From: an uncultured Oscillospiraceae bacterium | Lineage (GTDB): Bacteria > Bacillota > Clostridia > Oscillospirales > Oscillospiraceae | Assembly (NCBI GenBank): GCA_934589705.1 | Contig: CAKTOH010000001.1 | Coordinates: 124,001-188,000, forward strand | Direction of reading: 5' to 3' | Length of the DNA stretch: 64,000 bases | Shown here: one piece after another, positions 1-64,000 of the stretch | Layout: each line of letters begins with the position of its first letter | Position numbering within the stretch: the stretch's first letter is position 1 | Made by a program: the position numbers and the translations under genes | Notes under the pieces: model-generated | What the model saw: the letters and a program-made list of their open reading frames with translations, nothing else | The model's database searches: none | Told to the model about the DNA's origin: nothing

Positions 1-542
1 CCCTTGAAGTTGGCGGTAGGCGGGGGCAGCTGCCGGGCGTTTCGCTCGGCAATCATGTCCAGCGCCCGAAGTAAATCCAGCACATCATGCTGATACCGGT
101 AGGTATTGTCCCGTTTCAGCGGCTCCGGCTCCTTGGTAAACAGGCACCGTCCGATCTCATTTCTCGGCTCCAGCACGGCCACGGCCTTCCGGATCTGCTC
201 CATGGCCTCCTTCCGGCGGCGCTCAATCAGGGACTGGCGCAGCAGGTCAAGTTCCGTCTCCGCCTCCGCCTGTTCGGCGGCGGACAGGAGCATCTTTGTC
301 TTGATCAGCATCAGGTGGGAGGCCATGGTGATGAACTCACTGGCCACCTCCATGTCAAGCCGCTTCATTTCCTCCAGATAGCTTAAGTACTGCTCCAGAA
401 TGGCGGTGATGGACACGTCCTGAATTTCGATTTTATTTTTACTCAGCAGCTCAAAAATTACGTCCAGAGGGCCCTCAAAATCCTCCATAATCTCGGATTT
501 CGTGTGGACAATGCCCTCCAGATGGTATTGCGGTTCATCCAT
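1..542 (-). CDS. scpA: Segregation and condensation protein A (ScpA), 5' part only
   Basis: ScpA is the kleisin subunit of the bacterial SMC-ScpAB condensin that organises and segregates chromosomes. The visible 180 residues start M-D-E-P-Q-Y-H-L and contain the family-typical stretch FEGPLDVIFELLSKNKI near residues 27-43. A helical region with DVSITAILEQYLSYLEEM follows, then ASEFITMASHLMLIKTKMLL, all characteristic of the ScpA N-terminal SMC-neck-binding domain. The start at 542 is the only upstream Met before the conserved block. The gene runs off the left edge, so the C-terminal winged helix cannot be seen. scpB would be expected further left, outside the window. Confidence 0.92.
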   Translation of the reverse strand, partial: MDEPQYHLEGIVHTKSEIMEDFEGPLDVIFELLSKNKIEIQDVSITAILEQYLSYLEEMKRLDMEVASEFITMASHLMLIKTKMLLSAAEQAEAETELDLLRQSLIERRRKEAMEQIRKAVAVLEPRNEIGRCLFTKEPEPLKRDNTYRYQHDVLDLLRALDMIAERNARQLPPPTANFK

Positions 543-647
543 ATTCCGTTCCTTTTCCACATTCCCGTTACGTTTTGCTAAATTATAGCATTCTTTTTAT
601 CCCAGCGCAAGCATTTCAAAAAAAATAGACCTTTCTCACAGAAAATA

Positions 648-676
648 TTGCATTTTTCGATTCCATGTGGTAAGAT
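648..676 (+). promoter_or_regulatory. Sigma-A-type promoter for the 100-aa membrane protein
   Basis: TTGCAT (648-653) and TAAGAT (671-676) are separated by 17 bases. They lie 34 bases upstream of the GTG start at 710, which has its own GGAGG site at 697-701. Confidence 0.6.
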
Positions 677-709
677 ATCTACACAAGATAAATCCTGGAG
701 GGATGAGAA

Positions 710-1012
710 GTGGCAAGACGCAGTCGTAATCGCTATCGTGAAATGGAAAGCATGATGACCAAAATCATCCTTGCTGACCTGCTGGTATTCATCGGCTATC
801 TGGTGTGCGCCGGTCTGAGCTGGAGCATTCTGAAGGTAGTCACCGCCATTATCGCCATTTTTGGCTCGCTTTTATGCGTGGGCTGGCTGTATCTCACCGG
901 CGAGGTAGGCCGCAGAAGAAGCCTGTGGATGGTCACGGCCTTTGTGTGCATCGTGATCTGTGTGGCGGTGTCCCTGTTGGTAGGCTACCCCTGCCCCAAG
1001 CCTACGGCTTGA
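710..1012 (+). CDS. Small membrane protein, function unknown
   Basis: A 100-residue protein with a basic N-terminus (MARRSRNRYREME) followed by three hydrophobic segments at about residues 19-37, 39-60 and 74-92, so probably an integral membrane protein with a positive inside N-terminus. The start is a GTG at 710 because GGAGG lies 8 bases upstream; the ATG at 703 is in another frame and stops at once. It has its own promoter and a strong terminator, so it is a single-gene unit. I do not recognise the family and assign no function. Confidence 0.7.
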   Translation: MARRSRNRYREMESMMTKIILADLLVFIGYLVCAGLSWSILKVVTAIIAIFGSLLCVGWLYLTGEVGRRRSLWMVTAFVCIVICVAVSLLVGYPCPKPTA

Positions 1013-1027
1013 TATTGGAATCATTTT

Positions 1028-1056
1028 CAGGCGGCAATCCTTGCCGCCTGTTTTTT
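1028..1056 (+). terminator. Intrinsic terminator
   Basis: CAGGCGGCAA / TTGCCGCCTG forms a perfect 10-bp stem with a 3-base loop followed by six T. It lies 16 bases after the stop of the 100-aa membrane protein. Confidence 0.9.
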
Positions 1057-1090
1057 ATATCGAAAAACCCACTGGTGCGGGAGCACCCGC

Positions 1091-1275
1091 GGCTCCCTTG
1101 TGTAAAGGGAGCTGTCACAGCCGTCTCACGGAAGGCTGTGACTGAGGGATTGTCCAAATATTCGATTCTGATCCCCTCAGTCTCGTGCTTGCGGGGGACG
1201 CACGAGACTGTATAAATTGTGGCATGATTGCCGCTGGCAATCATGCCAATTTTAATTCGCTGCGCGGAGTACCAC
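1091..1275. repeat. Palindromic intergenic repeat with four hairpins
   Basis: The stretch from 1057 to 1352 has no gene. It contains consecutive inverted repeats: GCTCCCTT/AAGGGAGC (1092-1112), GTCACAGCC/GGCTGTGAC (1114-1142), CAGTCTCGTGC/GCACGAGACTG (1178-1210) and TGGCATGATTGCC/GGCAATCATGCCA (1220-1248). The last hairpin is followed by AATTCGCTGCGCGGAG. That motif recurs in inverted orientation at about 38490-38505, next to another GGCAATTG palindrome, so this is a dispersed family, not a gene-specific structure. Confidence 0.7.
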
Positions 1276-1352
1276 TGGTTCCCAATGACACCCTAAATTT
1301 CGGTCAATTATCGCCCATACAACAAAAAATGTTGAAAAATCAGAATAATTAT

Positions 1353-1384
1353 GGGGCTGCTGCAAATCATTTTGCAGCAGCCCC
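1353..1384 (-). terminator. Intrinsic terminator of trpS and its downstream gene
   Basis: GGGGCTGCTGCAAA / TTTGCAGCAGCCCC is a perfect 14-bp stem with a 4-base loop. On the minus strand it is followed by an A/T-rich tail including a T5 run. It sits just past the stop of the 98-aa membrane protein. Confidence 0.75.
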
Positions 1385-1393
1385 ATTGTACAT

Positions 1394-1690
1394 TCATTCC
1401 TTCTTTTCCAGTTCTTCCTGCTGTGCCAGGCACTCCTTCAAGAGCTTCCTCTGCTTTCCCAGCTCCCGTGCCAGCGGCACCGCGCCGGATACCGCAATCA
1501 CCAGCACAAAAGCGCACAGCCCCAGCACCGCCGGGTTCGCCCCGGCTCGGATCACCGCCGCAAGCAGCAGTACCCCCACCAGCACCCGCATGACCATTGC
1601 CCGGGTTATCACCCGGATGGTTTTCCGGCACTGTTCCTCCCGGTCATAGGGATCCATCACCGGCTGGTCAAATAAGTCCGGCTTTTCCAT
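1394..1690 (-). CDS. Small membrane protein downstream of trpS, function unknown
   Basis: A 98-residue protein with a polar N-terminus, two hydrophobic segments at about residues 30-47 and 52-72, and a charged, Glu/Lys-rich C-terminal helix (LGKQRKLLKECLAQQEELEKKE) that could form a short coiled coil. Its ATG overlaps the trpS stop by one base (TGATG), so it is translationally coupled to trpS and shares its terminator. I do not recognise the family; a role in tRNA charging is not implied by position alone. Confidence 0.65.
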   Translation of the reverse strand: MEKPDLFDQPVMDPYDREEQCRKTIRVITRAMVMRVLVGVLLLAAVIRAGANPAVLGLCAFVLVIAVSGAVPLARELGKQRKLLKECLAQQEELEKKE

Positions 1691-2718
1691 CAGCGCGCCA
1701 CGAAGCCGACCTTTTTGTAAACCTTGCGCAGGGTCTTCTCCGCCACAAAGCCCGCCTTCTCGGCGCCCTCCTTGTAGACCTTTTCGAGGTATGCCTTATC
1801 CTTCATGATCCGGCTGGCCTCTTCCCGGATGGGACGAAGGGTCTCCACCACGGCCTCGCCTACGGCGGGCTTGAAAGCACCGTAGCCCTGCCCCGCAAAC
1901 TCCGTCTCGATCTCAGCGAAGGTCTTGCCGGTGACGGCAGAGTAAATGGTCATCAGGTTCGCAACGCCGGGCTTGTTCTCCTTATCGTAGCGGACGCAGT
2001 TTTCGGTGTCGGAATCGGTAATAGCCCGCTTGAACTGCCGCATAATGGTCTCCGGCGTGTCCATCAGCAGGACACGGCCGGTGTCCTCGTTTTCGGACTT
2101 GCTCATCTTTGCGGTGGGGTTGGTCAGGCTCATGATCCGGGCACCTACCTTGGGAACGAAGGGCTCCGGCATCTTGAATACGTCGCCGTAAACGCCGTTG
2201 AACCGGCGGGCAATGGTATGGCACAGCTCCACATGCTGCTTCTGATCCTCTCCCACAGGCACCAGATCCGGCTGGTACAGCAGGATATCCGCAGCCATCA
2301 GGCTGGGGTAGGAAAACAGGCCGCCGTTGATATTGTCCGCATTCTTGGCGGACTTATCCTTGAACTGGGTCATCCGGCTCAGCTCACCGAACATGGAGTA
2401 GCACTGCAAAACCCAGCCCAGCTCCGCGTGCTGGTGCACATGGCTCTGGATGAACAGCGTATTCTTCTCCGGATCCAGGCCGCAGGCGATATACTGAGCC
2501 AGCTGCTCCAAAGTCCGTCGCCGCAGATCCGCGGGATTCTGCCGGACGGTGATGGCGTGCAGATCTGCCATAAAGTAGAAGCAGTCGTATTCCTCCGCCC
2601 GCTCAGCCCAGTTTTTCACGGCACCCAGATAGCTGCCCAGGGTCAGATCACCGGAGGGCTTGATGCCGGAGAGCATCCGCTTTTTCGGCGCGGTTTGATC
2701 GGTAAGCACTTCACTCAT
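1690..2718 (-). CDS. trpS: Tryptophan--tRNA ligase
   Basis: Charges tRNA-Trp with tryptophan in the cytoplasm. It is a class I synthetase of about 342 residues, normal for bacterial TrpRS. The HIGH-equivalent region PSGDLTLGS lies near residues 20-28 and the KMSKS loop near 204-208. Between them are MADLHAIT, the GELSRMTQFKDK helix and AADILLYQPDLVPVGEDQKQH, all typical of TrpRS. I prefer the ATG at 2718, 12 bases after an AAGG-type site, over the in-frame GTG at 2727, which is too close to it. It is divergent from gltX and cotranscribed with a 98-aa membrane protein. No T-box is visible upstream. Confidence 0.97.
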   Translation of the reverse strand: MSEVLTDQTAPKKRMLSGIKPSGDLTLGSYLGAVKNWAERAEEYDCFYFMADLHAITVRQNPADLRRRTLEQLAQYIACGLDPEKNTLFIQSHVHQHAELGWVLQCYSMFGELSRMTQFKDKSAKNADNINGGLFSYPSLMAADILLYQPDLVPVGEDQKQHVELCHTIARRFNGVYGDVFKMPEPFVPKVGARIMSLTNPTAKMSKSENEDTGRVLLMDTPETIMRQFKRAITDSDTENCVRYDKENKPGVANLMTIYSAVTGKTFAEIETEFAGQGYGAFKPAVGEAVVETLRPIREEASRIMKDKAYLEKVYKEGAEKAGFVAEKTLRKVYKKVGFVAR

Positions 2719-2801
2719 AATGTTCACGTTCCTTCTTCAGAGTTTTTCCTCATTCTAGCACAGCATACCGGATTTCGCAAGTGAAAAAGCGTCTGCCGGA
2801 A

Positions 2802-2830
2802 TTGATTTTCCCGTCCCCATATGCTATAAT
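2802..2830 (+). promoter_or_regulatory. Sigma-A-type promoter for gltX
   Basis: TTGATT (2802-2807) and a consensus TATAAT (2825-2830) are 17 bases apart. The promoter lies inside the open frame upstream of the MDYQ start, which argues that translation begins at 2865 and not at the earlier ATG at 2781. Confidence 0.8.
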
Positions 2831-2864
2831 GCAGAAAATCATAAGAAAAAGAGGTACTGTTAGT

Positions 2865-4511
2865 ATGGATTATCAGGCACTTGCCGAGCTTCTGTTTCCG
2901 GAGGTAAGGGAAACCCCGGAGGCTCTGGAAGAAAAATATCCCCTTCGGAATCTGCCAGAGGGGGCGGTAGTCACCCGAATGGCCCCCTCCCCCACGGGCT
3001 TTGTTCACCTGGGCAACCTGGTGCAGGGACTGACCTCCGAGCGGATGGCCCATCAGAGCGGCGGCGTGCTGTTCCTGCGGGTGGAGGACACCGATGCCAA
3101 GCGGGAGGTTCCCGGGGCGGTGGAGGTGCTCATCGAGGCACTCAAGCACTACGGCATCCACTTTGACGAGGGCGCCACCATGGACGGTGACAACGGCATC
3201 TATGGCCCCTACCGTCAGCGCCAGCGGGCAGCCATCTATCATGTCTATGCCAAAAAGCTGGTGGCCCAGGGCATGGCCTATCCCTGCTTCTGCACCGAGG
3301 AAGAGCTGAATGCCATGCGGGAAAAGCAGGAGGCCGCCAAGGAAACCACCGGCTACTATGGCAGCTACGCCCTCTGGCGTGACCGGCCGATGGAGGACAT
3401 CCGGGCTCAGCTGGATGCGGGCAAGCCCTGGGTGCTTCGATTCCGCTCCACCGGCTCCATCGAAAATCAGTTCAAATTTGACGATCTGGTCAAGGGCAAG
3501 CTCACCGTCACCGAGAATAATATCGACCATGTTCTTCTCAAATCCGACGGCATTCCCACCTATCACTTTGCCCATGCGGTGGACGATCACCTGATGCGCA
3601 CCACCCACGTTGTCCGGGGCGACGAGTGGCTGGCCACCCTGCCCTTCCACATTCAGCTGTTCCAGGCTCTGGGCTTTAAGCTGCCGAAATATGTCCACAT
3701 CGGGCCTCTGATGAAGATGGACGGCACCTCCAAGCGCAAGCTCAGCAAGCGGAAGGATCCGGAGCTGGCTCTGACCTACTACCAGGCCGAGGGCTTCCCG
3801 GTGGAATCCGTGTATGAGTATATCATGACCCTGCTGAACTCCAACTTTGAGGACTGGCGCAGAGCCAACCCGGACGCTCCCGCAACGGACTTCAAGTTCA
3901 GTGCCAAGAAGCTGAATCCGGCCGGCTCCCTGTTCGACTACGCCAAGCTGACGGACGTTTCCAAAAACGTGATCTCCCGGATGGACGCCGGGAAGGTCTA
4001 TGAGGAGCTGACCCAGTGGGCGCAGGAATTCGACCCGGATTTTGCCGAAAAGCTCACTGCCCACCCGGACTATACCCAAAGAATTCTCGCCATCGGTCGG
4101 GGCGGCAAGAAGCCCCGGAAGGATCTGGCGGTGTGGAAGGACGCCAAGCCCTATATGGGCTTCTTCTACGATGAATATCTGGCAAAGCCGGAATTCGACG
4201 GAAAATTTGATAAGGCCGTCATCCGGGACGTGCTGAACCGGTTCCTGGAAAGCTACGACCCTGCCGACGATTCCGGCGTCTGGTTTGACAAGGTCAAGGC
4301 CATCACCACGGCCATCGGCTTCACCACCGACATGAAGGCCTACAAGGCAGACCCCGCCGCCTTCCCCGGCACGGTCACGGATGTTTCCACCTTCCTCCGT
4401 CTGGCGGTCACCGGTCAGACCAATTCCCCCGATCTGTATACCGTCATGCAGATTCTGGGCACCGACCGCACCAAAGCCCGCATCCACGCCGCCATGGATT
4501 CTCTGGATTAA
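2865..4511 (+). CDS. gltX: Glutamate--tRNA ligase
   Basis: Class I synthetase that charges tRNA-Glu (in organisms with GatCAB it often also mischarges tRNA-Gln). The protein is 548 residues. It has APSPTGFVHLGN, the HIGH region, at about residues 40-51, the FLRVEDTDAKRE block, the CFCTEEEL segment and a KRKLSKRKD KMSKS-type loop near residue 290. The start is the ATG at 2865 with AAAGAGG upstream; the frame extends to 2781 but that part overlaps the promoter. It is longer than the roughly 490 residues usual for B. subtilis GltX. Divergent from trpS, followed by a repeat-rich gap. Confidence 0.95.
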   Translation: MDYQALAELLFPEVRETPEALEEKYPLRNLPEGAVVTRMAPSPTGFVHLGNLVQGLTSERMAHQSGGVLFLRVEDTDAKREVPGAVEVLIEALKHYGIHFDEGATMDGDNGIYGPYRQRQRAAIYHVYAKKLVAQGMAYPCFCTEEELNAMREKQEAAKETTGYYGSYALWRDRPMEDIRAQLDAGKPWVLRFRSTGSIENQFKFDDLVKGKLTVTENNIDHVLLKSDGIPTYHFAHAVDDHLMRTTHVVRGDEWLATLPFHIQLFQALGFKLPKYVHIGPLMKMDGTSKRKLSKRKDPELALTYYQAEGFPVESVYEYIMTLLNSNFEDWRRANPDAPATDFKFSAKKLNPAGSLFDYAKLTDVSKNVISRMDAGKVYEELTQWAQEFDPDFAEKLTAHPDYTQRILAIGRGGKKPRKDLAVWKDAKPYMGFFYDEYLAKPEFDGKFDKAVIRDVLNRFLESYDPADDSGVWFDKVKAITTAIGFTTDMKAYKADPAAFPGTVTDVSTFLRLAVTGQTNSPDLYTVMQILGTDRTKARIHAAMDSLD

Positions 4512-4571
4512 AATATGTAAAAAGCTGCTCCTACAGAGCATTACTCGACAAAACGCACAAGTGACAAATCG

Positions 4572-4703
4572 GATGTCATTGCGAGGCAGTGCGCACACTG
4601 CCGTGGCAATCCGTTCTCCTGAAAAAACACCGGTGGTTCCGATATTTCAGGGAGGCGCGGATTGCCACACCAGTGCTGCGGCACTGGTTCGCAATGACAG
4701 CAT
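4572..4703. repeat. Dispersed TGTCATTGCGA palindromic repeat
   Basis: The gap 4512-4773 carries a two-armed element. The left arm (about 4576-4614) reads CATTGCGAGGCAGTGCGC and ends in TGGCAATCCG. The right arm (about 4660-4700) reads GATTGCCACACCAGTGC and ends in GGTTCGCAATGACA. The arms are inverted relative to each other. Related copies occur near 42164-42203, 53322-53362 and 53482-53617, with a degenerate one near 51350. No coding sequence is seen here. Confidence 0.8.
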
Positions 4704-4773
4704 TGTTTTCGGACTTTGCGTCTGTCGGGGTAATACTCTGAAAAAGCAGCTTTCTTTTTCTGTTGATACGCTG

Positions 4774-5145
4774 TCACGTCATCCGATTTCCGCCGGGCAG
4801 GCCGAAGCTCACCGCGATGGCATCGTCCACCTGAGCCATCTGCTGCTCGTCCAGATGCCCCATATGCTCCCGGAGCCGCCGTTTGTCGATGGTTCGGATC
4901 TGCTCCAGCAGAATGATGGAATCCTTGCTCAGGCCTACGCTGCCGCCTGCAATGTTGATGTGAGTGGGAAGCCTTGCCTTTCCCGTCTGACTGGTGATGG
5001 CAGCGGCAATGACGGTAGGAGAATGCCGATTGCCCGTATCATTCTGGACAATCAGAACCGGGCGAGTGCCTCCCTGTTCGCTGCCCACTACCGGAGAAAG
5101 ATCCGCATAGAAGATATCTCCCCGTTTCACAGATGACTCGGTCAT
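4774..5145 (-). CDS. MazF/PemK family endoribonuclease toxin (EndoA-like)
   Basis: Sequence-specific mRNA interferase of the MazF/PemK fold. From the ATG at 5145 the product is 123 residues. It contains KRGDIFYADLSPVVGSEQGG, the conserved N-terminal strand with the RGD-x-x-x-x-DL-x-P-x-x-GSEQGG signature, then RPVLIVQND and a central T-INIAGG-like stretch. GGAG lies 10 bases before this ATG; the same frame stays open to an ATG at 5247 with no good ribosome site. No antitoxin ORF (MazE/EndoAI) is adjacent. It follows the nnrD-lipoprotein pair; in related Clostridia alr often sits between them and is missing here. Toxicity without a nearby antitoxin is an open question. Confidence 0.9.
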   Translation of the reverse strand: MTESSVKRGDIFYADLSPVVGSEQGGTRPVLIVQNDTGNRHSPTVIAAAITSQTGKARLPTHINIAGGSVGLSKDSIILLEQIRTIDKRRLREHMGHLDEQQMAQVDDAIAVSFGLPGGNRMT

Positions 5146-5276
5146 AGTTTTCACGCTCCGTGCAAAATCTCCTGCGCTACCGGAAAGCTCCTTATGTAAC
5201 GCGGTAATCCTATTGTCCCACGCCACATCGGATTTTATACTTTCCATCCCAGTATATGCCGGTATTTTCCCGGATG

Positions 5277-5840
5277 CTACGAAATCACCACATTTTTGAG
5301 CGTCATCGACAGAATCCGCTTTCCCTGACAGAAAATCTCCGCCCGGGCAGGCAAATCGTTTTCGTCCAGGGTCACATCCAGGGTTAAGGCATCGTCTTCG
5401 TAGCTGTCGTTGACGTTCAGGACAAGCCGTCCGTCCTGCTCCCCCACCCCTGTGATGCTGCCGCCCCGCAGAGCGCTCACCAGCACCCAGGGGCCGCTGA
5501 CAGGAGACAGCCGCCCGTCTGCCAGAAGGTCAAAAGCCAAAGCCGTGCCGTCGTAGGTCAGATTCCCTCCCTGGGCGGAGATTTCCCCGGTAATGCCGGA
5601 AATGGTCTCCGGGGCAGTCACGGTGAAAGCCACATTTCCCTTGTCGTCTGCCTGGCAGTCCATGCCAAAATCGTAGACTTTTTCGCCAAAATCCGCGGAT
5701 ATTTCCGTCTGAAAGCCCCAGGATTCCGCCTTTAAGAGCTTCCCCCGCAAAGCCAGCGCCCGATTCATTTCCCCGCCGGAGGAGGAAGCACAGCCGGTCA
5801 GCACCAGAACCGCGCAAAAACATGTCAAAATTCGCCGCAA
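5277..5840 (-). CDS. Lipoprotein, LolA-like or outer-surface sensor type
   Basis: A predicted lipoprotein of 187 residues starting at TTG 5840 (MRRILTCFCAVLVLTGC), with AGGCGGG 6 bases upstream. The lipobox LTGC gives a lipid-modified Cys17. The rest is a beta-rich, exported domain with repeated Thr/Gly-rich strands and phrases such as TAPETISGITGEIS and LDVTLDENDLPARAEIF. These resemble LolA/DUF4367-type lipoproteins found next to nnrD in Clostridia. The longer open frame upstream overlaps nnrD and is an artefact. The gap to nnrD is 11 bases, so they are cotranscribed. The ligand is unknown. Confidence 0.75.
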   Translation of the reverse strand: MRRILTCFCAVLVLTGCASSSGGEMNRALALRGKLLKAESWGFQTEISADFGEKVYDFGMDCQADDKGNVAFTVTAPETISGITGEISAQGGNLTYDGTALAFDLLADGRLSPVSGPWVLVSALRGGSITGVGEQDGRLVLNVNDSYEDDALTLDVTLDENDLPARAEIFCQGKRILSMTLKNVVIS

Positions 5841-5851
5841 CGCAATCCCGC

Positions 5852-6700
5852 CTATTTCAGTAGTCGCGGAAGAGCCTTCAGCATGTCCGTTGGCAGCATG
5901 GCCCGCTGACCCAGCTCCTTGGCGCACAGATCCCCTGCCGCGCCATGGAGCCAGGCGGCGCAGGCCGCTGCCTCCAGAGGGGGCATTCCCTGCCCCAGCA
6001 GGCCGACAATCATTCCCGCCAGCAGATCGCCGCTGCCGCCCACAGCCATCCCGGCGTTTCCGGTACGATTCCGATAGCCGATTTTGCCGTCGGTCACGCA
6101 GGTCTGATGACCCTTCAGAAGCAGCACGCACCCATTTTCCCGGGCAAACTCCGCCGCTGAGGCCATCCGGTCCTCCCCAATCACGCCGCCCGCCCGGGCA
6201 AACTCTCCGTCGTGGGGCGTCAGAATGGTCTGTCCCCTTCTTCCACGCAGAATATCCATATGCCCGGAAAGCAGGGATATGCCATCGGCGTCCAGAACCA
6301 CCGGACACTCCGCATTTTCCAGCACCGCTTTTACCACCGCCCGGGTTCCTTCGGAAATTCCCAGACCGCAGCCAATCAACACGGCATCTATCCCCGGCAT
6401 TCTTTCCAGAATGGGCTTCACTGCCTGTTCACTGAGCCTTCCGTCTTCTTCCGGCAGCGGAAAGACTACCGGTTCCGTCAGCTTCACTGCCTCAATGGGG
6501 TAAATGGACTCCGGCACCCCGGCAAAGACCAGCCCCGCCCCGACTCGCAGTGCTCCCATGGCCGCAAGGTACGCCGCCCCGGTAAAGCCCCGACTGCCGC
6601 ACAGCACCAGCACCTTCCCGAAGCTCCCTTTGTGTCCCCAGGGGTTTCGCTCCGGCAAACGCGCCCGCACATCCCCGAAATTCAGCTGCCTGATTTCCAC
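5852..6700 (-). CDS. nnrD: ADP-dependent (S)-NAD(P)H-hydrate dehydratase
   Basis: Repairs hydrated NADH/NADPH back to the active cofactor using ADP. The ribokinase-like fold is shown by HKGSFGKVLVLCGSRGFTGA near the N-terminus, DAVLIGCGLG, VVLDADGISLLSG, LTPHDGEFAR and NRTGNAGMAVGGSGDLLAGMI, the last being the nucleotide-binding signature with the catalytic Asp. From the GTG at 6700 it is 282 residues, the usual size of the C-terminal (YjeF-C) domain alone; the epimerase half NnrE is not fused. The GTG has AAGGAAG 7 bases upstream; an ATG at 6736 is also in frame. First gene of the nnrD-lipoprotein-mazF unit. Confidence 0.93.
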   Translation of the reverse strand: MEIRQLNFGDVRARLPERNPWGHKGSFGKVLVLCGSRGFTGAAYLAAMGALRVGAGLVFAGVPESIYPIEAVKLTEPVVFPLPEEDGRLSEQAVKPILERMPGIDAVLIGCGLGISEGTRAVVKAVLENAECPVVLDADGISLLSGHMDILRGRRGQTILTPHDGEFARAGGVIGEDRMASAAEFARENGCVLLLKGHQTCVTDGKIGYRNRTGNAGMAVGGSGDLLAGMIVGLLGQGMPPLEAAACAAWLHGAAGDLCAKELGQRAMLPTDMLKALPRLLK

Positions 6701-6781
6701 CAAACCACTTCCTTTTTCTTTCCCTAACCATACCACAGGTTGCTTTTTTCGTCAAGAATCCGAAAAAATGGAAAATAGCAC

Positions 6782-6810
6782 TTGAAATATCCCCCGGATT
6801 GTGTTAGGAT
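6782..6810 (+). promoter_or_regulatory. Sigma-A-type promoter of the pheST T-box transcript
   Basis: TTGAAA (6782-6787) and TAGGAT (6805-6810) are separated by 17 bases, placing the transcript start near 6817, at the 5' end of the T-box leader. Confidence 0.7.
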
Positions 6811-6816
6811 GTCCAA

Positions 6817-7087
6817 AGAATCAACGGCTATGATCGGGCTGCCGGATATCGGTGCTGTCCATTTCAGCGAGAGCGGGAGGGTGTGAGCCGCTCGGACAGG
6901 ATATTCAGGCTTTCTCCCGGGAGCCGCTCTCTGAAATTCCCTTGGGAACGGTAGGAGCAGCCGCGTGACTGCGTTACGGGTCTTGGATGTGTCTGCATCC
7001 GAAAAGCGCGCCTGACGGCGAATTGCGGGTGGTACCGCGGAAGCTTTGCCTTTCGTCCCGATTTTGGGAGGAAAGGCTCATTTTTTT
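6817..7087 (+). ncRNA. T-box leader specific for tRNA-Phe
   Basis: The leader contains the invariant T-box TGGTACCGCGG at 7030-7040, whose TGGN bases pair with the acceptor end of uncharged tRNA. The specifier is read from CTGAAATTCC at 6931-6940: the codon TTC at 6937-6939 is Phe, matching the downstream pheST. The terminator stem combines GCCTTTCGTCCC (about 7048-7060) with GGGAGGAAAGGC (7066-7078) and is followed by seven T at 7081-7087. Uncharged tRNA-Phe should favour the antiterminator and turn on pheS-pheT. Confidence 0.93.
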
Positions 7088-7114
7088 GTAAAAACCCTTT
7101 TAGGAGGAAGCATT

Positions 7115-8158
7115 ATGAAAGAACAACTGGAAAAGATCCGCCTCAGTGCTCTGGAAGCACTGGACGGTGCGGCGACCCCTGCCGCTCTGGAGGAGCTGCG
7201 GGTGAAGCTGCTGGGCAAGAAGGGAGAACTGACTGCCGTTCTCAAGCAGATGGGTAAGCTTTCCGCTGAGGAGCGGCCCGTTATGGGACAGCTGGCCAAC
7301 TCCGTCCGGGCCCAGATCGAGGAAAAGCTGGAAAGCCGGAAGGCGGACATCCACGCGGCGGTGTTGGAGGCCAAGCTGGCCGCCGAGTCCATCGACGTGA
7401 CCATTCCCGGCAAGGAAATCACCATCGGCCATCAGCACCCCATGAACCAGGTGCTCCAGCAGATCAAGGATATTTTTGTAGGTCTGGGCTACCAGGTGGT
7501 AGACGGCCCGGAAGTAGAGCTGGCGGACTACAATTTCACCCGGCTGAATATTGAAGAGGGACACCCCTCCCGGGATCGGAGCGACACCTTCTACTTTACA
7601 GATGACGACAGCGTTCTTCTGCGTACCCAGACCAGCCCCATGCAGATTCGCTTCATGGAAACCCACAAGCCTCCCCTGTGTATGCTGGCTCCCGGCCGGG
7701 TATTCCGGAAGGATGAGGCCGATGCCACCCACTCCCCCATGTTCCATCAGATCGAGGGTCTGGTGGTGGATGAGAACATCACCATGGGTGACCTGAAGGG
7801 CGCGCTCATCACCATGATGCGCAAAATCTACGGCGAGCAGTCCGTCATGCGCTTCCGTCCCCACCACTTCCCCTTCACCGAGCCCAGCTGCGAAATGGAC
7901 ATGCAGTGCCACAAGTGCCACGGCACCGGCGAAATTGACGGTCAGGTCTGCTCCACCTGCCATGGCGAGGGCTGGATCGAGCTGCTGGGCGCGGGCATGG
8001 TGCACCCCAAGGTTCTGGAAAACTGCGGCATTGACCCGGAGAAGTATTCCGGCTTCGCCTTCGGCATGGGTCTGGAGCGGATGGCCATGGGCCGCATGAA
8101 GATCAACGACCTGCGTCTGATCTTCGACAACGACATTCGGTTCCTGAACCAGTTCTAA
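7115..8158 (+). CDS. pheS: Phenylalanine--tRNA ligase alpha subunit
   Basis: Catalytic subunit of the heterotetrameric class II PheRS. It has 347 residues, with an N-terminal coiled coil (about 1-85), then the class II core: NRSDTFYFTDD and LLRTQTSPMQIRFM for substrate binding, GRVFRKDEADATHSPMFHQIEG (motif 2), and HHFPFTEPSCEMD with GFAFGMGLERMAM (motif 3). A cysteine-rich insertion, CHKCHGTG and CSTCHGEG, replaces the shorter loop of many bacteria; it looks like a DnaJ-type zinc knuckle and is common in Clostridia. The start is the ATG at 7115 with AGGAGG upstream. pheT follows after 14 bases. Confidence 0.98.
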   Translation: MKEQLEKIRLSALEALDGAATPAALEELRVKLLGKKGELTAVLKQMGKLSAEERPVMGQLANSVRAQIEEKLESRKADIHAAVLEAKLAAESIDVTIPGKEITIGHQHPMNQVLQQIKDIFVGLGYQVVDGPEVELADYNFTRLNIEEGHPSRDRSDTFYFTDDDSVLLRTQTSPMQIRFMETHKPPLCMLAPGRVFRKDEADATHSPMFHQIEGLVVDENITMGDLKGALITMMRKIYGEQSVMRFRPHHFPFTEPSCEMDMQCHKCHGTGEIDGQVCSTCHGEGWIELLGAGMVHPKVLENCGIDPEKYSGFAFGMGLERMAMGRMKINDLRLIFDNDIRFLNQF

Positions 8159-8172
8159 GAGGAGGTAGGAAG

Positions 8173-10563
8173 ATGAAGCTCAATAGAAAATGGCTCAACG
8201 AGGAATTCGTTGATCTTTCCCATGTATCCGACAAGGAATTCGTAGAGACCCTGACCGTTTTCGGTCAGAAGGTGGAGACCTATGAGCGGATGGACGCGGA
8301 AATCAAGAATGTGGTGGTAGGCAAGGTTCTGTCCATGGTGCGCCACCCCAATTCCGACCATATGTGGATTTGTCAGGTGGACGTGGGACAGCCGGAGCCT
8401 GTGCAGATTGTCACCGGTGCTCAGAATGTCCATGAAGGCGACCTGGTTCCCACGGCTCTGCATAACTCCTGGCTTCCCGGCGGCGTGCACATCACCAAGG
8501 GCAAGCTCAGAGGCGAGGTCTCCTGCGGTATGCTCTGCTCCTTTGCCGAGCTGGGTCTGACCCAGAACGACGTGCCCGGCGCCTATGCCGACGGCATCTG
8601 GATTCTGAACGACGAGGACTGCCAGCCCGGCCAGGACATCAACACCGTCATGGGCACCGACGACACCGTGGTGGACTTTGAGATCACCAACAACCGCCCC
8701 GACTGCTATTCCATCATCGGTCTGGCCCGGGAGGCTGCCGCCGCTTTTGACAAGCCCATGCGCCATCATGAGCCTGTTGTTCACGGCAGCGATGCCGGTT
8801 CCATTTTTGACCACCTGGATGTGGAAGTCCCCGCGGAGAACCTGTGCAACCGGTATTCCTCCCGGATGGTTGCCAACGTAAAGATCGGCCCTTCCCCCAA
8901 GTGGCTGCGCCAGCGGCTCCGGGCCAACGGCGTGCGTCCCATCAACAACATTGTGGACATCACCAACTATGTGATGCTGGAATACGGCCAGCCCATGCAC
9001 GCCTTTGACTATCGGTACGTCAAATCCGGCAAAATTGTCGTTCGGGAGGCTCAGGCCGGGGAAACCCTGACCACCCTGGACGGCAGCGTCCGTCAGCTGA
9101 AGCCCGGTATGCTGGTCATTGCCGACGACACCCGCCCCATCGGCCTTGCCGGCATCATGGGCGGCGAGAACTCCGAAATCGTGGACGACACCACCATGGT
9201 GGTCTTCGAGTCCGCCAACTTCAACGGCACCTCCATTCGCCAGACCGCTCTGGCTCTGGGTATGCGTACCGAGGCCTCCGGCAAATTTGAGAAGAGCCTG
9301 GATCCCATGATGACCATTCCGGCTGTCCAGCGGGCTTGCGAGCTGGTGGAAATGCTCCAGTGCGGCGACGTGCTGGACGGCACCATCGACATCGTGAACT
9401 ATGTTCCCCAGCCCAGGACTCTGCCGCTGGAAGTGGAGAAGATCAACCGTCTGCTGGGTACCGACATTTCCCGGGAGGATATGATCCGCTACCTGACCCG
9501 GCTGGAAATTCCCGTGGAGGGTGACACCATTCTGGTTCCCTCCTTCCGTCCCGATCTGATTCGGATGGCGGACATCGCCGAGGAAGTAGGCCGTGCCTAC
9601 GGCTACAACGAAATTCCCATCACCGCCTTCAAAAACGCCACCCAGGGCGGCTACACCCCGGCCATGAAGCTGGAGGCTCAGGCGGGCACCCTGTGCCGGG
9701 GGCTGGGCTACAGCGAGATCATCACCTATTCCTTCACCTCCCCCACGGCCTTCGACCAGATTCGGCTTCCCGCCGACAGCCCTCTGCGCAGCGCTCTGAA
9801 AATTCAGAATCCCCTGGGTGAGGACACCTCCATTATGCGTACCATTGCCCTGCCCTCCATGCTGGAGATTCTGTCCCGGAACAACGCCTATCACAACAAG
9901 GCCGTCAAGCTCTACGAGATTGCCAAGATCTACCTGCCCCAGGAAGGTCAGGTGCTTCCCGAGGAACCCAAGATGCTGGTACTGGGCACCTACGGTGCGG
10001 GCGAGAGCTTCTTCACCCTGAAGGGTGAGCTGGAAGCCATCTTTGCCGGTCTGCGGCTGAAAAAGGTCAGCTACCGGGCGGAAAAGCACAATCCCAGCTA
10101 TCACCCCGGCCGCTGCGCCGAGCTCAGCGTGGACGGCGTGGACGTAGGCGTTATGGGTCAGGTGCACCCCCTGGTTGCCAGGAACTACGGCATTGACTCC
10201 GACGTTTACTGCGCGGAGATCAATTTCACCAAGCTCATGGAATACCTTCTGCCCGATCCCACCTATATCCCCCTGCCCAAGTACCCCGCCGTCACCCGCG
10301 ACCTGGCTCTCATCTGCGACGAGGCCGTCACCGTGGCTCAGGCTGAGGACGTCATCACCGCCGCTGCCGGTAAGCTTTTGCAGGGTGTGAAGCTCTTCGA
10401 CATCTACCGTGGCGTGGGCGTGCCCGAGGGCAAGAAGAGCATGGCCTTCTCCCTGGAGCTTCGTGCCGACGACCGGACCCTGACGGATACGGATTCCGAG
10501 GCCGTGGTGACCAAGGTGCTGGCCAGCCTGAAGGAAAAGCTGGACGCCACCCTCCGGGGCTAA
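8173..10563 (+). CDS. pheT: Phenylalanine--tRNA ligase beta subunit
   Basis: Beta subunit of PheRS, 796 residues, the normal bacterial length. It carries the N-terminal tRNA-binding EMAP/OB domain (about 40-150, VVVGKVLSMVRHPNSD and GEVSCGMLCS), the B3/B4 editing domain (about 200-390), the B5 domain, the catalytic-like module and the C-terminal ferredoxin-like anticodon-binding domain (PKYPAVTRDLAL, about 700-796). GAGGAGGT lies just upstream of the ATG. Cotranscribed with pheS under the Phe T-box. A long antisense frame over it is only a shadow of GC-rich codon use. Confidence 0.98.
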   Translation: MKLNRKWLNEEFVDLSHVSDKEFVETLTVFGQKVETYERMDAEIKNVVVGKVLSMVRHPNSDHMWICQVDVGQPEPVQIVTGAQNVHEGDLVPTALHNSWLPGGVHITKGKLRGEVSCGMLCSFAELGLTQNDVPGAYADGIWILNDEDCQPGQDINTVMGTDDTVVDFEITNNRPDCYSIIGLAREAAAAFDKPMRHHEPVVHGSDAGSIFDHLDVEVPAENLCNRYSSRMVANVKIGPSPKWLRQRLRANGVRPINNIVDITNYVMLEYGQPMHAFDYRYVKSGKIVVREAQAGETLTTLDGSVRQLKPGMLVIADDTRPIGLAGIMGGENSEIVDDTTMVVFESANFNGTSIRQTALALGMRTEASGKFEKSLDPMMTIPAVQRACELVEMLQCGDVLDGTIDIVNYVPQPRTLPLEVEKINRLLGTDISREDMIRYLTRLEIPVEGDTILVPSFRPDLIRMADIAEEVGRAYGYNEIPITAFKNATQGGYTPAMKLEAQAGTLCRGLGYSEIITYSFTSPTAFDQIRLPADSPLRSALKIQNPLGEDTSIMRTIALPSMLEILSRNNAYHNKAVKLYEIAKIYLPQEGQVLPEEPKMLVLGTYGAGESFFTLKGELEAIFAGLRLKKVSYRAEKHNPSYHPGRCAELSVDGVDVGVMGQVHPLVARNYGIDSDVYCAEINFTKLMEYLLPDPTYIPLPKYPAVTRDLALICDEAVTVAQAEDVITAAAGKLLQGVKLFDIYRGVGVPEGKKSMAFSLELRADDRTLTDTDSEAVVTKVLASLKEKLDATLRG

Positions 10564-10592
10564 AAATTCACAGTAAGTTCCCATTTGAGGCC

Positions 10593-10621
10593 TTTACACC
10601 GACCGTTCTTTCGGGTATAAT
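10593..10621 (+). promoter_or_regulatory. Sigma-A-type promoter for ireB
   Basis: TTTACA (10593-10598) and consensus TATAAT (10616-10621) with a 17-base spacer, 29 bases before the ireB start. Confidence 0.8.
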
Positions 10622-10650
10622 AGCTTTATTCTATTTCAGAGGAGCTGAGT

Positions 10651-10908
10651 ATGATGACCGAACAGGATACCCAGAAATTCACAGTGCCAAGTGACGACCG
10701 GGAGAGTATGCGCAGGATCCTTCGGGATGTCTACGAGGCTCTGACGGAAAAGGGCTATAACCCCGTCAACCAGATCGTGGGCTATCTTCTCACCGAAGAC
10801 CCCACCTATATCACCAATTACAACAACGCCCGGAGCATGATCTGTAAGATCGACCGGGACGAGCTGATGCAGGTTCTCGTTCGCGAGTACCTCTTCGAGC
10901 GTAATTGA
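10651..10908 (+). CDS. ireB: IreB family regulatory phosphoprotein
   Basis: Small cytoplasmic protein of 85 residues, formerly UPF0297. In Enterococcus, IreB is a substrate of the PASTA kinase IreK and tunes cell-wall stress and cephalosporin tolerance. The conserved core is clear: RRILRDVYEALTEKGYNPVNQIVGYLLTEDPTYITNYNNARSMI. The start has GAGGAG upstream; ATGATG gives two adjacent choices. It has its own promoter and terminator here. In many Clostridia ireB precedes the Holliday-junction resolvase gene; that partner is absent from this neighbourhood. Confidence 0.95.
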   Translation: MMTEQDTQKFTVPSDDRESMRRILRDVYEALTEKGYNPVNQIVGYLLTEDPTYITNYNNARSMICKIDRDELMQVLVREYLFERN

Positions 10909-10916
10909 ACCAAAGC

Positions 10917-10953
10917 CAAGAGGCTTTTGCTTTGGCAAAGGCCTCTTGTTTTG
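10917..10953 (+). terminator. Intrinsic terminator of ireB
   Basis: CAAGAGGC (10917-10924) pairs with GCCTCTTG (10941-10948), with an inner CTTT/AAAG pairing and a TTTTGT tail. Confidence 0.8.
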
Positions 10954-11049
10954 TACCTTGAAAACTTCATAGACTTCCTTTGTTTGGCGTTCTTTTCCCG
11001 GAATTGGTTATGTAAACTTCCGGATTCCGACGGATTTGGCACTTTTTTC

Positions 11050-11078
11050 TTGACATTTTTGTAACGATGTGTTACAAT
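11050..11078 (+). promoter_or_regulatory. Near-consensus sigma-A promoter
   Basis: TTGACA (11050-11055), a 17-base spacer and TACAAT (11073-11078). One of the strongest promoters in the window, it drives the 96-aa protein. Confidence 0.9.
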
Positions 11079-11108
11079 TCGATTACATTTTTCAAGGAGG
11101 TATTTTTC

Positions 11109-11399
11109 ATGGCTGAAGAAAACGCGGTTCTCATGTACAAAGGTCGGCCGCTGATGCGCAAGGACAACATGATTTATTACGGCTCCATGGCGGACAGCCA
11201 TATCGTCATGCTTCAGATTCTGGACAGCAAAAAGGTTGGTGACATGGACGTTGCCACCCGGGTGGCCGTTCAGCTGCAGCTGACCGATCCCGCAGCAAGA
11301 AGCCGGGATCGTGTGGTAAAAAAGAGCGAAAAAGACGGCCTGTACGCCGCCCTGGACGTGGGCTGTGTCTGGCTGGAGCGGGCTCTGGCCGGTAAGTAA
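11109..11399 (+). CDS. Conserved-looking small protein, function unknown
   Basis: A soluble, mixed alpha/beta protein of 96 residues starting MAEENAVLMYKGRPLMRKDN, with no signal peptide or membrane segment. The start is the ATG at 11109, 9 bases after AAGGAGG; an upstream ATG in frame at 11067 lies within the promoter region. Phrases such as YYGSMADSHIVMLQILDSK and VATRVAVQLQLTD suggest a beta-sandwich followed by a charged helix. It has a near-consensus promoter and its own terminator, so it is probably well expressed. I do not recognise a family. Confidence 0.75.
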   Translation: MAEENAVLMYKGRPLMRKDNMIYYGSMADSHIVMLQILDSKKVGDMDVATRVAVQLQLTDPAARSRDRVVKKSEKDGLYAALDVGCVWLERALAGK

Positions 11400-11408
11400 A
11401 AAACATTT

Positions 11409-11430
11409 GGGGAGCTTTTGCTCCCCTTCT
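11409..11430 (+). terminator. Short intrinsic terminator
   Basis: GGGGAGC (11409-11415) and GCTCCCC (11420-11426) with a TTTT loop and a short TTCT tail; a weak U-tract. Confidence 0.6.
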
Positions 11431-11472
11431 CCACGCCCATATGGGTCAATCCCTTCCTGACGGAGGAAATCT

Positions 11473-12462
11473 ATGAAGTTAAACCGCAATCTTCTCGCCG
11501 CCCTTCTGGCACTGGTTCTGCTGCTGGGCGCGATTCCGATGAAAGCATCCGCTGCCGGAACCACTGTCTGGGGCATCGGATTTGTAAACGCTTCTTCTTT
11601 GAAGCTGCGCTCCGCAGCCAACACCCAAGCCCCCGTTCTGGCTACCGCCGCGAAGGGCGAATGCGTCACCGTTCTAGCCAGGGTCGGCGACTGGTATCAG
11701 GTCAACTATAATCTGCAAACCGGCTACATGTTCGCCCAATATCTCACCGTCAGCTCCAAGGAAAACGCGGAGTTGGGCAACGGTCTGGTGACCGGCAGCG
11801 GCGTAAATCTGCGCTCCGGCCCTTCCACCGCCGCTTCTTCCCTGGCGGTTGCCGGGAAAGGCGAAAGCTGCTACATCATCGGCGTAAATGAAGGCTGGTA
11901 CAAGGTGATCTACCAGAATACCACTTGCTACATTCGCAGCGACTACTTAGCGCTTACCGAAATTCCCTATGAAAATCCGGCATCGGCCAAGTCTCCCCAG
12001 TATTTCCGGGGCGGTAAGGCCATTGGAGATCTGCCTGTCCAGTCCCAAAAGATTCCCAGTTCTGCCAGTGCCCTTCCCACAGGTGTCACCGGCGCTCAGA
12101 TTCTGGCGGAGGCTCAGAAATACATCGGCTGTCCCTATCGGGCCGGGGGCTGTTCCCCCAGTGGCTTTGATTGTGCGGGACTTGTATACTATGTCCTGAA
12201 CCAGCTGGGGCTTGCTCCCTACCGCTCCCCTGCCGATCAGTATAAAATGGGTACGCCGGTGGATAAGTCCTCCCTGACGCCTGGGGATCTGGTTTTCTTC
12301 CGGCTGACCTCCGGCGGCTCCATTTCCCATGTGGGCATTTACGCCGGGAACGGCCAGTTCCTCCACGCCCCCAATTCCCGAAGCCCGGTTTCCTATTCCT
12401 CCCTGACGGAAGGCTATTGGGCAGAACACTACTACGGCGCCTGCCGCCTTGCATCATCCTGA
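11473..12462 (+). CDS. Secreted SH3-domain NlpC/P60 cell-wall endopeptidase
   Basis: Probable gamma-D-Glu-meso-DAP endopeptidase acting on peptidoglycan outside the cell. It has 329 residues: a signal peptide (1-27, cleavage near ASA-AG), two bacterial SH3 domains (about 35-95 and 105-160, each with the N/S-LRSxxx motif: SLKLRSAANT and VNLRSGPST), a linker, then an NlpC/P60 domain (about 205-329). The catalytic Cys is C234 in GFDCAGLV, with H286 in SHVGIYAG and H298 in FLHAPN. GGAGG lies upstream of the ATG. Its likely terminator now lies beyond the inserted IS element. Confidence 0.95.
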   Translation: MKLNRNLLAALLALVLLLGAIPMKASAAGTTVWGIGFVNASSLKLRSAANTQAPVLATAAKGECVTVLARVGDWYQVNYNLQTGYMFAQYLTVSSKENAELGNGLVTGSGVNLRSGPSTAASSLAVAGKGESCYIIGVNEGWYKVIYQNTTCYIRSDYLALTEIPYENPASAKSPQYFRGGKAIGDLPVQSQKIPSSASALPTGVTGAQILAEAQKYIGCPYRAGGCSPSGFDCAGLVYYVLNQLGLAPYRSPADQYKMGTPVDKSSLTPGDLVFFRLTSGGSISHVGIYAGNGQFLHAPNSRSPVSYSSLTEGYWAEHYYGACRLASS

Positions 12463-12515
12463 TATCTCGGGATCATTGCAAAATCTATTCATAGAATCTG
12501 TAGGGGCGACGATTC

Positions 12516-13791
12516 TGTCAAGAGAAACATAGGTAACACATAGGGAAGACACATGGGTTACAGTCTGCGGATGCGGCGTTCAAGCAATTTTCCTTCCACA
12601 GCGTCTACCGTGGCAATTTTGTAATTTCGGTAGATAATTGAGAATGTATCATTTTCAGCAAAACGAACCTCTACACGAGTGTCGGCCATGGCCTCGCTCA
12701 GGAACAGCCGGATCGGGCCGAAGCGCAGATATCCCCAGTTGTTTACTTTGACCAGCTTTGCCCCTTCATCGTAGACATAGGCCTTTGGCGTGTAATACGC
12801 CCGGGTGCTGGGCTGGTATATGGAGGCCGGAGTCCTCATCTCCAGTGCATGATGGGGACGGATCTCGTTGTAGACCCAACGCCAATTTTCAAATCTGGCA
12901 GCTGCTTCAGCCATATTAGAGGGCATGGTGCGCAAAGCCTCTTGTTTGAAAGTGCGGTGGAAACGCTCGATTTTTCCTTGGGTTTGTGGATGAATGGGCC
13001 GCCCATGGATGGGGAGAATATCCAGATCCATGAGGAAACGCTCGAAGGTTGACAACCCTTTGTGAGCACCGACAAACTGCGAACCATTGTCGGACAGCAC
13101 CGAATTTGGCAATCCATACTCACGGAAAGCCGCAATAAAGCTGGTTTTTACGTCAGTTGCCGATTCTTTCGGCTCAATTCGAATGCTGTAACGGGAATGG
13201 TCATCCAGGATTGTCAGGGGGTAGCAGCGCACACCGTTGCCCAAAAGGAAGTCTCCCTTAAAGTCCGTCTGCCACATTTCGTTGCAGTGCTCCTTTTCAA
13301 ACCGCTGGTAAGCCGTGTGCTTTGCGGATTCAGCTGGATCGACCAAGCCATTCCGCTTGATGATGTTGCAGCAGGTTTTGTCGCTGGGCAGCCCTTCTAC
13401 ACCAGCAGATTCTAAAGCAGCCCGTATGGTCTTTCCTCCCCAGGTGGGGTGGGATAGACGCGTGCGCACAATTAACGCTTCCAGGTCGCCAGCTGTTTTA
13501 GAAGGCTGCTGGTGCGGTCTTCGGCTTTGGTCACAAAGCTGAAGGCCCTCTGCGGCCCGATTGATCCACTTGTGGCCGGTTTTCCGGCTGATTCCATACT
13601 TCCGGCACAGAGCGCTGATTGTATCATTTCCTGCTGTGACTTCCGCAATGAATTGTTCTCTTTGTTCCATAACAGTCTTTGTCTCCCAGGACATCTGACC
13701 CACTTCCTTTGCTTGTCGGATGTCTTTATTCTAGCAAAAACTGTTACCTATGTCTCTTCTCTACCTGTTACCTATCTTACTACTCTATACA
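12516..13791 (-). mobile_element. IS481-type insertion sequence, apparently intact
   Basis: A 1276-bp element flanked by the 5-bp direct repeat GATTC (12511-12515 and 13792-13796). The ends are imperfect inverted repeats of about 50 bases that both start TGT and share ATAGGTAACA followed by a second related box (left 12516-12563, right 13742-13791). It encodes one DDE transposase on the minus strand. The intact target duplication and uninterrupted ORF suggest recent insertion. Confidence 0.9.
12558..13694 (-). CDS. IS481-type DDE transposase
   Basis: A 378-residue integrase-core transposase. The N-terminus has two helix-turn-helix units (ISALCRKYGISRKTGHKWI is the first). The catalytic RNase-H-like core has Asp144 in WQTDFKG, Asp202 in LSDNGSQF and Glu243 in TQGKIERFHRTF, giving the D-D-(~40)-E spacing; LTILDDHSRY and NEIRPHHAL are also typical of IS481/IS3 cores. 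The start is the ATG at 13694, 8 bases after AAAGGAAG; an in-frame GTG at 13703 touches that site and is unlikely. There is no frameshifted OrfA, which separates it from IS3. Full length, so probably active. Confidence 0.95.
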   Translation of the reverse strand: MSWETKTVMEQREQFIAEVTAGNDTISALCRKYGISRKTGHKWINRAAEGLQLCDQSRRPHQQPSKTAGDLEALIVRTRLSHPTWGGKTIRAALESAGVEGLPSDKTCCNIIKRNGLVDPAESAKHTAYQRFEKEHCNEMWQTDFKGDFLLGNGVRCYPLTILDDHSRYSIRIEPKESATDVKTSFIAAFREYGLPNSVLSDNGSQFVGAHKGLSTFERFLMDLDILPIHGRPIHPQTQGKIERFHRTFKQEALRTMPSNMAEAAARFENWRWVYNEIRPHHALEMRTPASIYQPSTRAYYTPKAYVYDEGAKLVKVNNWGYLRFGPIRLFLSEAMADTRVEVRFAENDTFSIIYRNYKIATVDAVEGKLLERRIRRL

Positions 13792-13857
13792 GATTCGTCG
13801 CCCGCGGGCGGCCAATGACCGCCCCTACATCCATAGGATGCAGAATGATACATAATT

Positions 13858-13898
13858 ATGGGCTGTTGCAGCACTTTGCAGCAGCCCATTTTCTTTTT
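13858..13898 (+). terminator. Intrinsic terminator between the IS element and spoVAD
   Basis: ATGGGCTG-T-TGCA (13858-13870) pairs with TGCAGCAGCCCAT (13877-13889), followed by TTTTCTTTTT. It probably once ended the nlpC/P60 transcript before the IS element landed between them, and it isolates spoVAD from upstream reading. Confidence 0.85.
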
Positions 13899-13927
13899 GC
13901 ATGAAATTGCCATTTCCGCGCATACTA
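13899..13927 (+). promoter_or_regulatory. Sigma-G-type forespore promoter for spoVAD
   Basis: GCATG (13899-13903) and CATACTA (13921-13927) are separated by 17 bases. They match the known sigma-G consensus (GHATR, CATNHTA) at every defined position. B. subtilis spoVA is sigma-G dependent, so the match agrees with the gene downstream. No sigma-A promoter is seen here. Confidence 0.8.
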
Positions 13928-13956
13928 GGGAAACTCTGAATAAGTTGGTGTAGTAT

Positions 13957-14973
13957 ATGACGGATTACAAACGCGGACGGCAGAGTTTTCTTCTTCCTCA
14001 GCCGGTGGCCATCACCGCCTGGGCCAGCGTAGCCGGAAAAAAGGAAGTGGAAGGGCCCCTCTCACACACCTTTGACGTAAAATGCCGGGATACCTTTTTC
14101 GGTCAGAAAACCTGGGAACAGGCGGAAAAGCAGATGCAGCAGCTGGCTCTGCGGAAACTGGCGGACAAGGCAGGGCTTACCCTTTCGGATTTTGGGGCGG
14201 TTTTTTCCGGGGATTTGCTGAACCAGTGCATCGGTTCCTCCTTCACCCTGCGAAATACCGGCGTGCCCCACCTGGGTCTTTACGGAGCCTGCTCCACCAT
14301 GGCGGAAAGCCTGCTTCTAGCCTCCATGACCGTAGGCGGCGGCTTTTCCAACCGGGTGGTAGCCATGACCTCTTCCCACTTTGCCTCCTGCGAACGGCAG
14401 TACCGGTTTCCTCTGGGCTACGGCGGTCAGCGAACCCCCACCTCCCAGTGGACGGTCACCGGTTCCGGTGCGGCCCTGCTGTGCCGCCAGGGAAAGGGGC
14501 CGGCGATCACCGCCTGCACCATGGGCACGGTGACAGACTTAGGCGTGAAGGACGCCAACAACATGGGCTGTGCCATGGCCCCGGCGGCTCTTTCCACCAT
14601 CAAAGCCCATTTTACCGATCTGCACACCGGCCCGGAAGACTTTGACCGGATCGTCACCGGCGACCTGGGTCAAGTGGGTATGGAGGCTCTGCTGGAGCTT
14701 GCCCGGCTGGAAGGGCTGTCCCTGGGCGGCAAGCTCATGGACTGCGGAACCACCGTATTCGACAACCAGGCCCAGGATGTCCATTCCGGCGGCTCCGGCT
14801 GCGGATGCAGTGCCATTACTCTGTGCGGCTATCTTCTGGATCAGCTGGATTCCGGCAAGTGGAAGCGGATTCTGTTCTGCGGCACCGGTGCGCTGCTGTC
14901 TCCTACCTCCACCCAGCAGGGGCTTCCCATTCCCGGCGTGTGCCACGCCGTTTCTATCTCAGGAGGACGGTAA
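13957..14973 (+). CDS. spoVAD: Stage V sporulation protein AD
   Basis: SpoVAD is part of the SpoVA channel that loads dipicolinic acid into the forespore and releases it at germination; it binds DPA and has a thiolase-like fold. The 338-residue product has the family phrases FGQKTWEQAEKQMQ, GDLLNQCIGSSFTLR, GLYGACSTMAESLLLA, SSHFASCERQYRFPLGYGGQR and GTGALLSPTSTQQGLPIPGV. The ATG at 13957 has only a weak ribosome site. spoVAE follows one base after the stop. SpoVAC, usually just upstream, is not here; the IS element and a terminator precede instead. Confidence 0.97.
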   Translation: MTDYKRGRQSFLLPQPVAITAWASVAGKKEVEGPLSHTFDVKCRDTFFGQKTWEQAEKQMQQLALRKLADKAGLTLSDFGAVFSGDLLNQCIGSSFTLRNTGVPHLGLYGACSTMAESLLLASMTVGGGFSNRVVAMTSSHFASCERQYRFPLGYGGQRTPTSQWTVTGSGAALLCRQGKGPAITACTMGTVTDLGVKDANNMGCAMAPAALSTIKAHFTDLHTGPEDFDRIVTGDLGQVGMEALLELARLEGLSLGGKLMDCGTTVFDNQAQDVHSGGSGCGCSAITLCGYLLDQLDSGKWKRILFCGTGALLSPTSTQQGLPIPGVCHAVSISGGR

Positions 14974-14974
14974 T

Positions 14975-15331
14975 ATGGAGTATCTGAAAGCATTCGTTGC
15001 CGGTGGGTTTCTTTGCCTGATCGGCCAGATCCTCATTGACAAAACCAAGCTGACTCCCGCAAGGATTCTGGTTGCCTATGTGGTTGCCGGCGTCGTCCTG
15101 GGAGGCTTGCAGCTATACCCAAAATTCGTGGATTTTGCCGGAGCCGGAGCCACCGTGCCCCTGACAGGCTTTGGCAATACCTTGGCCAAGGGTGTCCGGG
15201 AAGCGGTGGACAAGGAGGGCTTTCTGGGCATTTTTACCGGCGGACTGAAAGCCGCCGCCGGGGGCATCACCGCCGCCATCACCGCGGGTCTGGCAGCCAG
15301 TCTTCTGTTCCGGCCCAAGGATAAATCCTGA
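14975..15331 (+). CDS. spoVAE: Stage V sporulation protein AE (SpoVAEB type)
   Basis: Integral membrane subunit of the SpoVA dipicolinate channel, 118 residues. It starts MEYLKAFVAGGFLCLIGQIL with GGAGG 8-9 bases before the ATG. Segments near 5-20, 30-46 and 95-113 are hydrophobic; FVDFAGAGATVPLTGFGNTLAKG and GGITAAITAGLAASLLF are characteristic. It lies one base downstream of spoVAD and shares the sigma-G promoter. The larger open frame starting inside spoVAD is not real. Confidence 0.95.
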   Translation: MEYLKAFVAGGFLCLIGQILIDKTKLTPARILVAYVVAGVVLGGLQLYPKFVDFAGAGATVPLTGFGNTLAKGVREAVDKEGFLGIFTGGLKAAAGGITAAITAGLAASLLFRPKDKS

Positions 15332-15391
15332 AAACCGGGGAACACTGGAAAAGCGGCTTTTGCCGCAATGAATGCTTGGGAGGAATCCGAA

Positions 15392-15493
15392 ATGAATCAT
15401 CAGAACCGAAATCAGAATCAGCAGAATCAGAACAGCAACCAGAACCAGCAGAACCAGAATCAGAACAACAACCAGAGCCGCAACAGCCGCTGA
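15392..15493 (+). CDS. 33-aa Asn/Gln-rich small protein after spoVAE
   Basis: An sORF of 33 codons starting MNHQNRNQNQQNQ and ending SRNSR. By count, 23 of 33 residues are Asn or Gln; the rest are mainly Ser and Arg plus one His. GGGAGG lies 8 bases before the ATG. It is 60 bases downstream of spoVAE and ends just before a strong terminator, so it is likely the third cistron of the sigma-G transcript. Low-complexity, polar and Arg-capped, it resembles small spore proteins in size and composition but matches none I can name. Confidence 0.7.
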   Translation: MNHQNRNQNQQNQNSNQNQQNQNQNNNQSRNSR

Positions 15494-15508
15494 CAGCGGC
15501 AAAGCAGC

Positions 15509-15544
15509 AGCCCCGGGGCATCAACAGTGCCCCGGGGCTTTTTC
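15509..15544 (+). terminator. Intrinsic terminator of the spoVAD operon
   Basis: AGCCCCGGGGCA (15509-15520) and TGCCCCGGGGCT (15528-15539) form a 12-bp stem with a 7-base loop and a T-run. Confidence 0.93.
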
Positions 15545-15636
15545 ATCCCAAAGATTTCCATTCTGTATGCGTTCTTCTGATGCCGTCGTTGTCAAGAGTG
15601 AGAGGTTGTGCGTAAATTCTTGCTCTCCATTAATAT

Positions 15637-15778
15637 TTCGGTGCTGGACCCTCCGGGGGCAATGTTCTTGTCCCGGCAAGAACATTGAGAAGAAGCCGGC
15701 TTAAGGGGCGCTGCCGAAAAGCCGCCCCCTTAAGAATCCCCCGGCCGCATCGCCGGAAGCGGGTCGGAATGCTTCGGG
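15637..15778 (+). repeat. About 142-bp structured repeat, copy A
   Basis: The gap 15545-15825 has no gene but holds a long repeat whose reverse complement recurs at 51501-51645 with roughly 90% identity. It contains nested palindromes: CAATGTTCTTG/CAAGAACATTG (15660-15688) and CTTAAGGGGCG/CGCCCCCTTAAG (15699-15734), followed by GCCGCATCGCCGGAAGC. It is not associated with a transposase. Confidence 0.8.
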
Positions 15779-15825
15779 TTGCAATGGACGGGTTTTCTGA
15801 CACACTCGGATAACGTAAGTGTTCT

Positions 15826-18800
15826 TTATACCTCCACGAACCTATCAATGCTGAAGAAGTATAGATACCGTGCCTTCACAGGCATTTCGTAAATTCTTGT
15901 CAGCGCGTCGGCATAGGTCTCCACCTGAAGCCGGTACCTGTCCGCCGCGGCGGCCACCGTTTCCTCGGTGACCCGGTCGGTTTTGAAGTCCAGGATGGTA
16001 ATGCCGTCCTCTTCCAGCAGGGCGCAGTCCACGACACCCTGTAAAAGCACCTGCTCGTCCTCAAGCCCTTCTCCGTAGTGCCGCCCGGCATCCAGAATGG
16101 AGAACTTGAATTCCCGCAGATACCGGGTACCGGAACGCAGTTTCTTTCCGATCTCCGACTGGAAGAACCGAGCCAGCTGGTCACAGCGAACCAGGCTCCC
16201 CTGCTCCTGTGTTAGAAATTTCCCCTTCACCAGCCTTTGAATTTCCCGGGAAACCGCCTCGGAGCCGCCGCAGTCTTCATATCGGATATATTGCAGGGCG
16301 GCGTGCATGGCACTGCCGTAGGTCTTTCCCGAAGCCTGCCGGGACAGGAAATCCGGCTGCCGCCAGCTGCGCTCTGTCGGCTTGGCGTTGCCCGCGCTTT
16401 CCGCCGCCTCCGCATCCTTCTGCCGTCCCTTCCGGCCGGTGGCCGTCTGCTTGGAGGGAGTTTCGGTTGCGGCGGTGTGCGCGTACCGGTAGGACAGTGC
16501 CGATCTGAGCATTCCTTCCAGGTTCTCCGGTATCGCGGCGGTTTCCTTCGGCTCCTCGCCGGAGGCCTGGGTCTGCGCCTGCTGGGGCTTTGGGGTCTCA
16601 ATGCGCCACAGGTATTCTCCGTGGGTCAGAGTCTCCGGCCTTCCGCCGATGGCGTGCAAGGCCCCGGCCTCGATTCTGCCCATTGCCGCCAGCAGCACCC
16701 AGTCGCCCATGCAGTCGGCCTCCCGGCACAGCAGCTCCCCGCCGTCAAAGTCCCGGCGCAGGGCGATGGTCTGCAAATCCTTTTCCAGGGTCTGGGAGGC
16801 GTAGGTCATCACCAGCCGATCCTTGGCCCGGGTCATGGCGACGTAGAGCACCCGCATTTCCTCGGAAATACTTTGAGCTGCCATTCTGGCTCCAATGGCC
16901 CGCTTGGCAAGGCTGGGATACCGCACCCGGGTCTGCCGATCCACCGCGCTGAGGCCCAGCCCCAGCTCCTTGTCGCAGAGAATTTGCGCCCGCAGATCCT
17001 CCTGATTGAACCGCCGGGAAAGGTTGCACAGAAACACCACCGGAAATTCCAGTCCCTTGGACTTGTGAATGCTCATAATGCTGACGCACCCGGCTCCCGC
17101 CGTACCGGAGACCACCAGCCCCCGCTCCTGCATTCTGTCCAGGTGATCCAGGAACGCCGCCAGCGACCGGTGGGTGCCGCTTTCAAAGTCACAGGCATAC
17201 TGAAAGAAGGTTTGCAGATTCTCCGCCCGGGCCTCGCCGCCGGGCATGGCCGCGAAAAGGCTGTCCAGCCGGGTTTCCGCCAGCGTTTTTTCCAGCAGTC
17301 CCGTCAAGGTGCTGTATCTTGCTTCCCGGCGAAGATCATTCAGCACCCGGAGGAATTTCTCTGCCTTTGGCTCCCGGCTGGCAAGCAGCGCGTCATAGAA
17401 GCTGCTTTTGGTCTTCCCTGCCCGGATTCCCGCCAGATCGTCCGCGGTAAAGCCAAATACCGGGCTTGCCAGAATGCTGAGCAGCGGGATATCCTGCCTG
17501 GGATTCTGAATGGTCTGCAAAAGGCTTCGCAGGGTCTCCACCTCCCGGGTTTGCAGCAAATCCGTTCCGCCCCCCGTGGTGCAGCGGATGCCCCGGCTTT
17601 CCAACGCCCGCTGGAAGTATCCGGCGGCACTGCCCGGAGAGCGCAGAAGAATCACGATATCCTCCGGCCCCACCGGCCGCAGACTGTCCTTTTCCCGGAT
17701 CAGAGTGCCGTTTCCCAGCATTTCCTGAATCCGTCCGGCAACGAAGTCCGCCTCCTCGGCATAGGTATCAGAAACCGTCTCCAAGGTGTACAGCTCCACC
17801 CCCGGCTCCGGCAGCCGTCCATGGGGCACGCCCTCCCGAAGAGCCTCCGCTTCGGTGTAGTACAGACCGCCCACCTTCGGGGTCATACAGGCGGTGAATA
17901 CCTGATTCACCCCTTCAATGACCTCCGGGCCGGAACGGAAATTGTGGCTGAGCAGCACCTTCCGTCCCTCTCCGGGCTGAGCCTCCTCCGGGCTTCCGTA
18001 TTGGTTGTATTTTTCCAGGAAGATTCCGGGATCCGCCAGCCGGAACTGATAGATAGACTGCTTCACGTCACCAACTAAGAAGCAGTTCTGCCGTTTCCGG
18101 CTGAGGGCGTCAAAAATGGCATCCTGCACCGCGTTGGAATCCTGGTATTCGTCCACCAGGATTTCCCGGAACCGACTGCCGATTTCCCCCGCTGCCACGG
18201 TTGGCATTCCACGGGATTTTCCCAGCAGCAAATCCAGGGTGTACTGCTCCAAATCGCTGAAATCCAGAATCCTCCGGCTTCTTTTGGCTCGGCGATAATC
18301 CTGGGAAAACTGCTCCACCAGCCACACGAGCCCCCGAGCCCCCTCCGCCGACTGGCGCAGATCGGCAAGAACCTGAGCGGAATCGTCGGTGAAATTGCGC
18401 AGCTTCTTTTCCAGACCCGCCTTGCAAGCATTCCGGGCGGCCTTGACCTGCTCCGCAAGCTCCGGGTCAGCACTCTTTTTCGGGAATACCAGCCTTCCGT
18501 AGTCCACATTCCGGCCGGCCGCGATTTCGTCCCAGGTGGTTTTTTCCTTCATGCTTTCCAGCTGATGAAGGGTATCCCGAAAATTGAGAATCGGTTTTTC
18601 CAGCCCGTCGCAGCACTCCATCCGCCGGATACACTGGCGGAATATGGAAATCTGGCTGTCCAGATATTCGCCCAGGTCGTCCATCAGACTCTTTCCCCAG
18701 ATCGTCTGTCCGGCATCCTGAATTTCCGCCGTTTCCAGCAGTTCCAGGCATTCCTTCAGCCAGCCCTGGGGGTTCAGATGGCACCGGGCGCTGTCATAGA

Positions 18801-19335
18801 CCTTTTCGATGATCTGAGGCACCAGCCGGTCATCCCGGCCCAGGCCCTGGGACTCGATAAAAGCCCGGAATTCCGGTGCGTCCTCGCTTTCATAGGCCCG
18901 GTCAAGTAAGTCTTCCAGTACCCGCTCCCGGATTTCCCGGCACTCGTTTTCATCGGCCACCCGGAAATCCGCCGGAATGTCCAGCCGATAGGCATATTCC
19001 CGGAGAATATCCGAGCAGAAGCCGTGCACCGTGGAAATCTTCGCCAGAAACAGCCGCTGCATCTGCTTTTGCAGATGGGTCTTCTCCGGCTCCTGGGCAA
19101 TCCGCTTGCTGAGCTTTTTGGCGATTTTCCCCCGGAGCTCCGCCGCGGCGGCCTTGGTGTAGGTAATCATCAGAAAATCATCCAGATTGGCAGGGTCATT
19201 GGGATCCGTCAGATAGGTCATCAGCCGGTCGATCAGCACCTTGGTTTTTCCCGAACCGGCAGCGGCGGAAACCAGCAGCCGCCCGCCCCGATTGGTGACC
19301 GCCTGCTCCTGCTGAGGTGTCAGCTTCTCAGCCAT
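15826..19335 (-). CDS. addA: Helicase-exonuclease AddAB, subunit AddA
   Basis: ATP-dependent UvrD-like 3'-5' helicase plus nuclease that resects double-strand breaks for RecA. It has 1169 residues. The Walker A is AAGSGKT (25-31), motif II reads LVDEYQDSN, and MSIHKSKGLEFPVVF and RVLYVAMTRAKDRL are later helicase motifs. The C-terminal RecB-type nuclease has DFKTDR near residue 1103. It overlaps addB by 8 bases, so translation is coupled, and uses GGAG within the end of addB. Full length and intact. Confidence 0.96.
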   Translation of the reverse strand: MAEKLTPQQEQAVTNRGGRLLVSAAAGSGKTKVLIDRLMTYLTDPNDPANLDDFLMITYTKAAAAELRGKIAKKLSKRIAQEPEKTHLQKQMQRLFLAKISTVHGFCSDILREYAYRLDIPADFRVADENECREIRERVLEDLLDRAYESEDAPEFRAFIESQGLGRDDRLVPQIIEKVYDSARCHLNPQGWLKECLELLETAEIQDAGQTIWGKSLMDDLGEYLDSQISIFRQCIRRMECCDGLEKPILNFRDTLHQLESMKEKTTWDEIAAGRNVDYGRLVFPKKSADPELAEQVKAARNACKAGLEKKLRNFTDDSAQVLADLRQSAEGARGLVWLVEQFSQDYRRAKRSRRILDFSDLEQYTLDLLLGKSRGMPTVAAGEIGSRFREILVDEYQDSNAVQDAIFDALSRKRQNCFLVGDVKQSIYQFRLADPGIFLEKYNQYGSPEEAQPGEGRKVLLSHNFRSGPEVIEGVNQVFTACMTPKVGGLYYTEAEALREGVPHGRLPEPGVELYTLETVSDTYAEEADFVAGRIQEMLGNGTLIREKDSLRPVGPEDIVILLRSPGSAAGYFQRALESRGIRCTTGGGTDLLQTREVETLRSLLQTIQNPRQDIPLLSILASPVFGFTADDLAGIRAGKTKSSFYDALLASREPKAEKFLRVLNDLRREARYSTLTGLLEKTLAETRLDSLFAAMPGGEARAENLQTFFQYACDFESGTHRSLAAFLDHLDRMQERGLVVSGTAGAGCVSIMSIHKSKGLEFPVVFLCNLSRRFNQEDLRAQILCDKELGLGLSAVDRQTRVRYPSLAKRAIGARMAAQSISEEMRVLYVAMTRAKDRLVMTYASQTLEKDLQTIALRRDFDGGELLCREADCMGDWVLLAAMGRIEAGALHAIGGRPETLTHGEYLWRIETPKPQQAQTQASGEEPKETAAIPENLEGMLRSALSYRYAHTAATETPSKQTATGRKGRQKDAEAAESAGNAKPTERSWRQPDFLSRQASGKTYGSAMHAALQYIRYEDCGGSEAVSREIQRLVKGKFLTQEQGSLVRCDQLARFFQSEIGKKLRSGTRYLREFKFSILDAGRHYGEGLEDEQVLLQGVVDCALLEEDGITILDFKTDRVTEETVAAAADRYRLQVETYADALTRIYEMPVKARYLYFFSIDRFVEV

Positions 19336-22300
19336 GGGTGTTCATCTCCTTTTCCACTTCCTCCCAGAACCGCTGGGCGGTCATGGCCTTGTAATTCCGG
19401 CGGCCATCCACATCCGCCTGATGGCACACCGCCCCATAGGGGCAGAAGGCGCAGGCGTTGTGGCTGGTGCCCCGGGTATAGGGATTTGGCTCCACATCTC
19501 CGGAGGCAATGTCCTCCACCATCCGGCTGAGCACCCGGAACACGAATTTCTTCAGCAGCTTCAGCTGATCTCTGTCCGCGATATCGCCGGACAGGCTTCC
19601 GTCCTTTTTGACGGTGCAGCAAAGTCTTGCGGAATTTTCTCCCGGCTCCATGGCCTTCAGCACCGCCTCGTCCTTCAGAAGCAGTCCTTTGCGCTTCCAC
19701 TGAACAGCCCGCTCTTTGGAGGCCTGCTCCTCGTCAAGCCTGCCTTCCGCCGAAAGATAAGGGGCTCTGGCCGGAAAATACTGGACACCTGCCGGTACCG
19801 GGTGACTGCCGAGCAAGCCTTCGCCCCCTTCCGCCAGGGCGAACAGGTACAGAAGCATTTGCAGCCCCACGCCGTTGAACACGTCGCAGTAGTCAAAATC
19901 CTTTTTGCCGGTTTTGTAGTCCACCACCCGATAGTAGGTGCTGGCCCCGGAATCCCACACGTCCACCCGATCCACAAAGCCCCGGAGCACCGCGTTCATT
20001 TCCGGATTTTCAATGGCAATGGCAGGCATGGCCTCCCCCCGACCGAAGCCCAGCTCAAACTGCTCCGGCCGGAATTCCGACTGGCTCAGCTCCGCCCACA
20101 GCTCCCGCACCACCATGTCCAGCTCCTCCAGATTCCGACGGAAGAGGTAGCTCATCCGCTGGCTGTCCAGCTGCCGGAACCGCTCATCGGCATAACGCTC
20201 ACTGAAATCGTGGGCAATTTTCATGGTTTCATCCAGGGTCACCTGGTGGAAGCCCCCCATGTCCCGGACGCACCGGGCGGTATTTTCCAGCACCGCATGG
20301 ACATAGGTGCCAAATTCCGCCGGGTCGATGGCCGCCTGCTTCCGCTCCCGGGCACGAAGACCGTATTTCAGAAAATAGGAAAGCCGACACTCCGCCTGCC
20401 GGTCGATCTGAGAGGCGGACAGATTCAGCGTCCTGCCATAGAGCCCCTCCACGCGGTTCCGCTCCACCCTTCCCAGGGTATAGCCCTTTGCGCCCTCCGT
20501 CTCCCGATAGCCGGGAAGCACATCCAGCCGTTCCGCCAGGCTCTCCGCGTCCCATCGGGCAAGATATACCCCCGCTTCGGTTCCATCTGCCTGGGCAAAG
20601 CCCGGAAGGCTCACTGTCTCGGTCTCGCCCCCTGCCAGCTTCGCCAGCCGATGATACAGAAAGGATGGCTGCTCCCCGGCGCAGCTGACGAGAATGGATT
20701 GCCGCGCCCCGCAGAACACGCCGTAAATCTCCGCAAATTCCGCCTGAATGCCCTCTACGGAGCCGCCGGTGAGGGGCACTCCCAGAGAGCGCAGCTGCAC
20801 CCGTTCCTGATCTGTTAACACACCGGCGGAACCGCTGTAGCCGGGGAGCTTTCCTTCCTCCGCACCCAGCACGATCAGATGCGCCTGCCGGTTGCAGCGC
20901 ATGGCATCCACCGGGCCCATCTGCACCGCGTCCAGCACCGGCGGAATAGTGCCCACGTCGTACTGGCTCAGCAGCAGCCGCAGAAGCCGCACAAAATGCT
21001 CCGTCTCCCAAGCCGTGTCTCCCAGCACCGCATACATCTGCTCCAGAGCGGAAATCAGAATTTCCCACAGCTGATTTAAGATCTGGGCCTGTCGGGGCTC
21101 CCCCTCTGCTTCCAACTCCCGGGCAAGATCGGTGAGCCTCTGCGCGAGACGGGTTTCCTCCAAAAAATCGTAGAGCCCCAAAACCTGCTGCTTCAGGCTG
21201 ACCGCCTCCCGGAACCGATTCCGCAGCCGGACGAGCGGGTCAATCATCTGCGCCCGGGCAGCATTCAGAGCCGCCAACCGGGTCTGGGAATCCTCATCCC
21301 ACACGCCGCCAAGGCCATCCGGATGGCCCGTCCAGTTTTCCGTCCAGGCCTTTCCCCGCAGAGCCCAGGTGACGGCGTAGTTTTCCACCCGGTCACAGGT
21401 GTCCACATCCAGGGGTGACAAGGGCGCACGCAGATACCCCAGCACATCCCGGAGCTCAAAGCCCCCTACCGCCGCTTCCAGGCCGGAAATCACCGTGGCG
21501 ATGACACCGGTGGTCAGGATTTCCTCGTTGCCGGAGCGGTACAGCGGAATGTGAAACCGGTGGAACACCAGATCCATAAAGGGCTGATAGGCCCCCATGT
21601 CCGTGCACACCACCGCAATGTCCCGATACCTTGCCCCATCTGCCGCCAGCTCCCGCACCCGGTGAGCCGCCAGCAGGCACTCGGCATAAACACTGCCCCG
21701 GCGGACAACTTCCAGGCTTCCCTTTGCCTCGCCTTCCGGAATGCTTCCCTGAAACAGTCTTTCCCGCACCGGGCCCAGGCCGTCCTGCCGAGGTTCGATG
21801 GTCTCCACGGAAATGGGAACCCCCGCCCGTTTGGCGGCGTTATACAATAGCTTTGCCGTCTGCCCGGCCTTCTCAACGGCCAGCAGCTTGGAGTCCACCT
21901 GATCGCAGTTCAGGCTGATGGTGACGTCCTTTGCGTTTTCCATCAGAAATTCCAGAATCGCCAGATTTTGTCTGGTAAAATCCGGGAAACCGTCTATGTA
22001 AAATACATGCTCCTGGGCAAAGGTGCCCTCTTCCAGCTGCTCTAAAAGCCAGGTCATCTGGTCTCTGGGATCCCGCTTTCCCCGGGCGCAGAGGCTGTCG
22101 TAGCCTGCCATCAGCAATGACAGTTCCTCCAGCTTTTGGGCAAGAGAGCCTTCCGTCCGCCGGGAAGCTTCCATTAAATCTCCGGGTGTAATGCAGCACC
22201 GCTTGAACTCGTCCACCGCGTCAATGAGGCCTGTCAGAAACTCCGGCTTGGTCTCCACCGCCGCATAGGCCTTTAATTTACTGCTCAATTGCCTTGCCGC

Positions 22301-22585
22301 CGCTGCCATGGCCACCACCCGGCCGCCGCCGTCCAGACACTCTACCGCACCCTTGCCCATGGTGTCCGACACCCGGCGGAACAGCCGGGTAAAGGACAGC
22401 ACCTCCGCGTAGCGGCTGGCGGTGTCCCCCGCCGCCTGGCACAGGTTCCGTTCGGCCTCATGGCTGATGAGCTCCGGCACCATCAGAATCCGGTTTCCCT
22501 GCCGATTATGAACATCCCGGGCAATCCGTCTGTAAATCTCGTCGGTGTTGGCCGTCCAATCCTTTCCCAAAAGCAGATGCACCAT
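19328..22585 (-). CDS. addB: Helicase-exonuclease AddAB, subunit AddB
   Basis: Partner of AddA, 1085 residues, with an inactive helicase fold and a second nuclease. The C-terminus has the RecB-like DYKTGKKDFDYCDVFNG and the iron-sulfur cysteines AECRLSYF plus CAFCPYGAVC. The N-terminus reads LLLGKDWTANTDEI where other AddB proteins have a GxxGSGKT Walker A, so the P-loop is lost here. AAAGGAGG lies 8 bases before the ATG. It is 21 bases downstream of spoIIR and overlaps addA. Confidence 0.95.
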   Translation of the reverse strand: MVHLLLGKDWTANTDEIYRRIARDVHNRQGNRILMVPELISHEAERNLCQAAGDTASRYAEVLSFTRLFRRVSDTMGKGAVECLDGGGRVVAMAAAARQLSSKLKAYAAVETKPEFLTGLIDAVDEFKRCCITPGDLMEASRRTEGSLAQKLEELSLLMAGYDSLCARGKRDPRDQMTWLLEQLEEGTFAQEHVFYIDGFPDFTRQNLAILEFLMENAKDVTISLNCDQVDSKLLAVEKAGQTAKLLYNAAKRAGVPISVETIEPRQDGLGPVRERLFQGSIPEGEAKGSLEVVRRGSVYAECLLAAHRVRELAADGARYRDIAVVCTDMGAYQPFMDLVFHRFHIPLYRSGNEEILTTGVIATVISGLEAAVGGFELRDVLGYLRAPLSPLDVDTCDRVENYAVTWALRGKAWTENWTGHPDGLGGVWDEDSQTRLAALNAARAQMIDPLVRLRNRFREAVSLKQQVLGLYDFLEETRLAQRLTDLARELEAEGEPRQAQILNQLWEILISALEQMYAVLGDTAWETEHFVRLLRLLLSQYDVGTIPPVLDAVQMGPVDAMRCNRQAHLIVLGAEEGKLPGYSGSAGVLTDQERVQLRSLGVPLTGGSVEGIQAEFAEIYGVFCGARQSILVSCAGEQPSFLYHRLAKLAGGETETVSLPGFAQADGTEAGVYLARWDAESLAERLDVLPGYRETEGAKGYTLGRVERNRVEGLYGRTLNLSASQIDRQAECRLSYFLKYGLRARERKQAAIDPAEFGTYVHAVLENTARCVRDMGGFHQVTLDETMKIAHDFSERYADERFRQLDSQRMSYLFRRNLEELDMVVRELWAELSQSEFRPEQFELGFGRGEAMPAIAIENPEMNAVLRGFVDRVDVWDSGASTYYRVVDYKTGKKDFDYCDVFNGVGLQMLLYLFALAEGGEGLLGSHPVPAGVQYFPARAPYLSAEGRLDEEQASKERAVQWKRKGLLLKDEAVLKAMEPGENSARLCCTVKKDGSLSGDIADRDQLKLLKKFVFRVLSRMVEDIASGDVEPNPYTRGTSHNACAFCPYGAVCHQADVDGRRNYKAMTAQRFWEEVEKEMNTHG

Positions 22586-22606
22586 ATGCCCCGCCTCCTT
22601 TTTTCT

Positions 22607-23245
22607 CTATGATACTACAGAATTCGTCCCAAAAAACGGGTATGATTCCAGTTTGGTTTCCAACTGTCCCAGGGCATCCAGCAGAAAAAAGCGAATGGAG
22701 CAGTCCTCCTGGGTCAGGCTCTCGGTAAGCCCCTGGTTCATTCCCGCCGTCTGGGCCGTCTCACAGAAGTCCTCGCTGGTAGCGCTGAAACACAGCTCCG
22801 GGAAGGCCACACACCACCAGTTCTTACCGGCTCCCTCGCCTATGACAATCCGCAGGGATTCATAAACCCCCGCAGGCAGGGAAAAGCTATCGTACTTGCG
22901 GACATCAAAGGCCTCCTTCTGAAGCGTCACCACCGCCTGGGCATCCACCCCTGCCGCTTTCAGGGTATCATTGGCAATTTCCTCAAGTTTTGGCAGATTC
23001 TCTCTCAGATAGGCTTTTGCCTGGTTTACGTCCCCAACCATCTTCAAATCCGAGCGGATGCTGCCCAGCACCGCGTCCCGCACCCGAAGCTTGACAGCCT
23101 GGTCTTCGTCGCTGTCGGAATTGGCCACCACATGAAGCCGGATCAGCTCCCGATTCAAAAATTCCCGATCCCGAACCAGTCCCACCGTCCACATAAGCGC
23201 CGCCAGCAGCAGACAAATTCCAATGCGCTTTCCCATTTGCCTCAT
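22607..23245 (-). CDS. spoIIR: Stage II sporulation protein R
   Basis: SpoIIR is secreted from the forespore and triggers SpoIIGA to process pro-sigma-E in the mother cell. The product is about 212 residues: a signal/membrane segment (GICLLLAALMWTVGL), then IRLHVVANSDSDEDQAVKLRVRDAVL, the family signature, and NWWCVAFPELCF. Starts at GTG 23254, ATG 23245 and ATG 23236 are all in frame; I choose 23245. The start is immediately preceded by a perfect 12-bp hairpin, so initiation may be occluded. In B. subtilis the gene is sigma-F dependent; I do not see a convincing sigma-F site. Confidence 0.93.
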   Translation of the reverse strand: MRQMGKRIGICLLLAALMWTVGLVRDREFLNRELIRLHVVANSDSDEDQAVKLRVRDAVLGSIRSDLKMVGDVNQAKAYLRENLPKLEEIANDTLKAAGVDAQAVVTLQKEAFDVRKYDSFSLPAGVYESLRIVIGEGAGKNWWCVAFPELCFSATSEDFCETAQTAGMNQGLTESLTQEDCSIRFFLLDALGQLETKLESYPFFGTNSVVS

Positions 23246-23253
23246 AAAAAACA

Positions 23254-23286
23254 CCGTCCATACTGAAATACTCCCAGTATGGACGG
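23254..23286 (-). terminator. Hairpin between ispE and spoIIR, terminator-like
   Basis: CCGTCCATACTG and CAGTATGGACGG form a perfect 12-bp stem with a 9-base loop, followed on the minus strand by TGTTTTTT and then the spoIIR ATG. It starts 13 bases after the ispE stop. It looks like an intrinsic terminator whose U-tract is also the spoIIR initiation region. Confidence 0.8.
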
Positions 23287-23298
23287 CAATTCACAAAG

Positions 23299-24156
23299 TT
23301 ATACGGGTTTTCCGATAAACACCCGGGGATAGTTTTCCTTCAGCATATTGCACACCACCGCGGCGTATTCAAAGCTGTCCATAATCGCGAAAATCGCGGA
23401 GCCGGAGCCGGTCATCTGCTGGGCAAGAGCTCCATAGCTGTGGCAGACGGACTTAATGTAATTCAGTTCCAGATGCTCGGAGGTCACAACAGGGTCAAAG
23501 ACGTTGCACACGTTTTCCGCAACCTTGCCCAAATCTCCTGCCAGAATCGCCGCCTCCATGGCTCGGTTATCCGGCCGATCGGCGATGGCCACGGTGTCGA
23601 TCTTCTGATAGAGCTCCGGGGTGGACACGGAGAAATCCGGCTTGCAGATCACGAAGGTACAATCCGGCATATCCGGCAGCTTCCGCAGCCGCTCGCCTCT
23701 GCCCTCCACCATAGCCGTTCCGCCCAGTACGCAGAAGGGCACGTCGCTTCCCACCAGCGCACCCAGCTCTGCCAGCGCCATAATGGATAGAGGGGCATTA
23801 TAATGCCGGTTCAGCGCCCGGAGTACCGCCGCCGCGTCCGCGCTGCCGCCGCCCAGTCCCGCGCCGGAGGGAATCCGCTTGAGAATGCGGATCGCCAGGC
23901 CGCCCGGATCCTTCTTCAGGGTCTCGCAGAAAACCCTTGCCGCCTTCCAGGCCAGATTGCTCTCGTCCGTGGGAATCTCCGGGTTGGTGCAGGTAAGAAC
24001 CCAGGGCTTTCCCGTGCCCACATCGATCTCCACATCGTCCCGGACGGAGATGGTCTGCATGACGCTCTGCAAATCGTGGTAGCCGTCTTCCCGCTTTCCC
24101 AGCACGTCCAGTGTCAGGTTCACCTTGGCGAACGCGCCTTCGTATAGTGTGGTCAT
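23299..24156 (-). CDS. ispE: 4-diphosphocytidyl-2-C-methyl-D-erythritol kinase
   Basis: GHMP kinase of the non-mevalonate isoprenoid (MEP) pathway, the same pathway as dxs at 47.6 kb. It has 285 residues from the ATG at 24156 (MTTLYEGAFAKVNLTLDVLGKREDGYHDL), with AAAGGAAGG 8 bases upstream. The GHMP ATP loop is PSGAGLGGGSADAAAVL, and MTGSGSAIFAIM is the third motif. Open frame extends upstream but lacks conservation. Followed by the hairpin and spoIIR. Confidence 0.96.
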   Translation of the reverse strand: MTTLYEGAFAKVNLTLDVLGKREDGYHDLQSVMQTISVRDDVEIDVGTGKPWVLTCTNPEIPTDESNLAWKAARVFCETLKKDPGGLAIRILKRIPSGAGLGGGSADAAAVLRALNRHYNAPLSIMALAELGALVGSDVPFCVLGGTAMVEGRGERLRKLPDMPDCTFVICKPDFSVSTPELYQKIDTVAIADRPDNRAMEAAILAGDLGKVAENVCNVFDPVVTSEHLELNYIKSVCHSYGALAQQMTGSGSAIFAIMDSFEYAAVVCNMLKENYPRVFIGKPV

Positions 24157-24283
24157 GGTAAGTACCTTCCTTTTTCCGTTTTCTGTCATTATAACGGAAA
24201 CGCCCCGGTTTTTCAATCGCAATCCTGATAAAATTTCAAAATCCGCATATTCTATGGACATCACCCAAAGGGAGGTTTGATTT

Positions 24284-24487
24284 ATGGATACGCTTGCGCT
24301 GATTTTTTCCATTATCGGCTGCATAAACTGGGGGCTGGTGGGCATTTTCCAGTTTGATCTGGTAGCATGGCTTTTTGGCGGCGCCGGTTCTCTGTTCAGC
24401 AGACTGGTTTACACTGCTGTAGGCCTAGCAGGCCTTTGGAGCATTTCCTTTTTGTTCCGCAGAAAAGCCAACATTGAGGGCGAATAG
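24284..24487 (+). CDS. DUF378 family membrane protein
   Basis: A 67-residue protein with two transmembrane helices (about 4-28 and 38-58). It starts MDTLALIFSIIGCINWGLVGIFQFDLVAWLFG, the classic DUF378 pattern with IGxINWGLVG, and ends in a short basic-acidic tail. GGGAGG precedes the ATG. The function of the family is not known. Single gene convergent with the zinc-ribbon protein. Confidence 0.88.
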   Translation: MDTLALIFSIIGCINWGLVGIFQFDLVAWLFGGAGSLFSRLVYTAVGLAGLWSISFLFRRKANIEGE

Positions 24488-24490
24488 CAA

Positions 24491-24522
24491 ACGGGCAGCT
24501 CGTGATGAGCTGCCCGTTCTTT
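24491..24522. terminator. Bidirectional terminator
   Basis: ACGGGCAGCTC (24491-24501) and GAGCTGCCCGT (24507-24517) with a 5-base loop; T-rich on the plus strand after the stem. It separates the convergent DUF378 and zinc-ribbon genes. Confidence 0.75.
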
Positions 24523-24529
24523 CATAATT

Positions 24530-25600
24530 TTAATAGCACCGAACCATGCAGGTGACCTTCTGATCGCCGTACTGGGCGGTAATGGAGGTGGTACCGGCCT
24601 TGATGGCCTTGACCACACCGTTTTCGTCCACGGAGGCAATATAGGGATGCTCGGAGCTCCACTGAACCTCATTCTGCTCCAGATTGCAGTCCAGCAGCAG
24701 CTTGAATTCGTAATACACGCCCAGACGGATGTCCGTCTTCTTCAGCTTCAGGGTTACATTCTTCAGCTGCTGATTGGCCGGTGCGGAGGTGGCGGGCGTA
24801 GTCTCCTGCTGAGCGGTGGTCTCCTTGGGGGTAGTCTCCTGGGTGTCCGCCGCCTGAGCCTGAGCCGCCACAGTCTCAGCCGGAGCGGTTTCCGCCACAG
24901 TGGTGGGCGGCACCGTGGTCTCCTCGACGTACTTCACGATCACCGGGCACTCCATAGTGCTCACGCCGCAGCGGATGGTGATCACCGTCTCGCCCTCGGA
25001 AACCGCGGTGACCTTGCCGTCCTCAGTGACGGTGGCGATCGCCTCGTCCTGGCTGGTATAGATAATCGGGTCGGTGGTGTTCTCCGGGCTGGCTTTTACA
25101 TGGAGCAGGAACATCTGCCCCTCCTCGCTGAGCTCCACGGTCTTGCCGCTGATGATGTACAGCTCCTGACAGGGGATGCTCAGATCGGTGGTCTGGCTGA
25201 CGGTGGTTTCCGTCGTCTCGGTGGCAGCCACCGCGGATTTTCCGCCCATATTCGGCAGGAAGAACTTGACAAAGATAAAGCCCGCCGCCATGAGCAGCAC
25301 CGCGATGAGCACCGTCAGCACGATCACCACCAGGGTGTTCTGGGACTGGGGTTCCTCCTCGTCCTCTTCCTCGTCGTCATAGTCGCCGTCGTCGTAGGTA
25401 TCCTCGTCCTCGGTCTGCTCCCCGTTTACCTCGTCGAAGTCAAAGATCTTCTTGGGAGTCTCCTGGCTTTCCGACGTTTCCTCCAGCAGATCCTCACTCA
25501 TAAGCTTTCCCGCCATGTCAGGGGTGCAGCCACAGATGGGACAGCACTCGGCGGTATCCGGGTAGGAGGTGCCGCAAACGTCACAAATTATCTTACTCAT
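24530..25600 (-). CDS. Zinc-ribbon membrane protein with extracellular Ig-like (Big2) domains
   Basis: A 356-residue protein. Residues 1-25 are a zinc ribbon (CDVCG and CCPICG). An acidic Asp/Glu stretch follows (about 50-85), then one membrane helix (about 88-112, LVVIVLTVLIAVLLMAAGFIFV). The outside part has two Big2-like Ig folds (ATVTEDGKVTAVSEGETVITIRC near 200-230 and ASVDENGVVKAIKAGTTSITAQY near 320-350) joined by a Thr/Pro/Ala linker. The start is the ATG at 25600 with GGAGG 7 bases upstream. Divergent from the kinase-like gene, whose ectodomain is also Ig/Fn3-like. Confidence 0.85.
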   Translation of the reverse strand: MSKIICDVCGTSYPDTAECCPICGCTPDMAGKLMSEDLLEETSESQETPKKIFDFDEVNGEQTEDEDTYDDGDYDDEEEDEEEPQSQNTLVVIVLTVLIAVLLMAAGFIFVKFFLPNMGGKSAVAATETTETTVSQTTDLSIPCQELYIISGKTVELSEEGQMFLLHVKASPENTTDPIIYTSQDEAIATVTEDGKVTAVSEGETVITIRCGVSTMECPVIVKYVEETTVPPTTVAETAPAETVAAQAQAADTQETTPKETTAQQETTPATSAPANQQLKNVTLKLKKTDIRLGVYYEFKLLLDCNLEQNEVQWSSEHPYIASVDENGVVKAIKAGTTSITAQYGDQKVTCMVRCY

Positions 25601-25646
25601 TCTGATGCCTCCGGTTGTGAATGGTCTTTCGTCAATACTGGCAGAC

Positions 25647-25675
25647 ATTATACCACGGATTTCTGGGAATTACAA
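25647..25675 (-). promoter_or_regulatory. Sigma-A promoter for the zinc-ribbon membrane protein
   Basis: On the minus strand TTGTAA (25675-25670), a 17-base spacer and TATAAT (25652-25647). Confidence 0.7.
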
Positions 25676-25686
25676 CAACAAAAGTA

Positions 25687-25715
25687 TTGCTTTTTTTCGA
25701 CAATTCCATTATGAT
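25687..25715 (+). promoter_or_regulatory. Sigma-A promoter for the kinase-like gene
   Basis: TTGCTT (25687-25692), 17-base spacer, TATGAT (25710-25715). The untranslated leader that follows contains a GGCAGAC-type hairpin (25738-25757). Confidence 0.65.
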
Positions 25716-25821
25716 AGACGGGTAAGCATCCGCTCTCGGGCAGACATGGGTCTGCCGGTGGTCTGTGCCCCGGAAACCCCCATTGCTCCCCGCCGCCGGA
25801 TGCCAGAAGGAGGCGATAACC

Positions 25822-28800
25822 ATGTCCGAACCCACTCTCATCTCCCCCTTGCTCGACGGCTTTACCATGGGGCAGCCCATGGGCGAGCACGACGGCGTCA
25901 GCTGCTGTCCCGCCATCCGGGAAGATAAGAAATATATCGTCAAGATCATTACCATTCCCCCATCCCAGACCCAGCTGGACGCGCTGCTCCTGGCCGGTGC
26001 CTATAAGGATCCGGCGGATGCCATGGAATACTACCGTCAGGTCAGTGAGGGCGTTCTGAAGGAAGCGGAATTCCTGAAAAAGCTGTCCCAGCTGGACGGC
26101 TTCCTGTCCTATGAAAGCTGGCAGCTGGTGCCCATTACCCGGGGGCGGCTGGGCTATCAGGTGTACCTGGTGGGCAGCTACAAGCGCACCCTGGAAAAGC
26201 ATCTGCGCAAGAACCCGGTGACCCACCTGGAGGCCATTAACTTAGGCCTTGATCTGTGCGCCGCCCTGACGGTGTGCCGTCAGGCAGGCTCTTTGTATGT
26301 GGCTCTGAAGCCCGGAAATATCTTCGTTTCCGACAAGAAGCAGTACCGCATCGGTGACCTGGGCTTTATCCCTTTGAACGAGCTGAGCTATACCGCCCTG
26401 CCGAAAAAATATCAGAGCCGGTATACGCCCCCGGAGCTCTTCGACCCAATGGAACCCCTGAATCTCACCGCGGATACCTATGCCGTGGGCATGATCCTCT
26501 ACCAGCTCTATAATGACGGCCAGCTGCCCCACCGGGACAAAACCCCGGAGGAAGGCTTCCCTTCCCCCATCAACGCGGACTATGAGCTGGCGGAGATCAT
26601 TCTGAAAGCCCTGAACCCGGATCCCAAGGCTCGCTGGAGCAGTCCCGCCGACCTGGGCAAGGCTCTGGCAGCCTATATGCAGCGCAATGCCGTCAACGAC
26701 ACCCCCATCACCCCTCACAAGCCTCTGGAGGATGCGGCCATTGCGGCTCTGGGCGAAACCGTCACGGAGCCCCCCAAGCCGGAAAACACCGTGCCGGAGG
26801 CCGAACCCGCCGACCAATCCTCGGCGGAAGCATCCCCGGCCGAGTCCGAGCCGGATTCTCCCACCGAGGAACCGGCACAGGCAGACACCCCCCAGGAACC
26901 GGAGATTGGATCCGAGAACGCCACGGATGAATCGGAGGCGGACGTACCCCAGGAGCCGGAAGAGGAACCTGCGGAAGAACCCCCGTCTGCCGAAGCGCCG
27001 GAACCGGAGTCAGAACCGGAGGATGAGACTGCCTCCCCGGAGCCCCAGCCGATTTTGCCCCTTGATCAGCCTTTGACCTATGATGCGGTCATGAAGCTGG
27101 ACGTGGATTCTCTGGAAGGACTGATGGAGGAACCGGAGGCGGAAGAGCCCTCCGCCCCTGCCCAGCCGCCTAAAGACGATTTTCCCGGCATTCTGGACAA
27201 GGCCGAGGATTTGATTCACCATGAGGCCCCGAAGGGCGTGGTTCTGCCGGAAGCTGAGGAAAGTACCGACCCCTTCGCCTTTGCCAAGGACGACAGCGAT
27301 CTGGATGATGAAAATATCCCCCGGGATCCTCTGATGCCTGAGAACACGCCGAAGGCTCCCGCCAAAAAAGCGGAAAAGAAATACGCCGATTCCAAATATA
27401 AGCGCAGAGCCAAAAAGCTCATCGGCACGCTGACCTTCCTGCTGGCTCTGTCCATGGCAGGTCTCGCCGGCTTCTGGTACTATCAGAACATCTACCTTCA
27501 GGCCATCGAGAAGATTCTCATCAGCGGCACCCGGGATCAGCTCACCGTAACGGTGGACACCCAGGTCAAGGACTCCATGCTCACCGTGACCTGCTCCGAC
27601 AGCCACGGCAACAGCAGCCGTCAGCCCCTGAGCGGCGGCACCGCCATCTTCTCCGACCTGAGTCCCAGCACCGTCTATACCATCCAGCTGGATGTCAGCG
27701 GCTTCCATAAGCTCACCGGCAAAACCTCCGATGTGTTCACCACCGATGCCACCACCAATATTCTCTCCTTCACCTCCGTAGGCGGCACCAAGGACGGTTC
27801 CGTGGTGCTGAACTTCACCGTGGAGGGCGATGAGCCCAGCCGCTGGACGGTTCACTATGAAGCCGAGGGGGAGGAAGCCAAGGAAATCACCTTTGAGGGG
27901 CACTCTGTGGAGATTACCAGTCTTACCGTCGGCAAAATGTACACCTTTACCCTGGATGCCGGAAACGCCCTGACCCTGGGCGGTCAGAAATCCATTCAGC
28001 TTATGGGCTCCCGCCTGATTCTGGCGAATAACCTGCGGGTATCCGCCAACAGCGACAGCGAGATTACCCTGACCTGGGACGCTCCCGGCGATGTGGTGGT
28101 GGACAGCTGGAATGTGCGCTGCTACGGTGACAAGGGCTATGACGAGCGTCAGACCGTCACGGACACCCAGGCGACCTTCGTGGGCATGGATCCATCCAGC
28201 AGCTATACCCTGGAGATTGTTGCCTCCGGCATGACCAAGCCTGTGAGAACCGGCATCACCGTCAACCCCATCCGGGTTGAAAGCCTCACCGTTCAGGATA
28301 CCGATGCCCGGAAGCTTACCGCCTCCTGGGAGTTTGCCGGGAACGCGCCTAAGGGCGGCTGGCTTCTTCTGTACACCATCGATGGCGGCGGTCAGAGTGT
28401 TGTAAAGTCGGACAAGGCCACGGCGGACATCACCCCCAGAATTCCCGGTGCCAAGTATTCTCTGACTCTGCAAGCCGCCAACGGCACCTCTGTCCTGGGC
28501 GGAACCCAGACCTACACCTGTCCGGCAGTTGCGGATTTTGATCAGTTCGGCTTCTCCGTCCATTCCCTTCAGGCCGACCTGCTGGTCACCCCGGAGGGTA
28601 CCTGGCGCGCCGAGGATATCGACTCTGCCGACTTTGCCACCGGCTTCTCCCAGGGCGACAGCATCTCCGTCGCCCTACGCAGCACCGAATCCTTCTACCT
28701 GCCGGGCACGGAGGTGGAGGTTCTCTACGCCATCCGGGACAGCTACGGCAATGTACTCTCGGACTACACCTCCACCCAGAAGCTTTACTGGAAAAACATC

Positions 28801-28929
28801 TGGAACGGTGGCAGCAGCCAGGCCGGCGAACTGACCCTTCCCAAGGTGCCCGATCAGGCCGGAAGCTATGTGCTGGATCTGTACATCGAGGGAATGCAGC
28901 TTGCCAAGCTCCCCTTCACCATCGGCTAA
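25822..28929 (+). CDS. Kinase-like membrane protein with Fn3-type ectodomain; catalytic Asp missing
   Basis: A 1035-residue protein. Residues 1-285 resemble a Ser/Thr protein kinase: Lys41 in KYIVKII is the VAIK-type Lys, and ALKPGNIFVSD followed by YRIGDLGF gives the catalytic-loop Asn166 and the Asp179 of a DFG-like DLG. The HRD position reads Y159-V160-A161, so the catalytic base Asp is Ala; it is probably a pseudokinase. Residues about 295-520 are Pro/Glu-rich and disordered. One membrane helix (about 533-555) leads to an ectodomain of several Fn3-like repeats (560-1035). GGAGG precedes the ATG. It may sense envelope or cell-wall state. Confidence 0.85.
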   Translation: MSEPTLISPLLDGFTMGQPMGEHDGVSCCPAIREDKKYIVKIITIPPSQTQLDALLLAGAYKDPADAMEYYRQVSEGVLKEAEFLKKLSQLDGFLSYESWQLVPITRGRLGYQVYLVGSYKRTLEKHLRKNPVTHLEAINLGLDLCAALTVCRQAGSLYVALKPGNIFVSDKKQYRIGDLGFIPLNELSYTALPKKYQSRYTPPELFDPMEPLNLTADTYAVGMILYQLYNDGQLPHRDKTPEEGFPSPINADYELAEIILKALNPDPKARWSSPADLGKALAAYMQRNAVNDTPITPHKPLEDAAIAALGETVTEPPKPENTVPEAEPADQSSAEASPAESEPDSPTEEPAQADTPQEPEIGSENATDESEADVPQEPEEEPAEEPPSAEAPEPESEPEDETASPEPQPILPLDQPLTYDAVMKLDVDSLEGLMEEPEAEEPSAPAQPPKDDFPGILDKAEDLIHHEAPKGVVLPEAEESTDPFAFAKDDSDLDDENIPRDPLMPENTPKAPAKKAEKKYADSKYKRRAKKLIGTLTFLLALSMAGLAGFWYYQNIYLQAIEKILISGTRDQLTVTVDTQVKDSMLTVTCSDSHGNSSRQPLSGGTAIFSDLSPSTVYTIQLDVSGFHKLTGKTSDVFTTDATTNILSFTSVGGTKDGSVVLNFTVEGDEPSRWTVHYEAEGEEAKEITFEGHSVEITSLTVGKMYTFTLDAGNALTLGGQKSIQLMGSRLILANNLRVSANSDSEITLTWDAPGDVVVDSWNVRCYGDKGYDERQTVTDTQATFVGMDPSSSYTLEIVASGMTKPVRTGITVNPIRVESLTVQDTDARKLTASWEFAGNAPKGGWLLLYTIDGGGQSVVKSDKATADITPRIPGAKYSLTLQAANGTSVLGGTQTYTCPAVADFDQFGFSVHSLQADLLVTPEGTWRAEDIDSADFATGFSQGDSISVALRSTESFYLPGTEVEVLYAIRDSYGNVLSDYTSTQKLYWKNIWNGGSSQAGELTLPKVPDQAGSYVLDLYIEGMQLAKLPFTIG

Positions 28930-28938
28930 CATCACGCG

Positions 28939-28970
28939 CGGCTCCGGGAAACCGGAGCCGCTTTGTGATT
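28939..28970 (+). terminator. Intrinsic terminator of the kinase-like gene
   Basis: CGGCTCCGG (28939-28947) pairs with CCGGAGCCG (28952-28960), 4-base loop, then CTTTGTGATTT; a modest U-tract. Confidence 0.65.
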
Positions 28971-29098
28971 TATGCCAAAAGAACCCGGGCTTTTTCTGCC
29001 GGAACTTATGCGTATCCCTGAAATTCGGATTTATTCACACTTTTTGCGAATATTTGTGATATCATCAGGGAAAATCCAATGATCGAGGTCTTGAAAAT

Positions 29099-29650
29099 AT
29101 GCGCGGAAAAAGCCATCTGATCATCGCCCAGTATTTGCTGGATCACTACATGCCGGATATTCCCAAGCGGTACCAGCTTGCCTTCCGGCTTGGCTGCATC
29201 GAGCCGGATCGGAACCCGGCAACCTATCTGAAAGGTTCCCTTCGCTGCCAGTGGCTCCGGGGGCACAACTATAAAAACGCCCAGCGGTTCATGACCACCA
29301 TGGCCGGTCGGCTGGAGGGTCGTCAGCGGCTGCACCTGTACGATTACTACACCCTGGGCAAGCTGATTCACTATACCACGGACGCCTTTACATACGCCCA
29401 TAACGACACCTTCCCCACCCAACTTCGGGAGCACAAGCAGTACGAGGATGCCCTACAGATTTATTTTCTGTCCTTTATGGCTCATAACCCCAAGGTCACA
29501 GTGCCTACGGACGAGACCATTATGGGCGCGATTCAAACCTACCACGAAAAATACGAACGTAAGGCCTCCGATATCCACCGGGATTCCCGGTTTGCCCTGA
29601 ATGCCTGCTGCTGCGTGCTGGCAACTCTGTGCCTGAAGGTGGTCTTCTGA
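29099..29650 (+). CDS. Zinc-dependent phospholipase C-like protein
   Basis: A 183-residue protein beginning MRGKSHLIIAQYLLDHYM. The His/Asp pattern fits the Zn-dependent PLC/S1-P1 fold: H6, RLGCIEPDRN, LRGHNY, LGKLIHYTTDAFTYAHN. There is no signal peptide, unlike secreted clostridial PLC, so it is probably cytoplasmic or membrane-associated. A GAGGT site precedes the ATG. A VanZ-like gene follows 22 bases later. Substrate unknown; family assignment is by motif pattern only. Confidence 0.75.
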   Translation: MRGKSHLIIAQYLLDHYMPDIPKRYQLAFRLGCIEPDRNPATYLKGSLRCQWLRGHNYKNAQRFMTTMAGRLEGRQRLHLYDYYTLGKLIHYTTDAFTYAHNDTFPTQLREHKQYEDALQIYFLSFMAHNPKVTVPTDETIMGAIQTYHEKYERKASDIHRDSRFALNACCCVLATLCLKVVF

Positions 29651-29672
29651 CAATTCTTCCGGGAGGTTACCC

Positions 29673-30266
29673 ATGCAGCGACTGTTTTCCATGTGCCTGG
29701 AAGCGGGAATCGCGTCTTTTTTCCTGATTCCGGCCTTCTGGGGTCTGAACCGTTTTTACTTCCGCAACGCAAACCGGGCAGCTGTCTGCCTGGTTTTCTC
29801 TTTGTACCTGGCGGCGGTGGACGCAGTGGCAGGGCTTCCCAGCCTGCTCCGCTTTCACTTTGACCGGAATCTCAACCTGAAGCCCTTCGCCTATCTGTTC
29901 TCCGACTTTGGGAACAGCTTTCTGAATGTGCTGCTTTTCATCCCCCTGGGACTGTTTCTGACCGTTCTGTGGAAGCGTTACCGGTCTTTTCTTCGGGCGA
30001 TCCTGTTCGGTTTCGGTTTTTCTCTTGCCATCGAGCTTTTACAGATGTTCACCCGTCGGGCAACGGATGTGAACGATCTGATGACCAACACCCTGGGAGC
30101 CGCTCTGGGTTGGTGCCTGGGTCGGATGATCCTGCGGTGCTTTCCCTCCCTGCGCCCCAGCTGGAAAACGGGAGAGGTTTTCGTCACCATCGCCGTCACC
30201 TTTGCCGTCCTGTTCTTCCTTCAGCCCATTCCCGCGGCCCGGATTTGGGTTCTCCTTCGGGGCTAA
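29673..30266 (+). CDS. VanZ-like family membrane protein
   Basis: A 197-residue protein with four or five membrane helices. The VanZ-like signature is present: NSFLNVLLFIPLGLFL near 90-105 and ELLQMFTRRATDVNDLMTNTLGAALG near 120-145. Family members include VanZ, which gives low teicoplanin resistance, but most are of unknown role. GGGAGG lies before the ATG. It is probably cotranscribed with the phospholipase-like gene. Confidence 0.85.
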   Translation: MQRLFSMCLEAGIASFFLIPAFWGLNRFYFRNANRAAVCLVFSLYLAAVDAVAGLPSLLRFHFDRNLNLKPFAYLFSDFGNSFLNVLLFIPLGLFLTVLWKRYRSFLRAILFGFGFSLAIELLQMFTRRATDVNDLMTNTLGAALGWCLGRMILRCFPSLRPSWKTGEVFVTIAVTFAVLFFLQPIPAARIWVLLRG

Positions 30267-30320
30267 GTCCCTTCGCCTGCGGGAATCATGTTCTTTTTTT
30301 GACTTTTTTCTTATTTTCTC

Positions 30321-30349
30321 TTGCATTATTCCGCCGCCCGTGGTACAAT
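30321..30349 (+). promoter_or_regulatory. Sigma-A promoter of the aromatic operon
   Basis: TTGCAT (30321-30326), 17-base spacer, TACAAT (30344-30349). The transcript would start near 30356, about 25 bases before the leader-peptide ATG. Confidence 0.85.
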
Positions 30350-30381
30350 GTCCCTAGCTACAGGACTTGGAGGATTTTTCC

Positions 30382-30438
30382 ATGGTCGCAAACCGGATGA
30401 GCAGCTTCTACTTTTACTACTATTACTTTTTCACCTGA
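30382..30438 (+). CDS. Phe/Tyr-rich attenuator leader peptide
   Basis: An 18-residue leader peptide read as MVANRMSSFYFYYYYFFT, with a TGA at 30436-30438. Nine consecutive codons (residues 9-17) are Phe or Tyr. GGAGG lies at 30369-30373, 8 bases before the ATG. The Tyr/Phe codons overlap the first arm of the attenuator hairpin, so stalling of the ribosome when charged tRNA-Phe or tRNA-Tyr is scarce should change the RNA fold and allow read-through into aroF. No other function is expected. Confidence 0.9.
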   Translation: MVANRMSSFYFYYYYFFT

Positions 30439-30527
30439 AAAGTAATAGTAATTTGTGCTGCAAATCTTCCATAGCAGGAAAGCGTAATTGAGCGCCGCAC
30501 GAATTACTCGTGCGGCGCATATTTTTT
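30418..30527 (+). promoter_or_regulatory. Transcription attenuator of the aromatic operon
   Basis: Three mutually exclusive pairings are visible. (1:2) TACTATTACTTTT (30418-30430, inside the leader peptide) with AAAAGTAATAGTA (30438-30450), a perfect 13-bp stem. (2:3) AGTAATTTGTGC (30447-30458) with GCACGAATTACT (30497-30508), 12 pairs with one G-U: the antiterminator. (3:4) GCGCCGCACGA (30492-30502) with TCGTGCGGCGC (30508-30518), then a T6 run at 30522-30527: the terminator. Ribosome stalling at the Phe/Tyr codons would block 1:2 and favour 2:3. Confidence 0.9.
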
Positions 30528-30541
30528 AGGAGATGTGACTT

Positions 30542-31543
30542 ATGATTGCAATTCTGAAGCCCGGAACCACCCCCGCCCAGACCGACCACCTGGTCAGCTG
30601 GCTGAAGACCATGAACCTGGACGTTCATATTTCCCATGGCGAGGAGGTCACCATTCTGGGTCTGGTAGGCGACACCACCCGGGTGGATATCGACCTGCTG
30701 AAAAGTCTGGAAATGGTGGACACCGTCAAGCGGGTATCCGAGCCTTTCAAGCAGGCCAACCGGAAGTTCCACCCCATGGACACCATCGTCGAGGTGGGAA
30801 ACGCCCGGATCGGCGGCGGCTATTTTGCCATGATCGCCGGCCCCTGCTCTGTGGAGTCGGAAGCGCAGATTGTGGAGGTTGCCCAGGCGGTGAAGGCCTC
30901 CGGCGCGAACCTTCTCCGGGGCGGCGCCTTCAAGCCCCGTACCTCTCCCTACGCCTTCCAGGGCATGGGTGCCGAAGGCATCCGGCTGCTGCTGAAGGCC
31001 AAGGAGGCAACAAATCTTCCCATCGTCACGGAAATCATGAACATCTCCACCCTTGACCTGTTTGCCGATGTGGACGTGATTCAGGTGGGTGCCCGGAATA
31101 TGCAGAATTTTGACCTTCTGAAGGAGCTGGGCAAGACGAAAAAGCCTATCCTTCTCAAGCGGGGTCTGGCCAACACCATCCAGGAGCTTCTCATGAGCGC
31201 GGAATACATCATGAGTGAGGGCAACGAGAAGGTCATCCTCTGTGAGCGGGGCATCCGCACCTTCGAAACCGCTACCCGGAATACCCTGGATCTGTCCGCC
31301 GTGGCGGTGCTTCACAATCTGACCCACCTGCCGGTCGTGGTTGACCCCAGCCATGCCACCGGCAAGGCAGAGCTTGTGCCGCCCATGGCTCTGGCCGCTG
31401 CCGCCGCCGGTGCCGACGGCATTATGGTAGAGGTTCACAACAATCCTGCCGCCGCCCTGTGCGACGGTGCCCAGTCCCTGACTCCGGCTCAGTTTGACGA
31501 GCTGAACCACCGTGTCCAGCGTCTGCGTGAGGTCTTGGTATGA
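30542..31543 (+). CDS. aroF: 3-deoxy-7-phosphoheptulonate synthase, type I-beta
   Basis: First committed step of the shikimate pathway: PEP plus erythrose-4-phosphate to DAHP. It has 333 residues: an N-terminal ferredoxin-like regulatory domain (1-75, MIAILKPGTTPAQ and GLVGDTT), common in type I-beta enzymes, then the TIM barrel with IAGPCSVESEAQ, LRGGAFKPRTSPYAFQGMG, VGARNMQNFDLL and VVDPSHATGK. GGAG precedes the ATG. First gene of the eight-gene operon behind the attenuator; overlaps tyrA by 4 bases. Feedback sensitivity cannot be read from sequence alone. Confidence 0.96.
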   Translation: MIAILKPGTTPAQTDHLVSWLKTMNLDVHISHGEEVTILGLVGDTTRVDIDLLKSLEMVDTVKRVSEPFKQANRKFHPMDTIVEVGNARIGGGYFAMIAGPCSVESEAQIVEVAQAVKASGANLLRGGAFKPRTSPYAFQGMGAEGIRLLLKAKEATNLPIVTEIMNISTLDLFADVDVIQVGARNMQNFDLLKELGKTKKPILLKRGLANTIQELLMSAEYIMSEGNEKVILCERGIRTFETATRNTLDLSAVAVLHNLTHLPVVVDPSHATGKAELVPPMALAAAAAGADGIMVEVHNNPAAALCDGAQSLTPAQFDELNHRVQRLREVLV

Positions 31544-32370
31544 AGGTAGGAATTCTCGGCCTCGGCCTCATCGGCGGCTCTATGGCCCGGGCCTACGCCC
31601 TGGAAGGCCACACGGTTTACGCCGCGGAAACCAACGAATCCATGCTGTCCTTTGCCATGCTGGCAGGTGCCGTCCACGGAAAGCTGGATGCGGAAACCAT
31701 TCCCCAATGTGATCTGATTCTCCTTGCCATCTACCCGGACGGCAGCGCCTCCTGGCTGGAGCAAAACGCTCCCTTTGTTTCCAAAGACGCCCTGGTCATG
31801 GACTGCTGCGGTGTGAAGCAGGAGGTGTGCCGCCGGTGCTTCCCTGTGGCAAAAGAGTATGGCTTCACTTTCGTCGGCGGCCATCCCATGGCCGGCTTCC
31901 AGTTCTCCGGCTTCAAGTACAGCAGAGCCACTCTTTACAATGGTGCGCCTATGGTGCTGGTGCCCCCGGTCTTTGATGACATCGCCCTATTGCAGCGGGT
32001 GAAGGACGCTTTGAAGCCCTGCCATTTCGGCTCCTTCTCCGTGACCACTGCTGAAGAACACGATAAAATGATTGCCTTCACCTCTCAGATGCCCCACATT
32101 CTGAGCAATGCCTTTATCAAGTCCCCCACCGCTCTGAAGCACAAGGGCTTCTCCGCCGGAAGCTACAAGGATCTGACCCGGGTAGCATGGCTGAACCCCC
32201 AGATGTGGGCAGAGCTGTTCCTGGAAAACCGGGAAAATACCCTCTTCGAGTTGGACTTCTACATTAAGAGCCTTCAGCAGTATGAGCAGGCCATCCGCAA
32301 TTCCGACATGGACACCCTGGTTCGGCTTCTGGACGAGGGCAAAAAGCGCAAAGAGGAGGTGGACGGATGA
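31540..32370 (+). CDS. tyrA: Prephenate dehydrogenase
   Basis: NAD(P)-dependent oxidative decarboxylation of prephenate to 4-hydroxyphenylpyruvate, for tyrosine. The 276-residue product has the Rossmann motif GILGLGLIGGSMARA at the N-terminus, DCCGVKQEV, GGHPMAGFQFSGFKYS and an all-helical C-terminal half with EEHDKMIAFTSQMPHILSNAF. There is no ACT domain, so feedback inhibition may be absent at this enzyme. ATGA overlaps with both aroF and aroB show tight translational coupling. Confidence 0.94.
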   Translation: MKVGILGLGLIGGSMARAYALEGHTVYAAETNESMLSFAMLAGAVHGKLDAETIPQCDLILLAIYPDGSASWLEQNAPFVSKDALVMDCCGVKQEVCRRCFPVAKEYGFTFVGGHPMAGFQFSGFKYSRATLYNGAPMVLVPPVFDDIALLQRVKDALKPCHFGSFSVTTAEEHDKMIAFTSQMPHILSNAFIKSPTALKHKGFSAGSYKDLTRVAWLNPQMWAELFLENRENTLFELDFYIKSLQQYEQAIRNSDMDTLVRLLDEGKKRKEEVDG

Positions 32371-33401
32371 ATACCGTCACCGTCAGTGCATCGAAAACCT
32401 ATGACATTCTCATCGGGCCCGGTATCCTGAAGGAACTGGGAGTCCGGGTTCAAAACCTGGGAAAGGCGCAAAAGGTCTGCCTGGTCAGTGAAACCAGCGT
32501 TTTCCCTCTCTGGGGGGAAGCTGCCCTTTCCAGTCTGAAGGATGCAGGCTTCGATGTCTGCTCCTACGTCTTTCCCGCAGGCGAGGAAAGCAAAAACGGG
32601 GAAAATCTTCTGAAACTTCTGAACTTTCTGGCGGAAAACGGCCTGACCCGGTCGGACATTCTCGTTGCCCTGGGCGGCGGTGTCACCGGTGACTTAGCCG
32701 GTTTTGCCGCCTCCTGTTTCCTGCGGGGCATCCGCTTTGTCCAGGTGCCCACTTCCCTGCTTGCCGCCGTGGATTCTTCGGTAGGCGGGAAAACCGCCGT
32801 GGATTTGCCTGCGGGCAAAAACCTGGCCGGTGCCTTCTGGCAGCCCAGTCTCGTCATCTGTGATACGGACACCCTGGACACCCTGCCCGTTGACATTTTC
32901 CGGGACGGCTGCGCCGAGGTCATCAAATACGGCATTCTCTACGATCCCAAGCTATTTGCCCATCTGGAAGAAAGAGGTCTGGATTTTGACCGGGAAGCGG
33001 TGATCACCCGATGCGTAGAGCTGAAGCGGGACGTGGTCATGGAGGACGAGTTCGACACAGGTGCCCGGATGAAGCTGAATCTTGGCCACACCATCGGCCA
33101 CGGGGTGGAAGCCCGAAGCAACTTCACCCTGTCTCACGGAAAGTCCGTGGCCATCGGCATGGCCATTGTCTGCCGAGCCAGCGGCTGTCCCGATACCCCC
33201 CGGATTCTGGCAATTCTGCAAAAATTCGGCCTTCCCGTCACTACGGGCGAAAGCGTCCAGGACATTTATAACTATACCCTTTCCGACAAGAAGCGTTCCG
33301 GCGATACCGTCCGACTGATCATCCCCCGGCGCATCGGCGACTGCGCCATTGTCCCCACCCCGGTGCACACCCTCAAATCCTTCATTCAGGCGGGGTTATA
33401 A
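32367..33401 (+). CDS. aroB: 3-dehydroquinate synthase
   Basis: Converts DAHP to 3-dehydroquinate, NAD- and metal-dependent. The product has 344 residues with ALGGGVTGDLAGFAASCFLRGIRFVQVPTSLLA, the family signature, then DSSVGGKTAVDLPAGKN and GHTIGHGVEA, which hold the metal-binding His residues. It overlaps tyrA by 4 bases and is one base from aroA. Confidence 0.97.
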   Translation: MNTVTVSASKTYDILIGPGILKELGVRVQNLGKAQKVCLVSETSVFPLWGEAALSSLKDAGFDVCSYVFPAGEESKNGENLLKLLNFLAENGLTRSDILVALGGGVTGDLAGFAASCFLRGIRFVQVPTSLLAAVDSSVGGKTAVDLPAGKNLAGAFWQPSLVICDTDTLDTLPVDIFRDGCAEVIKYGILYDPKLFAHLEERGLDFDREAVITRCVELKRDVVMEDEFDTGARMKLNLGHTIGHGVEARSNFTLSHGKSVAIGMAIVCRASGCPDTPRILAILQKFGLPVTTGESVQDIYNYTLSDKKRSGDTVRLIIPRRIGDCAIVPTPVHTLKSFIQAGL

Positions 33402-33402
33402 C

Positions 33403-34593
33403 ATGGATATTACCCTTTTTCCCACCCCCTTGCGGGGCGAAATCACCCCCATCCCCTCCAAATCCCAGGCCCATCGGCTGCTGATTCTGGCGGCATTTGC
33501 GGATAGCCCCACGGAGCTTCTCTGCTCGGAAACCAACCGGGACATCGAAGCAACGGCAGACTGCCTGAACGCCCTGGGCGCGGATATCCGGCGAACCGAT
33601 ACCGGCTACGTTGTCCATCCCGTCCGAGCCCTTCCCGAAAAAGCGGTGCTCAACTGCTGCGAAAGCGGCTCCACGCTGCGTTTTCTCCTGCCGGTAGCCG
33701 GTGCGCTGGGGGTGGATGCCACTTTTCTTCTGGAAGGTCGTCTGCCCCAGCGTCCCCTTTCTCCTATGTGGGAGGAGATGGAGCGGATGGGCTGTTCCCT
33801 TTCCCGCCCCACGCCGAGCACCATCCGCTGCGCCGGAAAGCTTCGCCCCGGGCATTACACCATTGACGGCGGCGTTTCCAGCCAGTATATCACCGGCTTC
33901 CTGCTGGCTCTTTCCCTGCCGGATTCTCCCAGCGTCCTGGAAATCACCGGCAAGCTGGAATCCGCTCCCTATGTGGACTTAACGAAAGACGCTCTCCGCC
34001 GGTTCGGCGCGGATCCGGAGCACCCTGGCCTATGCAAACTCCACTCCCCCGGAACCCTCACCGTAGAAGCGGATTGGAGCAATGCCGCCTTCTTTCTGGC
34101 GGCAAACGCGCTTGGCAGTCACCTGGATATTCAGGGTCTGAACCCCAATTCCGCCCAGGGTGACCGAGCCGCCGCTCAGCTTCTCCCAAAGCTTACCCGG
34201 AAGGCTCTCACCATCGACGCCTCAGACATTCCCGACCTGGTGCCCATCCTCTCCGTCACCGCCGCCTGCTTTCATGGGGCCGTCTTTACCAACATCCGCC
34301 GCCTTCGGCTGAAGGAATCCGATCGGGTGGCCTCGGTGATCGCCATGCTGGAAGCCCTGGGAGGCCATGCGGAAGCGGATGACAACACCCTCCATATTTT
34401 CGGAACCGGCCTGGTGGGCGGCACCGTGGACAGCGTGAACGATCACCGGATCGCCATGTCCGCAGCCATTGCCGCCACAGCCTGCGCCGAACCTGTCACC
34501 ATTCTGGGTGCCCAGTGCGTTCAGAAATCCTACCCCAAATTCTTCGACGAATACCGTCGGCTAGGAGGCCGCTATGAGCAGTACCTACGGTGA
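33403..34593 (+). CDS. aroA: 3-phosphoshikimate 1-carboxyvinyltransferase (EPSP synthase)
   Basis: Sixth shikimate step, joining PEP to shikimate-3-phosphate. The product is 396 residues, slightly shorter than the usual 430 but with all key blocks: PSKSQAHRLLILAAFAD, NCCESGSTLRFLLPVAGAL, LEGRLPQRPLSPM, GGVSSQYITGFLLAL, RLRLKESDRV and NDHRIAMSAAI. The start is the ATG at 33403, 1 base after the aroB stop; the frame extends upstream inside aroB. It overlaps aroC by 20 bases. Confidence 0.96.
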   Translation: MDITLFPTPLRGEITPIPSKSQAHRLLILAAFADSPTELLCSETNRDIEATADCLNALGADIRRTDTGYVVHPVRALPEKAVLNCCESGSTLRFLLPVAGALGVDATFLLEGRLPQRPLSPMWEEMERMGCSLSRPTPSTIRCAGKLRPGHYTIDGGVSSQYITGFLLALSLPDSPSVLEITGKLESAPYVDLTKDALRRFGADPEHPGLCKLHSPGTLTVEADWSNAAFFLAANALGSHLDIQGLNPNSAQGDRAAAQLLPKLTRKALTIDASDIPDLVPILSVTAACFHGAVFTNIRRLRLKESDRVASVIAMLEALGGHAEADDNTLHIFGTGLVGGTVDSVNDHRIAMSAAIAATACAEPVTILGAQCVQKSYPKFFDEYRRLGGRYEQYLR

Positions 34594-35677
34594 ACATCTG
34601 AAGCTATCCATTTTCGGCCAGTCCCATGGGGCGGCCATCGGCATGACCCTGGACGGCATCCCCGCAGGGCTTCCCGTAAATTTCGATGTCTTGCAGGCCT
34701 TTCTGAATCGCCGGGCTCCCGGCCGGAACGATTGGTCCACTCCCCGGAAGGAAGAAGACCGTCCGGAATTTCTGGCGGGAATCCTGGACGGCTTTACCTG
34801 CGGCGCCCCCATTGCCGCCGTCATTCACAATACCAATACCCGTTCCGGAGACTATGCCAATCTTGCCGACTGTCCCCGGCCAGGTCACGCGGATTACACC
34901 GCCCAGATTAAATACGGCGGCTTTCAGGACGCAGCCGGCGGCGGTCATTTTTCCGGTCGGCTGACCGCACCCCTGTGCATTGCCGGCGGTCTGTGCCTGC
35001 AATGGCTCGGCGAAATGGGCATTCGCATCGGCGGAAAAATCTCCGAAATCGCCGGAATCCCCGATGAGGACACTCTCGACCCTCTGAACCCCGATCTGAG
35101 TGTCATCCCCACCGACTTCCCCGTTCTGTCCGCGCCTTCCGCTAAGCGTATGCAGGAGGCCATCGCCCAGGCCAGAGCCGAGGGTGACAGCGTAGGCGGC
35201 GTGGTGGAGTGCTGGATCACCGGCCTGCCCGCAGGTTTGGGCGAGCCTATGTTCGGCGGCGTGGAAAGCCGAATCGCCCAGATCGTCTACGGCATTCCCG
35301 CAGTGAAGGCTCTGGAATTCGGAGTGGGGCAAACCGCTGCCAATCTGCGGGGCAGTCAGTGCAACGACCCCTTCACCATAGAAAAGGGTCAAGTGCGCAC
35401 TTTGACCAACAATGCCGGTGGCATTTTAGGCGGTATTACGAATGGTATGCCGGTTGTCTTCCGGACGACCTTCAAGCCCACCCCCTCCATCTCCCGACCT
35501 CAGAGAAGCATTTCCCTGAGCCGGGGCGAGGACACGGAACTCATTGTGAAGGGGCGTCACGACCCCTGCATCGTCCCCAGAGCCGTGCCCGTGGTGGAGG
35601 CCGCCGCCGCCATCGCCGTTTATGATCTGATCTTAAGCAACACCCAGACAAGCAGGAGGAAAGAGACATGGATTTAA
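34574..35677 (+). CDS. aroC: Chorismate synthase
   Basis: FMN-dependent last step to chorismate. The 367-residue protein starts MSSTYGEHLKLSIFGQSHG and has RRAPGRNDWSTPRKEEDRPEFLAGI, RPGHADYT-IKYGGFQDAAGGGHFSGR and the C-terminal FKPTPSI and GRHDPCIVPRAVPVVEA signatures. The family prototype is about 360-390 residues. It overlaps both aroA (20 bases) and pheA (10 bases). Confidence 0.97.
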   Translation: MSSTYGEHLKLSIFGQSHGAAIGMTLDGIPAGLPVNFDVLQAFLNRRAPGRNDWSTPRKEEDRPEFLAGILDGFTCGAPIAAVIHNTNTRSGDYANLADCPRPGHADYTAQIKYGGFQDAAGGGHFSGRLTAPLCIAGGLCLQWLGEMGIRIGGKISEIAGIPDEDTLDPLNPDLSVIPTDFPVLSAPSAKRMQEAIAQARAEGDSVGGVVECWITGLPAGLGEPMFGGVESRIAQIVYGIPAVKALEFGVGQTAANLRGSQCNDPFTIEKGQVRTLTNNAGGILGGITNGMPVVFRTTFKPTPSISRPQRSISLSRGEDTELIVKGRHDPCIVPRAVPVVEAAAAIAVYDLILSNTQTSRRKETWI

Positions 35678-36810
35678 CGGAAATCCGCCAGGAAATTGAC
35701 GGAATCGATCAGGAGCTGGTGCGGCTGTTCTGCGCCAGAATGAATCTATCCGCCCAGGTGGCCGACTACAAAAAGGCAAATAATCTGCCCATTTTCGTCC
35801 CCGCCCGGGAGCGGGCCATTCTCCAGAAGGTGGCGCGGATGGCAGGGCCGGAAATGGAAAACTACACCCGGGTGCTCTACTCCATGCTTTTCGAGCTGAG
35901 CCGGAGCTACCAGAGCAAGCGCAACGGAGAGATCAGCCCTCTGTATCAGACCATTTCCCAGGCCATCGAGCACACCCCCAAGCTCTTCCCCCAGAGCCCC
36001 ATTGTGGCCTGCCAGGGCGTAGAAGGTGCTTACTCCCAGATCGCCTGCGAGAAAATCTTCAAGTCTCCCCTCATCATGTATTTCAAGAGCTTCGACGCGG
36101 TGTTCAACGCCATCGAGCAGGGCATGTGCCAGTATGGCATCCTCCCCATTGAAAACTCCACCGCCGGTTCCGTGACCAAGGTCTATGATCTGATGATCCG
36201 GCACAATTTCTCTATCGTCCGCACCTTCCGGCTGAAAATCGATCACAACCTGCTGGCAAACCCCGGTGCCGCTCTTTCGGACATCAAGACCATCTACTCC
36301 CACGAGCAGGCCATCAGCCAGTGCAGCGACTTTCTCCACTCCCTGCCCGGAGTAAACGTAGTGCCCGTGGAGAATACGGCTCTGGCCTCGGAAATGGTGG
36401 CAAAATCCGGAAGTAAGGAAGTTGCCGCCCTGTCCAGCCGCTCCTGCGCCGAGCTTTACGGTCTGCAATGTCTTGCCGCCTCGGTTCAGGACAAGGGCAA
36501 CAACCGCACCCGGTTCATCTGCATCAGCAAAAACCTGGAAATCTACCCCGGTGCCGACAAGACCAGCATCATGATGGTCACCCCCCACAAGCCCGGTGCC
36601 CTGTATAAGGTGCTTGCCCGGCTGTACACCCTGGGCATCAACGTGACCAAGCTGGAATCCCGACCCATCCCTGACCGGGAATTTGAGTTCATGTTCTATT
36701 TCGACCTGGAAACCTCCATTTACTCCGAGGAATACGTTCAGCTGATGTGCGAGCTGGACGAGCTGTGCGAGGAATTCAAGTATCTGGGCAGCTATACCGA
36801 GGTGGTCTGA
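35668..36810 (+). CDS. pheA: Bifunctional chorismate mutase / prephenate dehydratase
   Basis: P-protein of phenylalanine synthesis, 380 residues. Residues 1-90 are an AroQ-type chorismate mutase (IRQEIDGIDQELVRLFCARMN). Residues about 108-285 are prephenate dehydratase (VACQGVEGAYSQIACEKIF, ILPIENSTAGSV, and the TRF motif in NRTRFICISK). Residues about 295-380 are the ACT regulatory domain (SIMMVTPHKPGALYKVLARLYTLGINVTKLESRP), which suggests allosteric inhibition by phenylalanine. The stop overlaps the next start by one base (TGATG). Confidence 0.95.
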   Translation: MDLTEIRQEIDGIDQELVRLFCARMNLSAQVADYKKANNLPIFVPARERAILQKVARMAGPEMENYTRVLYSMLFELSRSYQSKRNGEISPLYQTISQAIEHTPKLFPQSPIVACQGVEGAYSQIACEKIFKSPLIMYFKSFDAVFNAIEQGMCQYGILPIENSTAGSVTKVYDLMIRHNFSIVRTFRLKIDHNLLANPGAALSDIKTIYSHEQAISQCSDFLHSLPGVNVVPVENTALASEMVAKSGSKEVAALSSRSCAELYGLQCLAASVQDKGNNRTRFICISKNLEIYPGADKTSIMMVTPHKPGALYKVLARLYTLGINVTKLESRPIPDREFEFMFYFDLETSIYSEEYVQLMCELDELCEEFKYLGSYTEVV

Positions 36811-38036
36811 TGCAGTGCGGATTACTGGGCAGAAAGCTGGGGCACAGCTATTCCCCTCAGATTCACAATCTTCTGGGGGACTATTCCTATGTTCTTTTTG
36901 AAAAAGAGCCTGAGGAATTGGAGAACTTCCTGAAAAATGGGGATTTTTCCGGTCTGAATGTGACCATTCCCTATAAAAAAGAGGTCATTCCCTACCTTTC
37001 CGAGCTGTCCCCGACGGCAAAGAAAATGGGCTGTGTGAACACCGTCCTGCGAAGAAGCGACGGCACTCTCTACGGCCACAACACCGATTATTTTGGCTTT
37101 ACCTCTCTTGTTCGTCATGCCGGGCTTTCGGTTGCCGGAAAGAAGGTGCTGGTGCTGGGCAGCGGCGGCGCCTCAAATACGGCGGTAGCCGCTCTGAAGG
37201 ATCTGGGTGCCAGCCCTGTTGTCATCTCCCGTTCCGGGGAGAATAACTACCAAAATCTGCACCGGCATACCGACGCCGCCGCCATCGTTAACACCACCCC
37301 CGTTGGCATGTACCCCAATACCGGTGTTTCCCCCATCGACTTAGGGCTTTTCCCCCATCTGGAAGGGGTGCTGGATGTGATTTACAATCCGGCTCGAACC
37401 CAGCTACTACTGGACGCGGAAAAGCTGGGCATTCCCCGGGAAAACGGCCTGTGGATGCTGGTCGCCCAGGCCAAGGAGGCCGCCGAGGTCTTCACCGGTG
37501 GGAAAATTTCCGATGAGGTCATCGAGAAAATCTACCGACAGCTTTCCCATCAGATGAAAAACATCGTCCTCATCGGTATGCCCGGCTGTGGAAAGACCAC
37601 CATCGGTACCCTTCTTGCCGAAAAACTGGGACGCACCCTGGCGGACGCGGATGAGAAGATCATTGCCCTTGCCGGAAAGTCCATTCCGGAGATTTTCTCC
37701 CAGGAGGGAGAATCTGTTTTCCGGAATTGGGAAACCCAGGCTCTGACGGAGCTTGGCAAGCAGTCCGGCCTGGTCATCGCCACCGGCGGCGGCTGCGTCA
37801 CCCAGAAGCGCAACTACCCCCTTCTTCACCAGAACGGCTATCTCGTCTGGCTGGAGCGGGATTGGAGCAAACTTCCCACGGACGGCCGTCCCCTATCCCA
37901 GGCAAATGACCTGGGGAAGATGTACGCCGCCCGGAAGCCTCTTTACGAAGCCTTTGCCGACATCCGGGTTGAAAACACCGACACCCCGGCGGAAACCGTA
38001 CAACACATTCTGAATGCTCTGGAGGAACTGCCATGA
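36810..38036 (+). CDS. Shikimate dehydrogenase-shikimate kinase fusion
   Basis: A 408-residue fusion. Residues 1-248 are AroE: SYSPQIHN (13-20), NVTIPYK with the catalytic Lys56, NTD with Asp93, and GSGGASNTAV (117-126) for NADP. Residues 250-408 are AroK: P-loop GMPGCGKT (256-263), DADEKI, RNWETQ and TGGGCV. Thus two successive steps of the pathway, dehydroshikimate to shikimate to shikimate-3-phosphate, are on one chain. The start is the ATG at 36810 overlapping the pheA stop; its end overlaps aroQ by 4 bases. Confidence 0.96.
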   Translation: MQCGLLGRKLGHSYSPQIHNLLGDYSYVLFEKEPEELENFLKNGDFSGLNVTIPYKKEVIPYLSELSPTAKKMGCVNTVLRRSDGTLYGHNTDYFGFTSLVRHAGLSVAGKKVLVLGSGGASNTAVAALKDLGASPVVISRSGENNYQNLHRHTDAAAIVNTTPVGMYPNTGVSPIDLGLFPHLEGVLDVIYNPARTQLLLDAEKLGIPRENGLWMLVAQAKEAAEVFTGGKISDEVIEKIYRQLSHQMKNIVLIGMPGCGKTTIGTLLAEKLGRTLADADEKIIALAGKSIPEIFSQEGESVFRNWETQALTELGKQSGLVIATGGGCVTQKRNYPLLHQNGYLVWLERDWSKLPTDGRPLSQANDLGKMYAARKPLYEAFADIRVENTDTPAETVQHILNALEELP

Positions 38037-38464
38037 AAATCCTGGTCATCAACGGCCCGAACCTGAATATGCTGGGCATTCGGGAGCCGGGCATTTACGG
38101 AAAAAATACCTTCTCTGATCTGCTGACCCTGCTGGAGGACACCGGCAAGGCCCTGGGCGTGGAAGTGGAGCAGTACCAGTCCAACCACGAGGGCGATCTG
38201 ATAGACAAAATCCAGTGGGCCTACGGCAAAATCGACGGAATTGTCATCAATCCCGCGGCCTACACCCACACCAGCGTTGCCATATTGGATGCCCTGAAAG
38301 CCGTGTCCATTCCCGCCGTGGAGGTGCATATCTCCGACGTGGATGCCCGGGAGCCCTTCCGGCAGATTTCCTACGCCGGGAAGGCATGTGAGAAAACCAT
38401 CAAGGGCCATGGCTTCGCCGGCTACCGGGAAGCTATGGAATACCTAGTAGAAAAGTACGGCTAA
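38033..38464 (+). CDS. aroQ: Type II 3-dehydroquinate dehydratase
   Basis: Dehydrates 3-dehydroquinate to 3-dehydroshikimate. The 143-residue product is the dodecameric type II enzyme: ILVINGPNLNMLGIREPGIYG with the catalytic Tyr, QSNHEGDLIDKIQ, NPAAYTHTSVAILDAL and VEVHISDVDAREPFRQ. Last gene of the operon; with it all seven steps to chorismate are present in the operon. ATGA overlap with the aroE-aroK fusion. Confidence 0.97.
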   Translation: MKILVINGPNLNMLGIREPGIYGKNTFSDLLTLLEDTGKALGVEVEQYQSNHEGDLIDKIQWAYGKIDGIVINPAAYTHTSVAILDALKAVSIPAVEVHISDVDAREPFRQISYAGKACEKTIKGHGFAGYREAMEYLVEKYG

Positions 38465-38572
38465 AAGCCTTCCCCTGGGAGGGTGGTGCTCCGCGCAGCG
38501 AATTCAAATCCAACAATTGCCAGTGGCAATTGCTCCATAATGTAAAGGTGCCGGTCGGGCGGATGAGGTCGC
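38465..38572. repeat. Nested dispersed repeats after aroQ
   Basis: AAGCCTTCCCCTGGGAGG (38465-38482) and AAAGGTGCCGGTCGGG plus GCGGATGAGGTCGC (38544-38572) match the two halves of the continuous element at 53371-53418. Between them (38483-38543) sits a copy of the 1220-1275 repeat in inverse orientation, with CTCCGCGCAGCGAATT and a CAATTGCC/GGCAATTG palindrome. It appears as one repeat inserted in another. Confidence 0.75.
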
Positions 38573-38620
38573 ATTCTGAATTTCTGTCCGCACTAATCAC
38601 AATCCGTACTCTAACAAAAT

Positions 38621-38651
38621 CCCCGGGTTTGGCAAACCGCCAAACCCGGGG
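38621..38651 (-). terminator. Intrinsic terminator of the GtrA-family gene
   Basis: CCCCGGGTTTGGC (38621-38633) and GCCAAACCCGGGG (38639-38651) form a perfect 13-bp stem; on the minus strand it is followed by ATTTTGTTAG. It may also slow plus-strand read-through from aroQ. Confidence 0.8.
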
Positions 38652-38657
38652 CACTGT

Positions 38658-39071
38658 TTACTTCTTCCGGAACACCAGCAGCTTGCTTCCCACATAATTG
38701 AATATCACCACCAGCACCTGGGTGATGAGCTTCCAGATATTCCCGTTCCACCGGAGGCAGTCCACCGTGACGAAAAGAATCGCCGTCTCCAGAACGCCGG
38801 ATGCCAGTCGGCAGCTGATAAATTTCGCCAATTCCGGGAACACTACCTTGGCAGACCAATCGTGGCTGCGAAACACAAAGGGTTTGTTGGTCAGGTAAGC
38901 AAAGGCCACCGCCCCTACCCAGGCGATCATGTTGCTCACCGCCGCGGAAAGGCCCAAATAATTGTACACCGGCAGATAAATCAGGTAGTTGACCACCGTG
39001 GTCAGCACCCCAAAAAACAGATAGGACAAAACATCCCAATATTTTTCAATCAGATTCTTGATTTTTTCCAT
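38658..39071 (-). CDS. GtrA family membrane protein
   Basis: A 137-residue protein with four membrane helices and the GtrA pattern: SYLFFGVLTTVVNYLIY at helix 1, SAAVSNMIAWVGAVAFAYLTNKPFVF and ETAILFVTVD, ending FNYVGSKLLVFRKK. GtrA proteins are thought to move lipid-linked sugars or polyprenyl-phosphate glucose across the membrane. The start is the ATG at 39071, with GGAGG 8 bases upstream within the first codons of a longer frame from 39086. Single gene. Confidence 0.85.
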   Translation of the reverse strand: MEKIKNLIEKYWDVLSYLFFGVLTTVVNYLIYLPVYNYLGLSAAVSNMIAWVGAVAFAYLTNKPFVFRSHDWSAKVVFPELAKFISCRLASGVLETAILFVTVDCLRWNGNIWKLITQVLVVIFNYVGSKLLVFRKK

Positions 39072-39096
39072 TTCCTTTGCCTCCATTCTTGTTGGA

Positions 39097-39126
39097 ATTA
39101 TAACATAACCTCCCCTCAATTTGCAA
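39097..39126 (-). promoter_or_regulatory. Sigma-A promoter for the GtrA-family gene
   Basis: On the minus strand TTGCAA (39126-39121), 18-base spacer, TATAAT (39102-39097). Confidence 0.65.
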
Positions 39127-39147
39127 CAAAATTCCGCAAAATGCCTA

Positions 39148-39176
39148 TTGACAATTTTATTCTCATTCGGTATAAT
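39148..39176 (+). promoter_or_regulatory. Consensus sigma-A promoter for the dehydrogenase
   Basis: TTGACA (39148-39153), a 17-base spacer and TATAAT (39171-39176): a full consensus match, implying high expression of the downstream gene. Confidence 0.92.
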
Positions 39177-39205
39177 GCTATCGATAAATGAAGGAGGAAT
39201 GCACT

Positions 39206-40195
39206 ATGAAGCTTGCATTTTTTGATACCAAATCCTACGACATCCCCGGTTTTGACCGCTACGGCATTCCCGCCGGTGTGGAGATCAAGTATTTTGAGCC
39301 CAACCTGAACCGGGACACCGTCACTCTGGCCGCCGGCTTTGACGCGGTCTGCGTCTTCGTCAACGACACCGTAGACGCGGTGGTGGTGGATAAGCTCTAC
39401 CAGCTGGGCGTGAAAGCCATCGTTCTTCGCTGCGCCGGCTTCAACAATGTGGACATCAAGGCCTGCGAGGGAAAGCTCCGGGTCTTCCGGGTGCCCGCCT
39501 ACTCCCCTCACGCCGTAGCCGAGCACGCCATGGCTCTGCTTCTGACTATCAACCGCAGAACCCACAAGGCCTATATCCGCACCCGGGATTTCAACTTCAG
39601 CCTTCAGGGTCTGGCCGGCTTCGATCTCTACGGCAAAACCGTGGGCATCGTAGGCACCGGCAAAATCGGCCGGGTCTTCGCCGACATCTGCAAGGGCTTC
39701 GGCATGAAGATTCTGGCCTATGATAAGTTCCCCAACCCGGACGCGGGGCTTGACTACGTTGACCTGCCGGAGCTGTTTGCCCAGGCGGACATCATCTCCC
39801 TCCACTGCCCTCTGACCGAGGAGACTCACCACCTGATCAATGCCGATACCATCGCCATGATGAAAAAAGGCGTGACCATCATCAACACCTCCCGGGGCGC
39901 GCTGGTGGACACCGAGGCTCTGATCAACGGCATCAAGGAGAAGAAGGTGGGTGCCGCCTGTCTGGATGTGTACGAGGAGGAAGGCGACTTCTTCTACGAG
40001 GACTTCTCCGGTCACATCGTTCAGGACGACAAGCTGGTGCGGCTCATTGCCATGCCCAACGTGATCGTCACCTCTCACCAGGCCTTCCTGACCAGCGAGG
40101 CCCTGGACAATATCGCGGCCACCACCGTCAATAACCTGACCCGGTTCTTCTCCGGCGATCCGGATACCTCCACGGAAGTGGTCTATCACAAGTAA
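39206..40195 (+). CDS. D-2-hydroxyacid dehydrogenase, D-lactate dehydrogenase type
   Basis: NAD-dependent reduction of a 2-oxo acid, most likely pyruvate to D-lactate. It has 329 residues: MKLAFFDTKSYDIPGFDRY at the N-terminus, AVAEHAMALLLTINR, the Rossmann GIVGTGKIGRVFADI (near 146-160), IINTSRGALVDTEAL, and SHQAFLTSEAL with the catalytic His. AAGGAGG precedes the ATG at 39206. The perfect promoter and own terminator suggest a strongly expressed fermentative gene. Substrate specificity is inferred. Confidence 0.88.
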   Translation: MKLAFFDTKSYDIPGFDRYGIPAGVEIKYFEPNLNRDTVTLAAGFDAVCVFVNDTVDAVVVDKLYQLGVKAIVLRCAGFNNVDIKACEGKLRVFRVPAYSPHAVAEHAMALLLTINRRTHKAYIRTRDFNFSLQGLAGFDLYGKTVGIVGTGKIGRVFADICKGFGMKILAYDKFPNPDAGLDYVDLPELFAQADIISLHCPLTEETHHLINADTIAMMKKGVTIINTSRGALVDTEALINGIKEKKVGAACLDVYEEEGDFFYEDFSGHIVQDDKLVRLIAMPNVIVTSHQAFLTSEALDNIAATTVNNLTRFFSGDPDTSTEVVYHK

Positions 40196-40207
40196 GTCCA
40201 AAAGTTG

Positions 40208-40239
40208 TGCCCTGCCGTCCCCGGCAGGGCACATTTTTA
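40208..40239 (+). terminator. Intrinsic terminator of the dehydrogenase gene
   Basis: GTGCCCTGCCG (40208-40218) pairs with CGGCAGGGCAC (40223-40233) and is followed by ATTTTT. Confidence 0.93.
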
Positions 40240-40240
40240 C

Positions 40241-40414
40241 ATCATACTGAACTCCAATTAAAATCTTTAAAAAAGATTTTAATTGCCTGAAGGGCATGGA
40301 GTTCATATGAGACTTGTTTTGTGATTTCTTTCCTTATAAATCACAAAACAGGCAGCGCCGTCAGGCGATGCCTTCCTGATTAAAATTAAGATTTTAATCA
40401 GGAAATAGTATCAG
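40241..40414. repeat. Hairpin-rich MITE-like element
   Basis: Three strong AT-rich inverted repeats lie together: AATTAAAATCTTT/AAAGATTTTAATT (40257-40285, enclosed by GAACTCC/GGAGTTC at 40250-40305), TTGTTTTGTGATTT/AAATCACAAAACA (about 40315-40352), and TTCCTGATTAAAAT/ATTTTAATCAGGAA (40375-40406). The outermost ends, from TCATACTGAACTCC at the left and AGTATCA at the right, are imperfect inverted repeats sharing ATTAAAATC. It looks like a miniature inverted-repeat element ending at the stop of the next gene. Confidence 0.65.
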
Positions 40415-41049
40415 AATCCCAGTTCTTCCCCCACCAGCACGAATTTGATCCGTCCGGCCGGGCGGCAGTTGCGGGTAACAAGAATCTGGTTGCAGATGCA
40501 CTCCGGACTCTTGCAGTTGCCGCAGGAGCCGGTTACCGTGCAGGGGGTCTTCCCGCAGAACCGCTGCTGATTCATGGGTGCGGCCACGGTTCTGGCTCTC
40601 GCCATAGCGTCGTCCAGATTGTCACAGACCTTGTTCATGCCCGCGATCACAATGACGGAATCCGGGCCGTAAACAATGGCGGCCAGTCGATTTCCGGTGC
40701 CGTCAATGCTTACCATCTGACCGTCCAGGCTCAGACCGTTGGCTCCGCACAGAAACACATCCGCCGTCAGGCAGCGTTTCATAGCCCGGGTCTTTCCCTC
40801 GGGCGTTGGCTCGTCGTTCCGATCAATGGCCTGGTAATTGCCCGCCTTGACGGCATCGATGAGACCGATCTGCTGGGCGGACAGGCAGCCGCCCCAGCCA
40901 ACGGTGGAGCCTTCGGGAATCAGCGCCAGCGCCTTTTCCAATGCCTGAGCCTTATCGGGACAGTAGTAGGCTTCGAACCCCCGGCTGTGCAGATTCTTCA
41001 CCAGCACCTGGGCCCGCTTGTCATAATAATTCTGTTTCGGTGTGGCCAT
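40411..41049 (-). CDS. LUD domain protein, lactate-utilisation type
   Basis: A 212-residue LUD/DUF162 (LutC-like) protein, starting MATPKQNYYDKRAQVLVKNL. It has GSTVGWGGCLSAQQIGL, CGANGLSLDGQMVSIDGTGNRLAA and PDSVIVIAGMNKV, all typical of the fold. The C-terminus carries a cysteine cluster, CTVTGSCGNCKSPECICN, that could bind a metal or Fe-S centre. No LutA/LutB genes are adjacent. GGAGG lies before the ATG. The link to lactate is only suggested by the nearby D-lactate-dehydrogenase-like gene. Confidence 0.88.
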   Translation of the reverse strand: MATPKQNYYDKRAQVLVKNLHSRGFEAYYCPDKAQALEKALALIPEGSTVGWGGCLSAQQIGLIDAVKAGNYQAIDRNDEPTPEGKTRAMKRCLTADVFLCGANGLSLDGQMVSIDGTGNRLAAIVYGPDSVIVIAGMNKVCDNLDDAMARARTVAAPMNQQRFCGKTPCTVTGSCGNCKSPECICNQILVTRNCRPAGRIKFVLVGEELGF

Positions 41050-41240
41050 AAATATCCTCCTCTGATTACGGTTTTCCTTTCTTCCCGGCCTAAGTGCCCC
41101 CCCCGGCGGCCCTGACAAACGAAGCACAAAACCGACAAAATTACCCTTTTATTTTAGCTATTTTTCCGGCCCTGTCAATGACTTTTCCCGGCGGGCAAAA
41201 CGCCGCCCCCCGGCATAGACTGCAATGGAGGTATCAGTCT

Positions 41241-42113
41241 ATGAAAAAGCCCTTATTTACCGGGGTGTGCACCGCCCTGGTCACACCCTTTTTAGCAGAT
41301 GCCGTGAACTATCCGCTTCTGGAGCTGCTTCTTCGCAGACAGATCGACGCAGGCATCGAGGCCGTAGTGCTCTGCGGCACCACCGGCGAGTCCCCTACCC
41401 TTTCCGATTGCGAAAAGCTGGAGATTTTCCGCCGATGCGCCCGCTACGCCGACGGCCGCTGCAAAATCATTGCCGGCACCGGCTCCAACGACACCCGGCA
41501 CGCCGTGGCTCTAAGCGCGGCGGCGGAAGCAGCCGGAGCGGATGCCCTGCTGGTGGTCAGCCCCTACTATAACAAGGCCACCCCGGAAGGCCTTCTGACC
41601 CACTATAGTGCCATTGCGGGAGCCGTACATATTCCGGTGATTGTCTATAACGTGCCCAGCCGGACAGGGGTGGACATTCCCGTCAGCGTCTATCGGGAGC
41701 TATCTAAGCTTCCCAACATTGCCGGGGTGAAGGAAGCCAGCACGGATATGGGCAAAATCAGCAAAATCCGGGCAAATTGCCCGGACAGCTTTTCCCTGTG
41801 GAGCGGAAACGACGACCTGACCGCCCCTATTCTGGCTCTCGGCGGCCAGGGGGTCATTTCCGTTCTGTCCAACGTCCTGCCGGAGCAGACCCAGGCACTG
41901 GCCCGGGCGGCTCTGGACGGGGATTTCGACACTGCCGCGGATTTGCAGCTTCGGCTGCTGCCCCTGATGGAGGCTCTGTTCCGGGAGGTGAACCCCATCC
42001 CCGTCAAAGCCGCCATGAAGCTCATGGGCTACGACTGCGGCCCCTGCCGCCTGCCCTTGACTTCCGCTTCCTCCGAAACCGTTGCCAAACTAAAGGAAAT
42101 CCTGCTCAGCTAA
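41241..42113 (+). CDS. dapA: 4-hydroxy-tetrahydrodipicolinate synthase
   Basis: First step of the lysine/DAP branch: pyruvate plus aspartate semialdehyde; the branch also feeds dipicolinate for spores. The 290-residue TIM barrel has CGTTGESPTLSDCEKLEIF, VVSPYYNKATPEGLLTHYSAI, IVYNVPSRTGVDIP and GVKEAST with the Schiff-base Lys. The start is the ATG at 41241 with GGAGG 8-10 bases upstream; the longer frame is rejected. Monocistronic here. Confidence 0.94.
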   Translation: MKKPLFTGVCTALVTPFLADAVNYPLLELLLRRQIDAGIEAVVLCGTTGESPTLSDCEKLEIFRRCARYADGRCKIIAGTGSNDTRHAVALSAAAEAAGADALLVVSPYYNKATPEGLLTHYSAIAGAVHIPVIVYNVPSRTGVDIPVSVYRELSKLPNIAGVKEASTDMGKISKIRANCPDSFSLWSGNDDLTAPILALGGQGVISVLSNVLPEQTQALARAALDGDFDTAADLQLRLLPLMEALFREVNPIPVKAAMKLMGYDCGPCRLPLTSASSETVAKLKEILLS

Positions 42114-42163
42114 AGGCAATCAAAAGAAGCTTCCCCGATACCAGACGCGCCGAAGTAAAACAC

Positions 42164-42203
42164 TGTCATTGCGAACCAGTCCTCAGACTGGTTCGCAATG
42201 ACA
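42164..42203. repeat. TGTCATTGCGA palindromic repeat, hairpin form
   Basis: TGTCATTGCGAACCAGTC (42164-42181) and GACTGGTTCGCAATGACA (42186-42203) make an 18-bp perfect stem with a 4-base loop. It lies between the convergent dapA and tyrS and could serve as a terminator or RNA-stability element, although no U-tract follows. Confidence 0.85.
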
Positions 42204-42238
42204 ATTGAATCGTTACCTATAGGATTCTAGCCTTCCGG

Positions 42239-43462
42239 TTATGCCAGCACCGCCTTATGGAAGACCTTCTTACCCTTGCGGATCTTCACGCCTTCCTTGA
42301 GCATTTCCTCGGTGACGGCAAACTGGGCGGAGGGCACCTTCTCGTTGTTCACCAGAACGCCGCCCTGCTCCACCAGCTGCCGGGCCTGCTTGTTGGAGGG
42401 TGCCAGGCCGCAGGCCACCATCAGGTTCAGAATGCCGATCTTGCCGTCTGTCAGCTTGTCGGCGGTGATTTCGGTGGTGGGCATATTGGCATCATCGCCG
42501 CCGCCCACGAACAGAGCCTTGGCCGCGGCCTGAGCCTTGTTTGCCTCTTCCTCGCCGTGCACCAGCTTGGTCAGCTCGTAGGCAAGAATCTCCTTGGCTG
42601 TATTCAGCTGAGCGTCCTTCCAGTCCGCCATGGCGTTGATCTGCTCCAGAGGCAGGAAGGTCAGCATCCGGATGCACTTGAGCACGTCCGCATCCTCCAC
42701 GTTCCGCCAGTACTGGTAGAACTCGAAGGGAGAGGTCTTGTTGGGATCCAGCCACACCGCGCCCTTGGCGGTCTTGCCCATCTTCTTGCCCTCGGAGTTG
42801 AGAAGCAGGGTGATGGTCATAGCGTGGGCATCCTTGCCCAGCTTCCGGCGAATCAGCTCCGTGCCGCCCAGCATGTTGCTCCACTGGTCGTTGCCGCCGA
42901 ACTGCATGTTGCAGCCGTAGTGCTGGTACAGGTAGTAGAAGTCGTAGGATTGCATGGGCATGTAGTTAAACTCCAGGAAGCTCAGCCCCTTCTCCATCCG
43001 CTGCTTGAAGCACTCTGCCCGGAGCATGTTGTTCACGGAGAAGCAAGCGCCGATATCCCGGATGAAATCGATGTAGTTCAGATTCAGCAGCCAATCGGCG
43101 TTGTTGACCATCATGGCCTTGCCCTCGCCGAACTCTATGAACCGCTCCATCTGCTTTTTGAAGCAGGCGCAGTTGTGGTCGATGGTCTCCTTGGTCATCA
43201 TGGAGCGCATGTCCGTCCGGCCGGAGGGGTCGCCGATCATGGCCGTGCCGCCGCCAATGAGGGCAATGGGTCGGTTTCCGGCCATTTGCAGCCGCTTCAT
43301 CAGGCACAGTGCCATGAAGTGACCCACATGCAGGGAGTCGGCGGTGGGGTCAAAGCCGATATAGAACACGGCCTTGCCGTTGTCGATCATTTCCCGGATT
43401 TCCTCTTCGTTGGTGACCTGGGCAATGAGGCCCCGGGCAACCAGCTCGTCATACAGTTTCAT
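42239..43462 (-). CDS. tyrS: Tyrosine--tRNA ligase
   Basis: Class I synthetase of 407 residues. It has [14 protein letters not shown] (HIGH near residue 46-50), the tyrosine-binding [26 protein letters not shown], and a KMSKS variant reading [15 protein letters not shown]. The C-terminal S4 RNA-binding domain (about 345-407) ends [16 protein letters not shown]. The start is the ATG at 43462 with GGAGG 7 bases upstream. It follows a Tyr-specific T-box leader. Confidence 0.97.
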
Positions 43463-43486
43463 ATCAAAACCTCCAAAAATAATCAA

Positions 43487-43734
43487 CGCCCTCTGTCAAA
43501 ATGACAGAGGGCGAAAAATTTCGCGGTACCACCTCAGTTTGGAGAATCCTTGCGGCGTTCTCCCTCACGCCGTCCAGTAACGGCCTTCGCGCTATCGGGC
43601 GTACCCGTCTTCCCCTACTTTTGTTCAAGGAAGCCACTCCGGGAGGTATTTCAGCAACCGGAATCCACTGCCTCGCACCAAGCGGCAGCTCTCTGACGAT
43701 CCCCTGGATACCTACTTCTTCCCATCCACGTGTT
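43487..43734 (-). ncRNA. T-box leader specific for tRNA-Tyr
   Basis: Read on the minus strand, the T-box GGTGGTACCGCG lies at 43533-43522. The specifier codon is TAC (43648-43646) within GCTGAAATACCTCCC, matching Tyr and the downstream tyrS. The terminator is TGACAGAGGGCG/CGCCCTCTGTCA in both arms (43513-43487), followed by TTGATTATTTTT. The leader spans about 270 bases before the tyrS start. Confidence 0.93.
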
Positions 43735-43740
43735 GGTGCT

Positions 43741-43769
43741 ATCCTAACAAAGAAGTCCGGGTTTGTCAA
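43741..43769 (-). promoter_or_regulatory. Sigma-A promoter of the tyrS T-box transcript
   Basis: On the minus strand TTGACA (43769-43764), 17-base spacer, TAGGAT (43746-43741). It lies just after the recN stop at 43779. Confidence 0.85.
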
Positions 43770-43778
43770 GAAGATTTT

Positions 43779-45428
43779 TCAGCCCCGGAGCATTTCCTCC
43801 GCGCTTTTCAGGGTAGTTTCCGTAATATTCGCGCCGCCGATAATCCGGGCCAGCTCCCGCTTCCGTCCCTCCAAATCCAGAGGCGTGACGGAGGTATAGG
43901 TACGCCCGTCCCGTTCGGACTTGGCAATGAGCAGATGGGTGTTGGCCAGTGCCGCCAGCTGGGGCAGATGGGTCACGCAGAGCACCTGCTTGTGGACAGC
44001 CACGCTTCGCAGCTTTTCCGCCACCTTCTGGGCGGCTCTGCCGGACACGCCGGTGTCCACCTCGTCGAAAATCAGGGTTGCCACCTGATCCTTTTCCGCC
44101 AGCACATTCTTCATAGCCAGCATAATCCGGGCCAGCTCACCGCCGGAGGCCACCCGGCTCAGGGGCTTCAAGGCTTCGCCCGCGTTGGCAGACATGTAGA
44201 AGGCCACCGCGTCCGCGCCGTTTGCCGTCAGCTCCGTTTCCGTGAACCGGCAGGCAAACTGCACTCTCGGCATATCCAGCTGGGCAAGCTCAGACAGAAT
44301 TCGCTGCGACATATTCTCCGCCGCCTGCTGCCGGTTTTCCCGAAGAGCCAGGGCAGCATCCCAGGCTTCCTTTTCCGCTTTTTTCAAATTTCTTTTCAGT
44401 CGTTCCAGCTTATCGTCGGCGAATTCGATTTCATCCAGTTCTTTTTTCGCCTTGTCCAGATATTCCAGAATATCCTCGCAGGTGGTGCCGTACTTCCGGC
44501 GAAGCTTGTGAATCACATCCAGCCGGGACTCGATCTGTTCCAGTTCCTCGGCGGAATAGCTCAGGCTATCCCGGGCGTCCCGAACCTCCTCCGCCGCGTC
44601 CTGAACCTGGTACATGAGATCCGACACCCGGTCGTGGAGAGCCGCGAAGCTGTCGCTGAACCGGGACAGCCGAGCCAGGGCATACTCCGCCTGGGCAAGA
44701 AGTCCCGAGGCTCCGTCGGAATCCTCCCCACCGTAGAGACACTCCACGGCGGTTTCCATGCCGTTGCTCAGCTTCTCCGCGTTTTGCAGCACTTTCCGCC
44801 GCTCTTCCAGCCGGTCGTCCTCCCCGGGCTCCAGCTCCGCCTTTTCGATTTCGGCAATCTGGTATTTGAGGTTTTCCATCCGGCGAAGCTTCTCGCCCTC
44901 GTCCATGGTCAGAGCGCCGATTTCCCGGCGGAGCTTCGCCACCGCCTCGTAGCGTTCCCCGTAAGAAGCCCACAGCTTCCCGTTGTCCGCAAAGGCATCG
45001 AGAAACGCCAGGTGATTTTCCTCATCAAAGAGGGCGGCAGAATCGTGCTGACCGTGAATATTGATGAGCTGGATGCCCAGCTTATGAAGGCTCGTCACGT
45101 TCACGAGGGTTCCATTGACACGGCAGATATTTTTCCCGTCCAGGTGGATTTCCCGGGAAATCACCGTCTCCGGGTCATATTCCACGCCGTTTTCCGCAAA
45201 CCAGGGAAATTCCGGAACATTCGTAAACACCGCCCGGACGCTGGCCCGCTCGGTGCCGGTACGAATCATGTCCCGATAGGCCCGTTCCCCCAGGATGGCG
45301 GAAATGGCATCGATGACAATGGATTTACCTGCGCCGGTCTCACCGGTGAGAACATTGAAGCCACGGTCAAATGAAATATCCGCACACTCAATGACCGCGA
45401 TATTCTCAATGTGCAGTAAGCTCAGCAT
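43779..45428 (-). CDS. recN: DNA repair protein RecN
   Basis: SMC-like ATPase that acts at double-strand breaks. The 549-residue product has Walker A GETGAGKS (29-36), two long coiled coils (about 140-370), the signature LSRVASGGELARIMLA and Walker B LIFDEVDTGVSG. GGAG lies 5 bases before the ATG, 17 bases after argR. Last gene of the OLE-oapA-dxs operon, as in the standard argR-recN pair of Firmicutes. Confidence 0.97.
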   Translation of the reverse strand: MLSLLHIENIAVIECADISFDRGFNVLTGETGAGKSIVIDAISAILGERAYRDMIRTGTERASVRAVFTNVPEFPWFAENGVEYDPETVISREIHLDGKNICRVNGTLVNVTSLHKLGIQLINIHGQHDSAALFDEENHLAFLDAFADNGKLWASYGERYEAVAKLRREIGALTMDEGEKLRRMENLKYQIAEIEKAELEPGEDDRLEERRKVLQNAEKLSNGMETAVECLYGGEDSDGASGLLAQAEYALARLSRFSDSFAALHDRVSDLMYQVQDAAEEVRDARDSLSYSAEELEQIESRLDVIHKLRRKYGTTCEDILEYLDKAKKELDEIEFADDKLERLKRNLKKAEKEAWDAALALRENRQQAAENMSQRILSELAQLDMPRVQFACRFTETELTANGADAVAFYMSANAGEALKPLSRVASGGELARIMLAMKNVLAEKDQVATLIFDEVDTGVSGRAAQKVAEKLRSVAVHKQVLCVTHLPQLAALANTHLLIAKSERDGRTYTSVTPLDLEGRKRELARIIGGANITETTLKSAEEMLRG

Positions 45429-45445
45429 GACCGCTCCCCCTTCCT

Positions 45446-45898
45446 TTAGTTCAGCAGGTTTCGGATTTCTCCGCAGAAGGCCGCCGCGGCGTTGGTGTCG
45501 CGCATGATGATGATGACCGTATCGTCACCGGCGATGCTGCCAAGCACCACGCTCCGGCTCATGGTATCCAGCGCCGAGGCCGCCGCGTTGGCAAGACCCG
45601 GCAGGGTGTGAATGACAATGATATTCTGGGCATAGTCGAAGCTGGTGACGCACTCCCGGAAAATGGTGTTCAGCCGTCCCGTGAAGGTGCCGGGCACCTC
45701 TCTCGCCGCCGCCGTATAGTGGTAGGTTCCGAAGCTTGTCAGCTCCTTGATGATCCGCAGCTCCTTGATGTCCCGGGAAATGGTCGCCTGGGTGCTGTTA
45801 AAGCCCGCGTCCCGCAGAGCCTGCAAAAGCTGCTCCTGGGTCTCCACATTGGTGGTGGAGATGATCTCCATGATTTTCGCCTGTCGTTTGGATTTCAC
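45446..45898 (-). CDS. argR: Arginine repressor
   Basis: Hexameric transcriptional repressor and activator of arginine metabolism. The 150-residue protein has the N-terminal winged helix (about 1-70, FNSTQATISRDIKELRIIK) and the C-terminal oligomer/arginine domain (about 75-150, with GLANAAASALD and GSIAGDDTVIIIMRD). The GTG start at 45898 is 16 bases after nadK. Its place in front of recN is the usual Firmicute order. Confidence 0.95.
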   Translation of the reverse strand: MKSKRQAKIMEIISTTNVETQEQLLQALRDAGFNSTQATISRDIKELRIIKELTSFGTYHYTAAAREVPGTFTGRLNTIFRECVTSFDYAQNIIVIHTLPGLANAAASALDTMSRSVVLGSIAGDDTVIIIMRDTNAAAAFCGEIRNLLN

Positions 45899-45914
45899 TG
45901 CCCATTCCCCTTTC

Positions 45915-46775
45915 TCACTTACTGAACTTGGAGTTGACTACATCGTAGAAGCTTCGCTCCTTCAGCCGCACCAGCCTGGTCTCCAGGTGGGACTTGCGGA
46001 TGGTGGCCACGTCCCCCATATTCAGCCGCACCGCCCGTCCGCCGTCTACGGACAGATAGGCGTTGCGCCGGGCGTTGAGCACCTGCTCCACGCTCACCAC
46101 CCGCTTGTCGGAGGCCACAATGCACCGGCTTCCGATCTCGTGGGCGCAGATGGGAGTGATGATGATATTTTTCGCCTCCGGCTCCACAATGGGGCCTCCG
46201 GCGGAATAGCTGTAGGCCGTGGAGCCGGTGGGGGTGGAAACCACCACGCCGTCACCGCCGAATTCCATGGCGCTGACTCCATCGCACTTGACGCACAGAT
46301 GGACAATCCGAGCCACCGCCCCTTTGGTCACCACCACGTCGTTCAGGCAGATGTCGTGAAACAGAATATCCCGCTCCCGCTGGACGGTCACGTCCAGCAT
46401 CATCCGGCTGTCCAGAGTGTATTCCCCCCGTGCAACCCTTGTCAGCTTGTCCAGCTCCGTGCTTTCCAGCTCAGCCATAAAGCCCATGGTGCCGATGTTG
46501 ACCCCCAGAATGGGAATCCCCTTCCGGGTAGCGGCCTTGGCCATGTGCAGAATCGTGCCGTCTCCGCCGAAGCAAATTACCATCTCTGCGTTGGGAAGCT
46601 CCCGATCCAGCCGGGAAAACCGCAGGTCTCTGGGAAGCTCATAGCTTCGATCCACCTCAAAAGGGAGACAAATCCGGGTGTTGACCCCGGCCTCCTTCAG
46701 AATCTTCGCCGCCTCCCGGACGGTCTGAAAATTCTTATCCCGATAGGGATTGGGGGTAAGAATCACATTTTTCAC
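45915..46775 (-). CDS. nadK: NAD kinase
   Basis: Phosphorylates NAD to NADP. The 286-residue protein has the GGDGTILHMAKAA motif with the catalytic Asp and NIGTMGFMAELE, followed by DGVVVSTPTGSTAYSYSAGGPIVEP. The GTG at 46775 lies 3 bases after the tlyA stop, so translation is coupled. The surrounding MEP-pathway gene dxs and the repair gene recN are long-standing neighbours of nadK in Clostridia. Confidence 0.96.
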   Translation of the reverse strand: MKNVILTPNPYRDKNFQTVREAAKILKEAGVNTRICLPFEVDRSYELPRDLRFSRLDRELPNAEMVICFGGDGTILHMAKAATRKGIPILGVNIGTMGFMAELESTELDKLTRVARGEYTLDSRMMLDVTVQRERDILFHDICLNDVVVTKGAVARIVHLCVKCDGVSAMEFGGDGVVVSTPTGSTAYSYSAGGPIVEPEAKNIIITPICAHEIGSRCIVASDKRVVSVEQVLNARRNAYLSVDGGRAVRLNMGDVATIRKSHLETRLVRLKERSFYDVVNSKFSK

Positions 46776-46778
46776 TTC

Positions 46779-47588
46779 TTATTCCCCCTTGTCAAGCGTC
46801 CTATGAGCCTGCTCCACAACGAGTGCCGTATCCGGGCAAATGCCGGGCACGTCCGCAAGGCTCAGGTGACCCAGAAACTCAATATTCCCCTCCGGCCCCT
46901 TCACCGGGGAGAAGGTCAGACCCAGGATCCGAAAGCCCAGCTCCTCTGCCAGCGCCACGAAGCCGTCCAGCACCTCCTTATGAGTAGCCGGTTCCCGGAC
47001 AACTCCCTTCTTGCCAACCTTTTCCTTCCCCGCCTCAAACTGGGGCTTGATCAGGCAGAGCACCTGACCGGTGGGTTTGAGAAGGTTCTTGATGGCGGGC
47101 AGGACGATTTTCAGAGAAATAAAGCTCACGTCCACCACGGACAAATCCAGGGGCTCTCCCAGCTGCTCCGGGGTCACATAGCGGATGTTCGTCCGCTCCA
47201 TGACCACCACCCGGGGATCGCTGCGGATTTTCCAGTCCAGCTGACCGTAACCCACGTCGATAGCGAAGACCTTTTTCGCCCCCTGCTGAAGCAGACAATC
47301 CGTGAAGCCCCCGGTGGAAGCGCCGGAATCGCTGCACACATATCCCTCGGGCTTTACGCCGAAGTCCCGCAGTGCCTTTTCCAGCTTCAGACCGCCCCGG
47401 CTGACATAGGGGCACACCGCCCCCCGGACCTCCAGGCTCACGGTTTCCTCATAGGAAACTCCGGGCTTGTCCGCCTTCTGTCCGTTGACATATACCAGTC
47501 CGCTCATAATAATGGCCTGGGCCTTGGAGCGGGTATCCGCGTAGCCCTGCTCGGTAAGCAGAACATCCAGTCGTTTTTTCACTTTCAC
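46779..47588 (-). CDS. tlyA: TlyA family rRNA 2'-O-methyltransferase
   Basis: Methylates 16S/23S rRNA cytidine 2'-OH. The 269-residue product has an N-terminal S4 RNA-binding domain (about 1-65, KKRLDVLLTEQGYADTRSKAQ) and an FtsJ-type SAM methyltransferase (YVSRGGLKLEKAL, DSGASTGGFTDCLLQQGA, VDVSFISLK, CLIKPQFE). The start is a GTG at 47588 that overlaps the dxs stop by 4 bases (GTGA). Hemolysin naming in old entries is misleading. Confidence 0.95.
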   Translation of the reverse strand: MKVKKRLDVLLTEQGYADTRSKAQAIIMSGLVYVNGQKADKPGVSYEETVSLEVRGAVCPYVSRGGLKLEKALRDFGVKPEGYVCSDSGASTGGFTDCLLQQGAKKVFAIDVGYGQLDWKIRSDPRVVVMERTNIRYVTPEQLGEPLDLSVVDVSFISLKIVLPAIKNLLKPTGQVLCLIKPQFEAGKEKVGKKGVVREPATHKEVLDGFVALAEELGFRILGLTFSPVKGPEGNIEFLGHLSLADVPGICPDTALVVEQAHRTLDKGE

Positions 47589-49456
47589 CGGGCAAGCACC
47601 TTCCTTACATATGCGGCAATGGAATCGCTGTCCAGCCCGCACCGCCGATACAGCTCCTTCAGGGAACCGTGGGGCACGAAGTCCCCGCCCAGATCAATGC
47701 CGTGAATTTTACATCCCGGCAGAATTTCCTCCAATGTCCAGCCCAGGCTTTCCCGGATTCCGGAACCGGAGGCCGTTTCCTCAATAATAACTGCCTGTGG
47801 AATTTTTTTCAGGCGTTCCGCCAGCTCTTCGGCGGGCAGAGGCCACACACTGAGCAGCCGGAGGACACAGGCATCGATTCCCTGCTCCTTCAATTGCTCG
47901 GCTGCCGCCAGCACATTGTCGAGAGTCGATCCGTAAGTAATCAGGGCTACCTCCGTGCCTTCCCGGTGACATTGCACCAGGTTTCCTTCCAGACCCTGCC
48001 AGCTGCTTTCCTTATAGCTGCCCTCGGTGCCTCTGGGGTAGCGAATGGCCACCGGGCCGTCGTAATCCCGCACCGCCCAGCGGAGCATGTCCTTCTGCTC
48101 TGCCAGACTGGCCGGATTCAGAATCCGCATTCCCGGCATCTGCTTCAAAAAGCCGATGTCAAACACGCCGTGATGGGTAGGGCCGTCGTCGCCTACCAGA
48201 CCCGCCCGGTCGATGGCAAACACCACATGCAGGTGCAGCAGCGCCGCGTCCTGCATAATCTGATCAAAGCCCCGCTGTAAGAAGGTAGAATACAGGGCCA
48301 CCACCGGAACCATCCCCTGCTTGGCAAGTCCACCTGCCATGGACACCGCGTGTTCCTCCGCAATGCCCACGTCAAAGGTGCGCTTCGGGAATTCCCGCTG
48401 GAAGGCCAGCAGTCCCGTGCCTCCGGGCATGGCCGCGGTAATGGCACACACCCGCTTATCCTGTCGAGCCAGCGCCTGCATGGCAGTACCGAAGCTGTCG
48501 GAGTAGCTTACCACCTTGGGCCCCAGCTTCTTGCCGGTTTCCGGGTCAAATTTTCCGATTCCGTGGAATTTCGCCGGATCCTCCTCGGCAAAGGGATAGC
48601 CCTTGCCCTTCCGGGTCACCACATGTACCACCACCGGCTCCCGCAGTTCCCGGGCGGACGACAGCAGGGACACCAGTCCCGGCAGGTCGTGGCCGTCTGC
48701 CGGCCCCAGGTAAGTAAAGCCCATATTCTCAAAAATGGTAGCAGGCAGCAGCAGCCGTTTCAGCTTGTTCTTCACCCGGCTGCTGAAATTATAAACGGCG
48801 CTGCCCAAAGCGGTTTTCTTCATAAACCGCCGGTAGGCTCGCTTGGCGTCCAGATAATTGTCGCTGGAACGGAGCCGGGACAGATGGCTGGACAGGCCGC
48901 CCACGTTTTTGCCGATGGACATGGTGTTGTCGTTGACGATAATCACCATGGGCTCGCCGCTGACCGCCGCGTCGTTCAGCCCCTCGTAGGCCATGCCGCC
49001 GGTGAGGGCGCCGTCGCCGATGAGAGCCACCACGTCATAATTCTCCTGAAGCAGGGTTCTGGCTCTTGCCATCCCCAGGGCGATGGAAACGGAACTGGAG
49101 GCATGTCCCGCCACAAAGGCATCGGTGTCGCTCTCCTCCGGCTTGGGGAAGCCGGAAATGCCGCCGTACTGCCGCAGACGCGCAAAATCCGCCCGGCGGC
49201 CGGTGAGCAGCTTATGCACATAAGACTGATGACCCACGTCAAATACCAAGCGGTCGATATTCGTATTAAACACCAGCTCGATGGCAACGCTCAGCTCCAC
49301 CACGCCCAGGTTTCCCGCCAGATGTCCGCCGGTTTTTGCCACGCTGGAAATCAGGAACTGCCGGATTTCGTCACACAGTTGATTTCGCTCGCCGTCACTG
49401 AGCTTCAGCAGATCCTCATGGCTGTTTACTCTCTGTAAAATGTCCAATTCTGACAC
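47585..49456 (-). CDS. dxs: 1-deoxy-D-xylulose-5-phosphate synthase
   Basis: TPP-dependent first step of the MEP isoprenoid pathway. The 623-residue product has AGHASSSVSIALGMARAR, GDGALTGGMAYEGLN with the TPP-binding GDG, VNDNTMSIGKNVGGLS, VVTRKGKGYPFAE, DVGIAEEHAVSMAGGLA and DRAGLVGDDGPTHHGVFD. It starts with a GTG, 3 bases after the oapA stop. It is the canonical third member of the OLE locus. ispE of the same pathway is elsewhere in the window. Confidence 0.97.
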   Translation of the reverse strand: MSELDILQRVNSHEDLLKLSDGERNQLCDEIRQFLISSVAKTGGHLAGNLGVVELSVAIELVFNTNIDRLVFDVGHQSYVHKLLTGRRADFARLRQYGGISGFPKPEESDTDAFVAGHASSSVSIALGMARARTLLQENYDVVALIGDGALTGGMAYEGLNDAAVSGEPMVIIVNDNTMSIGKNVGGLSSHLSRLRSSDNYLDAKRAYRRFMKKTALGSAVYNFSSRVKNKLKRLLLPATIFENMGFTYLGPADGHDLPGLVSLLSSARELREPVVVHVVTRKGKGYPFAEEDPAKFHGIGKFDPETGKKLGPKVVSYSDSFGTAMQALARQDKRVCAITAAMPGGTGLLAFQREFPKRTFDVGIAEEHAVSMAGGLAKQGMVPVVALYSTFLQRGFDQIMQDAALLHLHVVFAIDRAGLVGDDGPTHHGVFDIGFLKQMPGMRILNPASLAEQKDMLRWAVRDYDGPVAIRYPRGTEGSYKESSWQGLEGNLVQCHREGTEVALITYGSTLDNVLAAAEQLKEQGIDACVLRLLSVWPLPAEELAERLKKIPQAVIIEETASGSGIRESLGWTLEEILPGCKIHGIDLGGDFVPHGSLKELYRRCGLDSDSIAAYVRKVLAR

Positions 49457-49459
49457 AAC

Positions 49460-50041
49460 CTAACGTTTTGATTTCTTTTTCTTCAGCCGGTTCCAGGCAC
49501 CCAGAAGCCGCCCTACCATATGCACGATCTGGGTACAGGAGCTGACCGCGAAGGTTTTGCCGATGGCCTTTCCTCCCACAGTCAGTCCTGCCACCAACGA
49601 GGACATGACCAGGGAAACCCCTCTGGGCCAGGCGGTATCCACATGGGTCAGGATCAGCGCCGCGATGGTTGCCGACGCGCTGCCGGAGACGACGCCGCAG
49701 ATATCCCCCACCACGTCATTGCAGATGGAGCTGACCCGTTCGGCGTTGCGCAGCAGCCGGATGGCCTCCTGGGCGCCCGGCACCTTCCGAGCCGCCATGG
49801 AATGAAAGGGCTTTTCATCGGCACTGGCTACCGCCATGCCGATAATGTCAAAAACAATGCCCAGCAGCACGATAAAGAGCAAGATCCCGAAGGCCACGGG
49901 AAGAGAGCTGCTGGCCATGACCTCATCGGAGACCAGGCCGATGAGGCCGGAAACCACCAATGTGGTGAAAAAAACCGTGACGACCCACTGGATCGTCCGT
50001 AAACGTTCCTTTTGGGAAGCGTCCATATGGGATTTTGCCAC
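49460..50041 (-). CDS. OLE-associated membrane protein OapA-like
   Basis: A 193-residue membrane protein with four hydrophobic segments (about 17-37, 45-67, 114-130 and 146-165) and the conserved stretch ADEKPFHSMAARK plus NAERVSSICNDVVGDICGV between them. It resembles the DUF21/CNNM-type OapA that binds OLE RNA in Bacillus halodurans. It starts at GTG 50041 with GAGGAG 8 bases upstream. Synteny supports the call: a long structured RNA immediately upstream and dxs, tlyA, nadK, argR and recN downstream. The OLE-OapA complex is linked to cold, alcohol and Mg stress in other species; function here is inferred. Confidence 0.8.
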   Translation of the reverse strand: MAKSHMDASQKERLRTIQWVVTVFFTTLVVSGLIGLVSDEVMASSSLPVAFGILLFIVLLGIVFDIIGMAVASADEKPFHSMAARKVPGAQEAIRLLRNAERVSSICNDVVGDICGVVSGSASATIAALILTHVDTAWPRGVSLVMSSLVAGLTVGGKAIGKTFAVSSCTQIVHMVGRLLGAWNRLKKKKSKR

Positions 50042-50074
50042 AGAAGATTCTCCTCGAAACAGAATAGTCAAAGA

Positions 50075-50690
50075 AATGACGGCGGCAGGCAGGATAAATC
50101 TTACGGCTTAGGTCGGGTTGTTTTTCACCGAGGGGAACCTGCCGTTGCCGCACAGGTCGTTTCCGTTTGATCCCCAGGCTCAAGTGTTGCCAAAAAAATG
50201 AGTACCCGATTGCCACTTAGTCCGTACTGCAATCCCCTGCCTGCCCCTTTCGGACAGCCTAGGTGTTTTCCACGGCGGAGTGTTCCATAATCTTAGCCTC
50301 TTTTGCAAGCATGGTTTCCGGGAGCAATAACCGCGCTGGCCGTGGCCACGGCAGCGGCGGTCTGTTCTCCCTTCCCCGCATGTTCACTTCAAGGCAGGCT
50401 ACGCTGCACACAGCACACGATTCTGTGCACCGCCTTGCAGGTTCATACCTGATTCGTACGCGGCGGGGCCCACATGGGTTCTGCCCGTCGTCGCACAAGG
50501 TTCAAGTCTCCACGGAAACCGGGTCGTATGCCCCATGCCATTGGGACGCGCCCTGGATCCTTAACCCCCAGCATCCACCCAAAACTGGGCGTAATAAGCA
50601 GACACCAGGGACTTCATCGATGTGCCCTTCAAAGGATTTTTAGGCCCTTCCTGGAAAATGGTCACTACGACTAGAATACTGCACCGTCAG
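50075..50690 (-). ncRNA. OLE RNA (ornate, large, extremophilic), predicted
   Basis: The 786 bases between the oapA start and the Nudix gene hold no credible ORF. On the minus strand a promoter at 50724-50696 starts a transcript near 50690 that runs about 615 nt to oapA, close to the roughly 610 nt of known OLE RNAs. Extended helices are visible, such as CAAGGC (50390-50395) with GCCTTG (50432-50437) and the CCGTGGCCACGG palindrome (50339-50350). Position between a promoter and an OapA-like gene followed by dxs is the diagnostic OLE context. Sequence match to the OLE covariance model was not tested. Confidence 0.8.
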
Positions 50691-50695
50691 CTCCT

Positions 50696-50724
50696 ATTTT
50701 AGCATATCATAGCCGAATATACAA
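50696..50724 (-). promoter_or_regulatory. Sigma-A promoter of the OLE RNA operon
   Basis: On the minus strand TTGTAT (50724-50719), 17-base spacer, TAAAAT (50701-50696). Transcription would start near 50690, at the predicted OLE 5' end. Confidence 0.75.
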
Positions 50725-50827
50725 GTATTTATTTAATCCGAAATCTTTTGTCTTCCCGGAATCTCCCTGGTTGCCTGGTAGGAAATCCAACAGATTTTTC
50801 CTCTCCCGGCACAGTCAGTGAATATTT

Positions 50828-51298
50828 TTACGGTACATTTTCAAACCAATCCCGGACAATATCCCGGTGGGTCACGGCAATCTCGATATTCCCGATTTCC
50901 TCCCGGGTGAAAAACCGCAGTTCTTTCGATTCCGCGCTGATCCGCATTTCCGGCTCCTCCGGCAGCTCCAGGCCGTAGACCACGATCACCATCCGCCAGA
51001 CGCTTCCGTCCCGGAAAGCGGCGATCCTGCCCGGATTGTCGTAGACCGCTATCTTCCGGAATCGCTCCCTGGGAATCCGCAGCCCCAGCTCCTCATACGT
51101 CTCCCGGACGATGGCCTGAAGTCCGGTCTCGCTCTTTTTGCACCCGCCGCCGATGAGACCCCAGATGTCGGAATCCCGCCGCTTTTCCAGCAGCAGCCGT
51201 CCCCGGCAGGTAATCACCGCGTTGGCTCCCAGATGAGCCGGCATGGTGGTCTTCGGCGCGTCCTTGGGATCGCAGTTGTAGAAGGTCACAATGGCCAT
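50828..51298 (-). CDS. Nudix hydrolase
   Basis: A 156-residue Nudix hydrolase that probably cleaves a nucleoside-diphosphate-linked compound. The Nudix box is recognisable as GGGCKKSETGLQAIVRETYEELGL, with the REx2EE core. It starts at 51298 with GGAGGAAGAG just upstream. The N-terminus MAIVTFYNCDPKDAPKT is unusual before the first strand. Substrate cannot be told from sequence. It is divergent in function from the OLE operon although on the same strand. Confidence 0.9.
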   Translation of the reverse strand: MAIVTFYNCDPKDAPKTTMPAHLGANAVITCRGRLLLEKRRDSDIWGLIGGGCKKSETGLQAIVRETYEELGLRIPRERFRKIAVYDNPGRIAAFRDGSVWRMVIVVYGLELPEEPEMRISAESKELRFFTREEIGNIEIAVTHRDIVRDWFENVP

Positions 51299-51645
51299 AT
51301 CTCTTCCTCCGCTTTCTGTTTTTTCCGCTGCGCCAGTCTATCGAACGAACATGTCGTTGCGAAAAGCAGCGCACACTGGTGTGTCCCCACAAGGGGGGAT
51401 TCCCTTTGGTATATTAGATTATACTCCAACTAACTCTATTTTTCTACCCCAGAAAGCTCGGTTTCCACCTAAATACTTCCGATAAGGTCACCTACAGCAG
51501 ACCGAAATATTCTGACCCGCTTCCGGCGGTGCGGCCGGGAGATTCTTAAGGGGGCGGCTTTTCGGCAGCGCCCCTTAAGCCGGCTTCTTATCAATTTTCT
51601 TGCCGGGACAAGAAAATTGCCCCCGGAGGGTTCGGCACCGAATGC
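51299..51645. repeat. Structured repeat, copy B, with a degenerate repeat beside it
   Basis: The 410-base gap 51299-51708 has no gene. Near 51350-51395 is a decayed TGTC(G)TTGCGA-type repeat with GCGCACACTGG. At 51501-51645 is the reverse complement of the 15637-15778 repeat, about 90% identical, with the same CTTAAGGGGGCGG/CGCCCCTTAAG and CAATTTTCTTG/CAAGAAAATTG palindromes. The two stems have compensating or symmetric changes relative to copy A. Confidence 0.8.
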
Positions 51646-51708
51646 TTCTATGCGTGTGGGAATGCTCATAGAATTCTTTGTTTTAGGCCAGTATGCGCAC
51701 AGCTTTTT

Positions 51709-53007
51709 TCAGGAATCTTTTTTATCCCTCTGACATTCCTCCGCAACCGGCTTGGTCACCCCGGTGCGCCGCTCCTTGCTCAGTCCGCCGGCCATGTGGG
51801 GCATACTGCCATCGGAAAATTTCGCCCGGCAGATGATGTTTTCTCCGTATTTGTCCCGGAGGGCATCCACCGTCTCGTCCAGCCGCAGCTTCCGCTCAAA
51901 CTGCTTGGGATCCATCCCGGAAAAGAAATCAAACTGCTGGTAAGGCTCCCCGGAAAGCCGGGTCACCTGAACCCCCAGTTGCCGCAGAGGCGTGATTCCG
52001 TCCCAGGCCTCGTCAAAAAGCTGGCACACCGCGGCAAACAGCTCGGTCGTGATGTTCGTGGCACCGCTCAGCACCCGCTGATGGGAAAAATGCCGGAATT
52101 CGTTGGTTCGCAGATGGATGCTCACACAGCTGCCGCACTTGCCGTCCTTGCGCAGACGGGCAGCCACGGTTTCGCACAGGCTCAAAAGCACCTGACAGCC
52201 CTCCTCCCGGGTCACCACATCGTGGGCGGTGGTAGTGGCGTTGCTGTAGCCCTTGTTTTCCGCAGGCTCCGGGGTCACTGCGTCGGCGTTGCGCCCGTTG
52301 GCGAAATGCCAGAGCATCTCTCCCTGCTTGCCCAGCCGCCGCCTTACCATCTTCACATCCGCCTTTGCCAGATCGCCGATGGTGTAGATGCCCATTCTTT
52401 GCAGCTTCCGTTCCGTTGCGCTGCCCACGAGAAACAGATCCCGCACCGGCAGCGGATAGAACTTTTGCTCCATTTCCTCCGGGAACAGAGTATGTACCTT
52501 ATTGGGCTTTTCGAAATCTCCTGCCATTTTCGCCAGCAGCTTGTTGGAGGAAATACCGATGTTCACCGTAAAGCCCAGCTCCTCCCAGATACGTCTGCGC
52601 ATCAACTCCGCCGCCAGCCTGGGCGGCCCCCAGAGCCGCTGGGTGCCGGTCATATCCACCCAGGCCTCGTCAATGGAGTACTGCTCCACTGACGGGGAAA
52701 ACTCCCGGAGCATGGCTACAAAGTGCCGGGAGGCCTGGACGTACAAGCCGTAATCCGGGGGGATCACCACCAGCTCCGGGCACTTTTCCAGGGCCTGAAA
52801 CAGAGGCTCTCCCGTCTGGATGCCGTATTTTTTCGCCGGTGTGGATTTGGCCAGAATGATACTGTGCCGGGAGGCCTTGTCTCCCGCCACCGCCGAGGGC
52901 ACCAGCCGCAAGTCTTGGCTTTCACCCAGCACCTTCACCCGATAGGCCGCGCTCCAGCTCAAAAAGGCGGAGTTGGCATCCACATGAAAAATCACCCTTT
53001 GGCTCAT
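51709..53007 (-). CDS. dinB: DNA polymerase IV (Y-family translesion polymerase)
   Basis: Error-prone lesion-bypass polymerase, 432 residues. It begins MSQRVIFHVDANSAFLSWSAA with the catalytic Asp10, and has YSIDEAWVDMTG for the second metal site and GISSNKLLAKMAGDFEKPN, followed by the little-finger domain. The unusually early AAYRVKVLG and the lack of a UmuC-type YxxxSxD pattern fit DinB-like proteins of Clostridia. ATG at 53007 lies 1 base after the stop of the 88-aa partner, so the two are coupled. The C-terminus is Lys/Asp-rich and lacks an obvious clamp-binding QL-F motif. Confidence 0.93.
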   Translation of the reverse strand: MSQRVIFHVDANSAFLSWSAAYRVKVLGESQDLRLVPSAVAGDKASRHSIILAKSTPAKKYGIQTGEPLFQALEKCPELVVIPPDYGLYVQASRHFVAMLREFSPSVEQYSIDEAWVDMTGTQRLWGPPRLAAELMRRRIWEELGFTVNIGISSNKLLAKMAGDFEKPNKVHTLFPEEMEQKFYPLPVRDLFLVGSATERKLQRMGIYTIGDLAKADVKMVRRRLGKQGEMLWHFANGRNADAVTPEPAENKGYSNATTTAHDVVTREEGCQVLLSLCETVAARLRKDGKCGSCVSIHLRTNEFRHFSHQRVLSGATNITTELFAAVCQLFDEAWDGITPLRQLGVQVTRLSGEPYQQFDFFSGMDPKQFERKLRLDETVDALRDKYGENIICRAKFSDGSMPHMAGGLSKERRTGVTKPVAEECQRDKKDS

Positions 53008-53008
53008 T

Positions 53009-53275
53009 TCAGCACACCTTTCTCATCAGGCTCCAGGTATGGGTTCGGATGGTGTATTTCAGCTCGAAGAGCCACAGCTTTTGCCGGACGGTAGCTCGGC
53101 ACAGGAACACCGTGGCCTTGATGCCCACATACTGCACCTGCCGGATATTCACGATCTCCTCAATGTCAACGCGCATGAGCTGATGGGTCTCGTCTTCCAG
53201 CCGCAGCCGCAGGGGACGAATTTCCCCGGACGCGCTGTACATGGCAATCACATCCACCGGACACACCTTCTGCAT
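53009..53275 (-). CDS. Small protein coupled to dinB, function unknown
   Basis: An 88-residue protein starting MQKVCPVDVIAMYSASGEIRP at the ATG 53275, with GGAGG 8 bases upstream. A beta-rich protein is suggested by alternating strands (RPLRLRLEDE, MRVDIEEIVNIRQVQY, ATVFLCRATVRQKLWLFELKY). The stop is one base from the dinB start. Similar short basic partners (DUF6504-like or YolD-like) accompany Y-family polymerases in other Firmicutes; I can assign no function here. Confidence 0.7.
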   Translation of the reverse strand: MQKVCPVDVIAMYSASGEIRPLRLRLEDETHQLMRVDIEEIVNIRQVQYVGIKATVFLCRATVRQKLWLFELKYTIRTHTWSLMRKVC

Positions 53276-53299
53276 ACCTTTCACCTCCTGTTACGGTTC

Positions 53300-53640
53300 T
53301 TTTTCTGACTGTCGAAAAACGCATGTCATTGCGAGCCAGTGCGCACACTGGCGTGGCAATCCGTTCCTCTAAGCCTTCTCCTGGGAGGAGAAGGTGCCCG
53401 GAGGGCGGATGAGGTCGCTACTGGAACTATCAAAAAATAATGCGGGAGCCAAAGGTGGAACGAGGAATACGGATTGCCACGTCGGCCGCTGGCCTCCTCG
53501 CAATGACATACGCTACATTCAAGCTCTCGGAAGAACCGGGGGATTGCCACACCAGTCTGCGGACTGGTTCGCAATGACATCTTCTATATTTCAGTTCGGA
53601 CTAGTTCGCAATGACAGCATATCCATTTGCCGCTCTGTTT
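53300..53640. repeat. Mosaic of dispersed palindromic repeats
   Basis: The gap 53276-53752 holds no gene but several repeat units: TGTCATTGCGAGCCAGTGCGC (53324-53344) to TGGCAATCCG; AAGCCTTCTCCTGGGAGG with AGAAGGTGCCC and GCGGATGAGGTCGC (53371-53418); ATTGCCACGTCGG to CGCAATGACAT (about 53474-53510); GATTGCCACACCAGT to GGTTCGCAATGACA (53542-53580); and a partial TAGTTCGCAATGACA (53604-53616). This is the densest repeat cluster of the window. Confidence 0.8.
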
Positions 53641-53690
53641 TTCTACCATTATAATACATTTGTTCGCATAATACAAGTGGTAATTTTCGG

Positions 53691-53719
53691 TTGCGCCTCC
53701 GGGGGAATTTTGCTATAAT
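53691..53719 (+). promoter_or_regulatory. Sigma-A promoter for the HAD-VOC operon
   Basis: TTGCGC (53691-53696), 17-base spacer, consensus TATAAT (53714-53719). Confidence 0.8.
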
Positions 53720-53752
53720 GGCGGCAGAAAGACATCTATGGAGGAAACATCC

Positions 53753-54424
53753 ATGCTGAAATACCCCTGCCTGGTGCTCGATCACGACGACACCGTGGTG
53801 CAAAGCGAACGAACCATCGGCTATCCCTTCTTCTGCTACATTCTCGACCAGTACCGCCCAGGCCAGACCGTGAGTCTTGCGCAGTTTGCCCAGGACTGCT
53901 ACAGCCTGGGCTTCGCGGAAATGTGCCGCAAACGCTGGAATTTTACCCCCCAGGAGTTGGAGGACGAATACCACGGCTGGATGGACTACGTCATGTGCCA
54001 CACTCCCGACGCTTTCCCGGGCATTGATTGGGTCATCCGCCGGCAAAAGGAAGAAGGGGGCATGATCTGCGTGGTGTCCCATTCCAGCGTCGTCAACATC
54101 ACCCGGGACTACGACACCCATTTCGGCGTCCGCCCGGACGCAATCTACGGCTGGGACTACCCGGAAGAACTGCGCAAGCCCAATCCCTTCCCCCTGCAAG
54201 ACATTATGGAAAAATACCATTTCACCCCAGATGAGCTTCTGGTGGTGGACGACATGAAGCTGGCCTGGGACATGGCCCACCCTCTTGGGGTGAAGGTGGC
54301 CTTCGCCGGCTGGGGGCGGAAGGACTTTCCGGAGCTGACGAAGGAAATGACCGCCCTGTGCGACTACGCTTTTTCCACCCCGGAGGCTCTGGAACGGTTT
54401 CTGTTTGAGGAGGAATCGCTATGA
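53753..54424 (+). CDS. HAD-superfamily hydrolase
   Basis: A 223-residue haloacid-dehalogenase-like phosphatase. Motif I is LDHDDTVVQS (Asp10 and Asp12), motif II lies in CVVSHSS, Lys in LRKPNP (motif III) and motif IV in VVDDMKLAWDMA. The start is the ATG at 53753 with GGAGG 7-8 bases upstream; an ATG at 53738 is in frame but lies in the ribosome-site region. It shares an ATGA overlap with the VOC gene. Substrate unknown. Confidence 0.88.
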   Translation: MLKYPCLVLDHDDTVVQSERTIGYPFFCYILDQYRPGQTVSLAQFAQDCYSLGFAEMCRKRWNFTPQELEDEYHGWMDYVMCHTPDAFPGIDWVIRRQKEEGGMICVVSHSSVVNITRDYDTHFGVRPDAIYGWDYPEELRKPNPFPLQDIMEKYHFTPDELLVVDDMKLAWDMAHPLGVKVAFAGWGRKDFPELTKEMTALCDYAFSTPEALERFLFEEESL

Positions 54425-54804
54425 AAATCGACCACATCGCCCTGTACGTCAACGACCTGAAAGGGGCAAAGAACTTTTTTGCGGAATATTTCCGGGCCGT
54501 TCCCAATGAGGGCTATCACAATCCGGCCACGGACTTCCGCTCCTATTTTCTCACCTTCGGGGACGGTGCCCGGCTGGAAATCATGACAAAACCCGACCTG
54601 TCCGACTCCGGCAATCTCCTTGACCGCTTCGGCTACGCCCACATCGCCCTGTCCGCAGGCAGCCGGGAGGCAGTGGACGCTCTCACCGCCCGCCTGAACG
54701 CCGGAGGCTATCCCACCCTTTCCGGCCCCCGGGTCACGGGAGACGGATACTATGAAAGCAGCGTCCTGGGCTTCGAGGGAAATATCCTGGAAATTACCGT
54801 ATAA
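54421..54804 (+). CDS. VOC family (glyoxalase-like) protein
   Basis: A 127-residue VOC metalloenzyme fold: MKIDHIALYVNDLKGAKNFF at the start and FEGNILEITV at the end, with two beta-alpha-beta-beta-beta modules. The conserved His5 and Glu of the C-terminal ENILEIT-like phrase are the likely metal ligands. It is coupled to the HAD gene by a 4-base overlap. The reaction (glyoxalase, dioxygenase or resistance-like) cannot be decided. Confidence 0.88.
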   Translation: MKIDHIALYVNDLKGAKNFFAEYFRAVPNEGYHNPATDFRSYFLTFGDGARLEIMTKPDLSDSGNLLDRFGYAHIALSAGSREAVDALTARLNAGGYPTLSGPRVTGDGYYESSVLGFEGNILEITV

Positions 54805-54861
54805 TCCTCTTGACAATGATGATATAATGAAGAGGTAAATTTCAGCAGGGAGGTGAGTTGT

Positions 54862-55329
54862 CTGGAAAAGGCCGGAATCAAGATCATGGCCCGGAATCGG
54901 GAGGCCTATCACGAATATTTCGTGGAGGAGGAATTTGAGGCGGGCATTGAGCTTGTAGGCACGGAGGTCAAATCCATCCGGGCCGGAAACCTGAACCTGA
55001 AGGACGCCTGGTGCGGCATTAAGGACGGGCAGCTCCTGCTGAATCAGATGCACATCTCCCCCTATGACCATGGCAACCGCTTCAACGTGGATACCCGCCG
55101 CCCCCGCCGTCTGCTGATGCACAGGCGGGAGATTATGCGGCTCTACGGCAAGGTCAAGCAGGACGGCTTCGCCCTGATTCCTCTGTCCGTATACTTCAAG
55201 GGGAGCCGGGTGAAGGTGAATGTGGGGCTGTGCAAGGGCAAAAAGCTATACGATAAACGACAGGCCGCGGCGGAACGGGACGCCAAGCGTCAGATTGACC
55301 GGGCCATGAAGGAGAGAATGCGACAATGA
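54862..55329 (+). CDS. smpB: SsrA-binding protein
   Basis: RNA-binding partner of tmRNA in trans-translation, 155 residues. It has AGIKIMARNREAYHEYFVEEEFEAGIELVGTEVKSIR, LKDAWCGIKDGQLLLNQMHISPY and the basic C-terminal tail DKRQAAAERDAKRQIDRAM. I prefer a CTG start at 54862, giving MEKAGIKIMARN, because a perfect GGAGGTGA (54849-54856) lies 8 bases upstream and the family starts this way; an ATG at 54886 or GTG at 54853 are alternatives. A cyclophilin gene overlaps by 4 bases and ssrA follows. Confidence 0.95.
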   Translation: MEKAGIKIMARNREAYHEYFVEEEFEAGIELVGTEVKSIRAGNLNLKDAWCGIKDGQLLLNQMHISPYDHGNRFNVDTRRPRRLLMHRREIMRLYGKVKQDGFALIPLSVYFKGSRVKVNVGLCKGKKLYDKRQAAAERDAKRQIDRAMKERMRQ

Positions 55330-55862
55330 ATCCGACTTTTAAGATCACCATGGAAAACGGCGGTGTCATCGAGGGCGAGCTGTACCCCGACAAGGCGCCC
55401 CAGAGCGTGTACAATTTCATCGACCTGTGCAATCATCACTATTATGACGGCCTGATTTTCCACCGGGTCATTCCCGGCTTCATGATTCAGGGCGGCTGTC
55501 CCGAGGGCACCGGCATGGGCGGCCCGGGCTACTGCATTAAGGGCGAGTTCTTCTTCAACGGGGTCAAGAACGATCTGCGGCACAAGCGTGGCGTTCTGAG
55601 CATGGCCCGTTCTTCCTCCCCCAATTCCGCAGGCAGCCAGTTCTTCATCATGCACCAGGATGCCAAGCACCTGGACGGTCAGTACGCCGCCTTCGGCAAG
55701 GTCACTTCCGGCATGGACGTGGTGGATGCCATCGCCGCCACCAAGACCGGTGCCCAGGATCGCCCGGTGCAGGAGCAGAAGATTGCCTCCATCACCGTGG
55801 ACACCCACGGGGAAACCTATCCGGAGCCTAAGAAGCTGCCGGATCCCTACGGTCGGTTCTGA
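55326..55862 (+). CDS. Cyclophilin-type peptidylprolyl isomerase
   Basis: Cytoplasmic proline isomerase, 178 residues, with no signal peptide. Cyclophilin motifs are FIDLCNHHYYDGLIFHRVIPGFMIQGGCPEGTGMGGPGY, MARSSSPNSAGSQFFIMH with the catalytic-region Gln-Phe-Phe, and AAFGKVTSGMDVVDAI. It overlaps smpB by 4 bases (ATGA). The stop is followed by a CGGGCGGCC palindromic repeat (55878-55902). Confidence 0.95.
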   Translation: MNPTFKITMENGGVIEGELYPDKAPQSVYNFIDLCNHHYYDGLIFHRVIPGFMIQGGCPEGTGMGGPGYCIKGEFFFNGVKNDLRHKRGVLSMARSSSPNSAGSQFFIMHQDAKHLDGQYAAFGKVTSGMDVVDAIAATKTGAQDRPVQEQKIASITVDTHGETYPEPKKLPDPYGRF

Positions 55863-55877
55863 ATATTTGACATGTAA

Positions 55878-55902
55878 CGGGCGGCCAATGGCCGCCCCTA
55901 CA
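55878..55902. repeat. GGGCGGCC palindromic repeat, short copy
   Basis: CGGGCGGCC-AAT-GGCCGCCC followed by CTACA; the same sequence with one change is at 13805-13829, where the IS element has landed. It may work as a terminator of the smpB-ppiase transcript. Confidence 0.75.
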
Positions 55903-55930
55903 GGAAATCCTTCCTCTTTTTTCTGAATTT

Positions 55931-56278
55931 GGGGTCGTAAAGGTTTCGACGGGGGTAGTGAGGCTGGAATAGCGGGTCGTGGCGCCTGGCCACGATAAAA
56001 CGGGCAATTTTTAAATTTAACTGACAACAATCCTGTTGCTCTGGCTGCCTAATTAGGCGCCCATCCTCCCCGGAAGGTCCACGAGCCGGGCTAGGGTGTG
56101 ATTTGAGTGGAGACCGTGCGTATGGTAAGCTTTGCCCATACCATGCATCATGAAGCTACTGATTCCCGTAGGGTGTTTGCTCCCGCCGGGATGAGGGAAT
56201 GTAAATAACAAACTGCACCCGGAGAAGTTCTTTCCAAGTTGCCTTCGGACGGGGGTTCGACTCCCCCCGACTCCACCA
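55931..56278 (+). ncRNA. ssrA: Transfer-messenger RNA
   Basis: tmRNA rescues stalled ribosomes with SmpB. The 5' end GGGGTCG pairs with CGACTCC at the 3' end (with one G-U), followed by ACCA ending at 56278. The tRNA-like half has GGTTCGACTCC near 56253-56272. The tag reading frame ends DNNPVALAA before TAA (56050-56052), typical of Clostridia. The pseudoknot domain lies between. It is adjacent to smpB and the cyclophilin gene and is followed by a terminator and a foreign-looking region. Confidence 0.97.
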
Positions 56279-56288
56279 AGAAAAAGAC

Positions 56289-56316
56289 ACCCTGCCGCTG
56301 GCAGGGTTTTCTTTTT
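56289..56316 (+). terminator. Intrinsic terminator of ssrA
   Basis: ACCCTGC (56289-56295) pairs with GCAGGGT (56301-56307), followed by TTTCTTTTT. Confidence 0.85.
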
Positions 56317-56657
56317 GACGAATTGAACCAGTCGAAACGGAACATGCCGGTGACGTGTTTCCGGTATCCGGCTTGACGGAAGCTGGTTCTTAGTGTCCTC
56401 GATTCCTCCGACTCTACCTGTGTCAGCCTTTCAAAGATTCATCACTTAACTAAAGTTGATGGGTCTTTCTGTCTAAATGGGTCAATTGGGGATGCCCATG
56501 AAAAAATCGTCACGAACTTATATCGATAACATCAAAATATTGTTGCTATTTCGATGCACATTATGTAATATGTAAGCAGGAATATAAATGCACATATCTG
56601 CACACATTCGCGAAAAAAACAGCCCCATTAATGACACAAAAAAGGAGGAACATCTAA
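56317..56657. other. AT-rich intergenic region after ssrA, possible att remnant
   Basis: No gene is seen. At 56399-56418 lies TCGATTCCTCCGACTCTACC, which resembles the ssrA 3' end (TTCGACTCCCCCCGACTCCACC) with one gap and about three mismatches. The rest is AT-richer than the genome average, with a possible weak promoter (TTGTTG at 56540-56545 and TGTAAT at 56564-56569) before the EcsC-like gene. Confidence 0.5.
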
Positions 56658-57653
56658 ATGGAAAAGAACGATAAGCCTACCCAAAATGATAAGAACCGGA
56701 AAATCGACCTCAGACAGCTTGCTAATGAGGCTGGTAAAATCGCTTCCACAGCGGTGGAAGGTGTCAGCCAAGCCACCGTTACTGTTACAGGTAAGACAAA
56801 AGAGGTTGCTGCCAAATCGCAACAGGCTATTGTGAATGCTATCGACCAAAACGGTAATGGTGAAATTGATATTGAAGATGTCATTATCATGGGTTTGAAA
56901 GTCCCTGGCGTACGCATTGATAGAGCACACTTTTTGCAAAAAGAATTCCAGACCAAGCTTCCGCAAGCGGTGATTGACGATGCCATTGCATACAATCCAC
57001 TCCATGCCGGTATCTCCTTGGAATTGATTAACAATATTGCGGATGAAGTTATCAAATACGAAAGGACTTGTGTTTCAGGAATTTCTGCCGCACTCGGTAT
57101 GCCAGGCGGCATTGCTATGGCTGCAACAATTCCTACTGATATTGCGCAGTATTACGGGTATATGCTTCGGGCAACGCAAAAGCTAATGTACCTATATGGA
57201 TTTCCCGCAATCAATATGGAAGAAAAGGGTCAAACGTTTGATTCCGAAACACTGAATATTCTGATTATCTGCCTGGGCGTAATGTATGGTGCGGCGGGTG
57301 CAAGTAATGCGCTGAAAGCTATGGCTAAGGCGTTGGCCGCAGGCGTGGAAAAGCAGCTGTTGCGTAGAGCGCTCACCAAGGGGACAATTTACCCGATTGT
57401 AAAAAGTGTAGCAAAATGGTTTAGTGTAAAAATGACCAAGGAAGTTTTTGCGGGATTTTTCAAGAAGGCTATTCCGGTTGTAGGCGGTGTCATCGGCGGT
57501 GGCATAACATTTCTATCTTTTAAGCCCTGCTGTGACAAATTGAAAGCCTCTTTGCAGAACACTATGCTCAGTAATCCTGATTATTGTCCTACAGAGGGAG
57601 ACGATCTTCTGTCCATTGATGAAACTGATAACGTGGCGGAAAATGCGGAGTAA
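56658..57653 (+). CDS. EcsC-like protein with an EF-hand loop, likely acquired
   Basis: A 331-residue protein. Residues 63-74 read DQNGNGEIDIED, a full EF-hand loop (Asp1, Asn3, Asn5, Gly6, Ile8, Asp9, Asp12). A region near 140-180 with GIAMAATIPTDIAQYYGYMLRATQKLMYLYGF matches the EcsC family, and the C-terminal half has amphipathic and glycine-rich helices (PVVGGVIGGGITF). AAAGGAGGAA precedes the ATG. The gene is clearly more AT-rich and uses codons unlike neighbours, and lies just after ssrA, a common island site, so it was probably acquired. Function unknown. Confidence 0.8.
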   Translation: MEKNDKPTQNDKNRKIDLRQLANEAGKIASTAVEGVSQATVTVTGKTKEVAAKSQQAIVNAIDQNGNGEIDIEDVIIMGLKVPGVRIDRAHFLQKEFQTKLPQAVIDDAIAYNPLHAGISLELINNIADEVIKYERTCVSGISAALGMPGGIAMAATIPTDIAQYYGYMLRATQKLMYLYGFPAINMEEKGQTFDSETLNILIICLGVMYGAAGASNALKAMAKALAAGVEKQLLRRALTKGTIYPIVKSVAKWFSVKMTKEVFAGFFKKAIPVVGGVIGGGITFLSFKPCCDKLKASLQNTMLSNPDYCPTEGDDLLSIDETDNVAENAE

Positions 57654-57724
57654 CCCAAGTTTATATCGAGCGAATACGGATACCATTGTCTTCTCTACTT
57701 AAACTTCAATCAAGGAGCCATTCT

Positions 57725-58516
57725 ATGATTCTCATCACCGGTGCCCACGGCTTTGTCGGGCAAAAGCTTTTCGCCACCCTTCCGGATGCCGTTGCCGCCC
57801 CCTCCCTGCGGGATGCTTCCCCGGAGGATATCCGGCAAATCCTTCTGGAAAGCGGTGCGGACACGATTATCCATACGGCGGCCGTTTCCGATATCGGTGC
57901 CTGTCAGGCAGACCCGGAGGGCTCCTACCGTGCTAATGTCCTTCTCCCCCTCCGGCTGGCTCAGGCCTGCCGGGGTCGAAAGCTCATCTGCTTCAGCTCC
58001 GATCAGGTTTACGGCGGCAGCCCGGAAGAAGGCCCCTACACGGAGGACATGGCCGCCCCGGAAAATCTTTACGCCCGGCAAAAGCTGGAAATGGAGCAGC
58101 GGGTATTGGAGGTTCTCCCCAGTGCCGTCCTGCTTCGGGCAGAATGGATGTTTGATCTTCCCGCCCCCAAGCCCAATTACGCCCAGCTTCTGCTGACGGC
58201 AGATTCCCTGTCTTTTTCCTCCCGGCAGTATCGGGGCGTCACCTGGCTGAAAGAAGTGGCGCGGAACATGGATGCGGTGTGCCGACTTCCCGGCGGTGTC
58301 TACAACTTCGGCAGTGAAACTTCCCTCTCCATGTACGAAATAACCTGCCAGCTAATCGCCTCCCTGGGTCGTGACGTTCCCGTCACCGATGCCCCGCCCC
58401 GACACAACCTCTGGCTGAACTGCGAAAAGGCAAAAAAATTCGGTATTTCCTTTTCCCCCGCCGAAGAGGCCGTCCGCCAGTGCCTGGAGGCCTCCGGTCA
58501 TTTACCACCCAAATAA
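57725..58516 (+). CDS. RmlD-like NAD(P)-dependent sugar-nucleotide reductase
   Basis: A 263-residue extended SDR resembling dTDP-4-dehydrorhamnose reductase. It starts MILITGAHGFVGQKL with the GxxGxxG cofactor motif, then FSSDQVYGG, LYARQKLEME with the catalytic YxxxK, and RGVTWLKEVARNM. The start is the ATG at 57725 with AGGAG upstream. No rhamnose genes are beside it, so the substrate may differ; it could act in surface-polysaccharide or other sugar metabolism. Confidence 0.85.
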   Translation: MILITGAHGFVGQKLFATLPDAVAAPSLRDASPEDIRQILLESGADTIIHTAAVSDIGACQADPEGSYRANVLLPLRLAQACRGRKLICFSSDQVYGGSPEEGPYTEDMAAPENLYARQKLEMEQRVLEVLPSAVLLRAEWMFDLPAPKPNYAQLLLTADSLSFSSRQYRGVTWLKEVARNMDAVCRLPGGVYNFGSETSLSMYEITCQLIASLGRDVPVTDAPPRHNLWLNCEKAKKFGISFSPAEEAVRQCLEASGHLPPK

Positions 58517-58525
58517 CGTCAAAAA

Positions 58526-58555
58526 GCCCGGAAGCGGTTGCTTCCGGGCCTCTTT
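58526..58555. terminator. Bidirectional terminator between the RmlD-like gene and potD
   Basis: GCCCGGAAGC (58526-58535) and GCTTCCGGGC (58540-58549), with AAAAA on the left and CTCTTT on the right; serves both convergent genes. Confidence 0.9.
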
Positions 58556-58559
58556 ATAA

Positions 58560-59669
58560 TCAGTTGATCTTGATATTCTCCCACAGGGTGTTCAGGTTGC
58601 TGAGCAAATCCGCATCCAGATTCCGGTAAGCCAGCCGGTTGTACTCCGTGGCGAAGTCCCCCAGCTCCGGATACAGAACCGCCATGGTATCCTCGCCCAT
58701 ATCCTCAATATAGCCCTCGTTGGTGTAGACGATGCTGTTGGGGGAAGCGTAGTAGGTGTACTCCGCATTGGCAATGGCAGGCTCCTCGGAGAGCATATAG
58801 TTGATGAAGATCTCCGCCAGCTCCTTGTTCTGGGCGCAGGTGGGGATGCACATGGCATCCACATAGAAGTTGGTGTTTTCGGGATAGTAGAACTGCAAGT
58901 CCACGTTCTCCGCCTGTGCGTCCACCATGGTGAAGTAGTCGCCTGCGTAGTAGGAGCCGATGGCCGCTTCGCCGGACTCCATCATGTTGTAGATCTCATC
59001 CATAACGTAGCTCTTGACCAGAGGCCGCTGAGCCAGCAGCTCGTCATAAGCCCACTGCCACTCGTCCTTGTCGGTGGTATTCACGTCAATGCCCAGCTTG
59101 TACATGGCAGTGCCGAAGGCATCCCGGGAGTTGTTGTACTGAAGGATGTTTCCGGCATACTTCTCGTTCCACATCAGATCCCAGCCGCCTACATCGGCCT
59201 CGTCCACCACATTGGCGTCGTAAATCACACCCACAATACCGTAGGTGTAGGGAATGGAATACTGATTGTCGGGGTCGTAGTACAGACCCTTGAAGGTGTC
59301 CTCAATATACTGATAGTTGGGGATGTTGTCGAAGTTCAGGGGCTGGAGCAGACCCTCGCCCACCATCCGGGCGATCATATAGTCGGAAGGAATGAGCACA
59401 TCGTAGCTCACCGCACCGCTGGAAATCTTGCTGTACATGTCCTCGTTGGAAGCGTAGGTGCTGTAGTTCACGGTCACCTTCTGGCCGTAGTTGGCCTCAT
59501 ACCACTTCTCGAATTCCCGGACGGTCTCGAAGGAGCCTTCGCTGCCGTCGGAAATATACTCGCCCCAGTTGTAAACGTTCAGGGTCAGGCTTTTCTTGCC
59601 GCCGCAGCCGGTCAGGCACAGGCACAGCAGCATGGCAGCCGCCAGGATCAGGGAAATGCTCTTTTTCAT
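58560..59669 (-). CDS. potD: Spermidine/putrescine ABC transporter substrate-binding lipoprotein
   Basis: Extracellular polyamine-binding protein, 369 residues. Signal and lipobox LTGC give lipid-modified Cys22 (MKKSISLILAAAMLLCLCLTGC). Typical phrases are LNVYNWGEYI, SYDVLIPSDYMIARM, YGIVGVIYDANVV and ENTNFYVDAMCIP. It lies 38 bases after potC and ends the potABCD operon. Binding of spermidine rather than putrescine cannot be decided. Confidence 0.94.
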   Translation of the reverse strand: MKKSISLILAAAMLLCLCLTGCGGKKSLTLNVYNWGEYISDGSEGSFETVREFEKWYEANYGQKVTVNYSTYASNEDMYSKISSGAVSYDVLIPSDYMIARMVGEGLLQPLNFDNIPNYQYIEDTFKGLYYDPDNQYSIPYTYGIVGVIYDANVVDEADVGGWDLMWNEKYAGNILQYNNSRDAFGTAMYKLGIDVNTTDKDEWQWAYDELLAQRPLVKSYVMDEIYNMMESGEAAIGSYYAGDYFTMVDAQAENVDLQFYYPENTNFYVDAMCIPTCAQNKELAEIFINYMLSEEPAIANAEYTYYASPNSIVYTNEGYIEDMGEDTMAVLYPELGDFATEYNRLAYRNLDADLLSNLNTLWENIKIN

Positions 59670-59707
59670 AGGAAATCCTCCATTTTTCTCTTTACGATGG
59701 TTAATGG

Positions 59708-60502
59708 TTATTTATTTGCTTCATCCTTTTCGTCCACAAAGTTGCTGATCAGAAGCAGCGTCAGGGTCACGAAAAAGATGATGGTCGCCAGTGCGTACAT
59801 TTTCGGGGTCACGGTTTTCTTGGTCATGCCGTAAATCCGAATGGGCAGGGTCTCAAAGCCATTGCCGGAGGTAAAGTAGCTGATGACAAAGTCGTCCAGG
59901 GACAGGGTGAAGGCCATAATGGCGCCGGTGATGATGCCCGGCAGAATTTCCGGCAGCTCCACCTTGAAAAAGGCACCCATAGGGGTACAGCCCAAATCCA
60001 TGGCCGCCTCCGGCAGGGATTTGTCCATCTGCCGCAGCTTGGGCAGAATCTGCAAAATCACATAGGGCAGGCAGAAGGTCACATGGGCAATGAGCATGGT
60101 CCAGAAGCTCAGGCTGGTAGCCGCCCCGAAAATCCGGCCGATGAAGACGAACATCAGCATCAGAGAAATACCGGTGATAATGTCCGGATTCGTCATGGGG
60201 ATGTCGGTAACGGTATTCAGCACCGCCCGAATGCCCCGGGAGCGGAGCTTGTTGATGCCAACGGCGGCTGCCGTGCCCATCACCGTGGAAATGGCGGTGG
60301 CGCTGGCTGCCAGCACCAGGGTGTTCCGGACGGCCTCCAGGGTGTTCCGATCCTTGAGTAATTCCCGATACCATTTCAGGGAGAACCCGGAGAACACGGA
60401 AAGGCTTTTGGCCTCGTTGAAGGAGAACACCAGCAGCACCGCAATGGGGGCAAAGAGAATGGCAAACACAATGCCGCTATAGATTTTTGCCGAGGTTTTC
60501 AT
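59708..60502 (-). CDS. potC: Spermidine/putrescine ABC transporter permease PotC
   Basis: Inner membrane permease, 264 residues with six membrane helices and the EAA loop EAAMDLGCTPMGAFFKVELPEILPGI near 180-205. It forms the channel with PotB. It overlaps potB by 4 bases and ends with a charged DEKDEANK tail. Confidence 0.94.
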   Translation of the reverse strand: MKTSAKIYSGIVFAILFAPIAVLLVFSFNEAKSLSVFSGFSLKWYRELLKDRNTLEAVRNTLVLAASATAISTVMGTAAAVGINKLRSRGIRAVLNTVTDIPMTNPDIITGISLMLMFVFIGRIFGAATSLSFWTMLIAHVTFCLPYVILQILPKLRQMDKSLPEAAMDLGCTPMGAFFKVELPEILPGIITGAIMAFTLSLDDFVISYFTSGNGFETLPIRIYGMTKKTVTPKMYALATIIFFVTLTLLLISNFVDEKDEANK

Positions 60503-61383
60503 TCTTCATCCCCTCCATAGACGTAGCGGGCGGTGACGTACTTGACCGCCGTCATGCACACCAGCAGAATCAGCATCAGAATAAAAGCAATGGCCGCGGC
60601 AAAATGAAGGTTATTGGCCACATACTGCCCCTCGATGGCATCGCCGATGAGGAAGAACTTGCCGTTGCCCAGCTTCTGAGAAATGTAGAAGGTGCTGATG
60701 GAAGGAATCAGAACCATGGTAATGCCGGAGATGACGCCGGGCATACTCAGGGGAATGATCACCCGCCGCAGGACAGACAGGCTTCCGCAGCCCAAATCCC
60801 GGGCCGCCTCCAGCAGTCTTCCGTCCAGCTTGGCCAGGATCGAGTAAATGGGCAGCACCATATAGGGAAAATAATCGTAGACCATACCGATGATGACCGC
60901 CGTCTCCGTGCCGATGATGTGCACCGGGCCAAAGCCAAGCCGCCCGATCAGGCTGTTCAGAATGCCGGTATCCTGCAAAATCGTCATCCAGGCGTAGGTG
61001 CGGATGAGGAAGTTCATCCACATGGGGATCATGATCAGGGTCACCATGGTCTTCTGGGCCTTCTCCCCTGCCCGGGCCATGATGTAGGCCATGGGATAGC
61101 CCATCAGAAGACAGACAATGGTGGAAATCACCGCCAGCTTCAGGGAGCGCATGAAAATCAGAAGGTAGGTGCGCACCTCCACCGACGAGCCGTCCTCCTG
61201 GGCGATGCTGCTGGTGGCGGTAAAGAACCGGGTCACATTTTCCGTGGTGAAGCCGAACTGGTTATCCGTAAAGGCGTAGTAGGCCACGAACACCAGGGGC
61301 ACCACCACAAACAGCAGCGCCCAGATGCTGTAAGGTGCCAGCGCCGCCCGATAGGCGTTCTTACTGTGTTTCGGATTTCTCAT
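60499..61383 (-). CDS. potB: Spermidine/putrescine ABC transporter permease PotB
   Basis: Inner membrane permease, 294 residues, with six helices and the EAA loop [29 protein letters not shown] near 195-225. It shares 4-base overlaps with potA and potC, so the operon is translationally coupled. Confidence 0.94.
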
Positions 61384-62498
61384 TCTTCCTCTTCACCTCC
61401 GGGGTTGGACAGCTCGTCCAGTTCGTTGGAGAAGGAGGAATAGTCGCCGAACATGCCGGAATACTTGGACTTTTTCATAATGTGGATGGCATCCGGCTCC
61501 AGGGAAATGCCGATGTGGCTCCCCTCCTCCACCGGGTCGGTGGTCTGAATCATCCACTTAAAGCCGCCGATGTCCACAATGGCCTCGTTGTGCACGCCCA
61601 TGAAGGTCACGGAGGTCACAAGCCCCTGGAGCACGCCCGGCTCAGGCTTTACAATGTCCACATCCTCCGGCCGGATGACCACATCCACCGGCTCGTTGGG
61701 GGCAAAGCCCTTGTCCAGGCAGTCGAAAACCTGGCCGCCGAAGCGCACCTTGTAGTCCGCCAGCATGACCCCGTCCACAATATTGCTCTCGCCGATGAAG
61801 TCGGCAACAAAGGCGTTGACAGGCTCGTTATAGATGTCCTGGGGAGTGCCGATCTGCTGAATCTTGCCCTCACTCATGACTACGATGGTGTCGGACATGC
61901 TCAGAGCCTCCTCCTGGTCGTGGGTGACGAAGATGAAGGTGATTCCCGTGGACTTCTGAATCTTCTTCAGCTCCTGCTGCATATCCTTGCGCAGTTTCAA
62001 GTCCAACGCGCCCAGGGGCTCGTCCAGCAGAAGGATCTTCGGCTCGTTGACCAGAGCCCGGGCGATGGCCACCCGCTGCTGCTGGCCGCCGGACAGGCTG
62101 GTGACCCGCCGGTGGGCAAAGCCGGAGAGCATGACCATGCTGAGCATTTTATCCACTTTTTCCTTGATTTCCTTCTTGGGCACCTTCTTTTCCCGCAGGG
62201 GGAAGGCCACGTTTTCAAAGACGTTCAGGTGGGGAAACAGGGCGTATTTCTGGAACACGGTGTTGACGTTCCGTTTGTGGGGGGGCACGTCGTTGATCCG
62301 GTCGCCCATAAACAGCACATCGCCCTGATCCGGGTACACAAAGCCGCCGATGATCCGCAGGGTGGTGGTTTTTCCGCAGCCGGAGGGGCCCAGCAGCGTG
62401 ATAAACTCGTTGTCATGGATGTCCAGGCTGATATTGTCCAGGACAACCTCCCCGTCAAAGGATTTGGAGATATTCTTCAGCTCGATGATTTTTTCCAT
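61380..62498 (-). CDS. potA: Spermidine/putrescine ABC transporter ATP-binding protein
   Basis: ATPase of the polyamine importer, 372 residues. Walker A GPSGCGKT (37-44), signature LSGGQQ (135-140), Walker B ILLLDEP (155-161) and a C-terminal TOBE regulatory domain (about 290-372). The start is the ATG at 62498 with AAGGAAAG just upstream; the frame extends to 62552 but overlaps the leader terminator. First gene after a long leader. Confidence 0.95.
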
Positions 62499-62538
62499 GT
62501 TCTTTCCTTCTTTCTCCCGAATCACAATGAAAAATGAA

Positions 62539-62566
62539 AAGCGGTACGCCAAAAGGCATACCGCTT
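62539..62566 (-). terminator. Terminator in front of potA
   Basis: On the minus strand AAGCGGTATGCC pairs with GGCGTACCGCTT (12 bp with one mismatch, TTTT loop), followed by TTCATTTTTCATTG. It lies only about 40 bases before the potA start, so it must be conditional or end a separate small RNA. Confidence 0.85.
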
Positions 62567-62926
62567 GCGAAACTTCCGTTTATTGGGCTCTGCGAAGGCG
62601 CACCGCTTCCCGGTGTCAACCGTCCACGCGCTCAGAACGCATCCGAAACGCGCAGCCTCGAGAGTCCTCGAACCCGAATCAGATCAGAGTCTATATAGCA
62701 AAGATTACTTTTACTACTCTTATTGACCATTTCACAAGTTTATGCCTGGGGGCACGGTTTATAGTAACCAACTTATAAAACTGAGCTTTTAACTCAATCA
62801 ATAAGGCAACAGAAGTTGCCAACCGCGAACGGTTTTCGGCATTCGACCCGGCTGTCCGTATGGCCTCAGCCGACTTGCGCCGGCGGTCGTATCCTGCTTT
62901 GGAAAGACTCTTTCCAATCGAGATTA
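62567..62926 (-). ncRNA. Long structured 5' leader of potABCD, class unknown
   Basis: From the promoter at 62959-62932 to the terminator above, about 360 nt contain no ORF worth reporting but many hairpins on the minus strand: GGAAAGA/TCTTTCC (62902-62888), GCCGGC/GTCGGC (about 62884-62869), AACCGTTCGCGGTT (62835-62822), GGCAACTTCTGTTGCC (62820-62805), and GAGCGCG/CGCGTTTC region near 62640. I find no T-box, guanidine, SAM or other riboswitch core that I know. Polyamine sensing is a guess from context. Confidence 0.6.
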
Positions 62927-62931
62927 GGCTT

Positions 62932-62959
62932 ATTATAACATAATCCGACCCAGTGTCAA
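62932..62959 (-). promoter_or_regulatory. Sigma-A promoter of the potABCD leader
   Basis: On the minus strand TTGACA (62959-62954), 16-base spacer, TATAAT (62937-62932); both hexamers are consensus. Confidence 0.88.
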
Positions 62960-63052
62960 CCAAAAATAGGTATAAATTTTCATGCAAATGTTGGAAAAAT
63001 AGCCACAATTTGCACAAGAAACCGTCGTGAAGTAAAAATTGCAAAAAAAGGA

Positions 63053-63081
63053 TTGACAGAAGCATCCCTTTCGTGTATCAT
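63053..63081 (+). promoter_or_regulatory. Sigma-A promoter of the glycine riboswitch
   Basis: TTGACA (63053-63058), 17-base spacer, TATCAT (63076-63081). Confidence 0.85.
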
Positions 63082-63109
63082 CAAAGGCGTAAATTACATA
63101 ACGACAAAC

Positions 63110-63343
63110 GAAGTTCTTAGGGGAATGGCGAAAGCCTGCCGAAGGAGTAACACTCTCAGGCGCCTGATATCAGGTAGGGACTAAGAATGGATGTGGCTCT
63201 GGAGAATCTCAGAAGTGAGTACCGAAGGTGCAAGGCGCAAGCCGAATCTCTCAGGTAAAAGGACAGAGTAAGTACGTTTCCCCTCTTGGCAGCCGGAACG
63301 TGACTTTCTTTCGCTGGAGCATAACGCGTCCGGCGATTTTTTT
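63110..63343 (+). ncRNA. Tandem glycine riboswitch with terminator
   Basis: Two aptamers lie in series. The first (about 63113-63187) has GCCTGCCGAAGGAGTAACACTC and closes with GGGACTAAGAA; the second (about 63193-63268) has the core GAGTACCGAAGGTGCAAGG, CTCTCAGG and AAAAGGACAGAG. The expression platform is GCCGGA (63292-63297) with TCCGGC (63329-63334) and a T7 run (63337-63343). A CTTTCTTTC stretch (63305-63313) can also pair with GAAAGAAAG (63352-63360) by the Shine-Dalgarno site, so glycine may act on translation as well. Confidence 0.95.
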
Positions 63344-63370
63344 GTTTGTCGGAAAGAAAGAGGTCAAATT

Positions 63371-64000
63371 ATGGAAACCATCGTAACCCAGATCGTGGCA
63401 GCCGTCAATGACGTCCTGTGGAACAAGTGGCTTGTGCTTCTGTTCCTGCTTCTCGGCAGCGGCATCTACTTCTCCATCCGCACGAGCTTCGTCCAGGTTC
63501 GGAAATTCGGCGAGGGTATGCGCCGGGTCTTCGGCAACATCAAGCTTTTCGGTGAAAACGCGGGCAAGGACGGCATGAGCTCCTTCCAGGCTCTGGCCAC
63601 CGCCATCGCCGCCCAGGTAGGCACCGGCAACATCGCCGGCTGCGCCACGGCTCTGGCCTCCGGCGGCCCCGGCGCCATCTTCTGGATGTGGATCTCCGCC
63701 TTCTTCGGCATGTCCACCATCTACGGTGAGGCGGTTCTGGCTCAGAAATACAAGCAGACCGGCGCTCACGGGGAAGTCACCGGCGGCCCCATCTACTATA
63801 TCAAGGCCGCCTTCAAGGGCAAGCTGGGCGTATTCCTGGCAGGCTTCTTTGCCGTGGCCATCATCCTGGCTCTGGGCTTCATGGGCAACATGGTTCAGTC
63901 CAACTCCATCGGCGATGCCTTCCACACCGCCTTCGGCGTGCCCAAGTGGATCATGGGTCTGCTGGTCGCCGGCGTGTGCGCCTTCATTTTCCTGGGCGGT
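63371..64000 (+). CDS. AGCS family alanine/glycine:cation symporter, 5' part
   Basis: Sodium- or proton-coupled uptake of alanine or glycine. The visible 210 residues begin METIVTQIVAAVNDVLWNKW with a first helix WLVLLFLLLGSGIYFSIRT, then FQALATAIAAQVGTGNIAGCATALASGGPGAIFWMW, the AGCS signature. The glycine riboswitch directly upstream makes glycine the likely substrate. AAAGAGG lies 7 bases before the ATG. The gene leaves the window at 64000. Confidence 0.96.
   Translation, partial: METIVTQIVAAVNDVLWNKWLVLLFLLLGSGIYFSIRTSFVQVRKFGEGMRRVFGNIKLFGENAGKDGMSSFQALATAIAAQVGTGNIAGCATALASGGPGAIFWMWISAFFGMSTIYGEAVLAQKYKQTGAHGEVTGGPIYYIKAAFKGKLGVFLAGFFAVAIILALGFMGNMVQSNSIGDAFHTAFGVPKWIMGLLVAGVCAFIFLGG

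Follow-up and report, generated by a model that had tools for sequence, protein, structure and literature searches.

Among conserved bacterial RNAs, OLE RNA, which works at the cell membrane, ranks with the largest; its mechanism is still mysterious, and it has been proposed to span the membrane. The question raised by this locus is whether the window (the whole stretch analysed, 64,000 nucleotides from an uncultured Oscillospiraceae bacterium) carries such an RNA in its 786-bp gap 50042-50827, as an earlier note had claimed, and how the RNA and its partner protein would work in this lineage. The gap is the exact interval from the likely start of oapA (GTG 50041) to the stop of a Nudix gene (50828). 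The claim named its own test, a significant match to the OLE covariance model, and cmscan returned one at 50703-50063 on the minus strand, scoring 414.2 bits where the gathering score is 50 (E 4.8e-119). The match to RF01071 is full length (model 1-616), was found again in the scan of the whole window, and ends 21 nt ahead of oapA on the same strand. The window thus carries a genuine, complete copy of the OLE RNA beside the gene of its partner protein (Table 1). The description of the gap as a stretch without ORFs did not hold, as six of them (126, 97, 91, 79, 76 and 66 aa) overlap it; these are mechanical ORFs only, and coding content was rejected.

Table 1. Features of the OLE locus and its neighbourhood in the window.
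Feature	Coordinates	Strand	Evidence and remarks
Nudix hydrolase gene	50828..51298	-	PF00293, 51.1 bits; neighbour upstream of OLE
OLE promoter	50696..50724	-	-35 TTGTAT 50724-50719; 17-nt spacer ending TGC; -10 TAAAAT 50701-50696
OLE RNA	50063..50703	-	RF01071 full-length match and covariation; first ~14 nt probably promoter, untranscribed
5' arm, placed as P3.1/P3, GUAGUGACCAUUUUC	50654..50668	-	pairs with 3' arm
L4 A-rich loop CUAAAAAUCC	50634..50643	-	identical in 100/100 aligned OLE sequences
Palindrome CACAUCGAUG	50615..50624	-	AUCGAU in 83/100; taken as the literature's P4a OapA site, by inference
Loop CGCCCA, taken as P5.1 loop	50586..50591	-	ACGCCCAGU in 91/100; assigned by position and complementarity
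Loop UGGCAUG, taken as P6.1 loop	50534..50540	-	CAANGGCAUG in 99/100
L9.3 self-complementary loop UGGCCA	50343..50348	-	UGGCCA in 68/100; the literature's dimer bridge B3
3' arm, placed as P3/P3.1, GAUUAUGGAACACUCC	50277..50292	-	pairs with 5' arm
P13 loop GGCAACG	50143..50149	-	64/100 identical, 100/100 fit GGNRACR; region of the literature's OapB site
oapA	49460..50041	-	193 aa, CNNM-like membrane protein; GTG start, GAGGAG upstream; linkage and predicted fold
dxs	47585..49447	-	TIGR00204, 661.2 bits
tlyA	46779..47594	-	TIGR00478, 273 bits; start codon unsettled
nadK	45915..46775	-	NAD kinase models, best 240 bits, E 3.3e-71, under equivalog cut-off
argR	45446..45898	-	arginine repressor models, best 158 bits, E 1.4e-46, under curated cut-offs
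recN	43779..45428	-	TIGR00634, 561.1 bits

The order Nudix-ole-oapA-dxs-tlyA-nadK-argR-recN holds in the window, and family matches confirmed the stretch from dxs to recN as it had been described. OLE lies upstream of oapA in all 80 fetched relatives (for 14 the sequence breaks off where the contig stops) and in 34/34 further related loci; the gap between the two in the 80 relatives is mostly 10-27 nt, with single loci up to 360. A dxs match is present in 80/80 related loci and a Nudix match, at whatever place, in 49/80; the Nudix gene is regarded as a neighbour only, and any part of it in the OLE system is putative. The OLE locus of Halalkalibacterium (Bacillus) halodurans (RF01071) is alike in its full-length architecture, in having oapA immediately downstream and in the partners OapB and OapC, which were found here in relatives. 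Flanking genes, among them dxs, tlyA, argR and recN, are also shared with H. halodurans. The window differs in belonging to a gut anaerobe lineage, in having an extended -10 promoter of its own directly ahead of the RNA, and in two P7/P8 insertions (14 and 8 nt) that the RF01071 model lacks.

An own promoter and a start near 50690 had been part of the claim, and they are supported by the TTGTAT-N17-TAAAAT arrangement kept in 66 relatives, whose sequences give the upstream consensus CTTGtATATTC...TaTGcTAa.AT. In the window a TG precedes the -10, as in an extended -10 promoter. A generic sigma-70 scan listed no promoter over its threshold ahead of OLE in the window, because TTGTAT agrees with TTGACA at only 3/6 positions. 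As the -10 box lies inside the RF01071 match, the RNA start is expected near 50689, about 7 nt past the -10, and the expected transcript is about 627 nt (50689-50063); the earlier note gave about 615 nt. Beyond the close relatives, a TA...T box stands, within the stretch searched, ahead of the conserved GGTGCAG block in 25/32 loci that came from searching the phylum and the family; its distance to the block, taken by eye and with four rows lacking a usable anchor, is variable and often longer than in the window clade. RF01071 positions 1 to ~15 align to the -10 box in this clade, where the 5' end of the model is probably not RNA.

Selection on the structure was followed in alignment A1 (the window and 66 complete close relatives); altogether 99/114 loci were used in the OLE alignments, 14 close loci and one distant locus being left out as cut by contig ends, and loop counts refer to 100 sequences, window included. 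When the Rfam structure is projected on the window, 156/159 pairs are present, of which 138 are standard. In A1, 88.1% of cells pair, against 41-45% with one arm slid. Changes on both sides occur in 53/156 model pairs among 66 distinct close sequences, a value reached in 0/500 shuffles, which ignore kinship. Helix 10 (distal P9) is the weak spot, 60.7% paired, and helices 18 and 19 (P13/P12.2, the OapB-binding region) are present with 93.2% and 99.6%. The 18/156 non-standard pairs of the window could be read as decay, the locus being an OLE remnant no longer functional in the gut lineage; yet the conserved blocks are intact, the promoter is conserved, oapA remains an open frame that close metagenome relatives match at up to 99% identity, and compensatory changes run through most OLE helices. 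On these last changes decay was rejected, and we give it practically no chance. The RNA under selection is of the full-length type, unlike variants 1 (TANB77) and 2 (RF39) of gut symbionts, because P7, P8, P9 and the P13 end are kept; both variants were rejected as assignments, gut hosts being the point in common. Many variant-1 OLE RNAs are without the P13/P12.2 OapB-binding region, which the window has.

Model positions 1-53 are unpaired in the Rfam structure. In our sequences two segments flanking domain 1 pair with each other: native arms reach a mean of -15.5 kcal/mol versus -8.3 for swapped arms (97/100 sequences, the three without usable anchors left out), and 524/9,312 swaps (74 distinct 5' and 79 distinct 3' arms) were more stable than the native pair. 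U-U mismatches lie mid-helix in the putative P3 of the window. Calling this covarying helix P3 is our own placement; P3 is known from the literature, what is new is its support in these sequences, and the covariation-supported helix is an addition to Rfam's structure, which lacks it. The length of the P3 5' segment is constant (24-25 nt in 100/100), which is no proof of a membrane ruler because other segments hardly vary more (P5-P6, 41-42 nt; L5-L6, 46-48 nt). Lengths of P7, P8, P10-P12 and the 3' end were not used, their anchors being loose (n 86 to 100) and some rows clearly mis-anchored.

Excerpts of the cryo-EM study of Clostridium acetobutylicum OLE (PMC12286853) and of a review (PMC12265935) place the contacts of the OLE dimer at L4, P5.1/P6.1 and L9.3, with L4 as bridge B1 in the former and the P5.1 loop kissing P6.1 of the other chain in the latter. 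The sequences of all these contacts appear to be kept here, the loop assignments being partly inferred. Relative to the cryo-EM dimers of C. acetobutylicum and C. botulinum, the L4 A-A bridge, the P5.1/P6.1 kissing loops and a palindromic L9.3 would be retained, whereas the sequence of L9.3 and the P7/P8 region vary between lineages; for the window, the comparison is one of primary sequence. Other self-complementary L9.3 hexamers among the 100 sequences are GGGCCC (13), AGGCCU (3), CGGCCG, UGCGCA and GAGCUC (2 each), and in 10/100 the loop is not fully palindromic over six bases (CGGCCA 6, UGGGCC 2, AGGCCA 1, AGGGCC 1). Passages of PMC9723947 and PMC12265935 place OapA binding near P4a, the site to which the palindrome in Table 1 was assigned.

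The earlier note also described a four-helix, OapA-like membrane protein right after the RNA, and both points were borne out. The mechanical ORF list begins the oapA frame at TTG 50071, the likely start being the GTG 30 nt further on. The structure model, built from 56/115 OapA sequences, predicts four long helices plus shorter ones in a CNNM-like fold, in which residues 46-183 superpose on CNNM. Pfam CNNM (PF01595) scores 11.7 bits in the window protein, under the cut-off of 28.4; the Pfam search found no CBS or CorC domain, no OapA model is among its Pfam and NCBIfam matches, and the PDB gave no sequence match. In its linkage to OLE, its fold and its weak CNNM resemblance, which excerpts of PMC11332333 report for OapA, the protein behaves as OapA. 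Compared with the CNNM/CorC Mg2+ transporters MpfA and MtCorB, OapA is predicted to share the fold but differs in its extra N-terminal helix, its length and its lack of a detected CBS/CorC domain. Lysines and arginines number 18 in the N-end, central loop and C-end of the window OapA versus one in the two outer loops, and they gather at both ends and the central loop in 115/115 OapA sequences (TM segments set by eye; K+R inside segments, mean 1.05 in TM1 and 2.24 in TM4, left out of the count). CNNM proteins are oriented N-out, C-in. From this orientation and the charge pattern, the basic cluster is assumed to be the cytoplasmic face, and the 115/115 pattern and the CNNM-like core suggest that OapA seems to have one fixed topology.

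The genes of the other partners were sought in related genomes. An L7Ae-type protein is present in 7/8 genomes of named relatives, beside rpsL (named from its sequence) in 7/7. Two related genomes (loci L081 and L084) have a further gene beside rpsL and the OapC-like gene; we take it to be potD-like. One L7Ae-type protein matches the PDB sequences of YbxF (4lck, E 8.2e-16) and 3v7e (6.6e-16), and L7Ae-type/YbxF is the family of OapC in excerpts of PMC9723947. An OapB homologue, located by its place after map, directly follows that gene in 4/4 near genomes whose contigs cover the place, with infA adjoining in 1/4, and in five distant genomes it has map on one side and infA on the other (both neighbours named from their sequences). 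A distant homologue matches 7k9b, 'OLE-associated protein B', at 1.1e-14 and a clade one at 5e-6. Searches with Pfam KOW (PF00467), run on 8 and on 12 genomes, mostly picked up ORFs with the lengths of NusG and L24, the OapB found later not passing the cut-off, and a crude hydropathy scan saw a strongly hydrophobic export signal in 0/9 OapB sequences (in two the start is unsettled). Both bS21 and Spo0A_C occur in 8/8 related genomes; the latter makes the earlier label of spore-former plausible, on the evidence of these relatives.

Since OLE and oapA share a strand with 21 nt between them and no terminator-like site is listed there, a single transcript could also serve for the translation of oapA, and the region might be no independent RNA, just the long structured leader at the 5' end of oapA with a cis-regulatory role. 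We consider this very improbable: the match is full length to a class known, in passages of PMC9723947, as a separate abundant RNA, structure and dimer-contact loops are conserved along the whole length, and the partner genes of the RNA are present in relatives. The best explanation overall, which we hold to be almost certainly correct, is an independent OLE RNA of about 627 nt, made from its own extended -10 promoter with OapA encoded directly after it, and most likely functioning as published. By analogy with the literature, the RNA would dimerise through domain 1 (L4, P5.1/P6.1, L9.3), most likely as in H. halodurans, OapA would hold it at the cytoplasmic membrane, and with OapA, OapB, OapC and bS21 it would form a particle responsive to stress and Mg2+ that may do the work for which other cells use MpfA-type Mg2+ transporters. 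Complete CNNM (MpfA-type) domains were found in 1/8 near-relative genomes and, at E<1e-30 in the family sample, in 9/41 OLE-bearing against 33/39 OLE-lacking genomes (39 searched out of 109; Fisher p 1.3e-8, ignoring kinship). Weaker CNNM matches in OLE-bearing genomes are mostly OapA itself, next to the OLE match. The inverse distribution given in excerpts of PMC11332333 is thereby seen again within a single family.

The membrane question can also be addressed. A 2025 proposal has OLE RNA crossing the membrane through P3, with an option of antiparallel OapA; passages of PMC12265935 note that OapB, if still bound to OLE, would then have to be outside. Should the topology of OapA be fixed, OapA molecules in opposite orientations could not bind the two palindromic OapA sites flanking P3 from the two sides of the membrane, and the K/R pattern weighs, as a sequence feature, against the antiparallel option. 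The domain 2 ligand OapB is, in these genomes, a small protein whose gene follows map and in which no export signal is evident. With a fixed OapA topology and a leaderless OapB, we lean slightly towards domain 2 lying in the cytoplasm and P3 forming a rigid rod alongside the membrane, as opposed to an RNA embedded in it; the constant length of P3 fits either view.

The earlier note, by which few OLE RNAs had been studied outside B. halodurans, overstated their rarity. The search of named genomes with the window OapA gave 311 relatives, of which the best 80 were kept; among these the nearest (locus L001, genome G001) has 82% OapA identity. OLE passes the cut-off in 41/150 sampled genomes of the family of G001 and in 284/398 of its phylum. 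Excerpts of PMC11332333 count 2,822 Bacillota OLE hits and name uncultured gut groups among the carriers, and partial cryo-EM structures exist for OLE RNAs of two Clostridium species (PMC12286853, PMC12265935, also in excerpt). The locus is therefore a further member of a well-mapped class. In the OapA protein search at least 7,998 matches passed (8,000 candidates scored), and one OapA 97% identical to that of the window stands for 459 contigs. Contig titles of many relatives among the best 80 of 311 name gut samples of goat, sheep, buffalo, deer, yak, rabbit or cow; among the literature matches listed for OLE RNA with the gut or Oscillospiraceae, none names OLE RNA. The locus adds nothing categorically new, being an ordinary member of a remarkable family; it points to the full set of OLE components in a lineage that is frequent in animal guts, and the new detail lies in the promoter, the likely 5' end, the support for P3 and the OapA charge test bearing on the membrane-spanning model.

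Six genomes have several OLE matches each. In four (G340, G422, G371, G391) at least one piece begins no more than ~120 bases into its contig, a position that points to contig breaks. In two others, G274 (L140, L144, L149) and G309 (L141, L146), the matches cover model positions 54-277 and 286-435 and not the 3' part there; these may be truncated genes or contig breaks.

Other structured RNAs were observed in the window. An Rfam SpF59/ldcC match (62836-62889, minus strand, 68.6 bits) lies just upstream of an operon at 58560-62552 (-), presumably potABCD-like for polyamine transport, and may be its regulatory leader. A glycine riboswitch aptamer (63189-63276, +) is followed by an ORF from 63371 (+) that runs off the window and that we take to be sodium:amino-acid symporter-like. 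A T-box leader (43504-43737, -) precedes ORF 42239-43486, presumably a tyrosyl-tRNA synthetase, and a tmRNA with the tag DNNPVALAA was identified at 55931-56278 (+) by ARAGORN and Rfam.
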